A stretch of DNA of 45,959 nucleotides from Calditrichota bacterium. GTDB lineage: Bacteria > Calditrichota > Calditrichia > Calditrichales > J004. The DNA lies in NCBI GenBank assembly GCA_024277115.1, contig JAJRVW010000035.1:1-45959 (forward strand), in the 5' to 3' direction. Numbering within the stretch: position 1 is the stretch's first letter; each line of letters opens with the position of its first letter. The notes under the pieces were generated by a model. It did not search any database and was not told where the DNA came from. It saw nothing but the letters and a program-made list of their open reading frames with translations. A program made the translations under genes and the position numbers. This document shows positions 1-45,959 of this stretch, piece after piece.

Positions 1-921
1 ACGGTTGGCCAACGCGGCAATCTCTTTTACCAGCCCGGTAAAAATTGTATCGGGCACGGCATCCAATGTAATATTTACTTTTTGGTCCACAGCCAGTTTA
101 GAGATATCCACCTCATTCACTTTTACACTCACCTTCATTTTAGTGGCACCGGGGATTTCCATCAAAGCCTGCCCGCGCCAAGGCGACATCCCCACTTTTA
201 AGTTGACCATACCGCCACCTTCCCACAACTCCTTATAAACGACCAGGCCATCGGCAGGAGAGAGGATGGTCATTTTGCTTAAATCATCCATCGCCCGTTT
301 TACTTTTAGCTGGGATTGTTGCACTTCCAATTGGGCCTGTCTTAAAGATGCCTCCTGGATTTTAATGGTCGACTCTTTTTTATCGACAAGCTGGTTGTAG
401 CTTATCTCCGCCTTTTTTAGGCTAAACTCAATTTCCTTTCGTTTATTTTCAGATTCATACACTGCGTTTTTTGCCCTTAAGCGGCTTTGCTCCAAAGAGT
501 ACGATTCCAGCTTAATATTGCTTACCAGATCTGCCATGTTACTTTTATTATTGGCCACAGTACTTGCCAAGTTTGCCTCGGCCTTTTCCAGATTGTTTTT
601 TGCTTCCAATAATTTTTGCTGAAACTCGGCCGTATCAAACTGAATCAAAAAATCATCTTTTTTAACAATTGTACCTTCCGGGGCCAAGCGTACAATTCGC
701 ACATTGCGCCATATATTTGAAGGCGCCTTTACAATAAACGATTCCAGTGATTTTAATTCGCCCTCCAGCGGCAAATCAATTACAAACGGCTTTTTTTCAA
801 CCTTAAACAGTAATGCCGAGCTGCTACTGCTCATAACATTTGCAAGAATAACAAGCACAAGTATAAGCGCACCTGACAAAACAATTTTATTTTTTTTATA
901 ACGATTAAAAAATTCCAACAT
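1..921 (-). CDS. HlyD-family periplasmic adaptor (partial, C-terminus cut by window edge)
   Basis: I translated this from the minus strand; 307 codons are open from the ATG at 921 to the window edge. A GGGAG ribosome-binding site lies about 7 bases upstream. The protein starts with a short basic stretch and one hydrophobic segment (about residues 12-30), so it is likely anchored in the inner membrane. A barrel-like half (VRLAPEGTIVKKDDFLIQFD) follows, then a long coiled-coil hairpin (about 90-210) and the returning half (MTILSPADGLVVY). This is the architecture of adaptors in RND, ABC or type I export systems. It lies 39 bases after a second adaptor on the same strand, so the two are probably co-transcribed, and permease genes would be expected to the left. 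The cargo cannot be told. Confidence 0.85.
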   Translation of the reverse strand, partial: MLEFFNRYKKNKIVLSGALILVLVILANVMSSSSSALLFKVEKKPFVIDLPLEGELKSLESFIVKAPSNIWRNVRIVRLAPEGTIVKKDDFLIQFDTAEFQQKLLEAKNNLEKAEANLASTVANNKSNMADLVSNIKLESYSLEQSRLRAKNAVYESENKRKEIEFSLKKAEISYNQLVDKKESTIKIQEASLRQAQLEVQQSQLKVKRAMDDLSKMTILSPADGLVVYKELWEGGGMVNLKVGMSPWRGQALMEIPGATKMKVSVKVNEVDISKLAVDQKVNITLDAVPDTIFTGLVKEIAALANR

Positions 922-960
922 CTTATTTCTCCCGGACGTCACAGATCAAAAATTTATAAA

Positions 961-2154
961 TCAGAAAATTGCTTTTAACTGCATTTTTTCATTAAGCCCA
1001 TCTTTTATAAAAGCCTTTCCATCACGTAGTGTGTACAAATTGATATCGATTTTCCCCGCATCTTTCTCGAGAACATAAAATTTTTTACCATCCTGCTTTA
1101 CGCACCAGCTGGGTACTTCAAATAATTGGCCAACAGAATCCACCTCGATTGTTGCAATGGCGGAAAGCCCCGGCTTAAGCCGGTAATTGTCGCCCGCTTT
1201 CAGGTGGACGACCATCTCATACGTTTTCAGATTATTGGCATTATCGGCCTTTTCAACAATCTTGGAAATGCTGTTTACAATACCTTCAAAAAGGGTGTCC
1301 GGGTAAGCTTCAATTTTAATTGTAACCGGTTGCCCTTCTTCAACAAACGGCCGGTCCACCTCATTTAATTTTATGGTAACCTGCATAGCGGCCAAGTCGG
1401 GTATGGCCATAATAGGCGATCGTGGCCATACGGAATCGCCCACTTTTACCTTTTCCCCGTTGCCGCCCATGCCTTGTTGTTTCTGGTAAATAACCATACC
1501 ACCCTTCGGGGCTATTAAAATCATGTCGGCCATTTTATTACGCGCCCGTTGTATTTTCACCTCCGCCTGGCGCATTTCCAGCAATACCAGATTTGCTTTA
1601 TTTTGGCTGATTATTTTGTAGGCATTCAGGCCATCTTTGGCTTTAGAAAGGTTAAGGAGTGTTTTTTGTAGTTCAAGTTCAGCTTCTTGCAAGCGCACGT
1701 CCGATTCAAACTTGGCTTGCCCCAGGCGGCTTAAATTAATTTTATACTGCCAGTTTAGCAGAACAATTGCATTCTCTTTTTCACGCATTATCACTTCGTT
1801 CGATTTCAGCACTTCCTTGTATTTTTCGCGTTGGATTTCAAGTTGGGCCAATGATTCATCAAGTTCCGATTGCGCTTTTTCCGTATTAAAATGGACAACA
1901 GTATCCCCCTTTAAAACAAAGCTTCCTTCTTTTGCAAGGTTGGCAATGCGGTATTCCATATTCCAATCGCTTGGTGAGACAATAAAAGTATTATTTACCG
2001 AACCCAGCTGCCCGGACTCGGTAATGGAAATAATGGTGGCTTTTGTAACAGGATAAAGATTTTTTGCGGCCTGATTTGATTTATCACCACAACAAACGAG
2101 GAAAGAAAAAATAAAAAACAACTGTAATGCCCGTAATAAAATTTTTTTGTGCAT
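961..2154 (-). CDS. HlyD-family efflux adaptor, probable lipoprotein
   Basis: A 397-residue protein. The N-terminus has a signal peptide with two cysteines after the hydrophobic core (FSFLVCCGDK), suggesting lipid attachment, although the residue before the cysteine is not ideal for a lipobox. Next come a first beta region (VSPSDWNMEYRIANLAKEGSFVLKGD), a long helical hairpin (about 85-205), the returning barrel half (ILIAPKGGMVIY) and a beta-barrel/membrane-proximal region (VTIKIEAYPDTLFEGIV). This is a periplasmic adaptor of an export pump. It is first of two tandem adaptors read leftwards, with only 39 bases between them. The two are similar in layout but not identical, so they may form a mixed adaptor ring or be an old duplication. 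The substrate is unknown. Confidence 0.85.
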   Translation of the reverse strand: MHKKILLRALQLFFIFSFLVCCGDKSNQAAKNLYPVTKATIISITESGQLGSVNNTFIVSPSDWNMEYRIANLAKEGSFVLKGDTVVHFNTEKAQSELDESLAQLEIQREKYKEVLKSNEVIMREKENAIVLLNWQYKINLSRLGQAKFESDVRLQEAELELQKTLLNLSKAKDGLNAYKIISQNKANLVLLEMRQAEVKIQRARNKMADMILIAPKGGMVIYQKQQGMGGNGEKVKVGDSVWPRSPIMAIPDLAAMQVTIKLNEVDRPFVEEGQPVTIKIEAYPDTLFEGIVNSISKIVEKADNANNLKTYEMVVHLKAGDNYRLKPGLSAIATIEVDSVGQLFEVPSWCVKQDGKKFYVLEKDAGKIDINLYTLRDGKAFIKDGLNEKMQLKAIF

Positions 2155-2193
2155 CGAATTTTTATAACCGTATAATAATAGTCTGATAACGTA

Positions 2194-2232
2194 TCAAAAA
2201 AAAGAGTGAAGTAAAAATACTACACTCTTTTT
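2194..2232 (-). terminator. Intrinsic terminator after pit
   Basis: A 10-bp perfect inverted repeat (arms 2199-2208 and 2223-2232, AAAAAGAGTG and its complement) is separated by 14 bases. Read on the minus strand it ends in a run of eight T. It lies about 75 bases after the stop of the phosphate transporter and 40 bases before the adaptor start, so it separates the two transcription units. Confidence 0.7.
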
Positions 2233-2305
2233 ACATTAAAAGTTTCAAAGAAAATTGCTTTACAGGTAATTCCCTACCTTTCGCTCCAAAACCAAGTTAG
2301 GAAAC

Positions 2306-3730
2306 TTAGCCAAAAATTGTCTTTAAGATATAATAGAATATTATTGCGCCAATGGCTCCAACCGGGATTGTGATAACCCAGGAAATAAAAATATTGGTAA
2401 CTACTTTAAGGTTAAGTGCTTTAATTCCCCGGGCAAAACCCACGCCCAAAACACCTCCAACAAGTGTGTGTGTTGTACTTACGGGGATACCTAATTTTGA
2501 GGCCAACACAATGGTAATGGCCGCGGCAAATTCTGCGGCAAACCCGCGCGAAGGTGTAAGTTCTGTAATCTTTTTCCCGATGGTTAACATAACGCGCCAG
2601 CCCCAAGTAGAAAGACCGATTACAATACCAAGCCCGCCCAAACCAAGCACCCAAACCGGTACAGCCGATTTAGCCGCAAAGCTGCCCGTTGTTAAAACAG
2701 TTATTACCGCGGCAAGCGGCCCAACGGCATTGGCAACATCGTTGGCGCCATGGGCAAAAGCAACAAAACCGGCACTGAGGATTTGAAGATACACAAAAAT
2801 CCTCTCAACTGTTTTATAATCCGAGCTTTCACTTCCGATTACAAGTTTTCGGGAAAGGTCGTTATTTATTGTGTCAAGATCGCCAACAACATTAGATAGC
2901 TCACTGCCTAATTGTCCATCAGATTTTGCCAGGGCTTTTTGTAAGTGTGCCAGTGCTTTTTCGACCCTTTTGCCCACGGCTGCGGGTTGCTTAATATTAA
3001 CCCGTTCTTTTTCCTCAACATGTTTAATTCTTTTAACAAGAAACGAACTAATGACAGCTGCAATAATTCCAACAAGCACCGCTACCCAAAAAGCTTCCAT
3101 AAATTCCAAGTGTAGTTTTAGGTTTTTTAACCCTTTAAAAACCATGGCCAACGTTAAAACAATAAAAACAAAAAAGACCAGGTACGGTGTCATCTTTTTT
3201 GCCACTCTTACCGGATCGTCGCTATAAAAAACCAACCGCCGGATTAAGGTAAATATAAGGTAACTTATCGTCCCGGAAAGCAAAGGGGAAACGACCCAAC
3301 TTGCGGCAATAGATCCTACCTTGGCCCAATCGGCAGCGTGCATCCCACCATACATAACCCCAAAACCCAAAACAGCCCCAACGATAGAATGTGTTGTCGA
3401 TACAGGCCAACCATAATAAGAAGCAAACTGAAGCCAGACTGCCGCTGCCAACAAAGCGCCAATCATTCCATATACAAGGTCAAACTCATTACCTAAAAAA
3501 AGCTCCGGGCTGATAATCCCTTTCCGGATTGTTTCCGAAACATGGGTACCAACCAAAAAAGCCCCGGCAAACTCCAAAACCGCCGCGATAATCACAGCAC
3601 GTTTTACGGTTAAAGCTCCCGATCCAACCGATGTACCCATTGCATTTGCAACATCGTTTGCGCCAATACTCCAAGCCATATAAAATCCAGCGCTGATAGC
3701 TATAATTAATAATATTGTTTCAAATCCCAT
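2306..3730 (-). CDS. pit: Inorganic phosphate transporter, PiT family
   Basis: A 474-residue polytopic membrane protein. It carries the two family signature repeats in inverted topology: GANDVANAMGTSVGSGALT near the N-terminus (about residues 23-41) and HGANDVANAVGPLAAV in the second half (about 330-345). There are two further GGVLG/GAVLG segments with PVSTTH motifs. A cytoplasmic loop with charged, helical character (about 235-305) sits in the middle, as in bacterial Pit proteins. Known members carry metal-phosphate with proton or sodium across the inner membrane. A GAGGAAA ribosome-binding site precedes the ATG at 3730. The DUF47 protein upstream on the same strand is its usual partner. Length is close to E. 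coli PitA (499). Confidence 0.95.
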   Translation of the reverse strand: MGFETILLIIAISAGFYMAWSIGANDVANAMGTSVGSGALTVKRAVIIAAVLEFAGAFLVGTHVSETIRKGIISPELFLGNEFDLVYGMIGALLAAAVWLQFASYYGWPVSTTHSIVGAVLGFGVMYGGMHAADWAKVGSIAASWVVSPLLSGTISYLIFTLIRRLVFYSDDPVRVAKKMTPYLVFFVFIVLTLAMVFKGLKNLKLHLEFMEAFWVAVLVGIIAAVISSFLVKRIKHVEEKERVNIKQPAAVGKRVEKALAHLQKALAKSDGQLGSELSNVVGDLDTINNDLSRKLVIGSESSDYKTVERIFVYLQILSAGFVAFAHGANDVANAVGPLAAVITVLTTGSFAAKSAVPVWVLGLGGLGIVIGLSTWGWRVMLTIGKKITELTPSRGFAAEFAAAITIVLASKLGIPVSTTHTLVGGVLGVGFARGIKALNLKVVTNIFISWVITIPVGAIGAIIFYYILKTIFG

Positions 3731-3796
3731 TATTTCCTCTACCTGTATTTTATTTTAAGATATTTTCTTACATCCGTTTCTGGATTAAATAAGGGC

Positions 3797-3947
3797 TGTC
3801 TATAAAGTCGTTCAGGGCTGTCATTCTGAGCTGTTTTTTGGCGAAGAATCTCACTCCACTATCATAAGCACATTAGTTTCGGGGTTTGGGATGCTTCGGA
3901 AAAGAACCCCTCAGCATGACAACACTAATTTCGCACTTTATGGACAG
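3797..3947. repeat. MITE-like palindromic element between DUF47 and pit
   Basis: About 150 bases bounded by an imperfect terminal inverted repeat: TGTCTATAAAGT at 3797-3808 against the complement of ACTTTATGGACA at 3934-3945 (11 of 12 match). Inside is a second inverted pair, TGTCATTCTGAG near 3819 and TCAGCATGACA near 3911. It contains no open reading frame. The ends resemble those of small IS elements, so a non-autonomous miniature transposable element is likely. It sits between two co-oriented genes and would lie within the phosphate operon transcript. Confidence 0.65.
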
Positions 3948-3960
3948 ACACTAAATAAAC

Positions 3961-4635
3961 CTAATTTGTCTCGATCAAGCTTGATATTTTATAGGCTAGT
4001 TTTTCGGACAAGTTTGCAAGGGAGGCAACAGTCTGGACAATACTTAGCCATAAATTAAAACTGGCATAATCCAGTTTATCTTCCATATTATACAGCTTTT
4101 TTAATATCCCACGTTGCATAATATCGGCTTCATGTTCCAAAAAAGCGACATCGTTTACCATTTGCTTTACACGCTTGGCCTCAGCCCCCCCAAAGGATGA
4201 TTGCAGCAATCGTTCTAACTCGTGGATAATGTGATGCACGTTTTCCACAGCACTTGTATTTTTATCAAGGAAGGCTTTCAACTCAACTTTTAAATCTTTG
4301 ATAGGCTCTAATTTTTTAAAGGTCATTATCACCGCAATATCTTCAGCCGTATCGGCAATCGAGTCTTGTAATGATAGAATTTGTAATAAATCAGCCCGAT
4401 TGATGGCTAGAAACAACCCCCGTGGCAAATTAGACCGAATATCATTTTTTGTTAAATCGGCAGAATGTTCCAAATCAGATATTTCATCGGTGATTTTTAA
4501 AACAAGTGCCGAGTCCTTTTTTACAAACGCTGCATAAAGATCGTCTAATTTCCGGACACACTCTGCCACCTTTTCCATGTGAGTTTGCAAAGGTGTAAAT
4601 GGGGAACGGGAAAATAAATTTTCCATTACACTCAT
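3961..4635 (-). CDS. DUF47 family (PhoU-like) phosphate transport regulator
   Basis: A 224-residue, almost wholly helical protein with the PhoU-like pattern of two related three-helix bundles. Acidic metal-binding-type motifs occur in each half (DEISDLEHSADLTKNDIRSNL about 44-65; DVAFLEHEADIMQRGILKKL about 160-180). Proteins of this family are encoded next to Pit transporters and are thought to control them, and this gene lies directly upstream of pit on the same strand. A GGAGGAAA ribosome-binding site precedes the ATG. A repeat of about 150 bases separates it from pit. No membrane segment or signal peptide is seen, so it should be cytoplasmic. Confidence 0.9.
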   Translation of the reverse strand: MSVMENLFSRSPFTPLQTHMEKVAECVRKLDDLYAAFVKKDSALVLKITDEISDLEHSADLTKNDIRSNLPRGLFLAINRADLLQILSLQDSIADTAEDIAVIMTFKKLEPIKDLKVELKAFLDKNTSAVENVHHIIHELERLLQSSFGGAEAKRVKQMVNDVAFLEHEADIMQRGILKKLYNMEDKLDYASFNLWLSIVQTVASLANLSEKLAYKISSLIETN

Positions 4636-4849
4636 AAAAATTTCCTCCGTATGTTTTTTTTATTATTTTGAAAATCTATTTAGTGAAATATTTGTTGACG
4701 AAAAAGTATAGGGTAGTTAAAATCTGATCTAATAGTTTAAGGTGATCTATTCACTTTCTCAAATCAATATTTTCTAATTTAACATATTCCTAACACAAAT
4801 TTAAAAAAAAATTATAGTAATTATTTTTAACAGAATGGGAGGTACATGA

Positions 4850-6745
4850 ATGGGTTCCAAATTAGAAGGTGATGTTTATTATCCATCGGAAGAAGTTATC
4901 AATCAGGCCAATGTAAAAAATTATGATGATTTGTATAAACGATCCATTGAAGACCGTGAAGGATTTTGGGCCGAGCAGGCCGAAGAACTGGACTGGTATA
5001 AAAAGTGGGACAAGGTACTTGATGATAGTAATAAACCTTTTTATAAATGGTATACAGGCGGAAAAACCAATATAATCCAAAATGCCATCGACCGACATCT
5101 GAGAACCTGGCGCAGAAATAAGCTGGCGCTGATTTGGGAAGGCGAGCCGGGCGATGTGGCAACCTATTCATATCATGCACTTAACCGCGAAGTATCAAAG
5201 TTTTCCAATGTCCTTAAAAGCATGGGCGTTCAAAAAGGGGATATTGTAACTATTTATATGCCTCAAATTCCCGAGTTGGTGATTGCCATGCTGGCCTGTG
5301 CAAAAATAGGCGCGGCACACAGCGTTGTTTATGGCGGCTTTAGCGTGGAAGCTTTGGCCGAGCGGATCGAAGACGCAAAAAGCCGGGTTTTGGTTACAGC
5401 CGATGGGGGCTATCGCCGTGGAAAACCAACCCAGTTAAAGTCTATCGCCAACGATGCCATGAAACGCTCACCAAATATTGAGGTGTGTATTTGCGTTAAA
5501 AGGACCGGCGAAGAATGTTACATGGAAAATGACCGGGATTTCTGGTACCACGATTTAATGGGCTTGCCAATTGCCAGCGCCAATTGTGAAACGGAGCAGA
5601 CCGATGCGGAAGATATGCTTTTTATTTTGTATACATCGGGCACTACCGGGCGCCCCAAAGGCCAGGTTCATACGCACGGCGGTTACAGCGTTTATACCTC
5701 TACAACCCACCGAATGGTTTTTGATATAAAAGATGAGGACCGTTGGTGGTGTGCTGCCGATCCGGGCTGGATTACCGGCCACAGTTACATTGTTTATGCG
5801 CCGCTAATTAATGGCTCCACAGTGATGATGTACGAAGGCGCGCCCAACCATCCTTACCCAAGCCGTTGGTGGCAAATGGTGGAAAAATACGGAATCACTA
5901 TTTTGTATACTTCCCCAACTGCGATTCGCGGACTGATGCGCTTTGGCGATGCCTGGCCAAAACGCCACGATATTTCATCTTTAAGGCTGCTTGGCTCTGT
6001 TGGTGAACCGATAAACCCCGAAGCATGGAAATGGTACCATAAAATTATCGGTAATGAAAAATGCCCTATCATGGATACCTGGTGGCAAACCGAAACAGGC
6101 GGATTTATGATTACACCACTTCCGGTTACACCCCTTAAACCGGGTTCGGCAACCAAGCCCTTTTTTGGAAACGAAGTAGGCGTTGTTAATGATGAAGGCA
6201 AAGAGGCGAAAGCCGGCGAAGAAGGTAAACTGGTCATTAAAAACCCCTGGCCGGGCATGGCGCGTACTATTTTAAATGATGAAGAACGCTATGTGAACAC
6301 GTACTGGAAAAATTATGAAAAACAAGGCTGGTACGAAGCGGGCGACTCAGCTCGGATTGATAAAGACGGCTATATTTGGGTAATTGGGCGCATCGATGAT
6401 GTAATAAAAGTTAGCGGCTACCGATTGGGTACGGCTGAAATCGAAAGCGCCCTGGTTAGCCACGCCTCAGTTTCGGAAGCGGCGGCCATAGCCCTGCCCC
6501 ATGAGCTCAAAGGCAACGCCATCCACACTTTTGTGATTTTGAAAGCAGGCGAAACGGAAAGCAAAGAACTGGCTGAAGATTTACGCAACCATGTCGCCTC
6601 GGAAATGGGGCCGATTGCCAAACCGGAAACAGTGAAGTTTGTGGACGGGTTGCCCAAAACACGAAGTGGCAAAATTATGCGCCGTGTCTTAAAGGCTCGC
6701 GCTCTTGGCCAGGATGAAGGCGATTTGAGTACACTGGAAGAATAG
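4850..6745 (+). CDS. acs: Acetyl-CoA synthetase (AMP-forming)
   Basis: A 631-residue enzyme that activates acetate with ATP and CoA, feeding acetyl-CoA to central metabolism. The P-loop-like motif YTSGTTGRPKG lies at about 260-270. WWQTETGG at about 410, with its tryptophan, is typical of acetate-specific enzymes. The C-terminal PKTRSGKIMRR carries the catalytic lysine (about residue 608), the residue acetylated in homologues. Length is near the E. coli enzyme (652). A strong GGGAGG ribosome-binding site precedes the ATG at 4850. The gene stands alone, divergent from the phosphate genes, with an AT-rich 214-base promoter region. Propionate use cannot be excluded. It ends in a strong terminator. 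Confidence 0.95.
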   Translation: MGSKLEGDVYYPSEEVINQANVKNYDDLYKRSIEDREGFWAEQAEELDWYKKWDKVLDDSNKPFYKWYTGGKTNIIQNAIDRHLRTWRRNKLALIWEGEPGDVATYSYHALNREVSKFSNVLKSMGVQKGDIVTIYMPQIPELVIAMLACAKIGAAHSVVYGGFSVEALAERIEDAKSRVLVTADGGYRRGKPTQLKSIANDAMKRSPNIEVCICVKRTGEECYMENDRDFWYHDLMGLPIASANCETEQTDAEDMLFILYTSGTTGRPKGQVHTHGGYSVYTSTTHRMVFDIKDEDRWWCAADPGWITGHSYIVYAPLINGSTVMMYEGAPNHPYPSRWWQMVEKYGITILYTSPTAIRGLMRFGDAWPKRHDISSLRLLGSVGEPINPEAWKWYHKIIGNEKCPIMDTWWQTETGGFMITPLPVTPLKPGSATKPFFGNEVGVVNDEGKEAKAGEEGKLVIKNPWPGMARTILNDEERYVNTYWKNYEKQGWYEAGDSARIDKDGYIWVIGRIDDVIKVSGYRLGTAEIESALVSHASVSEAAAIALPHELKGNAIHTFVILKAGETESKELAEDLRNHVASEMGPIAKPETVKFVDGLPKTRSGKIMRRVLKARALGQDEGDLSTLEE

Positions 6746-6754
6746 GTTTTATAA

Positions 6755-6795
6755 ACCCTCCAGGTTCTCAAAACCTGGAGGGTCTTTTTTTTTTT
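6755..6795 (+). terminator. Intrinsic terminator after acs
   Basis: A perfect 12-bp stem (6755-6766 and 6772-6783, ACCCTCCAGGTT and its complement) with a 5-base loop is followed by CT and about eleven T. It ends 10 bases after the acs stop and abuts the end of the convergent gene. A related but decayed hairpin occurs at 37058-37089, so the sequence may belong to a dispersed repeat family reused as a terminator. Confidence 0.9.
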
Positions 6796-7396
6796 ACAAT
6801 ACAAAAACACCCGTATCTTTTAACAGTTTTTTTAAGTCGGGCGGCAGGCCAAAAAATTCATCAATAAAACCATTCATACCGTCAATTGTTTTGTTGGAAA
6901 GAAGTTGCATAATCTCATCAAGCGCCTCGTTACCAATTAAAAAAGGCATTTGCAAAGCGGCCATTTTATCACCCACACATTGTGCGCCAATTTGGTACTC
7001 GGTCATCTCAGAAACCGGCGTCCCTTTGATAATGCAATGCGAGAGCCATTCATCGACCTCAAAAACACCATCTTGGAGTTTCTCGATCAAGTGATGCCGC
7101 TTATGGTCAAAGCGGGCATTTTCTAAAAAATATGTTTGGATATTTGCCAAAGATTCCTGCGAATAAACGCTCATAAATTTTTGATGGCAATCCATGCAGA
7201 TGGCATATTCGAAAATCGTATCGGTACTGGAATAATCCTTATAGCGTTTAATTGCTTTCTCGATAATATACTGCGTTTGGCCCTCTTGAAGGTCGCGCCC
7301 ACAATTTAAACATTTTGCAAATGGGGCGTTCGTCTCATCCGAATAAAACGACTTGGGTATATCAACCAATAGTGGCTTATTATCTGAATTACTCAT
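6794..7396 (-). CDS. Unknown protein with two CxxC pairs
   Basis: A 200-residue protein I do not recognise. It has CLNC (about residues 29-32) and CMDC (about 68-71), which could form one zinc site bridging a short domain, as in zinc ribbons. The rest is mainly helical, with a conserved-looking centre (EYQIGAQCVGDKMAAL) and an acidic C-terminal third ending in DTGVFVL. There is no signal peptide or membrane segment, so it is probably cytoplasmic. It runs towards acs and stands alone. It could be a regulator or metal-binding protein, but nothing in the sequence decides this. Confidence 0.7.
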   Translation of the reverse strand: MSNSDNKPLLVDIPKSFYSDETNAPFAKCLNCGRDLQEGQTQYIIEKAIKRYKDYSSTDTIFEYAICMDCHQKFMSVYSQESLANIQTYFLENARFDHKRHHLIEKLQDGVFEVDEWLSHCIIKGTPVSEMTEYQIGAQCVGDKMAALQMPFLIGNEALDEIMQLLSNKTIDGMNGFIDEFFGLPPDLKKLLKDTGVFVL

Positions 7397-7524
7397 ATCG
7401 GTCTGATAGTAATAAAAGGATAGATTTTAATTATGTTCGGTCTTGTGCAAAATAAGTATAATCGGAATAATACAAAAGAAAATATCATTATTCCCTTTAA
7501 TAAACCTCTGAAATTGCCGAATTG

Positions 7525-9297
7525 ATGACTATGGGAAATATACTAATTCTTAGCCTTTCAATAACTTTACAGTGCATTGCCGTTGCTATTCCTTTGTCAT
7601 TGATCAAAGTTACGGGCAAACGACTTGCATGGATTACTATCGCGATAGCAATCACATTAATGCTAATTAGGCGTTCTATATCATTTGTTACGCTATTCTA
7701 TGACGACACCCCACACGAAACTGAAATTTATACAGAATTGGTTGCACTACTAATTTCGGCTTTAATGGTAATTGGACTTGCTGGTATAAGACCTTTATTT
7801 CTTTCTATTCAAAAATCACACAAAGAACTATTAAAGCGTGATATAAGACTACACAAAGCACAGAAAATAGCCCAAATGGGGTTTTGGGAATGGGATATTC
7901 TTAAAAATGAATTGTACTGGTCCGATGAATTATTTCTTCTTTTTGGTTTCGCCCCAAATAGCTTTAAACCAACTTACCAGCATTTTATGAATATAGTCCA
8001 TCCCGAGGACAAGGTTTTTGTACAACAAAAACTAATACCTGCAATCGATATTGATACGCACTACAACTTCGATTTTAGGGTGATTTTAACGAATGGAGAA
8101 GAATATTTTTTTCATGCCCAGGGCGATATTGATCATTCCGAATCCCAAAAGCCAATTCGCATGTTAGGAACAATTACAAATATTACAGCGCGCAAAAATA
8201 CCGAGGCACAGTTGAAGGCCAATGAAAATATGTTCCGGTCATTACTGAAATCGGCCCCCAATGGAATTGTTATTGTTGATGAAAAGGGAAAGATCATCCT
8301 CGTGAATACTAATATTGAAAACTTGTTTGGTTATAAACACGAGAGTTTGATTGGAAAGCCTGTAGAACTATTAATACCGCAACGACTTAGAAAAGGACAT
8401 GTAAACAAGCGTAAGGAATTTCACAAAAAAAATGAAGCACGATTAATGGGCGAGGGAACTGAGTTGTATGCTGCAAATTGTAAGGGAGAAGAATTTCCAG
8501 TAGAAATAAGTCTCAGTCCTGTTTTAATAAAAAACAAAATAATGACAATAAGTATTATACGTGATTTATCAATCCAGAAAAAGATGCAAAAAGAAAAAGA
8601 TAAATTGCAACAGCAACTTTTCCACTCACAAAAATTGGAAACAATTGGAACCCTCGCCGGTGGCATCGCCCATGACTTCAACAATATAATTACACCAATA
8701 TTAGGATATTCAGAAATGATTTTAGAGGAGGCCGAGGAAAACACACTTATCTCCAAAGATATTAAACATGTTTTAAAAGCAGCTAACCGCGCTAAAGACC
8801 TAGTACAACAAATATTAATCTTCAGCCGTCAAGATGAACCTGAGAAAGCGCCTCTCGGTATCAGTGATATTATAAAAGAAGCTATCGACTTACTTATTGC
8901 TATGTTGCCCAAATCAATTGAAATACAAGTCCAAATTAATACCAAAACAGATACTGTTTTAGCCAATTCAACACAGATACAACAAGTTATTATGAATTTA
9001 TGTATCAATGCCTCTCATGCTATGAAAAAAAATGGTGGCCTGCTATATCTGAATCTTGATCAAGTCTTATTAGATCGGGAATTTTTATTGCAACATCCGA
9101 AGTTGAATAAAAAGTACTATATCTGTTTAACAGTAAATGATTCGGGAACAGGAATGGATTCACAGACACTTGAACATATTTTCGATCCTTTTTTTACAAC
9201 AAAGTCTGTCGGAAGGGGAACAGGGCTAGGTCTCTCGGTAGTAAAAGGGATTGTTGCAAACCATGAAGGTGAAATTACAGTGCGCAGTACGATCTGA
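7525..9297 (+). CDS. PAS sensor histidine kinase, C-terminus cut by an in-frame TGA
   Basis: A 590-residue membrane histidine kinase. Three hydrophobic segments lie in the first 95 residues. Then come a PAS domain (about 115-230, GFWEWDI), a second PAS domain (about 236-350), a HisKA domain with the phospho-acceptor in GGIAHDFNN (His383), and a HATPase domain. The N box (MNLCINASHAM), G1 (NDSGTGMD), F (FDPFFTTK) and G2 (GRGTGLGLS) boxes are all intact. I chose ATG 7525; TTG 7522 and ATG 7531 are also possible. The TGA at 9295-9297 stands where Gly is expected, because the same frame continues as KGTTFKIYLPLI, the normal end of this domain. The truncation removes only the last strand, so activity is uncertain. 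The signal is unknown. Confidence 0.85.
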   Translation: MTMGNILILSLSITLQCIAVAIPLSLIKVTGKRLAWITIAIAITLMLIRRSISFVTLFYDDTPHETEIYTELVALLISALMVIGLAGIRPLFLSIQKSHKELLKRDIRLHKAQKIAQMGFWEWDILKNELYWSDELFLLFGFAPNSFKPTYQHFMNIVHPEDKVFVQQKLIPAIDIDTHYNFDFRVILTNGEEYFFHAQGDIDHSESQKPIRMLGTITNITARKNTEAQLKANENMFRSLLKSAPNGIVIVDEKGKIILVNTNIENLFGYKHESLIGKPVELLIPQRLRKGHVNKRKEFHKKNEARLMGEGTELYAANCKGEEFPVEISLSPVLIKNKIMTISIIRDLSIQKKMQKEKDKLQQQLFHSQKLETIGTLAGGIAHDFNNIITPILGYSEMILEEAEENTLISKDIKHVLKAANRAKDLVQQILIFSRQDEPEKAPLGISDIIKEAIDLLIAMLPKSIEIQVQINTKTDTVLANSTQIQQVIMNLCINASHAMKKNGGLLYLNLDQVLLDREFLLQHPKLNKKYYICLTVNDSGTGMDSQTLEHIFDPFFTTKSVGRGTGLGLSVVKGIVANHEGEITVRSTI

Positions 9298-9360
9298 AAA
9301 GGAACGACGTTTAAAATTTACCTACCTCTAATATAAGAAATCCCCTTTAGTAAAACGAGG
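9298..9360 (+). pseudogene. Stranded linker of a split hybrid histidine kinase
   Basis: These 21 codons lie in the same frame as both the kinase before and the receiver after. They read KGTTFKIYLPLI, a TAA stop (9334-9336), then EIPFSKTR. The first part is the conserved last beta strand of HATPase domains, and the second resembles the linker to a receiver in hybrid kinases. With the TGA at 9295 there are two nonsense codons, so an ancestral fused protein seems to have been divided by point mutation rather than rearrangement. Confidence 0.7.
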
Positions 9361-9759
9361 GTGGAGCATAAATTGCAAGGTAATGACGAGCACATTTTAA
9401 TTATAGACGACGACAGTGAAACTGCATTTATGATGGGTACGCTTTTAAAAAAGATTGGCTATAAAACAACTATCAAAACCAATAGCCAGGATCTTTTAGA
9501 TGTTTTTAAAAATAGTCCGAATGACTTTGACCTTGTCTTATGCGACCAATCAATGCCCTCAATAACAGGGCTTGCCCTATCAGAGAAGCTACTTGAAATA
9601 AGATCTGATATTCCTATTGTTTTAATGAGCGGCTATTTTAGTGAGGAACAAGTCAAAAATGCAAAAAATCTGGGCATAAAAAATTTACTAAAAAAACCAA
9701 TAATTTTAACCGATCTCGCATTGGCCTTATCACAGGCTTTTTTGAATAAAAAGGAGTAA
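9361..9759 (+). CDS. Response regulator receiver protein (former hybrid-kinase receiver)
   Basis: A 132-residue protein made of one receiver domain, without output domain. The acidic pair (IIDDDSE, about 15-20), phospho-acceptor Asp62 (LVLCDQSMP), the hydroxyl residue (LMSGY) and the conserved lysine (LLKKP) are present, so phosphorylation should still be possible. The start is unsure: GTG 9361 has GAGG just upstream, and TTG 9373 has GGAG at a better distance. It is in frame with the preceding kinase and only two stop codons separate them, so it is most likely the receiver of a former hybrid kinase. The receiver that follows may act downstream. Confidence 0.8.
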   Translation: MEHKLQGNDEHILIIDDDSETAFMMGTLLKKIGYKTTIKTNSQDLLDVFKNSPNDFDLVLCDQSMPSITGLALSEKLLEIRSDIPIVLMSGYFSEEQVKNAKNLGIKNLLKKPIILTDLALALSQAFLNKKE

Positions 9760-9765
9760 ATATTT

Positions 9766-10134
9766 ATGCCATGTGTTCTAGTTGTTGATGATGATGATGA
9801 TGTCCGAATAATGTTAAAAACAATGCTTGAACGAAATAACTATGATGTAATTATTGCACAAAACGGAAATGAGGCAACAAGGCTATTAAAAAACAATCCT
9901 GTCGACCTGATTATTACAGATCTTGTTATGCCCGAAAAGGAAGGTATCGAAACGATTATTGAAGTAAAGCATGATTTTCCACATATAAAAATAATAGCTA
10001 TTTCGGGTGGAAAACGTATAGGGTTGAGTACCCAATTGAAAAGCGCGAATCTTCTCGGCGCTGATCGTACATTAAAAAAACCTTTTAAGAGTAAGGAATT
10101 GCTAAACACCGTTCGGGAATTAATAAATATTTAA
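9766..10134 (+). CDS. CheY-like single-domain response regulator
   Basis: A 122-residue receiver domain. The acidic pocket (VVDDDDDVR), Asp52 (IITDLVMP), the hydroxyl residue (IAISGG) and the lysine (LKKPF) are all present. There is no DNA-binding or enzyme domain, so it must act by binding or phosphotransfer. It follows the first receiver by 6 bases, with AAGGAG before the ATG. Five GAT codons in a row code for its acidic run. It is probably co-transcribed with the kinase and may be its physiological phosphate acceptor. Confidence 0.9.
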   Translation: MPCVLVVDDDDDVRIMLKTMLERNNYDVIIAQNGNEATRLLKNNPVDLIITDLVMPEKEGIETIIEVKHDFPHIKIIAISGGKRIGLSTQLKSANLLGADRTLKKPFKSKELLNTVRELINI

Positions 10135-10162
10135 TTTTTAATTCCCCAGCTGTTTCCATTTG

Positions 10163-10669
10163 CTATAAGCTGGTAAGTCTTTCAATAGTTTCTTTATGCT
10201 CTGGGTATTGCTTTAATAAACTTGTTCTACCCATCATCTCAAAATCATCAAAATCAAAGCCCGGTGCAACGGTACAACCCACCAGCGTATAGGCGTTTTC
10301 CCTATTCACCGAAGCCGCAAAAAAACAACCGGCTTCCACAATAATTTGCAGGCTTTGCCCTTTTTCAATGGCCTTGCCCAATACCCGTTCCAGGTAATTT
10401 CCGGCTTTGTCGATTATATGAATGGTCAAAGGTAAACCATCATAAAAATGCCAGACTTCATCTTGCTTTATGCGATGAAACGCGGAGAACTCGTCCGAGG
10501 TGAGTAAAAAATATATGGAGGTGGAAAAAGAACGGTCCCCATTAAAACGATCCGGCAGGTTTTGTTTTAAAATTATTTCGGGCGAGCGGTAAACCTCTTT
10601 AAACCAACCGCCTTCCGGGTGCTTTTTAAGATTAAGATTTTTTATCCACGCTGATGCTAATTTATTCAT
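10163..10669 (-). CDS. Cupin family protein (DUF985)
   Basis: A 168-residue single-domain protein of the DUF985/Cupin_5 family. It has the family start (LNLKKHPEGGWFKEVYRS), the sheet motif STSIYFLLTSDEFSAFHRIKQDEVWHFYDG, and the closing GCTVAPGFDFDDFEM. Histidines and acidic residues in FHRIKQDEVWHFYDG are the likely metal site of the cupin barrel. The biochemical function of this family is not well established; some members have been suggested to be sugar epimerase-like. It converges on the receiver genes and lies 106 bases after the flippase-like gene, probably as a separate unit or operon end. Confidence 0.88.
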   Translation of the reverse strand: MNKLASAWIKNLNLKKHPEGGWFKEVYRSPEIILKQNLPDRFNGDRSFSTSIYFLLTSDEFSAFHRIKQDEVWHFYDGLPLTIHIIDKAGNYLERVLGKAIEKGQSLQIIVEAGCFFAASVNRENAYTLVGCTVAPGFDFDDFEMMGRTSLLKQYPEHKETIERLTSL

Positions 10670-10775
10670 TCGTTAACCAAGTTTACTCTTTTTATAAAAG
10701 GGGTCTTACAGAATGACCAATCCGGTCAAGCTGTTTTCACCGTACAAAACAAAATTCAAAACAGTACCGTTTGCA

Positions 10776-11756
10776 TCACGCATCACGCCCCTCATTTTTT
10801 GCGTTGCGCTCCTTGCTTCCATTAAAATGTTCTTTACCGCGCTTATAAACATTTTTAGTGATCCGCTTAATCTCGCCGCTGGCTTCTTTAATATCATGGC
10901 GCCGCTTCATTATCGTAAAAATCCCTACAATGGCCGGGATGATGGCATTGATAAAAAAGACCAGCAATGAAACACCTACCGCCGCCGCACCGGGCACGCT
11001 GTATTGCGCCAAAAAGAATACGGCCAGGTTCTCGCGCACACCCAAACCGGAAATGGAAATCGGGATTAACCCCGCGCCCCAGATAAAAACGGTCACAATC
11101 GCTGTTTGCAAAATAGAAACATCAAAAGACTGGTTTAACAAAAAATAATATTGCAAAGTAATACAGGCAAAAATGGGCAGAGAGTGGATCAACGAAGTAA
11201 AAAAAATGGTATTATAAGAAACCTCTTTTTCCTGGTGTTTTTGAATACTATCCCTTTTTAAAAATATGGGCAAAATAAAAAAACCAATAATTATCAGGCT
11301 GCCAAGCGTCCATAAAACCAAACTGTATTCAGGGAAAACAAGCGGCAGGGCAAAGGAAATCAACACAACTTTTAATGCGGTCTGAAACCCTTTTTCCACT
11401 CCAAAAGCAATTACCTTACCGCGCTTTTTTCCTTGCAATAAAAAGATTTTGGTTACTTCGGCATGGCCGCCGGGGATCATCATACGCAGGGCAAATCCTG
11501 CAAAAAAGGAGGGCAGCAAGTCCTTTATTCTGTAATGGTGCGAGTGGCTCTCAATTAAATATTTCCACAAGCGGAATTGGATGGATACATTTAAGAGGGC
11601 CAGGATCAGAACAATCAGAATAGTCTGGGCCTGTAGGTCAAATAAAACCTCTATCACTTTTTGGCGATCGACTTTATACAAAATCCAGCCTAAAAGGACA
11701 AGGCCTACAAGATATTTTATGCTAAAAACCAAGCGGTCTTTTATTATTTCACGCAC
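10776..11756 (-). CDS. Flippase-like membrane protein (UPF0104 / LPG-synthase TM family)
   Basis: About 326 residues with six to eight membrane segments. The pattern matches the lysylphosphatidylglycerol synthase transmembrane-like family (UPF0104), including PSFFAGFALRMMIPGGHAEVTKIFLL and the late GLGVRENLAVFFLA. Family members are linked to flipping or modifying membrane lipids or glycolipids. The frame opens at a TTG (11783) inside the upstream gene, but no ATG is available; I prefer GTG 11756, which is 15 bases after the DUF3667 stop. A short basic tail follows the last membrane segment. It is probably translationally coupled to the DUF3667 gene. Confidence 0.8.
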   Translation of the reverse strand: MREIIKDRLVFSIKYLVGLVLLGWILYKVDRQKVIEVLFDLQAQTILIVLILALLNVSIQFRLWKYLIESHSHHYRIKDLLPSFFAGFALRMMIPGGHAEVTKIFLLQGKKRGKVIAFGVEKGFQTALKVVLISFALPLVFPEYSLVLWTLGSLIIIGFFILPIFLKRDSIQKHQEKEVSYNTIFFTSLIHSLPIFACITLQYYFLLNQSFDVSILQTAIVTVFIWGAGLIPISISGLGVRENLAVFFLAQYSVPGAAAVGVSLLVFFINAIIPAIVGIFTIMKRRHDIKEASGEIKRITKNVYKRGKEHFNGSKERNAKNEGRDA

Positions 11757-11770
11757 AGATAGTTTCCATT

Positions 11771-13081
11771 TTATGCAGCCCAAACAGCCAATATCGAGAG
11801 CAGGATAAAAGCAAAAGCATTAATAAAAAAGTAGAGTAACAGAATTGAGTTCAATTTAAAAAACGTGATCATAGCTTTTTGCCGATAAACATTTTTAAAG
11901 GCTATAAATGTATGTACCCAAATGGCCAAAATACTCCCGCCAATAATCCAGCCATTCGGCCAAACTATGGCAATGATCAGGTACATAAAAAGAAGAGAAT
12001 GAACATGAAGGGAGAAGATTAAATGATTTATATAAAATATCTTTTGACGGACATAAAACAGTTTTAGCAGCAAGGCAAAAAGCGGTAAAACTAAAAACAT
12101 TATTTTAGGGATTTGGCGGATCAACTCGTTCCAAAAGATGGCAAAGCCCCTGTTACCCTGCGCAAAAATAAACTCTGCCTTTTTTTCTAATTTGCGGACA
12201 AACGCCACCGAAGCCGTATCTTGCCCCATAATTTTAACATCAATATTTTCGGTTTTCAACTTTGCTTTGCGATAGGTAAAGGTAGATTCTATTTCTCTAA
12301 TCAAAGCATTTATTTCACTTTCAGAAAACTGATAATCCGCAAGTAATTTTTTTAGCAGGGACCTGTCTCTCGGTTTTATTTTTCTTTTAGAGACCAGCGC
12401 TGTATCAATAACTGATTTTGGTATATAGGGGTTATCCAACGCTTTGGATAATTTTTTCTGAGCTTTTTCTATATTTTTTATCTTTAAAAAAGAAAGTTTT
12501 CTGGCTAGCTGCCTGGCATAAAGAGCGGCTGTCGAATCTGGCAAACCAGGCCGAACAATCTGGAAGATTTTTTTTATACCTTCTTCCGAGTCTTTATCCC
12601 GTTTTCTATACTTTCTTTTTTCGAGCCTATACTGGTCACTAATATCCAGTATCAGGTTTTCTCTAAAATAATGGGGTAATTCTTCTTCGTAGCTTTTAAA
12701 AAACTGGCGAAGGCTATCCGGGGTTACCTCATGTTTTTGTTGCTCTTCAAGTTGATATGGATCGACCGCATTAATTAAGGATAGCACCAGAAAAAACAGG
12801 AAGGTTGTAAAAATATATAAACGTAATGGTAAAATATATGAGTTACGCCTGCCCGAAACATATTCGTTTGTAAGATGGCCGGGTTTAGTAACCAACGGGC
12901 CGAGACTTTTAAAAAACTTACTGTCAAAAGTGAAATAATCCCCAAGCAGGTCTTTTAAGATTTGCGCCAGGCTAAGTTGTTTATGCGAATTTATCTGGCC
13001 GCAATTAGGACAATAATTTGCATCGCCGATATCCGTATTACAATTTGAACAAATATCACTTTTTAGAAATTTTTTTGGCAT
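11771..13081 (-). CDS. DUF3667-type membrane protein with N-terminal zinc ribbon
   Basis: A 436-residue protein. CSNC and CPNC (about 12-31) form a small zinc ribbon, followed by the DUF3667-like region (DYFTFDSKFFKSLGPLVTKPGHLTNEYVSGRR) and a first membrane segment (about 85-105). A long charged helical part (about 110-320) lies outside the membrane, and three or four more membrane segments fill the last 120 residues. The central insertion is longer than I expect for simple members. The function of the family is unknown. It lies just upstream of the flippase-like gene and both are on the minus strand, so they may be made together. Confidence 0.75.
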   Translation of the reverse strand: MPKKFLKSDICSNCNTDIGDANYCPNCGQINSHKQLSLAQILKDLLGDYFTFDSKFFKSLGPLVTKPGHLTNEYVSGRRNSYILPLRLYIFTTFLFFLVLSLINAVDPYQLEEQQKHEVTPDSLRQFFKSYEEELPHYFRENLILDISDQYRLEKRKYRKRDKDSEEGIKKIFQIVRPGLPDSTAALYARQLARKLSFLKIKNIEKAQKKLSKALDNPYIPKSVIDTALVSKRKIKPRDRSLLKKLLADYQFSESEINALIREIESTFTYRKAKLKTENIDVKIMGQDTASVAFVRKLEKKAEFIFAQGNRGFAIFWNELIRQIPKIMFLVLPLFALLLKLFYVRQKIFYINHLIFSLHVHSLLFMYLIIAIVWPNGWIIGGSILAIWVHTFIAFKNVYRQKAMITFFKLNSILLLYFFINAFAFILLSILAVWAA

Positions 13082-13203
13082 AGCTTTGTGGATGTGAGTT
13101 GAGGGCTAAGATTAAAAAACAAAGCTTAAAAAAACAAGATTAAAGAGTGGTGCACAAGGCGGGTTTATGTATTGCGGTTTCTTTGAAAAGACATTTATGC
13201 TTT

Positions 13204-13716
13204 TTACCAATTTCCGGCATAATCCAGTTTTAACGGGCTACTTTTAAATAAAAGATACGCATAATTTGTCGCGGTAATTTGCCGGATATGTAAATAATCA
13301 TGGGCCAGCCAATTGGCCAATAATTGTTTGGCGCTTACCTTTCCGGCCGTCGGGTGTAGATACGATTTTTCCCAGTCCACGCCCCGCAGGTTGTTAAGCC
13401 AGGTGATGGATTTATCCCTTTCATCCAAAAAGGAGGCCACCGTTTCCATAAAATTATTTTCAGAATATTTACGCGTTTCCACCCAACCTTCCGGGTCGAT
13501 CGGCGGCCAGGGTTCACCGGGTTTGTATAATGTAAAATCGATCCGCTGACGAAAATCTTCTTTTTCTTCGTCCAGTAAATGGCTGGCAATTTCCAGAATG
13601 GACCACTTATTGTCTTCCGGCCTCCAGTGAATTTGATCCGTTGAAACACCATGAAACAGGTCCTTAAAGAGAGTCCCGTTGTTGTCCAGTCTTTCAAAAA
13701 TTTCAGATGGGTTCAT
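13204..13716 (-). CDS. DinB superfamily protein
   Basis: A 170-residue four-helix bundle protein of the DinB/YfiT type. The metal-binding histidines are visible in LEIASHLLDEE (about 46-56) and LAHDYLHIRQI (about 138-149), the usual three-histidine arrangement. Members include thiol-dependent transferases and proteins of unknown function, often damage- or stress-induced. The frame also opens at GTG 13722, but ATG 13716 is preferred. It stands alone between the DUF3667 gene and a short repeat, with no clear ribosome-binding site. Confidence 0.88.
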   Translation of the reverse strand: MNPSEIFERLDNNGTLFKDLFHGVSTDQIHWRPEDNKWSILEIASHLLDEEKEDFRQRIDFTLYKPGEPWPPIDPEGWVETRKYSENNFMETVASFLDERDKSITWLNNLRGVDWEKSYLHPTAGKVSAKQLLANWLAHDYLHIRQITATNYAYLLFKSSPLKLDYAGNW

Positions 13717-13789
13717 AAACACTACTTATTTGATTTTTATCAATAATGATTTATCGCCCGGCTTAACATCTGGGGATTTATATAAAACA

Positions 13790-13846
13790 AAGGGATGCTG
13801 AAACAAGTTCTGCATCACAGCACGACATTATGAAACTAACAGAACA
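13790..13846. repeat. Short hairpin repeat (AGAACTTGTTTCAG family)
   Basis: A hairpin ATGCTGAA-ACAAG-TTCTGCAT occupies 13795-13815. It has the same 5-base loop and a near-identical stem as the copy at 36074-36094 (ATCCTGAA-ACAAG-TTCAGGAT). It is intergenic, between the glutaredoxin-like gene and DinB, and belongs to a dispersed repeat family in this genome. It may serve as a weak terminator for the glutaredoxin operon. Confidence 0.55.
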
Positions 13847-14146
13847 CTAACACACCTTGCCATCATCTCCCAGATAACAGGAATCACTCTGGAATTTTTG
13901 CCAATCGGCCATCAGCTTTTTTGATTCTTCCACAAAGCCGCGAATTGCTTTCTCGCCAAAATAGTGTTTTCCCCCTTCAACAATCAAGGGCAGTTTTTTT
14001 GATTGTTGCACGGGCAAGTCCGAAATCGTGCCAATTTTATAAGCAAGTACAACCTCGCGGAAGGCTTCTTCAATTTCATCGCAGAAAGGGCAATCATGTT
14101 TTCGGTACAAAATGATCACTTTATTTTTGCCCTTTAAAATGTTCAT
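13847..14146 (-). CDS. Glutaredoxin-like thioredoxin-fold protein
   Basis: A 99-residue protein. The redox motif CPFC (about residues 19-22, in RKHDCPFCDEIEEAF) follows the first strand (VIILY), and a cis-proline-like position occurs in SKKLPLIVEGG, both as in glutaredoxins. It has no signal peptide, so it is cytoplasmic. It overlaps the 3' end of the esterase gene by 26 bases and is the last gene of a chain of overlapping genes. I chose ATG 14146 over the TTG just before it. Its redox partner is unknown; it could also be a NrdH-like or GST-N-like protein. Confidence 0.8.
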   Translation of the reverse strand: MNILKGKNKVIILYRKHDCPFCDEIEEAFREVVLAYKIGTISDLPVQQSKKLPLIVEGGKHYFGEKAIRGFVEESKKLMADWQKFQSDSCYLGDDGKVC

Positions 14147-14939
14147 CAAAAAACAAAAAATGATATTTTAAAACGTGCGTCCAATAATCCCAACTGTGTT
14201 TTCCCGGGCGTTCCACATAATCGTGGTCAATTTTAGCTTCTAAAAGCAGTTGGTGCAGGTTGCGATTATCGTTGATAAAATAATCGTTTACACCGCAATC
14301 AATCAATAAATCAAGTTTTGCCAAACGGATCTGATCGATCATATTTACAATGGAATTATCATCCCAGCGTGCCGGATATTTTTCGTAAGACCCCAGTTTT
14401 ACGGCCAACTCTTTTTTTACCGACGAATTGGGCAAATCCACCACACCGCTCATACTGCCTGCCGCGGTGAACACATCGTTGTGCCGGATGGCCAGGTACA
14501 ACGCACCATGCCCGCCCATGCTTAACCCGGTTATAACACGCTTTTTGTTTGATTTTATCGTGGGATATTTTGTATCAATTTCTTTGATCAGCTCGCTGGC
14601 AACAAAAGTTTCGTACTGGCTCTCTTTCACTACAGGGCTATCGAGGTACCAGCTGGCCTTGGAGCCATCCGGGCAAATAATGATTGTCTGATACTTTTCC
14701 GCCAAAGGCCGTAAATCCATGTGAGATTGCCAATCTTTAAAACTTCCGCCATAACCGTGCAACAGGTATACCGACGGGAATCCCAACCCAGTGCCACTTC
14801 CATCAGGGACAACAACAATCACCGAAATATCTTTTTGCATTTTAGCGCTGTGCACGCTGATTGTATCAATGGATGCCGCGTGGGTTAAAGAGGCCCACAA
14901 AATTGGAACTAAAATCAGCAGTTTATTTTTCAAGTTCAT
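14121..14939 (-). CDS. Secreted esterase, putative-esterase (FrmB/antigen 85-like) family
   Basis: About 272 residues. A signal peptide (LLILVPILWASLTHAAS) is followed by an alpha/beta-hydrolase fold. The nucleophile sits in GLSMGGHGAL (Ser about 140), an aspartate is likely in LIDCGVNDYF, and the histidine is in ERPGKHSWDYW, giving a complete triad. The oxyanion region is LLHGYGGSFKDW. Similar proteins include S-formylglutathione hydrolases and secreted acyl esterases; the signal peptide points to the periplasm. ATG 14945 is also in frame, but ATG 14939 has AAGGA at a proper distance. It overlaps genes at both ends (17 bases upstream, 26 downstream), so it is translationally coupled. Its substrate is unknown. 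Confidence 0.88.
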   Translation of the reverse strand: MNLKNKLLILVPILWASLTHAASIDTISVHSAKMQKDISVIVVVPDGSGTGLGFPSVYLLHGYGGSFKDWQSHMDLRPLAEKYQTIIICPDGSKASWYLDSPVVKESQYETFVASELIKEIDTKYPTIKSNKKRVITGLSMGGHGALYLAIRHNDVFTAAGSMSGVVDLPNSSVKKELAVKLGSYEKYPARWDDNSIVNMIDQIRLAKLDLLIDCGVNDYFINDNRNLHQLLLEAKIDHDYVERPGKHSWDYWTHVLKYHFLFFDEHFKGQK

Positions 14940-16692
14940 GTTCATCCTTTTTAGGTGTAATCATTTTACCGATATAATTGCTCACAAAAAGTAAAACCAC
15001 ACCAAAACTGATAAATAAAACAATCCGCCAGATTGTTTCCAGCTCAGCAAGGTCAATAATAAATAATTTCCCGACCACAATAAAAATGGTCAACGCGCCC
15101 ATATAACGCAGCTCAAATTTTAGTTTACGCAACCCATGTATAAAAACGGTCAATCCTAAAATGGCCCATCCAGCCGTAACAAATGCCTGGCCATTTTCAA
15201 ACCCGCCCAACTCCCGCAAAAGCCAGCCCATTATCGCGGCATGCAGGATGGCAAAAAAGAGAAGGGACTTTCCTTCCGGCCACTGTTTATACCCTGCATG
15301 TACCAGTATTAACATAAAAGTTAAATCAACCAAAGCGCGGATATTAAAAAGATATGGCAGGTTCGCGTTTAAAGAGAATACACGGATTAACAATGCAAGC
15401 CCCATTATCCCAATAAACAGCTGCGACACTTTTTCCATTTTGGGATCGGCTATTTTATGGGCAATTAAAAACAAAATCCATGATTCCATCGCCAAAACAA
15501 AAAACAGTGTATTTCCATCAAAGATCAGCAGAAATGCCCAGGTTAAAATTAAAGTGGCCACCAAGCCATGAACAAAAAACAGCACATTCAATTTTTCGTG
15601 GGTACGGTATATTAAAAATAAAGCAAAATAGATCAGGCTCACGACCAGGTTAATCCAACCGGCGGTTTCTTGGGAAAAATCCCAAATAACAGGAACCAGT
15701 GTCAGGCCAACCAGGGGTATACTTAATGTGAGCAAGTAAAGGTGCCTGCGTGCTAAATCACTAATCTGCCGGGAAACCCTTTTCTCCAAAATATCGAGGT
15801 TGGGAGAGGGCCATTTTAAGGGATTTTTTATCTGCAAAAATTCACGGTAAACCGGCAATGCCCAAAATGCCAGCCAGCTAATCAGGATACCAATTTGGAT
15901 ACTCCATTTTTCCATTAAATAGCCTACAATCGAGTCGGGCAAATTGTAAATGGCGATTGCCCACACAACCCACGCGCCCCAGGTTGCAACCCACAACAAG
16001 GCCCGCCAGCCCCGTTTCATATAAGTAAAACTTGCGCCCATTATTAATAAAACCGTGTATGTGGCCAAGCCGGGAATATTGCTTTCGCCCGTATATAAAA
16101 GGAAGGGTGTCAGCAATCCGCCCAAAACCCCGATAATCGAAAGGACAGGTTCATCCTGCCTGATGGCCAGAAGAAATGCGGCAACCGTAACAAGCGCCAT
16201 AAAAACAAATGCCAGGCTATGCGAAATAAGCCCGTATAGCTGGAACGCCGCAAAAATTGTGATGTAATAAGTTCCAATCCCGCCTCCCAAAAGCAGACGG
16301 CTCAACATCTTGTTTTTGTCGTATAAACGCAGGCCAAAAACAAACAAGGCAATGCCCAGCCCCAACCCAAATAAAACACGGACAAGCGGTGTAATCCAAC
16401 CTTCGTCGATGGAATATTTAAAAAGGATGACCGCGCCAAAGAGCAGCAGGCCAATGCCCAAACGACCCAACCATTTCTTGCTGTTTTGTGTTTGCTCTTC
16501 CTGTGTTTTTGGTGGCCCCTCTTTTCTAAAACGCGATTTTGGCGGGGTTATAAATGGTTTTTCTTTTGGGATGGGACGGGCTGGTGCTGTTTGTTCTGTC
16601 GGTTTTTGGGCGCTCAGTTTTGCCACTACATTTTTAAGATCGGCCAGTTGCCGTTCCAGGTCTTTAACACGCTGCTCGAGGGGATTTTCCAT
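14923..16692 (-). CDS. DUF2339 polytopic membrane protein
   Basis: A 589-residue protein. A short coiled coil (NPLEQRVKDLERQLADLKNVVAKL, about 2-26) and a proline-rich linker precede roughly 14-16 membrane segments with few loops, matching DUF2339. The first segments (RLGIGLLLFGAVILFKYSIDEGWITPLVRVLFGLGLG) and later ones (FHVFVTAGWAILGLTVFIHGLRK-like region) are typical of the family. Its function is not known. It overlaps the esterase gene by 17 bases and starts only 19 bases after vapC, so part of its transcription may come from upstream genes. Confidence 0.85.
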   Translation of the reverse strand: MENPLEQRVKDLERQLADLKNVVAKLSAQKPTEQTAPARPIPKEKPFITPPKSRFRKEGPPKTQEEQTQNSKKWLGRLGIGLLLFGAVILFKYSIDEGWITPLVRVLFGLGLGIALFVFGLRLYDKNKMLSRLLLGGGIGTYYITIFAAFQLYGLISHSLAFVFMALVTVAAFLLAIRQDEPVLSIIGVLGGLLTPFLLYTGESNIPGLATYTVLLIMGASFTYMKRGWRALLWVATWGAWVVWAIAIYNLPDSIVGYLMEKWSIQIGILISWLAFWALPVYREFLQIKNPLKWPSPNLDILEKRVSRQISDLARRHLYLLTLSIPLVGLTLVPVIWDFSQETAGWINLVVSLIYFALFLIYRTHEKLNVLFFVHGLVATLILTWAFLLIFDGNTLFFVLAMESWILFLIAHKIADPKMEKVSQLFIGIMGLALLIRVFSLNANLPYLFNIRALVDLTFMLILVHAGYKQWPEGKSLLFFAILHAAIMGWLLRELGGFENGQAFVTAGWAILGLTVFIHGLRKLKFELRYMGALTIFIVVGKLFIIDLAELETIWRIVLFISFGVVLLFVSNYIGKMITPKKDEHELEK

Positions 16693-16711
16693 AAGTTTAA
16701 ATTGAATTTGG

Positions 16712-17098
16712 CTACCAGATGGTTTTAAGTTTTGGAAATTGATGTAACTTTTTATCCGCAGTAATTAAGGGGATATTATTAAAAATTGCGGTGGCCGCAA
16801 GAATTCTGTCGGCAGGGTCTTTATGTTTTGCCTCCAAGAAAACAGAACTTACCAGGATATCCATTGACAGGTCTAATAATTCTAATTTTGGGTCTTTTAG
16901 GGTCAAGTCTATCCAACGGCCAACATCCATTTTTAAGTCAATCCTTTTCTTTAACCCTAATTCTGCCAGTTCCCAACCAGAAATTGGACTGATTAAAAGT
17001 GTGGGCTCTCTGCTAAGCATTTCTATTGCTTTTTTTGATAATCGTTTATGCTGTTGAGAGTAGTAGAAAATCCAAACATGGGTATCCAATAAAATCAT
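16712..17098 (-). CDS. vapC: PIN-domain toxin, VapC family
   Basis: A 128-residue PIN domain RNase. The acidic active-site residues are visible: Asp5 (LLDTHVW), a glutamate in SGWELAEL (about 44), Asp about 95 (DPADRIL) and Asp about 114 (ITADKKL). Such toxins cut RNA when free of their antitoxin. It overlaps the upstream antitoxin by four bases (ATGA), a standard arrangement. The next gene on the strand, the DUF2339 protein, begins 19 bases later, which places a toxin-antitoxin module directly against an unrelated membrane gene. Confidence 0.9.
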   Translation of the reverse strand: MILLDTHVWIFYYSQQHKRLSKKAIEMLSREPTLLISPISGWELAELGLKKRIDLKMDVGRWIDLTLKDPKLELLDLSMDILVSSVFLEAKHKDPADRILAATAIFNNIPLITADKKLHQFPKLKTIW

Positions 17099-17328
17099 AA
17101 TAAATCCCAGTCTTCTTCGGCAACAGGTTTAGTGGGGTCTTTATAAAACTTTACCGAGCCGGCTAACTCCTTTTGGGCTTTTTCCCACTCGGATGTTTCG
17201 GAATAGGGAACTATTTTGGCTACAATTTTATTGTGTTTCTTAACAAACAGTTCATTTCCTTCTTGCTCAATTTTATTTATATAAAAGGAAAGTTTTGATT
17301 TTAAATCTTTAATGGCAATAGCATCCAT
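17095..17328 (-). CDS. Antitoxin of Phd/YefM type
   Basis: A 77-residue antitoxin. The N-terminal half (MDAIAIKDLKSKLSFYINKIEQEGNELFVKKHNKIVAKIVPY) matches the Phd/YefM DNA-binding fold, and the acidic C-terminus (ETSEWEKAQKEL, AEEDWDLL) would wrap and block the toxin. It overlaps vapC by four bases, so the pair is translationally coupled and probably represses its own promoter. Its start lies 70 bases after the SpoIIE-phosphatase stop. Confidence 0.85.
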   Translation of the reverse strand: MDAIAIKDLKSKLSFYINKIEQEGNELFVKKHNKIVAKIVPYSETSEWEKAQKELAGSVKFYKDPTKPVAEEDWDLL

Positions 17329-17398
17329 AACAGTTCGCTCCCATATTTTTACTACCTGAAAATAATCATATTTTTCTGATAAGTCAAACAGGTCAATA

Positions 17399-19831
17399 TT
17401 AAAAAGCCTTTAAAACAACCATGGTCATGTCATCGTGCTGTTCGGCCTCGCCGGCAAAGCGCCGGATTTCCATAATGGCCTTGTTTACAAGGTCATTTGC
17501 CGTGCCCGTATCATTTTCATTGAGGAATTTTATAAAGCGTTCCTCGCCATATTCCTCTTCATGCGTGTTCATGGCTTCGGTAAAACCATCGGTGTAAAAA
17601 ATTAATGTACTGCCCGCTTCCAACTGCAACTCCCCTTCAACAAGGGTTTTGGAAAATATTTCGCCCTCTTCCAGGCCAAGTCCAATCCCGGCAGGCTGGA
17701 GCCATTGCGGATCGTTTTTATCGCGGTTTAAAACAATGGCCGGGTTATGCCCCGCGCGTGAAAAAACCAACTTTCGGCTCTCGGGATCGATCACCGCATA
17801 AAACATGCTTACATACCAGGAACGGTCGATGGTGCGGTACATTAAATTATTAACTTTGGAAAGTACTGTTTTGGGTGATAAAGTCGACTCGGCATGCGAT
17901 TGCAAAATCCCCTTGGTCAACGTCATATAAATGGCTGCCGGCACACCCTTGCCGGAAACATCGGCAATGGCGATGCCCAGCTTACCGTCTTTAAGATAGA
18001 TAAAATCAAAATAATCGCCGCCTACTTCCAGGGCGGGTATACAAATCCCGGCAATATCGTAGCCTTTTAGGGATGGCTGCTCTTTGGGCAACAAACCCAG
18101 TTGCACTTTTTTAGCTATCTCCAACTCTTTTTGCATGCGGGTACGTTCTTTTATGCGGCGTATATGCGCCGGCTCCATCTCAACCGTGTATTTAAACGAT
18201 TTCCCTTTAACCAGTCCGATAATCCCAATAATTAATAAAAGGGCAAACAAAGCCAAGACCACAACACCATCAAAAATATAACCCGAAATACCTGTGGCAA
18301 ATAAAAAGCGCACACCTTGCAGGGTAATAAAAAATGTCCCAGATGTAATCGATGCCAACAGCCCATACTGAACAAAAATCCAGCCCTGTATTAAGCCCAA
18401 TAAAAAATAGGGAATAAGCGTGTAATAGGATGGCCAAAAATCAAATTGGTTATTAAAAAAGATATTTACAAAGGCATAACCTATTGCTGAAATTACTAAT
18501 CCATAAAATGTCGATTTTGTTTTGTTCTTAAAGTAGGTGACCAGAAATTTCCTGAAAAATATCTCATCAAACAAAGCAAAATAGAGAATTGATGTAAACA
18601 GGCTAATTATGGGCAAATAACTTGAAAAAAAGGATACGTTTGAACTTACATCTGCCCGCGCACCTAAAAGATGCATTATGCCATAGCTGACCAATTGCAT
18701 AAAACCAAAAATTAATGCGCCATAAGCCAGGCCAATAGGTACTTCGCGGCCAACATTCTTTGTAATAAAGTTACCGTTTATAATGCTGTCCACACCGCTT
18801 AAATATCTAAACTGCCTGCCTTGTAATTCGTAATCGCCATTGGCCCAGGCCGTAAAAGTATTGGAAAACAAAAAGATATAGGTAATAATCATCTGTATGC
18901 CAAAGATGATAAATTTCATATAAAAACGGCCAACACCGCCAATCGAATTGCCAACCGCCCAAATATCCCAGGAATTTATCGGGCCGATTACCAAAACCAG
19001 GTAAACGGCAATACCTGCCCAAGCCGCCTGGCTTATACTTAACTTGCCATTATGATAGCGCTTTAAAAACAGGAGTAAACTTAGTAGGGTAAGCGCCAAA
19101 TAAATGAGAATGGAAAAACTGTTAAATAAAATATTTGCGCCACCAAACGAACCGGCCGTATCCAGGCTGGGTTCCTGGATATAATGGTTTACACTTACAA
19201 CCTTAGTCCCAAACAGATTAATGGAAATGACATCTTTTACTTTTGTCCCTTTAACGGGCTTCTCATATTGCAGGCTGGTTTCGATACGGTTTTCTTTTTC
19301 CTGGTGTTTGGTCTCTTGCAAAGTATATTCATCAAAAGCGACTACATCTAAATTTTCCATATAGCGGCGGGCAATTTGCGGGGCTTCTTCAGCTGTAATA
19401 AAATCTGCTTTTACCGAATCCGGCGGCGAGTGCAAAAAGGCAATAAACTTCCCCTTGGCCGAAACCTTTACCCGCATATAATCTTCTTCTTTGTTTTTGG
19501 GGACGTTCTGATAATATTCAAATTGCCAATAATTTATTGGGAGGGAATCTGCGGCTGATATGTGTTGAAACCTTTCCACACCCAGCTCTGAAATCAGATA
19601 ATTTGACCCGCTCGCATCATAGCCAAAATATCCAAACTCATAATATTGCGTATAGTCAAAACCATATTTATCGAGGATGGCATGTACTTTTTCACGGGCT
19701 TCGTTTTTTGAGATTTTGGGGACACCGGCAAGGTTGGGCGTTGTAAATGGACTAAAATAGAATCCGAAGTAAATGGAGCTAATGGCAACAATTATAAATA
19801 ATGTTATGCGGGTCATCAGGTTAGATTTCAT
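17399..19831 (-). CDS. SpoIIE-type phosphatase with membrane domain resembling a decayed CPBP protease
   Basis: An 810-residue protein. One N-terminal membrane helix (about 8-27) is followed by a PepSY-like extracytoplasmic region (about 35-215) and 8-10 membrane segments (about 230-555). The C-terminal PP2C-like SpoIIE/RsbU domain (about 567-810) starts with a linker helix (ELEIAKKVQLGLLP) and holds the metal motifs GGDYFDF, IADVSGKG, FYTDGFTEA and EQHDDMTMVV. The membrane part contains DEIFFRK (about 420) and a family-like arrangement of CPBP proteases, but the histidine positions look replaced (FVNIFF, ITSGTFF), so protease activity is doubtful. It probably dephosphorylates an anti-sigma antagonist in response to a membrane or periplasmic signal. 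No partner STAS or kinase gene is adjacent. Confidence 0.85.
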   Translation of the reverse strand: MKSNLMTRITLFIIVAISSIYFGFYFSPFTTPNLAGVPKISKNEAREKVHAILDKYGFDYTQYYEFGYFGYDASGSNYLISELGVERFQHISAADSLPINYWQFEYYQNVPKNKEEDYMRVKVSAKGKFIAFLHSPPDSVKADFITAEEAPQIARRYMENLDVVAFDEYTLQETKHQEKENRIETSLQYEKPVKGTKVKDVISINLFGTKVVSVNHYIQEPSLDTAGSFGGANILFNSFSILIYLALTLLSLLLFLKRYHNGKLSISQAAWAGIAVYLVLVIGPINSWDIWAVGNSIGGVGRFYMKFIIFGIQMIITYIFLFSNTFTAWANGDYELQGRQFRYLSGVDSIINGNFITKNVGREVPIGLAYGALIFGFMQLVSYGIMHLLGARADVSSNVSFFSSYLPIISLFTSILYFALFDEIFFRKFLVTYFKNKTKSTFYGLVISAIGYAFVNIFFNNQFDFWPSYYTLIPYFLLGLIQGWIFVQYGLLASITSGTFFITLQGVRFLFATGISGYIFDGVVVLALFALLLIIGIIGLVKGKSFKYTVEMEPAHIRRIKERTRMQKELEIAKKVQLGLLPKEQPSLKGYDIAGICIPALEVGGDYFDFIYLKDGKLGIAIADVSGKGVPAAIYMTLTKGILQSHAESTLSPKTVLSKVNNLMYRTIDRSWYVSMFYAVIDPESRKLVFSRAGHNPAIVLNRDKNDPQWLQPAGIGLGLEEGEIFSKTLVEGELQLEAGSTLIFYTDGFTEAMNTHEEEYGEERFIKFLNENDTGTANDLVNKAIMEIRRFAGEAEQHDDMTMVVLKAF

Positions 19832-19983
19832 TCTCGTTCATCCATATTATTTTAAAAGAACCGTTACGAAGGTTAGTGATAAAAGATACCTCTTGCAAAA
19901 AAATTAGAAAAAATTTGTCTCTTTCAATCTATTTGCTGAGTTTACGTTTTTCTATTTCAAAACCTATTTATAAAGGAAATCTA

Positions 19984-20979
19984 ATGCGTGTATTGTTTCT
20001 TGCCCTCTCGCTTATATTTACCAGTTGCAATGCCCAAAATAATTCCGGACCTGTAAATGCACAACTAACCTCACGTACCCAAATTATTTTTGCAGATTCC
20101 ATCCTGGCCGCAAAAATTATTTCCACAGAAGATACTTATTTGAAAGCTGTCAGCGCTTATGACCGTTCAGCCATCATGCAATTAGCGACACCTGTAACCC
20201 AAGAAGTATTTATCCGACATCTAAAAAGAAATGTGCTAAACTGGCCGGAAAACGAGATTAAAAAATTCTCCGCATTTGCCAAAAAAATTGGCCCGCGGTT
20301 GGATGCGTTAAACATAAACCTGCCAAAAGAGATAATCTTAATAAAAACAACTGCCGGGGATATTGGAGGCGCTGATGCCCCCTATACACGGCAAAATGCC
20401 ATCATGTTTTCCCGGCCAACACTTGATAAAACCCCTGACAGCATTATGGCCAATATACTGGTCCATGAAATTGCCCATGTTTATTCGCGCCATAATAAAG
20501 ATAAACGAACTGAGCTTTATAATATTTTCGGGTTCCGCCCAAGTTACACAATTAAACTGCCAAAAGAGTGGGACGACCGCAGAATATCAAACCCGGATGC
20601 GCCACTTTTAAACACAATAATGGATGTACAAAAAGAAGGTAAATCGATAACAGTCACGCCACTTATATATGCACGCAATCCTGTTTACGATCCATCCAAA
20701 GGTGGCGGCGTTTTTCAAAGTTTTACTTTTCAGCTTATGCAGGTCGAAGAAAAAGAGGGAAAATGGCAAGCGGTTTTTATGGATGGAAACCCTGTTTTAT
20801 TAAGCCCGAGCCCTAAAACGCTTCCCGATTTTTGGCGGCAAATTGGCAAGAATACAAATTATATTATCAATCCAGAAGAAATAATGGCCTCTAATTTCCA
20901 ATTACTGGTTAATAAAAAAAGCGGACTGCCCAACCCGGAAATCATTGAAAAAATGGAAAAGATAATCTCTGAAAAATGA
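19984..20979 (+). CDS. Lipoprotein with HExxH zinc-peptidase motif
   Basis: 331 residues from the ATG at 19984, chosen because AAAGGAAA precedes it and a lipoprotein signal follows (LFLALSLIFTSCNAQ); the frame also opens earlier at GTG 19876 without support. The core carries ILVHEIAHVYSRHN (about 155-168), a zinc-binding HExxH helix, and a later INPEEIMASNF (about 295-305) that would give the third, glutamate ligand as in gluzincin-type peptidases. I do not recognise the family more closely. It would be attached to a membrane outside the cytoplasm. It overlaps the next gene by four bases (ATGA). Confidence 0.75.
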   Translation: MRVLFLALSLIFTSCNAQNNSGPVNAQLTSRTQIIFADSILAAKIISTEDTYLKAVSAYDRSAIMQLATPVTQEVFIRHLKRNVLNWPENEIKKFSAFAKKIGPRLDALNINLPKEIILIKTTAGDIGGADAPYTRQNAIMFSRPTLDKTPDSIMANILVHEIAHVYSRHNKDKRTELYNIFGFRPSYTIKLPKEWDDRRISNPDAPLLNTIMDVQKEGKSITVTPLIYARNPVYDPSKGGGVFQSFTFQLMQVEEKEGKWQAVFMDGNPVLLSPSPKTLPDFWRQIGKNTNYIINPEEIMASNFQLLVNKKSGLPNPEIIEKMEKIISEK

Positions 20980-21491
20980 CTGTACCAAAACACAAGACGT
21001 TAAATCAAAAAACGCTTCGCAAACAAAAGGCCACCGGACAGCTGATTTCCATGCCCGTTGCAGATGAGCATATTATCGAAGTTCAAAATTACTCTGAAAA
21101 AATATGCGAGAGTATTAATCATTTAATTCCCCAATTATCGGAAACGGCAAAGCCACTCTCTGCAGGGCAATTAAAAAAATTGATTAACTCAGAAAACACA
21201 CATCTTTTCCTTGCCAAAGCTGAGGGTAATTTTATCGGGATGGTTACGCTTATCATCGTCAAAATCCCAACAGCCACCCGTGCGCTAATCGAGGACCTTG
21301 TAGTAGATAAAAATTTTCTATGGCAAAAGATAGGTAAAAAACTAATGGCCTTTGCCATTGATTTTGCACGGGAAAATGGAGCATCTACAGTAAACCTAAC
21401 TTGCGCGCCCCGCCGGGAAGCTGCAAACGCTTTGTACAAAAAGCTGGGGTTTACACTGCGCGAAACAAATGTGTACAAGCTAGATGTTTAA
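20976..21491 (+). CDS. GNAT-family N-acetyltransferase
   Basis: A 171-residue protein. About 25 extra residues precede a GNAT domain with the acetyl-CoA-binding region (ALIEDLVVDKNFLWQKIGKKLMAFAIDFARENGASTVNLTCAP, about 105-150) and the closing AANALYKKLGFTLRETNVYKL. The typical Q/R-x-x-G-x-G/A loop is altered (FLWQKIGKKL), but the overall pattern is clear. It would transfer an acetyl group to an amine; the substrate is unknown. Translation is coupled to the upstream peptidase-like lipoprotein through ATGA. A second in-frame ATG (MPVADEH) could be the true start. Confidence 0.82.
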   Translation: MTVPKHKTLNQKTLRKQKATGQLISMPVADEHIIEVQNYSEKICESINHLIPQLSETAKPLSAGQLKKLINSENTHLFLAKAEGNFIGMVTLIIVKIPTATRALIEDLVVDKNFLWQKIGKKLMAFAIDFARENGASTVNLTCAPRREAANALYKKLGFTLRETNVYKLDV

Positions 21492-21511
21492 AGAGAAGAA
21501 TAGTCGCTGAA

Positions 21512-21547
21512 AAAGTATAATAGAACTATAAATTTGTATTATACTTT
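21512..21547. terminator. Bidirectional terminator between GNAT and brnA
   Basis: A perfect 11-bp inverted repeat (21512-21522 and 21537-21547, AAAGTATAATA and its complement) with a 14-base loop lies between two convergent genes and includes the stop of the antitoxin gene. It is AT-rich, so of moderate strength in either direction. Confidence 0.55.
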
Positions 21548-21760
21548 ATGTGTGTTCCAGCTTACTGAGGGTTTTTTATTATTTACGGCACAATCTTTCA
21601 AGAACATATTAATCAGATTTTGATACGGGATATCTATTTCAATAGCTAAGTTTTTAAAATAATCTATTGTCTCATTTTCAATCCGTATTGTAATTTGTTT
21701 TTTCAACTTCTTTGTGTATGGATTCTTGATTGACTGGGATAAATCATACTCTTTTTTCAT
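21539..21760 (-). CDS. brnA: BrnA-type antitoxin (CopG/RHH family)
   Basis: 73 residues from the ATG at 21760, one base after the toxin stop; the frame also opens inside the toxin gene. The C-terminal part (KKQITIRIENETIDYFKNLAIEIDIPYQNLINMFLKDCA) is a ribbon-helix-helix-like DNA-binding segment as in BrnA antitoxins. It should bind the toxin and repress their shared promoter. Gene order, toxin first, is the normal BrnT-BrnA order. Confidence 0.8.
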   Translation of the reverse strand: MKKEYDLSQSIKNPYTKKLKKQITIRIENETIDYFKNLAIEIDIPYQNLINMFLKDCAVNNKKPSVSWNTHKV

Positions 21761-21761
21761 T

Positions 21762-22052
21762 TTATTTTCTCGCCTTATAATAGTTAGCTTCATTTTTTGT
21801 GGCTTTCCGTGCAGATATTATCCTAATTATTTCATCACTCTCAAGATAGGCATGAACTACAACTAAAATTCTTAATGTATGGCTAAGCCCAAGAAGAATA
21901 AACCTATCTTCTGTTTGAGAATGGAGATCATCTGGGATTAATCTTGCATTTTTATCCTCAAAAACACTTTTTGCTTCTCCAAAAGAGATATTATGTTTTT
22001 TTAGATTTGATTTTGCTTTAGAATCATCCCAACTGAATTTTATATAACTCAT
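21762..22052 (-). CDS. brnT: BrnT-type toxin
   Basis: A 96-residue protein with the BrnT pattern: FSWDDSKAKSNLKKHNISFGEAKSVFED at the start, ILVVVHAYLESDEIIRIISARKAT in the second half. It has the RelE-like RNase fold of this family; members inhibit translation by cutting RNA when not bound by BrnA. It is followed after one base by the antitoxin gene. It is the second toxin-antitoxin module within 5 kb. Confidence 0.88.
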   Translation of the reverse strand: MSYIKFSWDDSKAKSNLKKHNISFGEAKSVFEDKNARLIPDDLHSQTEDRFILLGLSHTLRILVVVHAYLESDEIIRIISARKATKNEANYYKARK

Positions 22053-22118
22053 AGTTCAAATGTAATTATTTTAGCAATACAAATCAAATGTTCTGCTTCT
22101 CCTTAAAAACCCATACAG

Positions 22119-23336
22119 CTAGTACATCAAATACTTCTCTCTCTTTTGCTTAAAAGAATCCAGCCCTTTAGCTATCAGCCTTTCAAGCTCTTTTACCGTA
22201 GCGCCATCCTGAATTGCCTGCCTGATTTTTGAATTGCCAATAAGACGGTCAAAATGTTTTTGCTTAAATTGAAAATTTTGCGGGTACAATTTGTGTAAGG
22301 CCTGTACAATAAAAACACCCGTCCGGTACGGATTGAATTTATCACGGTCTGTTACCATAATTTTCAATCCATCGCATAGTTCATTTTCAAATTTTGGCCT
22401 TACGGCTTTGCCGGGAATTGTGATGGGTGTAAATGTGGTATCCTTAAAAAGAACGCCCGGCATTTTGAAACCCTCAAGATATTCCCGTAGGTTTTTACTA
22501 TTTACCCAAGGCGCGCCAAATATTTTAAAAGGCTTGTCTGTTCCGCGCCCTTCCGAGAGATTAGTGCCTTCCAGCAAACACATTCCCGGATAAATTGTCG
22601 CTGTTTCCAAATCGGGCATATTCGGCGATGGCGCTACAAGTTTTAATCCTGTTTGGTCAAACCACATTCTGCGTTGCCAGTTTTTAAGGGGAACAACCGT
22701 TAAATCCAAATTGCTGCCGGCCCAACCTTCGCCCTTAAACATTTTGGCCATTTCGCCAATAGTCATTCCATGCCGCACCGATACAGGGAACCTCCCCACA
22801 AACGAAGACGTATCGGCAACATTCCCCTCTACAGCCTTGCCATTAATCGGATTGGGACGGTCCAGTACAACGAGGGGGATATTATTCTCATCCGCCGCAT
22901 CCATTACATAACTTAAAGTCCACACATAGGTATAATAGCGCGCGCCAATATCCTGAATATCAAAAACAAGGAGATCAATATTTTTAAGCATTTCCGCCGT
23001 GGGTTTTTTAGTTTTGCCGTATAAACTGTAAACCGGTATTTTCCCCTCTTTTTTAGATTCTATTTTCTGGCCATCCGCAGCATTGCCATAAACCCCATGT
23101 TCCGGGCCAAATAAGGCAACAAGTTGTACATTATCCATATCCTGAAAAATTTTACTGATATGCACACCATTATTATTTACCGCTGTATGGTTTGTAACAA
23201 TCCCGATGCGCTTCCCTTTAAATAACGAGGAATATGCCCCAACCTGATCCAACCCGGTTTGAAGCGAATTTTTACAAAATACAAAAAGAAACAGAACACT
23301 AATTAAAACGAGCTTTTTACAAAATCTGACTTGCAT
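22119..23336 (-). CDS. namZ: Exo-beta-N-acetylmuramidase NamZ-like lipoprotein (DUF1343)
   Basis: 405 residues from the ATG at 23336, which has AAGGTGA 7 bases upstream; the longer TTG start at 23357 is less likely. The signal peptide ends in LFLFVFCKNS, suggesting a lipoprotein. DUF1343 landmarks follow: GKRIGIVTNHTAVNN, LFGPEHGVYG, VFDIQDIGARYYTYVWTL, VVLDRPNPING and EGTNLSEGRGTDKPF. NamZ enzymes release MurNAc from the non-reducing end of peptidoglycan fragments, so a role in wall recycling is likely. It is divergent from the phosphodiester glycosidase gene, with 98 bases between starts, so the two may share control. Confidence 0.93.
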   Translation of the reverse strand: MQVRFCKKLVLISVLFLFVFCKNSLQTGLDQVGAYSSLFKGKRIGIVTNHTAVNNNGVHISKIFQDMDNVQLVALFGPEHGVYGNAADGQKIESKKEGKIPVYSLYGKTKKPTAEMLKNIDLLVFDIQDIGARYYTYVWTLSYVMDAADENNIPLVVLDRPNPINGKAVEGNVADTSSFVGRFPVSVRHGMTIGEMAKMFKGEGWAGSNLDLTVVPLKNWQRRMWFDQTGLKLVAPSPNMPDLETATIYPGMCLLEGTNLSEGRGTDKPFKIFGAPWVNSKNLREYLEGFKMPGVLFKDTTFTPITIPGKAVRPKFENELCDGLKIMVTDRDKFNPYRTGVFIVQALHKLYPQNFQFKQKHFDRLIGNSKIRQAIQDGATVKELERLIAKGLDSFKQKREKYLMY

Positions 23337-23434
23337 AATATCACCTTTTATCTTCAAGTTTAAAATATTGAATCGAACATTGATTTTGTCTGGTTTTTTA
23401 ACTGCGAGCTACTTTTCAACTCTCTGGGACTTAT

Positions 23435-24589
23435 ATGGATATTCTACAAAAATTATTAATTTTGACCCTGCTGCAAAGCATACTTTTTGCACAAACATTT
23501 AAATTACAAACCGTCGAAAAATCAAATCCTGCAAAAGGCGTTTTATATAAAAAATTTATTGACCCGCAAAAACCGCTTTCCATAAACCTGCTCGAAATTG
23601 ATTTAATCAACCCAGCCCTCGATTTAATGGCCGCGACTGCTTTTGATTCCGTTGCAGGCAACCAACAGGTAAGCCGTATGTTTGCCGAAAAAAATAAACA
23701 ATCGCAAAATATAATCGCCGCCATCAATGCCGATTTTTATGAAAAGGGCGGCTTTTCGACCAATGCGCTAATCGTGGACGGCTATTTTGTAAGTATGCCC
23801 AATAAACATTTTTTTACTATCGGATTTGATAAAACGAACCGGCCATCCATCAATATAATTGACCTTGAGGCCAATTTATACCATAAGGGCCAAACAATAA
23901 AATTAAATGGAATAAATAAAACCCGCGCCACGGATGAACTTATCCTGTATAATAAATTTATGGGAAAGGGCACACATACAAATCAATGGGGCTCCGAGGT
24001 AGCGCTAAAGCCCTTAACGGGTATTTCCGTAAATGATACGCTTAGTGTCGTGGTTGTGAAAAAACAATCACACACAGGCAATATGCGCATTAATAGAAAT
24101 AATTTTATTTTAAGCGGGCATAATTCCGGCGCTAATTTTATAAATAAAAACCTCGCTGTGGGTGATACCATTCAAATTTTTATCGGTTTAAAAAACATGC
24201 CCAAAATGCTGGATGATTTGGTGGGCGGTTTTAGCCGGCTTGTAAAAAACGGGATAAATATTGCACTGACAAGTTATGATAAGCTCGGCCATAAGCGTGA
24301 TTATTTTGCGTTAAGCCGTCACCCGCGCACGGCGATTGGTTTCAACAAACAAAAAACCAAACTGTACATGGTCACCGTTGATGGCAGGCAGGCCAAAAGT
24401 ATTGGCCTCACCTTACCCGGCCTCGCTGATTTGATGATCCAATTTGGCGCTTATGAAGCCCTCAACCTGGATGGCGGCGGCTCCACAACGATGGTGGTGA
24501 AAGGCAAGGTAGTAAACTCACCTTCAGATTTAAATGGCGAGCGTGCTGTTTCCAATGCCTTGATGGTACGTATAAAAACCTCGGATTGA
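23435..24589 (+). CDS. Phosphodiester glycosidase (NAGPA domain), secreted
   Basis: A 384-residue protein. A signal peptide (LLILTLLQSILFAQ) leads into the NAGPA-like domain, with INADFYEKGG (about 96), HPRTAIGF (about 291) and the strongly conserved end region LNLDGGGSTTMVV (about 345-358). Such proteins cleave GlcNAc or related sugars from phosphodiester links; bacterial members may act on wall or exopolysaccharide sugars. It is divergent from NamZ and both are exported, which fits a shared role in envelope carbohydrate turnover. The substrate is not shown by the sequence. Confidence 0.88.
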   Translation: MDILQKLLILTLLQSILFAQTFKLQTVEKSNPAKGVLYKKFIDPQKPLSINLLEIDLINPALDLMAATAFDSVAGNQQVSRMFAEKNKQSQNIIAAINADFYEKGGFSTNALIVDGYFVSMPNKHFFTIGFDKTNRPSINIIDLEANLYHKGQTIKLNGINKTRATDELILYNKFMGKGTHTNQWGSEVALKPLTGISVNDTLSVVVVKKQSHTGNMRINRNNFILSGHNSGANFINKNLAVGDTIQIFIGLKNMPKMLDDLVGGFSRLVKNGINIALTSYDKLGHKRDYFALSRHPRTAIGFNKQKTKLYMVTVDGRQAKSIGLTLPGLADLMIQFGAYEALNLDGGGSTTMVVKGKVVNSPSDLNGERAVSNALMVRIKTSD

Positions 24590-24802
24590 TTTTTATTTTT
24601 TGCACATGGATTGATAAAACAGGCCAAGGATGGGAAAAACCGGAAGAATAAAATAGCATTGAATACTCATCCACAATTGGTTTATACATTTTTTATGGCT
24701 TAATGTCGGGGGTAGTTGACTGTCCGATGGCCATAGATGTGCGATGTGTGTTTTTGATCAAGCCTCTTGTGTTTTAGCTTGCACACTACATCGGCCAAAA
24801 AA

Positions 24803-26005
24803 TCAAATCAATTGAGAAAGGAGTGTGGAAGCGGGAACAATAACCGGGGTATCTTCATCAAAGCAATCTTGATTGACATACGGCGCTTCCATACTTACCT
24901 GAAAACTATGCTTTACCTTTAATAGCTGGCTATAATATTTTAAATGCGGGGATAACCTATTTGAGGCCGATGTTTTCACTTCCACAAGAATCCATGGCCG
25001 ATCATTTTTTGTAATAAGAAAATCTACTTCCCGTTTGTTTTTATCCCGCAGGTAAAACAAACCATAGTCGCCAAACCCTCCATCTGTCCAAAAATGAACT
25101 GCTTTTAAAAGGTGGGAAGCAATAAAGTTTTCATTACGTGCACCCTTATCCGGAACCATACTCCAATCCCACAAATAAATTTTGGGTTGTTTCCTTAATG
25201 ATTTTGGCACATTGTTAAACCACGGCCGGACTGAAAAGCTGTAATAAATATATTCCAATGTACTTAACCAGCGGCGTATTGTATCAACGGAAACATTAAT
25301 GCTATTGGAAAAACTTGAATAGTTTGTAAGCTGGCCCGCTTGTTGTTTTAGGATTTCTGCGAGAACCTTAAGCTGGCTAATTTCCTGAATATTGGATAAG
25401 TCACGTAGATCTTCATTAAACAATAATTCCAATCTTAAGTTTTTCCACCGATTATAAAAACGCGTATCTGCTCTTATGTACGGCTCAGGAAAACCCCCAA
25501 ACTGCAAAAGTTGTTTTATTAGATCGTTTTCAATTTTCCTTGGTGGCCTTATTTCCCTCTCAATTATTTCCGGGCTTATAATTTCTGCAACAGATAATGG
25601 GTGCATCCGATAAAGAAAATAGCGCCCCATTAAACTGTCCCCACCATGTTTATAGACATTTAAACGGGCACTTCCCGTCACTGTAATTTGTAAGTTTTTC
25701 CCATATAAATCGAAAAAGCCTTTTAAAAAAATTTTCCACTTTGAATATTTATGCAACTCATCAAAAACCAATGCTTTATTCCTTTTCCCAAGTTCATTTA
25801 AACCAAGCTTTTCCGCAATAGCATCCGGGCCTTTTATAATTGCCAAACGGTCTGCCTGATTATCCCAATTCAGGTAGCGTTGTTCATTATCCCCGGCTTG
25901 GGAAGTTGTTGTTTTTCCAACTTGCCTTGGCCCGGCAAGAAAAGCCATCTGCCGGTTTTGGATAAAATGGTCGTTTAGGAGCGTATCATATATTCTTGGT
26001 ATCAT
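24803..26005 (-). CDS. ATP-binding protein with DUF4143 (AAA_14-type)
   Basis: 400 residues from the ATG at 26005. The frame opens further upstream (26086), but that part overlaps a perfect palindrome and reads like noise. The Walker A is AGPRQVGKTTTS (about 24-35), the Walker B is KALVFDELHKYSKW (about 80-93), and an arginine-finger-like TGSARL follows. The C-terminal DUF4143 half includes FRLE-like helices and an endonuclease-like motif (REVDFLITKNDRPWILVEVKTS, about 345-366), as in this family. These ATPases are common, often mobile, and of unclear function. The operator-like palindrome just upstream suggests tight control. Confidence 0.88.
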   Translation of the reverse strand: MIPRIYDTLLNDHFIQNRQMAFLAGPRQVGKTTTSQAGDNEQRYLNWDNQADRLAIIKGPDAIAEKLGLNELGKRNKALVFDELHKYSKWKIFLKGFFDLYGKNLQITVTGSARLNVYKHGGDSLMGRYFLYRMHPLSVAEIISPEIIEREIRPPRKIENDLIKQLLQFGGFPEPYIRADTRFYNRWKNLRLELLFNEDLRDLSNIQEISQLKVLAEILKQQAGQLTNYSSFSNSINVSVDTIRRWLSTLEYIYYSFSVRPWFNNVPKSLRKQPKIYLWDWSMVPDKGARNENFIASHLLKAVHFWTDGGFGDYGLFYLRDKNKREVDFLITKNDRPWILVEVKTSASNRLSPHLKYYSQLLKVKHSFQVSMEAPYVNQDCFDEDTPVIVPASTLLSQLI

Positions 26006-26067
26006 TTTCTTATAATTTTCCGTGATTTTATTGGGAGAAAGGTACAAAGAAAATGCAGGAAATACAA

Positions 26068-26131
26068 GGACCATTTTAAGCGACATCGTAAATTGGTCCG
26101 GACCAATTTACGATGGACCGTATTTTGGTCC
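26068..26131. promoter_or_regulatory. 32-bp perfect palindrome and GGACC/GGTCC cluster upstream of the ATPase
   Basis: 26084-26099 (CATCGTAAATTGGTCC) and 26100-26115 are exact reverse complements with no spacer. Further copies of the half-site core lie at 26068 (GGACC), 26115 (GGACC) and 26127 (GGTCC), so five occur in 64 bases. This lies 63-126 bases upstream of the ATPase start. It could be an operator for a dimeric regulator or a recombination site; the sequence does not tell which. Confidence 0.75.
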
Positions 26132-26150
26132 AGGAAAATAATAGAGGATT

Positions 26151-26182
26151 AAACAAAAAAAAGGCGGGACATTGCCCGCCTT
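26151..26182 (-). terminator. Intrinsic terminator after aconitase
   Basis: An 8-bp stem (26161-26168 and 26175-26182, AAGGCGGG and its complement) with a 6-base loop is followed on the minus strand by a T run. It lies 144 bases after the aconitase stop. Confidence 0.75.
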
Positions 26183-26211
26183 AAAGAAAGTTCAGAGTCT
26201 GATACACACCA

Positions 26212-26288
26212 TGTCTTTCCGTAGGAACCTTTATAACCTTTGGGTCCATTTCGCTACCCTACCGGAAAAGGATTCTTACAAAATGACA
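26212..26288. repeat. Palindromic intergenic repeat (TGTCATTTTGTAAGAATCCT family)
   Basis: Arms at 26212-26230 and 26269-26288 are imperfect inverted repeats (TGTCTTTCCGTAGGAACCT against the complement of AGGATTCTTACAAAATGACA), enclosing about 38 bases. A related copy lies at 31533-31603. It sits between aconitase and its terminator, in the transcribed 3' region, and codes for nothing. Confidence 0.65.
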
Positions 26289-26326
26289 GCTTTACTGACA
26301 GTGCTACTTTCCCATCGATTAATAGT

Positions 26327-28594
26327 CTATCCCTGGTTTAGCTTGCGGATAAGGTTCAGTGCGGAACCGGCTTTAAACCACTCAACCTGTGCATCGTTAT
26401 AAGTATGGTTGGCTTTGATTGTATCTTCGCTGCCATCGGCATGGCGTACAACAAAAGTCAAAGGCTTGCCCGGTGCAAATTCCGTTAGATCAACCAGATC
26501 AAATGTATCATCTTCCTGGATTTTGTCATAATCCGCCGGATCGGCAAAAGTGCAGGCAATCATACCTTGCTTTTTAAGGTTGGTTTCGTGGATACGTGCA
26601 AAGGAACGTGTCATTACAACCTTAACACCCAGATATCGTGGCTGCATGGCCGCATGCTCGCGTGACGAACCCTCGCCATAATTCTCATCGCCAACAACGA
26701 TCGTCGGGATGCCTGCTGCCTGGTATGCACGCTGCACGACAGGCACAGAGCCGTACTCACCGCTAATCTGGTTTTTGACTTTATCCGTTTCGTCGTTAAA
26801 CGCGTTTACAGCGCCGGTTAAGGTGTTGGCCGAAAGGTTTTCCAAGTGGCCACGGTAAAACAACCAATGCCCCGCCGGGGAAATATGGTCCGTGGTACAT
26901 TTGCCTTTGGCTTTTACGAGAAGCTTCATGCCGGAAATATTTTGGCCGTCCCACTCATCAAAAGGTACAAAAAGTTGCAGGCGTTTGGAATCCGGGGGAA
27001 TAATGACTTCCACTTTACTTCCGTCTTCTGCTGGCGCTTGGTGACCGGCATCTTCTACAGCAAACCCTTTAGGCGGCATTTCCAGCCCGGTCGGTTCGTT
27101 CAGCTTAACCTGTTCGCCATTTTCGTTGGTCAAAGTATCGGTTATAGGGTTAAAAGTCATATCACCGGCAATAGTCAGAGCTGTTACAAGTTCCGGTGAA
27201 GCGACAAAGCTGTGTGTATTGGGATTACCGTCATTACGTTTTGAAAAGTTCCTGTTAAAAGAAGTAATGATTGAGTTTTTTTCTTTCTTTTCCGCTCCAT
27301 GTCGTTTCCATTGGCCGATACACGGACCGCAGGCATTGGCCAAAACCATGCCGCCAATTTTATCAAAATCACCCAAAAAGCCATCACGTTCGGTTGTGTA
27401 ACGCACCTGCTCCGAACCAGGCGTGATAGTGAATTCCGCCTTAACTTTAAGGTTTTTTTCTACCGCCTGGCGGGCCACAGAAGCCGCACGGGAAATATCT
27501 TCGTAAGAAGAGTTAGTGCAGGAGCCTATCAGGCCCACCTCAAGTGTTTCGGGCCAATTATTCTCTTTAACGGCTTTGGCAAATTGCGAAAGGGGCGTAG
27601 CCAAGTCTGGAGTAAAGGGGCCGTTTATATGTGGCTCAAGCTCAGAAAGATTTATTTCCACCACTTTGTCAAAATATTTTTCGGGATCAGCGTAAACTTC
27701 CGCATCACCTGTCAAGTGTTCGGCAATACCATCGGCCAACTCTGCTACTTCTGCGCGGCCTGTTCCCTTTAAATATGTGGCCATCGATTTATCATAACCA
27801 AATGTAGAAGTCGTTGCGCCAATTTCAGCACCCATATTACAGATTGTGCCCTTCCCGGTACAAGACATGGATGTTGCGCCTTCGCCAAAATATTCAACGA
27901 TATAGCTTGTTCCGCCTTTTGCCGTTAATAATCCGGCTACTTTCAGGATTACATCTTTGGGGGCCGTCCAGCCGCTCAACTTACCGGTCAACTTGATGCC
28001 GATAAGTTTTGGCATTTTAAGTTCCCAGGGGCTATCGGTGATTACATCCACGACATCCGCGCCACCAACTCCAATGGCAACCATGCCCAAACCACCCGCA
28101 TTTACTGTGTGTGAATCCGACCCGATCATTAAACCACCGGGGAAGGCATAATTTTCCAAAACAACCTGGTGTATAATCCCTGCGCCGGCTTTCCAAAAAT
28201 CGATACCGTATTTACTGGCCCCGGAAGCCATGAACGCGTAAACTTCTTTGTTAAATTTATTGGCGTATTCCAAATCTTTTTTTGCGCCAACTTCCGCCTC
28301 AATTAAGTGATCGGCATGGATGGATGATGGAACGGCCGCCGATTTTTTACCGGAATGCATAAACTGTAATAAAACCATCTGGGCTGTGGCATCCTGCATA
28401 CAGGTTCTGTCCGGGCCAAAATCCACATAATCTTCGCCACGGCCATAACTCTTGTCCGCCGCGCCATTATAGAGGTGGGTATACAAAATCTTTTCTGTAA
28501 AAGTAAGTGGCCGGTTTAAAATTTTTCGTGCAGCTTCTACCCGTTCGGGGTAGCTCGCATACACTTTTTTAATCATATCGAGATTAAAAACCAT
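26327..28594 (-). CDS. acn: Aconitate hydratase, mitochondrial type
   Basis: A 755-residue enzyme converting citrate to isocitrate in the TCA cycle. The three iron-sulfur ligands are visible: GSCTNSS (Cys about 357) and ACGPC (Cys about 420 and 423). [14 protein letters not shown] and the C-terminal swivel-domain motif [15 protein letters not shown] are intact. Sequence and length resemble mitochondrial aconitases (about 780) rather than bacterial AcnA or AcnB. AAGGAGC precedes the ATG. It is transcribed alone and closes with its own terminator. With acetyl-CoA synthetase in the same window it points to oxidative acetate use. Confidence 0.96.
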
Positions 28595-28946
28595 TGTGGA
28601 AGCTCCTTTTTAAGTTTCTTTAAAATTATCAAAAAATTACAAAACCAACGTTATCGAAATAATTTGTGAATTTAATAAAAATTTTGTTCTGATTTAAATA
28701 TATTTTTAAATATTCTCGGAGAATTTTAGCTAATATAGAAATGTAATCTTCTTTATTTTTATCATTTTACAGAATTATTGCCAACAGCATGATAACATCA
28801 TGAAAAACAGAGAGTTAACTAAACCTTACTAATAATAATTGTAACAAAGTCAAGGGTGTTTGACAAAATATAACAAGAGCTATTTTGGTGAGAAACGATA
28901 AATACGGGAATGAACATCAAAACAGAAAGTAAGAGTTAAAAGCAGA
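28595..28946. other. AT-rich intergenic region upstream of aconitase
   Basis: About 350 bases without an open reading frame I would accept. The part nearest the gene holds the AAGGAGC ribosome-binding site and must hold the aconitase promoter. Apart from runs of A and T I see no repeat, riboswitch or tRNA in it. Confidence 0.5.
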
Positions 28947-28973
28947 AAAGGCCATGCTATTTGCATGGCCTTT
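28947..28973 (-). terminator. Terminator hairpin after the propeller gene
   Basis: A perfect 11-bp inverted repeat (AAAGGCCATGC at 28947-28957, complement at 28963-28973) has a 5-base loop. On the minus strand it is followed by TCTGCTTTT, a weak T run. It lies about 100 bases after the stop of the gene at 29072. Confidence 0.65.
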
Positions 28974-29071
28974 ATAGAAAGAGTTTGCCTGGATTTTCCC
29001 AAGGCTTATTTAATTCTTAGTTTTATAATCGCAACGGGTAGGTATACAACCCGTTAAAAGGAGAAATCTTT

Positions 29072-30331
29072 TTACCTCACCAATAGCATCTTTTTCGTTT
29101 GTTCTAACTTTTTACCTGTTATCAGTTTATAGTAATAGATACCGCTTGCCAGGTTGCCTGCGTCAAAAACCACGTTATATTTTCCGGCCTGTTGCGATTT
29201 GTTTACGAGTGTTTTCACTTCCCTGCCAAGCATATCAAAAACAACGAGGTTTACTTTTCCTGAAGTTTGCAATTCATAACTTATTACTGTGCTTGGATTA
29301 AAGGGGTTGGGATAATTTTGCTTAAGTTTAAAAGATTGTAAAACCGTGTTTGGTTCCGGTGCCCCAATAGACGAAATAACCGGCGCTTTAACGACAACCG
29401 TTCTATATCCGTTGCCAACATTTGTGACAAGAATGCTATCTGTCTGCGCGTCAACCTTTATCAAGCCGGAAGAGGAAGCCAACAAGATATATTTCTGATC
29501 AACTGTTTCAGCGATACCGCGAATGCCGCCCTGATCAAAATTTATCTCATATAAAACTGTATCGGCAAGCGCATCAATAACAGACAACCTTCTTGATTCA
29601 TTTACACCAAAAATTCTACTGCCGTCAATGCTGCATTCCAAATGATAACCACTGGCTGTTAACGCTGTATCAATCACCATACTATCGGCATTGATAACCA
29701 CAACACCCCTTATCGCCCCATCCCGTCCTTCGGCATATATTTTTGAACCATCCTTATTAAGGGTGATTCCATGGCCATCGTTTGAAACATTTGTTGTAGC
29801 AACAATTTTTAAACTATCTGTGCTAATCTTTACCACATCGCTATTATCATTTAAATAAAGCCACTTTCCGTCCGGGCTGACGATCATATCTTCCGCTTCG
29901 TCTAAGTCCAACGCAACGGCGGCAACCACACTGTCTGTTTCTGTATCAATTACAAACAAGTTGTCTGATGATTCATCGCTTACATAAACCCGCTTTCCAT
30001 CCGGACTAATGGCAATACCCTCCAACTCACTCGTATTAATCCCATTTTGAGACGGGTCAAATGCTTTTATCAGAGAATCGGTTTCCGTATCGATTATATG
30101 TACTTCACGATTATGGTCCGTGGCATAAAGTTTTTTTCCATCGGGTGTTAAAACCATACGATAGGCATTGGCCCCGGTAATGGTTTTGATCACCACCATA
30201 CTGTCAATATCGATTACATCAATCCGCCTATCTGAGCCAGCGTAGGCCTTGGACGTTTGCGCAAATGACGATGATGCGAGTAGAAAAAGAGAAAATAAAA
30301 CACAGCATAAGTAAGTTAATTTAATTGACAT
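29072..30331 (-). CDS. YVTN-like beta-propeller protein with type IX secretion sorting domain
   Basis: A 419-residue exported protein. A signal peptide (LFSLFLLASSSFAQ) is followed by about seven propeller blades (about 30-310), many with the YVTN-type pattern SPDGKRVYVSDESSDNLFVIDTETDSVVAAV. The C-terminus (about 335-419) is a type A sorting domain with NYPNPFNPST, VFDMLGREVKTLV, AGKYNVVFDA, LASGIYYYKL and TKKMLLVR. Such domains send proteins across the outer membrane through the Por/type IX system and are then often attached at the surface. A binding or structural surface role is likely; no catalytic motif is seen. AGGAG precedes the ATG. It is the clearest taxonomic marker of the window. 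Confidence 0.9.
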   Translation of the reverse strand: MSIKLTYLCCVLFSLFLLASSSFAQTSKAYAGSDRRIDVIDIDSMVVIKTITGANAYRMVLTPDGKKLYATDHNREVHIIDTETDSLIKAFDPSQNGINTSELEGIAISPDGKRVYVSDESSDNLFVIDTETDSVVAAVALDLDEAEDMIVSPDGKWLYLNDNSDVVKISTDSLKIVATTNVSNDGHGITLNKDGSKIYAEGRDGAIRGVVVINADSMVIDTALTASGYHLECSIDGSRIFGVNESRRLSVIDALADTVLYEINFDQGGIRGIAETVDQKYILLASSSGLIKVDAQTDSILVTNVGNGYRTVVVKAPVISSIGAPEPNTVLQSFKLKQNYPNPFNPSTVISYELQTSGKVNLVVFDMLGREVKTLVNKSQQAGKYNVVFDAGNLASGIYYYKLITGKKLEQTKKMLLVR

Positions 30332-30621
30332 AAAATACTCCTGATTATTTTTTTTATATAACTCATAAACGTGAACAAATAAAAAAATATTTCCGGGATA
30401 TCAAATATAGATAACCGGGGATGTTTTCTTAAAGAGAAACTCCGCTCACATTTTCTCTGGGTTCGGCATTTTTGATATTTTACTATCAATTGGTTTAAAA
30501 ACACACGAACATAAAAAAAGTAATATTATTTTTCAACTCTAGGCTCATCTTGTTTGTTAACACCTATAAGAAATTATAAAAATCATTTGAACCCTTTTGT
30601 ATTAATGGCGTATTTTGCAGG

Positions 30622-31509
30622 ATGAATTTTTCCATACAAACAAAAAACCTAATAAAATCCTTTGGTGATTTTAAAGCGGTAAACGCCGTAAACCTACAAG
30701 TGCCCGAGGGCTCAATTTACGGCTATCTCGGGGCAAATGGTTCCGGTAAAACAACCACAATCCGCATGTTGCTAAACCTATTAAAAGCTGATGGCGGCCA
30801 AATTGAGATGCTGAACGAAAGCATACCAAAATCATTTACAAAAGTTGCCCCAAAAATTGGCGTTGTGCCTGGCGAGATAAAATTATACGAAGAAATGACC
30901 GGCCTGCAAACCCTCGATTATTTTCAAAGCTTTCTCCCCAGTGAGCCAGTGTTACGCTCCCAATTAACAAGTGATTTTAAGTTGGGACAAGCGGACCTGA
31001 ATAAAAAAACACGCTATTATTCACAGGGCATGAAACAAAAACTGTTGCTGATCCAGGCCATGCAACACGATCCGGATTTGTTGATTTTAGACGAACCTTC
31101 TGAGCGCCTCGATCCGCTTATCCAACAAATTTTGTATGATTATTTAAAAGCGTTTCAGGCACGAGGTAAAACGGTTTTATTCTCTTCGCATAACCTGCCT
31201 GAGGTGGAAAAAGTGTGCGACCACATTGGTATAATAAAAGATGGTACATTGCTGGTGCAAGACAAAATAGAGGATTTAAAAGGCAAGCTGCCACGCACCA
31301 TCAAAGTTTTTTTTAAAGATCAGATCGATACAAAAGACTTTAACGGCCAAACATTCTCCGTAATAAAATCAGACAAAAAAAGCATTGAATTAAAAATTAC
31401 CGGCCCCCTGGAACCCGTGATGCGCATCTTAAAAAAATATCCGGTGCACGATTTGGAAATACCCGAATCTTCATTGGAAAGCTTTTTTATGAAGTATTAT
31501 TCAGAATAA
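30622..31509 (+). CDS. ABC transporter ATP-binding protein
   Basis: A 295-residue ATPase. The Walker A GANGSGKTTT (about 38-47), a somewhat altered signature YSQGMKQKL (about 137-145), the Walker B LLILDEPSERLDP (about 157-169) and the switch histidine (SSHN) are present. The short C-terminal extension is as in exporters of the CcmA/NatA type. It is followed by a matching permease, so the pair forms a two-gene efflux ABC transporter. The D-loop reads SERLDP where SxGLDP is usual. The cargo is unknown. It is divergent from the propeller gene, with 290 bases of AT-rich spacer between them. Confidence 0.92.
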   Translation: MNFSIQTKNLIKSFGDFKAVNAVNLQVPEGSIYGYLGANGSGKTTTIRMLLNLLKADGGQIEMLNESIPKSFTKVAPKIGVVPGEIKLYEEMTGLQTLDYFQSFLPSEPVLRSQLTSDFKLGQADLNKKTRYYSQGMKQKLLLIQAMQHDPDLLILDEPSERLDPLIQQILYDYLKAFQARGKTVLFSSHNLPEVEKVCDHIGIIKDGTLLVQDKIEDLKGKLPRTIKVFFKDQIDTKDFNGQTFSVIKSDKKSIELKITGPLEPVMRILKKYPVHDLEIPESSLESFFMKYYSE

Positions 31510-31532
31510 AATTTTAACCTTGTAAGCGCTGT

Positions 31533-31603
31533 TTGTCATTATACAGGAATCTTTTTACTTGTGGCATTTTGATCCCACAGAAAAGATTTTTACAAAATGA
31601 CAA
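31533..31603. repeat. Palindromic repeat whose right arm holds the permease start codon
   Basis: Inverted arms (31533-31554, TTGTCATTATACAGGAATCTTT, and about 31582-31603) match at 17 of 22 positions when one is reversed. It belongs to the same family as 26212-26288. The ATG of the ABC permease (31597) lies in the right arm (ACAAAATGACAA). Confidence 0.65.
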
Positions 31604-32466
31604 CTATTTTTTCATTTTACAAATCCATTATACAGGCAAACTTAATGAAGATGTTTTCCCCGCCCATTTCGAAACAGCAATTTAGCCGCATGTTTATGAA
31701 CCAGAAAAAAATTATTTTTCTCTTGATGCTTTTTGGGTTTTTAATTGAATTCTTATACACCGTCATCCTGGCCACTTCAACCATCCGCCAGTTTGCAGAA
31801 AGTTATTTTAAACTGATGCCACCGATGATCAAACAAATGATGGGCTTTATGGGCGAGAACATTATGGGCAGCCAGTTTATTGCTTTTGGTTACACACACC
31901 CGGCCATATTATTTATGCTTAGCTTTGTATCCATTTCCATTGCCAGCCGCTACATCACCGGCGAAATTGAAGGCCGTTCCATCGAGTTGCTGGCCATCCG
32001 TTTAATCCCGCGCGAACGCCTTGTTGTTTCAACTTATGGTTTTATCCTCACCATTCTTTTTATGATTTTTGTTTCCATGATCAGCGGCAGCCTGATAGGA
32101 CGGGAAATAATGGGCATCCCCGAAGATATTCAGCCTGTTTTACTTATAAAAATTATTGCGGTCGGTTTGCTTTTTTTCGCGGCGATTAGCGCGTTGGTCA
32201 CATTTATATCCACACTCCATTCGGAACGTGGCAGCGCCATGGCCTGGAGTATCGGGATTATTTTATTTCTATTCGTTTTTGACGCACTTGTCCGGTTATG
32301 GCCAAAAGTTTCTTTTTTAAAACCATACAGTTTGTTTAACTGGTACCAGCCGGTAAATATCGCTACTGGTAAATATGCATTTTTTATTGGAGTTCCGTTA
32401 CTGACGCTAATTGCCGTTGTATTTTTAAGCTGGGCGGTTTATCATTTTAAAAGGCGTGATTTATAG
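31597..32466 (+). CDS. ABC transporter permease (ABC-2 type)
   Basis: A 289-residue membrane protein with six segments: about 43-63, 98-118, 145-165, 185-207, 215-235 and 260-282. The charged stretch between segments two and three (ITGEIEGRSIELLAIRLIPRERLVVS) is the coupling-helix region of ABC-2 permeases. It is downstream of its ATPase and probably on the same transcript, but 87 bases separate them and a repeat fills that gap. The start codon lies inside the repeat; in-frame ATGs at residues 17 and 19 could serve instead. No ribosome-binding site stands out. Confidence 0.85.
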   Translation: MTTIFSFYKSIIQANLMKMFSPPISKQQFSRMFMNQKKIIFLLMLFGFLIEFLYTVILATSTIRQFAESYFKLMPPMIKQMMGFMGENIMGSQFIAFGYTHPAILFMLSFVSISIASRYITGEIEGRSIELLAIRLIPRERLVVSTYGFILTILFMIFVSMISGSLIGREIMGIPEDIQPVLLIKIIAVGLLFFAAISALVTFISTLHSERGSAMAWSIGIILFLFVFDALVRLWPKVSFLKPYSLFNWYQPVNIATGKYAFFIGVPLLTLIAVVFLSWAVYHFKRRDL

Positions 32467-32747
32467 GATAAAGATATATTTTAACGTGAGTTCGATATAA
32501 AACAATAAACTACCCCGGGGCAAGCCCTGATGAATTCTGCAGTGGATTTAATACTACAAAAGTCTCGTGTCCCGTTCTTGTTTTACCCGTTTTAAAGATA
32601 AAAATAAAATTCGCCGTATTACAATTTCTGTGAGTTTAGACCTGGAAATCTTACCATTCAACCCCAAAGATTTTACCACAGATGATCCTTTAGTGAAGGA
32701 AATATTATGCACTGGAATAAAGATTGCTTAAAAAAATTGTAAATATT
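32467..32747. other. Intergenic region between convergent genes
   Basis: About 280 bases with no gene. It contains CCCCGGGG and GAATTC-type short palindromes and an AT-rich end, but I see no convincing terminator or repeat. It may be the decayed remains of a mobile element. Confidence 0.3.
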
Positions 32748-33803
32748 TTATCTCCCATAAAATTTTTCCGCAAACCGTTCAATATTCACTTCAGGCAATA
32801 GCGTGCCGGCCCCTGTAAGCGAATCGCATAAATGGCTGGTAAACCAAGGCGCCAATAAACCCCCTTTTGTACCAAGCCCGTTAAAGATAAGCATATTTTT
32901 AAATTCCGGATGCCGGCCAAGAAACGGCCTTCTGTCACGAACAGTCGGGCAGATGCCAACCTTATGTTCAACAACCTCGAAAGGCGTTTTTAGCAACGCC
33001 TGCAATTTTCCATAAAGTTCATCAAAACCTTTTTGTGTGGGGCTTTCTGTCTGGTCGTCCCAAATATAGGTCGAACCGACCCGGTAAAGATCATCATAAA
33101 GCGGGCGGATAAAAATGCCACGGCTTACAATTTCTTTCATGTTTAAATTTTTTATTCGCAGGGTCAGTACATCGCCTTTACTGGGAACAAAAGGCAACCA
33201 GCCAAACCAGGGATTATGCTTCCCTTTCCACCCTTCACAAAAGATTATATTATTAGCCGCAACACTTTCAAAGGAAACAGGACCATCTGTTTTCAGGCCG
33301 CTGTAATCAACCTCTTTTTTGATCAGGCAACCCCGGGAACTAAAATAATCGGAGAAAGACTCCAGCATTGTGGCACAATCTAAAACCGCGCCTTGCTTAA
33401 AAACCGTATAACCGCTTGGAATATTAAAGGATGGTACATGCGGAAATTTATATTCAGAATTTAAATAGGCTTGCAGCTCATCATCGGCACACTTAGCGCT
33501 CCAATCATTGGCCTGGCGTGCATCGGCAAAGATACGCACTACTGGCTTGGGATGAAAAAAAGATGTGCCCAAGTCTTTTTCAAGCGTAGTATAATAATTA
33601 TGGGCAAATGGGAAAAGCCGGTCGGCCAGCCAGGTTTTTTGCAGCCGTTTTCCGGTGATGGGGTTAATCAAACCACCGGCAACCCGTGATGAAGAATTGG
33701 GGTTGGCATCATCTATAATGCAAACATGTTGCCCTTTTTGGATCAGGTTATACGCAAGGAGTGAGCCGGCTATACCCTGCCCGATGATGAGATAGTCTAA
33801 CAT
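32748..33803 (-). CDS. FAD-dependent oxidoreductase, DAO family
   Basis: A 351-residue protein. The dinucleotide fold at the N-terminus has IIGQGIAGSLLAYNL (GxGxxG, about 6-20), followed by an acidic strand end (CIIDDA) and GGLINPITGKR. The C-terminal VGICPTVRDRRPFLGRHP and NGLGTKGGLLAPW fit the DAO fold, as in amine or amino-acid oxidases and the MnmC oxidase domain. No signal peptide, so cytoplasmic. The substrate is not known. It lies 72 bases after the TonB receptor on the same strand and may be co-transcribed. Confidence 0.88.
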   Translation of the reverse strand: MLDYLIIGQGIAGSLLAYNLIQKGQHVCIIDDANPNSSSRVAGGLINPITGKRLQKTWLADRLFPFAHNYYTTLEKDLGTSFFHPKPVVRIFADARQANDWSAKCADDELQAYLNSEYKFPHVPSFNIPSGYTVFKQGAVLDCATMLESFSDYFSSRGCLIKKEVDYSGLKTDGPVSFESVAANNIIFCEGWKGKHNPWFGWLPFVPSKGDVLTLRIKNLNMKEIVSRGIFIRPLYDDLYRVGSTYIWDDQTESPTQKGFDELYGKLQALLKTPFEVVEHKVGICPTVRDRRPFLGRHPEFKNMLIFNGLGTKGGLLAPWFTSHLCDSLTGAGTLLPEVNIERFAEKFYGR

Positions 33804-33875
33804 AAAAAACTTTCTTTACAGCGTAGAATGTACTGGCTGTGTTAATGCAAATCGACACAGTTGAATTAGTCCAAG

Positions 33876-36167
33876 CTAAAAACTGGTTTCCAAGGTTAAA
33901 ACAAATTGGCGGATGGGCGCGATGGAACCAACCAGGTCGATATAATTATACTGGAAAATATTGTTTGCCTGGATCGTTGTTTTTAAAGGCACGCCACTAA
34001 ACTTAAAGGTAGCCGATAGCCTCAAATCCACCACATGGGCATCAACCCTTTCTTTGGCATCCGCGATGATCAGGGCAAAAGTGTCATCAATCCGGTCATA
34101 TTTTTGCAAAAAACGGTAATCCGCGCCAAAACCTAAAAAACGCCATTTACTATTTAGCGAACCATACAATATTTGCCGTGGGCGATAAGTTAAAAAGTCA
34201 CCAAGTTTTATATCGCGTGTGTCCGTATAAGTGTAGCCAACACGGTAAAATAAAAACCTGGAAAACAATTGGCCAAAAAGGTTCAGCTCAAAACCTCTTA
34301 TACGCGCCTCGGTTACATTTTTAAATTGGATTTGCCCACTGGGAATAAAACCACCTTCAATCAAATCCCAATAATAATTATAGAAAACAGCAACATCCCC
34401 CGCGAAGTATTCACTAAAAACCTGGTTCCAACCAATCTCTGCCGAAATGCTGCGCTCGGGGTTTAAATCTTTATTCGGGATAATTATAATGCCCCCTGCC
34501 GATGTGGAGGTAAAAGCCTCGGCCATGGAAGGCGCCCGGAAACCTGTCCCAGTAGAAAAACGGACAGCACCGCCGGGAAGGCCTTTCCAAACCAAACCAA
34601 ATTTTGGATTCACGCGCTGGTCCACACCAATGGCATCAATATCTGAATAGTCGTAGCGCAAACCGGTTGTGGTGATCCATTCATCGGACCATTTGGTTTC
34701 ATCCTGTACAAACAGCGCAGCGCCAACACCCACGCGTGAGCCGAATAAATTGGATGTCACCGTGCTGATGGTCGGGTTGAGGCCCATTGTAATAAAATGC
34801 CGGCCCCATTTTTGATTGTATTGAAACTCGCCATAAACAAACTCCGATGTGGAATTATGTTTTGCCCCGCCCACTTTATCATCAAAATAATTATGAAACC
34901 ACAAAATATTAGCGCGATAAAAATTATCTTTGGAAACCACCTTTTGGTATTCACTTCTGAGATAAGTGCGGACGGCATGTACATTGTCATTTCGCTGGTC
35001 ATCCGGGATGGAAAGCGCATTTTGCAAATCTTTCCAGTAAAGAAAACTGCCCCGCTTCTGGTCCATAAAATTCCCGGAGAAAGTCAACCGTTCCTGAGGC
35101 GAAAGGTCATACTGGATTTTACCACCCACATTGATGCGCTCTTTCCAATTATTCTGCTTATAGCTGTCATCCTGATCGCGCGCAACACCAATGCGAAATC
35201 CAAGCTTATCAAATTTCTGTGAAAAATTGGCCTTGATGCCATTTAAAGTTTGGGTTTTGTCGGTCCATTTCCACTTTTTATAAAATGGTTCGGAATATAA
35301 TCCACCATAAACTTTAAGGTTATAGTGTGCCTGCTGCGTAATCGGTTTGGTTAAAATATTGATGACTCCGCCCAATGCGCTGGAACCATACAAAGCGGAA
35401 CCCGAGCCTTTTATAATTTCAATATCGGCAATCTCGTTAACGGCCAAAGCTTCAAAAACCAGGCCTTGTGTATCGCCGGTAACATAAGGCACACCATCCA
35501 CAAGCATCAGTACACGGCTGCCAACCCCGCGACTGTATCCGCTGGAACCACGAATATTTATCTGGTCGTCATTCAGGTTTATGCCGGATGTATATTTGAG
35601 CGCATCGGCAATGGTTATGGCGTTACGGTCGTTAATCTCCTCCGCGGAAACATTGGCGATACTTACGGGGATATCCCGCACGTTTTGTTCGTATTTGCTG
35701 GCCGTGGTTATAATGGGTTGCGTGGGAAGCGGTGAAGATTTTAATTTGACCGTTCCTAATTTATGTGAGGCGCCGGGTTGGATTTCAATCTTTTTTTCGG
35801 TAAAACCGATCACCGAGATTATCAGTGTAAAATTTTTATCGGGGACTCGGGTAATTACAAAAATGCCCTCGTCATCGCTTGCCGCGCCAAGCAAGGTCCC
35901 TTCAATAAAAACATTTGCAGCAGGGATTGGCTCATTTTGGCCATCAACAATTTTGCCGCTTATGGTATTTGTTTGCGCGGAGAGTGGCAGGAGGGCCAAG
36001 GTTAAAATCAGGATGAAGCATGAGAGAAAATAAGGTGTGCATAACTGCCATATTTTTTTGTTTTTGTCAGGGGATCCTGAAACAAGTTCAGGATGACAGG
36101 AGGGGTTTGCTACATCTGCACAAGATAGCGAACCTATTTCGGAATGACGGGACGGATAATTTTTCAT
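33876..36167 (-). CDS. TonB-dependent outer membrane receptor
   Basis: A 763-residue protein. After an unusual N-terminus comes a signal peptide (about 45-65, LILTLALLPLSAQT), then a carboxypeptidase-regulatory-like domain (ISGKIVDGQNEPIPAANVFIEG, about 68-145), a plug (RDIPVSIANVSAEEINDRN, GSGSALYGSSALGGVINILT) and a beta-barrel ending in LTLETSF with terminal phenylalanine. It carries an unknown large substrate, probably metal or cofactor, across the outer membrane. The first about 40 residues (with CHPELVSGS) are encoded by a dispersed repeat. The only ATG is at 36167, four bases after the lipoprotein stop, so translational coupling is likely. Confidence 0.9.
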   Translation of the reverse strand: MKNYPSRHSEIGSLSCADVANPSCHPELVSGSPDKNKKIWQLCTPYFLSCFILILTLALLPLSAQTNTISGKIVDGQNEPIPAANVFIEGTLLGAASDDEGIFVITRVPDKNFTLIISVIGFTEKKIEIQPGASHKLGTVKLKSSPLPTQPIITTASKYEQNVRDIPVSIANVSAEEINDRNAITIADALKYTSGINLNDDQINIRGSSGYSRGVGSRVLMLVDGVPYVTGDTQGLVFEALAVNEIADIEIIKGSGSALYGSSALGGVINILTKPITQQAHYNLKVYGGLYSEPFYKKWKWTDKTQTLNGIKANFSQKFDKLGFRIGVARDQDDSYKQNNWKERINVGGKIQYDLSPQERLTFSGNFMDQKRGSFLYWKDLQNALSIPDDQRNDNVHAVRTYLRSEYQKVVSKDNFYRANILWFHNYFDDKVGGAKHNSTSEFVYGEFQYNQKWGRHFITMGLNPTISTVTSNLFGSRVGVGAALFVQDETKWSDEWITTTGLRYDYSDIDAIGVDQRVNPKFGLVWKGLPGGAVRFSTGTGFRAPSMAEAFTSTSAGGIIIIPNKDLNPERSISAEIGWNQVFSEYFAGDVAVFYNYYWDLIEGGFIPSGQIQFKNVTEARIRGFELNLFGQLFSRFLFYRVGYTYTDTRDIKLGDFLTYRPRQILYGSLNSKWRFLGFGADYRFLQKYDRIDDTFALIIADAKERVDAHVVDLRLSATFKFSGVPLKTTIQANNIFQYNYIDLVGSIAPIRQFVLTLETSF
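36063..36160. repeat. Dispersed hairpin repeat inside the receptor gene start
   Basis: A hairpin ATCCTGAA-ACAAG-TTCAGGAT (36074-36094, 8-bp stem) is followed by GTCATTCCG-type sequence (36138-36150 on the minus strand). The copies near 13795 and 3819 show the same modules. It is read in frame by the TonB receptor and encodes its first 35-40 residues. Confidence 0.65.
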
Positions 36168-36171
36168 TGGC

Positions 36172-36657
36172 CTAAAAGGGTTGAATGGGCAGGTTTTTAA
36201 AATCTACATAAATATCAATATTTTTTAAAACAGAATCCTGAACAACGGTTAGGGAACTTGGCAGTGAATCCGCAAGGGTTGTATCATACTGGCCAACCGC
36301 CCGCCAATCGTTAAAAACATCTGCCCCAAACTGCTGGGCAATAACAACGTACGCATAATCCCCGGGCTCAAGCTCCATTTCATAAATTGTGGAGTCTTGA
36401 TTATATGGTAGATTTTCAGTGAGGTTTTCAGGATAAGCAATCGCGTTTCCAGCAATCACCTCAGACACAATATCAGCGGGTGGAAAAATTTTAAAAATAA
36501 CCAATTTTAAGTTTTGAAGGCTATCTGCCACGGGCCAGTTTGTATAAAAGATTGTACCACTGATTGCCGTTTTCTGCTCGGGGAGATCAGGCGGTTTAAT
36601 GCCATGATCGCAAGAGATAACAAAAAAAATGACGATGCCGATTAATAGAAATTTCAT
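36172..36657 (-). CDS. Unknown lipoprotein upstream of the TonB receptor
   Basis: A 161-residue protein. The signal peptide (FLLIGIVIFFVISC) ends in a lipobox-like VISC with Cys16. The mature part looks beta-rich, with an Ig-like or carboxypeptidase-regulatory-like pattern (ISGTIFYTNWPVADSLQNLKLVIFKIFPP, YEMELEPGDYAYVVIAQQFG, NIDIYVDF). I do not recognise a family. It overlaps the YjbR gene by four bases (ATGA) and stops four bases before the TonB receptor, so the three are translated together. It may be a surface partner of the receptor. Confidence 0.75.
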   Translation of the reverse strand: MKFLLIGIVIFFVISCDHGIKPPDLPEQKTAISGTIFYTNWPVADSLQNLKLVIFKIFPPADIVSEVIAGNAIAYPENLTENLPYNQDSTIYEMELEPGDYAYVVIAQQFGADVFNDWRAVGQYDTTLADSLPSSLTVVQDSVLKNIDIYVDFKNLPIQPF

Positions 36658-36992
36658 TTTTTCCTTTTCAAAACTAAATCGTAGGAGTCATCAATCCATT
36701 CAAATAAAAGTGTTTTGGGAATTGTACCATCAAAATAAATTGTATTCCAATGTTTTTTGTTCATGTGGTAGCCGGGAACCACGGCCTCATATTTTTTACG
36801 CAGCGCCCAGGCATAAACCGGATCACATTTCAAATTTATTCCAACGCGTTCTTTAAGGCCAATAAGGGCAAACATTTTATTTTTAACTTTAAAAACCATC
36901 ACATCATCACCAAAAGGAAAATCTACAACAGCATCATCTTTGGCCGAGCAATAAGAAATAATTTCTTGCTGGATTGATTCAGGTTTTGGCAT
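36654..36992 (-). CDS. MmcQ/YjbR family protein
   Basis: A 112-residue protein with the family pattern: an N-terminal helix and CSAKDDAVVDFPFGDDVMVFKVKNKMFAL, GINLKCDPVYAWALRKKYEAVVPGYHMNKKHWNTIYF, and ELFEWIDDSYDLV-like end. The fold is CyaY-like; the biochemical role is unknown, with DNA binding proposed. It is the first gene of the block reading towards the TonB receptor, and its stop overlaps the start of the lipoprotein. Confidence 0.9.
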   Translation of the reverse strand: MPKPESIQQEIISYCSAKDDAVVDFPFGDDVMVFKVKNKMFALIGLKERVGINLKCDPVYAWALRKKYEAVVPGYHMNKKHWNTIYFDGTIPKTLLFEWIDDSYDLVLKRKK

Positions 36993-37049
36993 TGCAAAAT
37001 ATCCAATAAAACGGATGGTTATTTAGGTTTAAAATCAGGAATTTGAGTT

Positions 37050-37097
37050 TGTTTTACAGACCCTCCAGATTTTAAAAACCCGGCGGGCCTGTTTTAC
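37050..37097. repeat. Imperfect hairpin flanked by an 8-bp direct repeat
   Basis: TGTTTTAC occurs at 37050-37057 and again at 37090-37097. The 32 bases between form an imperfect palindrome (ACCCTCCAGATTTT and AAAACCCGGCGGGC, four mismatches) related to the acs terminator. The direct repeat looks like a target-site duplication of a tiny inserted element. Confidence 0.5.
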
Positions 37098-37162
37098 GGA
37101 TATTCAATTTTTTATTTGAAGTAAGGATGTCGTCGCTTCGAGCAATGGCATCCCCTTTTGAA

Positions 37163-37675
37163 CTATTTTTCTTCTTTCAAAACCGCCATAATCTGCGCCG
37201 TGTGGTTTCCTGTTTCCACATCATCGAAAACATGCATAATTTTACCATCTTTACCGATTAAAAATGTTTTACGTTCCGAGACAAAAAATCCGGTAAGCGT
37301 ACCTTTGGCGCCATACGCTGCGGCTACCTCTTTTTTTGTGTCCGAAAGCAATGGAAAAGGGAGGTCATATTTTTTACTGAATTCCTGGTGCGAAGTTGAA
37401 TCATCATAGCTTACCCCAAGCACCACAATTCCGGAGTCTTGCAACAGCGAATAATTATCTCGCAGGTTACAAGCCTGGGCCGTGCAGCCTGGCGTATCAT
37501 CTTTTGGGTAAAAGTAGAGCGCGACGACCTTGCCTTTATAATCCGAAAGTTTATGTGTTTTTCCCTGGCCGTCTTTTAGTTCAAATGCCGGCGCTTCATC
37601 ACCTGGTTTCAAAGTAGTCCCCCCGTATAAAAATGAAATCATTACAACTGTTATTGTTATTAATTTAAGAAACAT
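37163..37675 (-). CDS. bcp: Periplasmic peroxiredoxin, Bcp type
   Basis: A 170-residue thiol peroxidase. The peroxidatic Cys64 is in YPKDDTPGC with the catalytic Thr61, and the resolving Cys69 is five residues later (TAQAC), as in Bcp/PrxQ proteins. A short N-terminal hydrophobic segment (LITITVVMISFLYGG) suggests export, unusual for Bcp. It would reduce hydrogen peroxide or lipid peroxides in the periplasm. It is 13 bases after a close paralogue on the same strand and is clearly a tandem duplicate. Its electron donor must be a periplasmic thioredoxin-like protein, which is not in the window. Confidence 0.92.
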   Translation of the reverse strand: MFLKLITITVVMISFLYGGTTLKPGDEAPAFELKDGQGKTHKLSDYKGKVVALYFYPKDDTPGCTAQACNLRDNYSLLQDSGIVVLGVSYDDSTSHQEFSKKYDLPFPLLSDTKKEVAAAYGAKGTLTGFFVSERKTFLIGKDGKIMHVFDDVETGNHTAQIMAVLKEEK

Positions 37676-37688
37676 GTTTTTACCCTTT

Positions 37689-38204
37689 TTAATTATTTTC
37701 TTTTCTCACGATGGCCAAAATTTGTTGGGCATGGTTTTCAATTTCCACATCATCAAAGACATGCATAATTTTGCCGTCTTTACCGATTAAAAACGTAATC
37801 CTGTCCGAAACAAACAAGCCGGTTATAAAACTTTTTGCACCGTAAGCCTCAGTTACCTCTTTATCCGTATCGGCAAGAAGCGGAAAAGGAAGGTCGTACT
37901 TTTCACTAAATGCCTTATGCGAGACAGAATCGTCATAACTAACGCCAAGCACTACAATTCCCGAATCGACCAAGGCTGTATAATTATCACGCAAATTGCA
38001 AGCTTGGGTTGTACACGCCGGGCCTTCGTCTTTGGGATAAAAATAAAGGGCGACCACCTTGCCTGTATAATCCGAGAGTTTGTGGGTTTTGCCGTGGCCG
38101 TCTTTTAATTCAAACCCGGGTGCAACATCGCCCGGCTTTAGATCAGTTCCACCATATAAAAATGAAAACATCAATAACGGCGCAATAAGAAATTTGAGCA
38201 ACAT
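37689..38204 (-). CDS. Periplasmic Bcp-type peroxiredoxin paralogue with altered active site
   Basis: A 171-residue paralogue, colinear with the gene downstream. It has the same export segment (FLIAPLLMFSFLYGG) and the same two cysteines (Cys64 and Cys69). The motif reads YPKDEGPAC, so the catalytic Thr61 is Gly and the Gly before Cys is Ala. The loss of Thr, which normally positions the peroxide, may lower or change activity. A GAGGAGA ribosome-binding site precedes the ATG, so it is well expressed. It is the first gene of the pair. Confidence 0.9.
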   Translation of the reverse strand: MLLKFLIAPLLMFSFLYGGTDLKPGDVAPGFELKDGHGKTHKLSDYTGKVVALYFYPKDEGPACTTQACNLRDNYTALVDSGIVVLGVSYDDSVSHKAFSEKYDLPFPLLADTDKEVTEAYGAKSFITGLFVSDRITFLIGKDGKIMHVFDDVEIENHAQQILAIVRKENN

Positions 38205-38387
38205 ATCTTATCTCCTCTTAATTTATTTTTTTGATTACTTTACAATAAAGTTGAGCTACTTTCAATATTGTTTTATTAAGCGGATAGTATACAACCTAAT
38301 TCTTTTCGTGTATATCACAGAAGTATTATTTTTTGACATCGCAATTTTTCTTTCTTATTTTGAGTAAAATAATTACTCGATAAAGAA

Positions 38388-38936
38388 ATGTTAAATTCCT
38401 TAATTACATCACGGACACGTATCCGCCTGCTTTTAAAATTTTTCTTAAACCCCAAAACAAGTGGCTATTTGCGGCAATTGGCCACAGAGTTTGGCGAATC
38501 GACAAACAGCATCCGGGTGGAGCTAAACAAACTTACAGAAGCGCAAATCCTTAAATCCAAAAGTGAGGGGCGCAATAAAATTTATAACGCCAACACCACG
38601 CATCCCCTGTTTGAAGAAATCCGCAGCATTGTGCTAAAATCGACCGGGATTGACAAAGTGGTCAGCGATATTATTAACAAATTGGGTTCCATGAAACTGG
38701 CTTTTATTCGCGGCGATTATGCCATCGGCAAGGACAGCGGGTTGATTGACCTGATCCTTGTCGGAGAAAACATAAACTCTAAAGAGCTGGACCGCGTCCA
38801 CAAGAAAACGGAAAAGCTGATCGAACGCAAAATAAATATTTTGGTCCTCGATCCGGGCGAATACGAAAAACTTGAACAAAATTTTAATGCCGAACCACGG
38901 TTGATTATTTTTGGAAAAATTGAAAATGAAAAATAA
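38388..38936 (+). CDS. Winged-helix protein with nucleotidyltransferase-like domain
   Basis: A 182-residue two-domain protein. The first 75 residues (RIRLLLKFFLNPKTSGYLRQLATEFGESTNSIRVELNKLTEAQIL) are a winged-helix DNA-binding domain of ArsR-like type. The rest resembles a minimal nucleotidyltransferase fold (FIRGDYAIGKDSGLIDLILVG), but the canonical GS and the first aspartate are changed (RGDYA, LIDL), so catalysis is unlikely. It heads the polysaccharide locus and overlaps the glycosyltransferase start by 11 bases. A regulator of the locus is a reasonable guess, based on position only. Confidence 0.75.
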   Translation: MLNSLITSRTRIRLLLKFFLNPKTSGYLRQLATEFGESTNSIRVELNKLTEAQILKSKSEGRNKIYNANTTHPLFEEIRSIVLKSTGIDKVVSDIINKLGSMKLAFIRGDYAIGKDSGLIDLILVGENINSKELDRVHKKTEKLIERKINILVLDPGEYEKLEQNFNAEPRLIIFGKIENEK

Positions 38937-40143
38937 TATAAATGTGGGGATGGTCCTTGAACGGGATTTCCCGCCGGACGACCGGCCCGAGAAAGAAGCG
39001 TTGAGCCTGATTGAGGCTGGATATAATGTGCACCTTTTATGTTTTACCTGGCAAGACCGGCCACTGAAGGAAAATTATAAGGGCATCCAAATTACCCGGT
39101 TTAAGATAAGCCGAACCCTGTACAAAAAACTTAGCCCGACTTATCTCGCTTTTCCATTTTACAGATTAATCTGGAAAAAACATATCGAGCGTTTTGTCCG
39201 GGAAAACAATCTGGATATAATCCACATTCACGATTTGCCCATGACCGACATTGTTCACAAACAGGCGCAAAAACATAATTGTAAAGTGGTGTGTGACCAG
39301 CATGAATACTGGAGCGACTGGATTGTGAACACCGCGCATTACAACTCGTTTTTGGGCAAAATTATCAAGGCTATGAGCAACTGGAAAAAGTATGAAAAGG
39401 AAAACCTGCAAAAGGCCGATCTGGTCGTTACGGTGACAGACCCGTTGAATGCCTGCTATAAAAACGAGGTTGGTATCGATCCGGCAAAAGTGTTGACCGT
39501 GCCCAACACGCCGACCCGCACCATCTTTAAAAAGGAAAATGTGGAACCGGCTATCGTTGAAAAATATAAAAACGAGTTTGTGATTTTTTATGCCGGCGCC
39601 ATGGATATTTTACGTGGGCTTGATGTAGTGATCGAGGCCCTGGAGAAAATTGAAAAGGAAGTCCCAAATATAAAACTTGTACTGGCAGGCCGCTTTACAA
39701 AAGGCTTTAACGCCCTCGAAATCGCCAAAGAAAAAAACGTAAGCCATCTTGTGGAATTTATCGGCTGGCTCGAGGTTGAGCAACTGCCTTCATATATTGC
39801 CGCATCCAAAGTATGTGTGTTTACACCGCACGCTACCCGCGATGAAATCAATAAAACAATCGCCACTAAAATTTACCAATACCTGGCCATGCAAAAACCG
39901 ATCATCACCAGCGAGGCCAAAATGATGCACGACTTTGTAGTGGATAATGAAATCGGGTTTGCCATTAACTCCGATGATGAAAACGAGTTTGCCGATTGTG
40001 TTATTAATTTAGCAGCCAATTATTCGGTTGTTTCAAAATCGATAGCAGAAAAAGGGGCGCAACTGATGGCCTCACAAAAAATATTTTGGGACCAAACCGT
40101 ACAGGAAATGTTGGACGCTTATTCTAATTTGGCAGGAAAATGA
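38926..40143 (+). CDS. GT4-family glycosyltransferase
   Basis: 405 residues from the ATG at 38926; TTG 38911 is also open. The GT-B fold is shown by the N-terminal half (ERDFPPDDRPEKEALSLIEAGYNVHLL, IIHIHDLPMTDI) and the donor-binding half with FYAGAMDILRGLDVVIEAL, LVLAGRF, VEFIGWLEVEQLPSYIAASKVCVF and the acidic end motif (TKIYQYLAMQKPIITSE). It transfers a sugar from a nucleotide donor to a glycan in the cytoplasm. The donor is unknown. It overlaps the regulator and deacetylase genes, so it belongs to the same operon. Confidence 0.9.
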   Translation: MKNNINVGMVLERDFPPDDRPEKEALSLIEAGYNVHLLCFTWQDRPLKENYKGIQITRFKISRTLYKKLSPTYLAFPFYRLIWKKHIERFVRENNLDIIHIHDLPMTDIVHKQAQKHNCKVVCDQHEYWSDWIVNTAHYNSFLGKIIKAMSNWKKYEKENLQKADLVVTVTDPLNACYKNEVGIDPAKVLTVPNTPTRTIFKKENVEPAIVEKYKNEFVIFYAGAMDILRGLDVVIEALEKIEKEVPNIKLVLAGRFTKGFNALEIAKEKNVSHLVEFIGWLEVEQLPSYIAASKVCVFTPHATRDEINKTIATKIYQYLAMQKPIITSEAKMMHDFVVDNEIGFAINSDDENEFADCVINLAANYSVVSKSIAEKGAQLMASQKIFWDQTVQEMLDAYSNLAGK

Positions 40144-41471
40144 AAGAGCGGCTAAACCAAAATAAAATCAATTATATCCTTTTTCATCTTGGTCAGCATT
40201 TTGAGGTGGCCGGTTTAAAAAGCCGGATGAATTTTGGGGAAACCTTACAAAAAAAAGAAACGGCCGGAATCTATTTTCCGCTTTCTGACAGCCCCATAAA
40301 TAAATCATTTTTTGTGGGTGGCACGCCCGTTCTTTTTCCGCTTTCCGAGGCAAAGGATTTTTATTTTTTTGATGATGCGGGCAACCTTGTTTTTGAACAT
40401 GACCTGTTGAAATCTGCTTTTTACCTGCTTTCGGGGTATCAGGAATTTATCCCTTTTAAGGACGATCACCTGGGCCGGTTTACTTACGGTGAAAGTATCC
40501 AAAATGAGCTGGGGATTGCAACAAACCCGCTTGTGAATGTCTATTTTGAAATCATAAAAGCCGGCATTGCCGCATTTTGCGCCCGCCATGGAATTGCTTT
40601 TAAAGAAGAGGCGCTGTGGCCTGAAAATGATTTTGCCTTTTTTTTAACACACGATGTGGACCGCGTTGACAAGTGGACTTTTACCGAAATTAAGCGTCGT
40701 TTAAAAATGATCCGAAACAGCGGTTTTAGAAAACACTGGGGTTATTTTTTTGAAGCGCTAAGAAAATATAAATCAGGACAAAACCCTTTTTGGAATTTTG
40801 ATTGGATGAAATCTTTGGAAGAAAAACTCGGATTTAGTTCCACCTGGTTTTTTCTGCCACAGGGTAAAAAACATGTTGACGCTTACTATTCTTTTGACGA
40901 GGAGCGAATCAAGCAATTAGTAAAAACCTTGCGCGCCCACGGTGATGAAATCGGCCTACATGGCACGTACGGTTCACGCGAGAACTTAGAAGTAATGAAG
41001 AATAATTTTGCAGAAGTGGGGAAATTATCCGGCTACCCTGTTTTGGCTTCGCGCCAGCACTGGCTTAGTTTTAAATATCCGGCCACCTTGCAAATCTTGG
41101 AGGAAGCAGGTATTAAATACGACAGCAGTTGGGGCTTTGCCGATCATTATGGCTGGCGTAATTCCTATTGCCTGCCATTCCATCCTTACGATCTTGAAAA
41201 CGACTGTATGATGGAAATATGGGAGCTACCGCTAAATGCCATGGATGTTACTTTTTTTCAATATATGGGGTTAACATTTAATGAGGCAATGACTGGGATA
41301 AAAGAGATGATCGAAACCTGTAAAAAATATCATGGGCTGTTTGTGCTTCTGTGGCACAACAACCATTTTGATGAGTCCGTTTTGCCGGGCATCACCGGGT
41401 TTTACGAAAATGTTTTAAAAGTGTTTATGGAAAACAAACCTCAAAATTTTAAGCTGGTGCAAAAAAATTAA
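40140..41471 (+). CDS. Polysaccharide deacetylase-family protein
   Basis: A 443-residue protein. A less familiar N-terminal domain (about 1-165) precedes a carbohydrate esterase 4-like (NodB) half. The first motif is FFLTHDVDRVDKW (Asp-Asp, about 170-182), the second metal site is EIGLHGTYGSREN (about 270-282), and later RQHWLSFKYP and LLWHNNHFDES are as in the branch acting on cell-surface glycans. It lacks a signal peptide, so it would act on a precursor or be cytoplasmic; an N-deacetylase is likely. It overlaps the glycosyltransferase stop by four bases (ATGA). Confidence 0.85.
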   Translation: MKERLNQNKINYILFHLGQHFEVAGLKSRMNFGETLQKKETAGIYFPLSDSPINKSFFVGGTPVLFPLSEAKDFYFFDDAGNLVFEHDLLKSAFYLLSGYQEFIPFKDDHLGRFTYGESIQNELGIATNPLVNVYFEIIKAGIAAFCARHGIAFKEEALWPENDFAFFLTHDVDRVDKWTFTEIKRRLKMIRNSGFRKHWGYFFEALRKYKSGQNPFWNFDWMKSLEEKLGFSSTWFFLPQGKKHVDAYYSFDEERIKQLVKTLRAHGDEIGLHGTYGSRENLEVMKNNFAEVGKLSGYPVLASRQHWLSFKYPATLQILEEAGIKYDSSWGFADHYGWRNSYCLPFHPYDLENDCMMEIWELPLNAMDVTFFQYMGLTFNEAMTGIKEMIETCKKYHGLFVLLWHNNHFDESVLPGITGFYENVLKVFMENKPQNFKLVQKN

Positions 41472-41481
41472 AGTGACTATT

Positions 41482-42366
41482 ATGCGTTTGAAAGATATAA
41501 AAAAAGGTGTTGAGAACTGGAAAAATGTAAATATTTCATTTTTTAAAGAACAGGTCAAAAACCAAATATCCGGGAAGAAAAAGCTACACTATTCGCCAAA
41601 GTTGTTGAGTGAGATATATAGTAAATCTACACCGGTCTTTTTTCTTTCTACCGGAAGATGTGGCACAAAATATATCTCAAATATTTTAGAAAACAGTACC
41701 CTGTTAGATGTTTATCACCATGCCTTTCCGGAGCTGGTCTTTCATCAACAATTTGCTTATGAGAGCCCCAAAGCGGCAACAACAAAGTCAATGATTGATA
41801 TAGCGCGAATTGAATTGATCGTGGAGAGTTATAGAAGAAACCGTATTTTTATAGAAACCAACAACCGCCTTACGTTTTATTGTTATGCACTTGCTGAGTT
41901 ATTTCCAAAATCTAAATTTGTACATATTACGAGACACCCAGGTAATTTTGTTAGAAGCGGGCTAAACAGAAACTGGTATTCTGGAGCCACGAGCATTGAC
42001 ATGGGACGAATTATTCCCCAACATTTAAAGGAAAAATGGCCAGGCCTTTCCCAAGCAGAAAAGATTGCAGCCCTTTGGAACGAAACCAATCTATTTATTG
42101 AGGATTTTAAAAAATATACAGATGACAAAAGCAGAGTTTTTCAGGTTAAAGCAGAAGATATTTTCACAAAAAGCAATAAACTGGAAGAGCTCATTTATTT
42201 TTGTGGAACAACAAATATTTCGAAGAAAATGAGAAGAAACTTTATGAAACCGGTAAATGCTCAAACTAAAGTTTATAAATCGCAATATGATAACTGGACC
42301 GATCAGGAGAAAAAGTCTGTAAAAAAAATGGCCCCTCTATTTAATAACTATAACTATGAATTATAA
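41482..42366 (+). CDS. Sulfotransferase-family protein
   Basis: 294 residues from the ATG at 41482, with AAAGTGA upstream; GTG 41473 is also open. The 5'-phosphosulfate loop is FFLSTGRCGTKYIS (about 51-64) and the 3'-phosphate motif is FVHITRHPGNFVRSGLNR (about 150-167), as in PAPS-dependent sulfotransferases. It would transfer sulfate to a sugar hydroxyl or amine, most likely in the glycan of this locus, in the cytoplasm. The gene and those after it are more AT-rich than those before. PAPS-making genes are not in the window. Confidence 0.82.
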   Translation: MRLKDIKKGVENWKNVNISFFKEQVKNQISGKKKLHYSPKLLSEIYSKSTPVFFLSTGRCGTKYISNILENSTLLDVYHHAFPELVFHQQFAYESPKAATTKSMIDIARIELIVESYRRNRIFIETNNRLTFYCYALAELFPKSKFVHITRHPGNFVRSGLNRNWYSGATSIDMGRIIPQHLKEKWPGLSQAEKIAALWNETNLFIEDFKKYTDDKSRVFQVKAEDIFTKSNKLEELIYFCGTTNISKKMRRNFMKPVNAQTKVYKSQYDNWTDQEKKSVKKMAPLFNNYNYEL

Positions 42367-42381
42367 TCTATTTTAATATAT

Positions 42382-43290
42382 ATGACAGTTCAGAAAAAAA
42401 AGCCAAAAGTTTCAATCGGTATTCCAATATATTTTGGAGAGGTTTATTTGGAAGAAACCCTTCTATCCATATTAAAACAATCTTTTCAGGACTATGAAAT
42501 AATTATTGCTGACAATAATCCTGGAGGGGAACCTGAAATTATTGCATTAAAGTATGCAGCACAAGATAAACGGATTACTTATATAAGGCATGAGGTAAAC
42601 CGGGGAGCTCTTCAAAACTGGAATTCATTGATACATTTTGCCAAAGGGGAATACTTTATTTACGCCGGTGGCCATGATTTATGGTCTGAGAACCTACTAG
42701 CAGCCTTGGTTCAAATTCTTGAAAACTCACATCAGGTTGTCAATGCTTATTCTCCGAGCTTTTTATTTAAAGACGAGATAGAGCATATTATTAAAAGTAC
42801 TGGTTTTGTTGATACAAGCAATTCAGGCATTATAGCCAGAGTTAATCAAATTTTGTGGGCAGGCCAAGATTCGCTATACGGGTTAATAAGAATTAGCGCC
42901 ATAAAGAAAACCAGGTTACAGCTCGAAATTATTGGGTCTGGAGCTGTTTGGCTTAGTGAACTTTCTTTATATGGAGATTTTAGGGTTTGCTTAAATGAAA
43001 AGAGATATCGCCGGATAAATCGATCAGAGTTTGGACGTGAAAAAAGGTTGGAACGCTATCATACAACCCTTTTTTCAAAACACCGTCTACGCTTGCTCCC
43101 ATTCTGGAGGATTCCAATAGCATACTTAACCATCCCTATCACTACAAATTTTTCTTTTTTTAGACGGGTACGGATAAGGATAAACTTATTTATTGGATCG
43201 ATTCTAAAATATGGGAATGATTTATTATTGGATATGTTATTCTTACTAAAACGTCTAATGATGGGTAAACTAATAAAATGGAGAAACTAA
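42382..43290 (+). CDS. GT2-family glycosyltransferase
   Basis: A 302-residue GT-A fold enzyme. The nucleotide-binding start is PKVSIGIPIYFGEVYLEETLLSILKQSFQDYEIIIADN (about 9-45); the acceptor-side acidic motif reads GEYFIYAGGHDLWS (about 89-102), where the usual DxD is GHD. The C-terminal 60 residues have two hydrophobic stretches that may bind the membrane. It adds a sugar to the growing glycan; the donor is unknown. It follows the sulfotransferase by 15 bases. Confidence 0.88.
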   Translation: MTVQKKKPKVSIGIPIYFGEVYLEETLLSILKQSFQDYEIIIADNNPGGEPEIIALKYAAQDKRITYIRHEVNRGALQNWNSLIHFAKGEYFIYAGGHDLWSENLLAALVQILENSHQVVNAYSPSFLFKDEIEHIIKSTGFVDTSNSGIIARVNQILWAGQDSLYGLIRISAIKKTRLQLEIIGSGAVWLSELSLYGDFRVCLNEKRYRRINRSEFGREKRLERYHTTLFSKHRLRLLPFWRIPIAYLTIPITTNFSFFRRVRIRINLFIGSILKYGNDLLLDMLFLLKRLMMGKLIKWRN

Positions 43291-43292
43291 AA

Positions 43293-44258
43293 ATGATAGA
43301 GTGTAGGGTTTGTCATAAAATTGGCGATTACGCTATTTATACTATCCGCGAGATGATGTTTGGTACAAAAGACCCCTTTGAATATTTCGAGTGCTCAAAC
43401 TGTGGATGCTTGCAGATTAAAAACCCTCCAACAGATTTATCTAAATATTATCCGCAAGTTGGTTATAAAGCCTTTAATACGCCTCAAAATATAACCCAAA
43501 ATAGCTTTATTTTTTGGGCCAAAAAAAAACTATCTCAGCTTTACCTTAGTACAAAAATCAACTTTTTAGGAGAAAACCTCTCCCGTAAGACGGCTTATGA
43601 TTTTATCCACATTCTAAGTTATGCAAAACTAAAGTTGACCAGCCAGATATTAGATGTTGGCGCTGGATCTGGAAAACGTTTAATAAGTCTTTCAAAAAAG
43701 GGGTTTACAAATTTATGTGGTTCCGATATTTTTATCGAGAAAGATTATCACTATCAAAATGGGATCAAAATACTAAAAAAAGATATTTCTGACCTTAGTG
43801 GTGCATATGATTTTATCATGTTAAATCATGTTTTCGAACACATGCCTGAACCACTATCCGTTTTAAAAACTTTATATAATTTATTGCGCCCATCTAAGTT
43901 TTTATTAATAAGAATACCAGTTGTAGATTCGTATGCCTGGCGCAAATACAAGGAACACTGGGTCCAACTTGATGCACCACGGCACCTGTTCTTACATACC
44001 CGAAAAAGCATAAGATTATTAGCTGAAAAATCAGGTTTTAGGGTAGAACACATGATCGATGACTCAAAGGCTTCACAATTTTATGGTAGCGAACAATACA
44101 AAAATAAAATTTCAATGTTTGATAAAAACTCCCATTATGTAAACCCTAACAAATCTTCTTTTGATAATAAAACAATAAAGAGTTATGAAAAAAAAGCACG
44201 GATGCTTAATGCAAAAAACGAAGGAGATTCAGTCTGCTTTTTCTTAAGAAGAGAATAG
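43293..44258 (+). CDS. SAM-dependent methyltransferase with N-terminal zinc ribbon
   Basis: 321 residues from the ATG at 43293, chosen because GGAG lies nine bases upstream; ATG 43278 is also in frame. Two CxxC pairs (CRVC, CSNC about 4-37) form a zinc ribbon, and the methyltransferase core has ILDVGAGSGKRLISLS (about 117-132) and DFIMLNHVFEHMPEP (about 172-186). Such two-part proteins often methylate sugars or nucleotide-sugars in surface-glycan loci. It overlaps the GT2 stop region and is followed by a 137-base gap. Confidence 0.88.
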   Translation: MIECRVCHKIGDYAIYTIREMMFGTKDPFEYFECSNCGCLQIKNPPTDLSKYYPQVGYKAFNTPQNITQNSFIFWAKKKLSQLYLSTKINFLGENLSRKTAYDFIHILSYAKLKLTSQILDVGAGSGKRLISLSKKGFTNLCGSDIFIEKDYHYQNGIKILKKDISDLSGAYDFIMLNHVFEHMPEPLSVLKTLYNLLRPSKFLLIRIPVVDSYAWRKYKEHWVQLDAPRHLFLHTRKSIRLLAEKSGFRVEHMIDDSKASQFYGSEQYKNKISMFDKNSHYVNPNKSSFDNKTIKSYEKKARMLNAKNEGDSVCFFLRRE

Positions 44259-44395
44259 AATTGTTTCAAATATTCAAACAAGTTTAAAACCACGTTTATC
44301 ACTTTCATAATTGTGTAATGGAATCATGCTTGTTTTTACATTATATCATCTTGTGAAAACAGATTCATTAAAAGTTTAATATTAAAGTAAAAAAC

Positions 44396-45853
44396 ATGTT
44401 ACAAACCGTTATAACTATATTAAAGCAATCAGCAATCTACGGACTTGGAAAAGTATCTAATAGAATTGTGGGCTTTGTGTTATTACCATTATATACTGAA
44501 AAAATTGCTATTTCTGATTACGGCATATTTGCCTTATTAGAAGCAATAATTCAAATAAGTGCTGTCTTTTTTGGGTTTGGCTTAAAGGGTGCTCTTTTCA
44601 GGTGGCTAAACATTTACGAAAATGAGGAAAAAAAAGGGTCCATAATCTTTACGACACTTTTATGGACACTTATACTATCCGTTTTTATTATTCAGGCTGG
44701 TTTCTATTTAAAAGAACCAATTGCAAAGTTATTAGTGGGCAGTCAAGCTTATAGCCATCTTTTTAATTATGTATTTATTCTAATTGGACTGGAAATAATT
44801 CGTTCCATTCTTTTTTCATTGGTAAGAATCTATCAAAAAGCACTTCTTTATTCTATAATCTCCGTTCTATCAGTTATACTTAATCTTGGATTTAATATTT
44901 ACCTAGTTGTTTATTTAGACTTTGGAATTGAAGGAATATTAATTAGTAATATAGTTAGTTCGATTTTTATCACAGGTATCTTACTGTTTTATTTTGCAAA
45001 ACAAATTACTTTTAAAATTGAGACCGCCATATTTATTGAGATGATTAAATATGGTTTCCCTTTAATTTTTAGCACTATTGCCAGTTCAGCTATTGTTTTT
45101 AGTGACCGCTTTTTAATTGAGTATTTTATGCCTGTAGAGTTTGTTGGTAAATATACGTTCGTCTATAAAATTGCCGGTATTATTAATATTTTTTTAATAC
45201 AATCTTTCCTCTTGGCATGGCCAGCCATTGCCTGGCAAAATATAAAAAAACCTGAGCCAGAAAAATTTATTAAAAAAATTCTTTCTTATTTTATATTTAT
45301 TTCAACCTGGTTTACTTTAATATTAGCATTATTCTCGAAAGATATCGTGTTTATGCTTACCTCTAATCCTGAATATGGTGATGCCTATAATATCATTCCA
45401 ATTATTTCATTTTCTTTTATTTTTTATGGAATCTATCATATAATCGGGTTTTCTCTCCATTATAAAAAACAAACGAAATATTTTGCTTATTTTATTGTTT
45501 CCGCAGCAGCGCTAAATATTATGTTAAACTACATTTTTATCCCTGTATATGGGTTAATGGGCGCAGCAAGCGCAACCTTTTTTGCATACTTAACAATGGC
45601 TGTCTCTTCTTATAAGATTTCAATTCGCTTTTTTCCCGTAAAATACGAAATGAAAAAAATTTTCACTATTTTAATAACAGCTTTGGGACTATTCTTGATT
45701 TTTATTACACTTAGGAACATTACCCCAAATTTTATTATTTATGTAAACATTCTTTTATCCATGCTTTTTCCAGCTGTTCTCCATTATTTAAAGATAATTG
45801 ATTTACGGGGAATAAATAAATTGTCTTGTCCTGATTATATTTACAGAATTTAG
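44396..45853 (+). CDS. Wzx-like polysaccharide flippase (MATE/MOP superfamily)
   Basis: A 485-residue membrane protein with 12-14 hydrophobic segments and little else. The first segment region (QSAIYGLGKVSNRIVGFVLLPLYTEKIAISDYGIFALLEAI) is the hallmark of polysaccharide biosynthesis flippases, and FSDRFLIEYFMPVEFVGKYTFVYKIAGI is the second-half equivalent. It should move a lipid-linked glycan across the inner membrane. It is strongly AT-rich. It is the last complete gene of the glycan locus; ligase and polymerase genes, if present, lie elsewhere or to the right. Confidence 0.9.
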   Translation: MLQTVITILKQSAIYGLGKVSNRIVGFVLLPLYTEKIAISDYGIFALLEAIIQISAVFFGFGLKGALFRWLNIYENEEKKGSIIFTTLLWTLILSVFIIQAGFYLKEPIAKLLVGSQAYSHLFNYVFILIGLEIIRSILFSLVRIYQKALLYSIISVLSVILNLGFNIYLVVYLDFGIEGILISNIVSSIFITGILLFYFAKQITFKIETAIFIEMIKYGFPLIFSTIASSAIVFSDRFLIEYFMPVEFVGKYTFVYKIAGIINIFLIQSFLLAWPAIAWQNIKKPEPEKFIKKILSYFIFISTWFTLILALFSKDIVFMLTSNPEYGDAYNIIPIISFSFIFYGIYHIIGFSLHYKKQTKYFAYFIVSAAALNIMLNYIFIPVYGLMGAASATFFAYLTMAVSSYKISIRFFPVKYEMKKIFTILITALGLFLIFITLRNITPNFIIYVNILLSMLFPAVLHYLKIIDLRGINKLSCPDYIYRI

Positions 45854-45885
45854 TAAACTTGTAAATATAAAACAAAGGAGCCCCC

Positions 45886-45959
45886 ATGTCAGCACAAGCG
45901 ATAAGCTATCGGTATAGCGAAGCCTTCAAGCAGAAAGTAATAGGTGAAATAGAAAGCGG
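45886..45959 (+). CDS. Start of an IS3-family-like transposase (partial, cut by window edge)
   Basis: I translated 24 codons from the ATG at 45886 (AAAGGAG upstream): MSAQAISYRYSEAFKQKVIG followed by EIES. This N-terminus is typical of the helix-turn-helix first protein of IS3-type elements (RYSEAFKxKVVxEIE). The rest is outside the window, so the subfamily and any programmed frameshift cannot be judged. The left end of the element must lie in the 32 bases after the flippase stop. Confidence 0.6.
   Translation, partial: MSAQAISYRYSEAFKQKVIGEIES

Follow-up and report, generated by a model that had tools for sequence, protein, structure and literature searches.

When a histidine kinase and a receiver share one reading frame but are kept apart by two in-frame stop codons, are they two proteins that have come to be made separately, a gene in decay, a gene translated through its stops, or an intact gene in a flawed draft sequence? 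This question is raised by a locus in the window analyzed here, a stretch of 45,959 nucleotides (contig JAJRVW010000035.1, positions 1 to 45,959) from the draft genome of a Calditrichota bacterium (GCA_024277115.1, referred to below as G000). The genome-wide context offers a way to judge a split of this kind, and for it we used three control genomes: G001 of the same genus, G006 of the same order, and G036 of the same class. In our view, the split most likely reflects either a defect of the draft or a mutation that arose very recently, rather than a new signaling system.

Reading frame and domains of the locus

From position 7525, a single frame runs through the kinase to the TGA at 9295-9297, then through 12 codons (KGTTFKIYLPLI) to the TAA at 9334-9336, after which it reads EIPFSKTRVEHKLQGNDEHILIIDDD and continues through the receiver to the final TAA at 9757-9759. 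Translation confirmed the initial annotation in that the kinase and receiver frames are identical and that TGA 9295 and TAA 9334 interrupt them. The open frame after the second stop begins at 9337, its earliest candidate starts being GTG 9361 and TTG 9373. The features of the locus are as follows.

7525..9297, + strand: kinase part with a membrane-associated N-terminus, PAS_3, PAS, HisKA, and HATPase_c, closed by TGA
8671-8673, + strand: codon of the phospho-acceptor His of HisKA, in the motif GGIAHDFNN
9295..9297, + strand: in-frame TGA, query position 591 in the homologue alignment
9298..9333, + strand: KGTTFKIYLPLI, the last ATPase strand, untranslated as the sequence stands and still fitting the family consensus
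9334..9336, + strand: in-frame TAA just past the ATPase domain, query position 604
9337..9393, + strand: linker leading into the receiver, as long as in fused kinases, with a GNE-x-IL-type motif also found ahead of fused receivers
9373..9375, + strand: TTG, a candidate internal start codon preceded by a strong Shine-Dalgarno sequence (GGAG, duplex -7.1 kcal/mol)
9361..9759, + strand: receiver part, REC1 (Response_reg), with its phospho-acceptor Asp codon at 9544-9546 and an intact acidic cluster
9766..10134, + strand: REC2, a separate gene for a single-domain receiver, likewise in this frame and preceded by a strong Shine-Dalgarno sequence of its own

The kinase part matched the Pfam families PAS_3 (8.4e-20), PAS (8.8e-15), HisKA (6.1e-9), and HATPase_c (1.8e-16), and the receiver part matched Response_reg (2e-19). 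Among the hallmarks of a hybrid kinase, the HisKA domain with its phospho-acceptor His and a receiver with an acidic pocket and phospho-acceptor Asp are present. As the draft sequence stands, the HATPase_c domain is incomplete, being matched to profile position 96 of 111, and the receiver is not in the same polypeptide, with the TGA and the TAA intervening. When read through the TGA, the HATPase_c match reaches profile position 109, up to position 9330, with one TGA inside. The motifs, Pfam domains, and acceptor residues bear out the earlier claim that the catalytic motifs of both parts are intact, and the HATPase_c profile and the homologue alignment agree with its companion, that the TGA costs the kinase only the last ATPase strand.

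A PAS-HisKA-HATPase_c core with a C-terminal receiver is common to this locus and to CckA-type and other PAS-containing hybrid kinases. The locus has the H, N, G1, F, and G2 motifs, and the CckA kinase core (PDB 5idj) was the best solved-structure match to the kinase part (E 3.3e-34). Unlike in CckA-type hybrids, the receiver is set apart by two stops in this draft. Identity as a CckA equivalog was rejected, since the locus scored 214 and 155 bits, far below the NCBIfam cut-off of 1000.

Homologues and the ancestral gene

Relatives at 140 loci were translated and aligned to the read-through protein, which gave 127 non-redundant homologues besides the window. Approximately 113 of the 127 continue into a receiver over a linker of similar length, and the last ATPase strand is kept by every homologue. 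The TGA position is occupied mostly by Gly (104), Asn (11), or Asp (7), and by a stop in 0/127, whereas the TAA position in the fused relatives is commonly Glu, Asp, Ser, or Gln. Eleven stand-alone kinases end naturally at query positions 601-607, spanning the TAA site (604). Measured between fixed points, the linker is 81 nt both here and in a paralogue on contig C240 of this genome, and 84 nt in G036. Because KGTTFKIYLPLI fits the last-strand consensus and the linker has the length seen in fused homologues, the pattern at the locus is more than chance.

In G036, contig C266 carries an intact orthologue of the hybrid kinase as one open frame of 1031 aa, without a stop, that shares with the window locus the membrane N-terminus and a directly adjoining REC2 gene, whose start abuts the kinase end; in the orthologue only, extra PAS-like sequence follows the N-terminus ahead of the kinase core. 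The two loci are 50% identical in the N-terminus, 43% in PAS1, 31% in PAS2, 54% in the kinase core, 47.5% in REC1, and 53% in REC2, and the last two values give no clear sign of long relaxed constraint on REC1. Judging from the aligned sequences, the ancestral gene was a fused hybrid kinase. The homologues and the orthologue in G036 thus agree with the initial annotation, which had proposed a PAS-PAS-kinase-receiver fusion broken by two point changes and had expected Gly at the TGA; homologues ending naturally at the TGA site, which it had named as possible counterevidence, numbered 0/127 in the read-through comparison.

In G036, a REC2-like gene lies directly after the intact hybrid kinase, and in G001 and on contig C240 of this genome such genes neighbor hybrid kinases; a hybrid kinase with a single-domain receiver was a recurring pair in these three places. 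At the syntenic place in G001, between the gene for a 200-aa protein and a cupin gene, the kinase-REC1-REC2 unit is absent, and the neighbors are conserved there (acsA, 93%; the 200-aa protein, 73.5%; the cupin, 64%; a lysylphosphatidylglycerol-synthase-like protein, 79%). The unit is either a gain in this genome or a loss in G001. A search for plasmid relatives found none.

Stray stops across the draft genome

We conducted a domain search that reads through stops and, after inspection, discarded the flags caused by natural gene ends, genes with a broken frame, or partial matches. Stops in mid-domain were found in this genome in 5 of the 126 receivers over the cut-off (on contigs C70, C7, C67, C248, and C173) and in 2 of the 38 ABC ATPases (C61, at the Walker B Glu, and C28), compared with 0/148 receivers and 0/42 ABC ATPases in G001, 0/36 ABC ATPases in G006, and 1/106 receivers in G036. 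For both families together, interrupted domains numbered 7/164 here versus 1/332 in the controls (Fisher p ~0.002), and the receivers alone gave p = 0.017. Internal stops are thus elevated across unrelated conserved genes, as expected of assembly error. The ABC ATPase genes with in-frame stops are L200 (G000:C61:27628-28074), L201 (G000:C28:576-1010), and L202 (G000:C255:26881-27275), the last of which additionally has a frame break.

Orthologues were compared between ~0.98 Mb of this genome (about a fifth) and ~1.49 Mb of G001. Over 233 kb of coding DNA that was orthologous or similar, 15 stops were flagged here, at least one of them before a start (L168:10071) and one in a poorly conserved gene (L222), versus 5 in 235 kb of G001 in the reverse comparison, each of which precedes a start or falls where conservation is weak. 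This corresponds to approximately one stray stop per 13-16 kb here and to no clear case in G001. The comparison includes a few pieces chosen because they already showed a stop; without them, the count of stops in conserved contexts drops from 12 to 11. Frameshifts showed no clear excess (4 here versus 2 in the G001 comparison).

The interrupted genes, whose names were assigned by motif recognition, include dnaG, pyrB, lpxD (near its end), ppk, and a chemotaxis receptor gene. In the open frame for DnaG primase (L173:15325, contig C32), a TAA stands 47 codons in, at the conserved Glu of CPFHxEKTPSF in the zinc-binding region, and in that for PyrB (L174:18574, also C32), a TAA stands at the conserved Ser of GRTVHS. 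The other 30 listed genes of the window have no such internal stop. A codon-usage scan for interrupted genes was too weak in this AT-rich genome, its candidates being mostly operon junctions. Since stray stops occur in genes that are conserved or essential, split or decaying genes in this draft are not to be taken at face value.

The 12 stops in conserved contexts replace Glu (7), Ser (2), Gln (1), Lys (1), and Ile (1), the Ile-replacing stop being one located before a start. Of the single-step changes that can give a stop, only 18% start from Glu, which is enriched among these stops (p ~0.001-0.002). Glu and Ser, as well as the Gly expected at TGA 9295, can reach these stops through a G:C-to-T:A change. 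If G-to-T errors were random, ~19 radical missense changes (Gly to Val, Cys, or Trp; Asp to Tyr) would be expected, and 7 were seen; a test conditional on how few stops there are put the shortfall at p = 0.056, and we drew no conclusion from it. Missense asymmetry as a sign of genome-wide G-to-T damage showed no excess in this test of low power. Stops of the G:C-to-T:A type have the appearance of consensus base errors, and recent nonsense mutations are also possible.

Weighing the explanations

Both stops are most likely wrong consensus bases within the genome-wide excess of G:C-to-T:A-type stops, the kinase being intact in the cell, an explanation that we hold with moderate confidence. It is favored by the early dnaG stop, with which a cell could be viable only if the stop were an error, a minority variant, or subject to readthrough. 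In low-quality reads, internal stops rise without frameshifts, and counts of such stops have been proposed as a measure of assembly quality (Cooley and Wright 2024, PMC11017572); the spurious internal-stop pseudogenes of that study likewise show a genome-wide stop excess without matching frameshifts, with essential genes included. Against an error, two stops within 39 bases are unlikely if independent, as we estimate fewer than one such pair per genome, and they need local low coverage or chance. The radical missense changes falling below expectation, the 30 other window genes without a stop, and a completeness of 95.6%, which does not suggest a very poor assembly, also count against it. Ranking second to consensus error is the possibility, which we regard as tentative, that the stops are real and recent, so that nonsense mutations are breaking down a dispensable accessory gene, the hybrid kinase, in the lineage or in the strain dominating the assembly. 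The unit is absent from its syntenic place in G001 and thus dispensable in that genus, the segment past the TGA and the receiver are unchanged, as expected after a recent break, and a mixture of strains could explain the stops in other genes too. However, if a load of stops across the genome were real, the early dnaG stop could be part of it only with a second copy of the gene, and the same-genus relative has no comparable load.

An evolved split, with a kinase that the TAA turned into a stand-alone protein and a receiver translated on its own from TTG 9373 as the two proteins of a phosphorelay, appears highly improbable, although the TAA falls exactly where the 11 stand-alone relatives end, the kinase and receiver motifs are intact, and the Shine-Dalgarno duplex of TTG 9373 lies beyond the strongest 5% of random 15-mers. 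The ATPase strand kept in 127/127 homologues would still be lost to the TGA, a natural split at its site occurs in 0/127 relatives, and the stop excess in unrelated genes makes a special event unnecessary. The suggestion of a new two-part phosphorelay is thus unsupported, as no homologue ends at the TGA and equivalent stops stand in many unrelated genes, including those for DnaG and PyrB. Of the two starts proposed for the receiver, TTG 9373 makes independent expression conceivable through its predicted ribosome pairing, and GTG 9361 has no Shine-Dalgarno sequence upstream. We give marginally less credence still to readthrough or recoding, by which the stops here and in other genes would be decoded as amino acids. 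The stops occupy conserved residues in essential genes and outnumber the matching missense changes, as this would have it, but the replaced residues vary (Glu, Ser, Gly, Gln, or Lys) and each kind of stop codon occurs among them, so that no single tRNA explains the pattern, and a suppressor tRNA was not found in the scanned part of the genome (about a fifth). Reassignment of the genetic code was rejected because all three stop codons also terminate ordinary genes. Selenocysteine at the TGA was likewise rejected: neither SelB nor tRNA-Sec was above its cut-off in this 95.6% complete genome, no SECIS-type hairpin was found downstream of the TGA (MFE -1.7 kcal/mol, z +1.1), and the homologues have Gly at this position and Cys in 0/127. 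The readthrough raised at the outset is therefore unsupported in both forms, given selenocysteine machinery below its cut-offs, the mixed residues, and the normal use of all stops. Least probable of all is that the stops are real and tolerated genome-wide in a lineage that partly suppresses all three stop codons, with dnaG and the kinase made full-length; were they real, this genome would exemplify widespread tolerance of stop codons.

With consensus error as the preferred explanation, the locus is probably an ordinary hybrid histidine kinase of a known kind followed by a single-domain receiver gene. The intact kinase would consist of the membrane N-terminus, two PAS domains, HisKA, HATPase_c, and the receiver. 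We infer that its PAS domains would sense a signal, upon which the kinase would autophosphorylate on His and the phosphate would move from His to the kinase's own receiver, and that it may work together with the downstream receiver REC2. Elsewhere in the window, positions 29072-30331 encode a Por_Secre_tail protein (type IX secretion C-terminal sorting domain), which points toward a lineage related to Bacteroidota.
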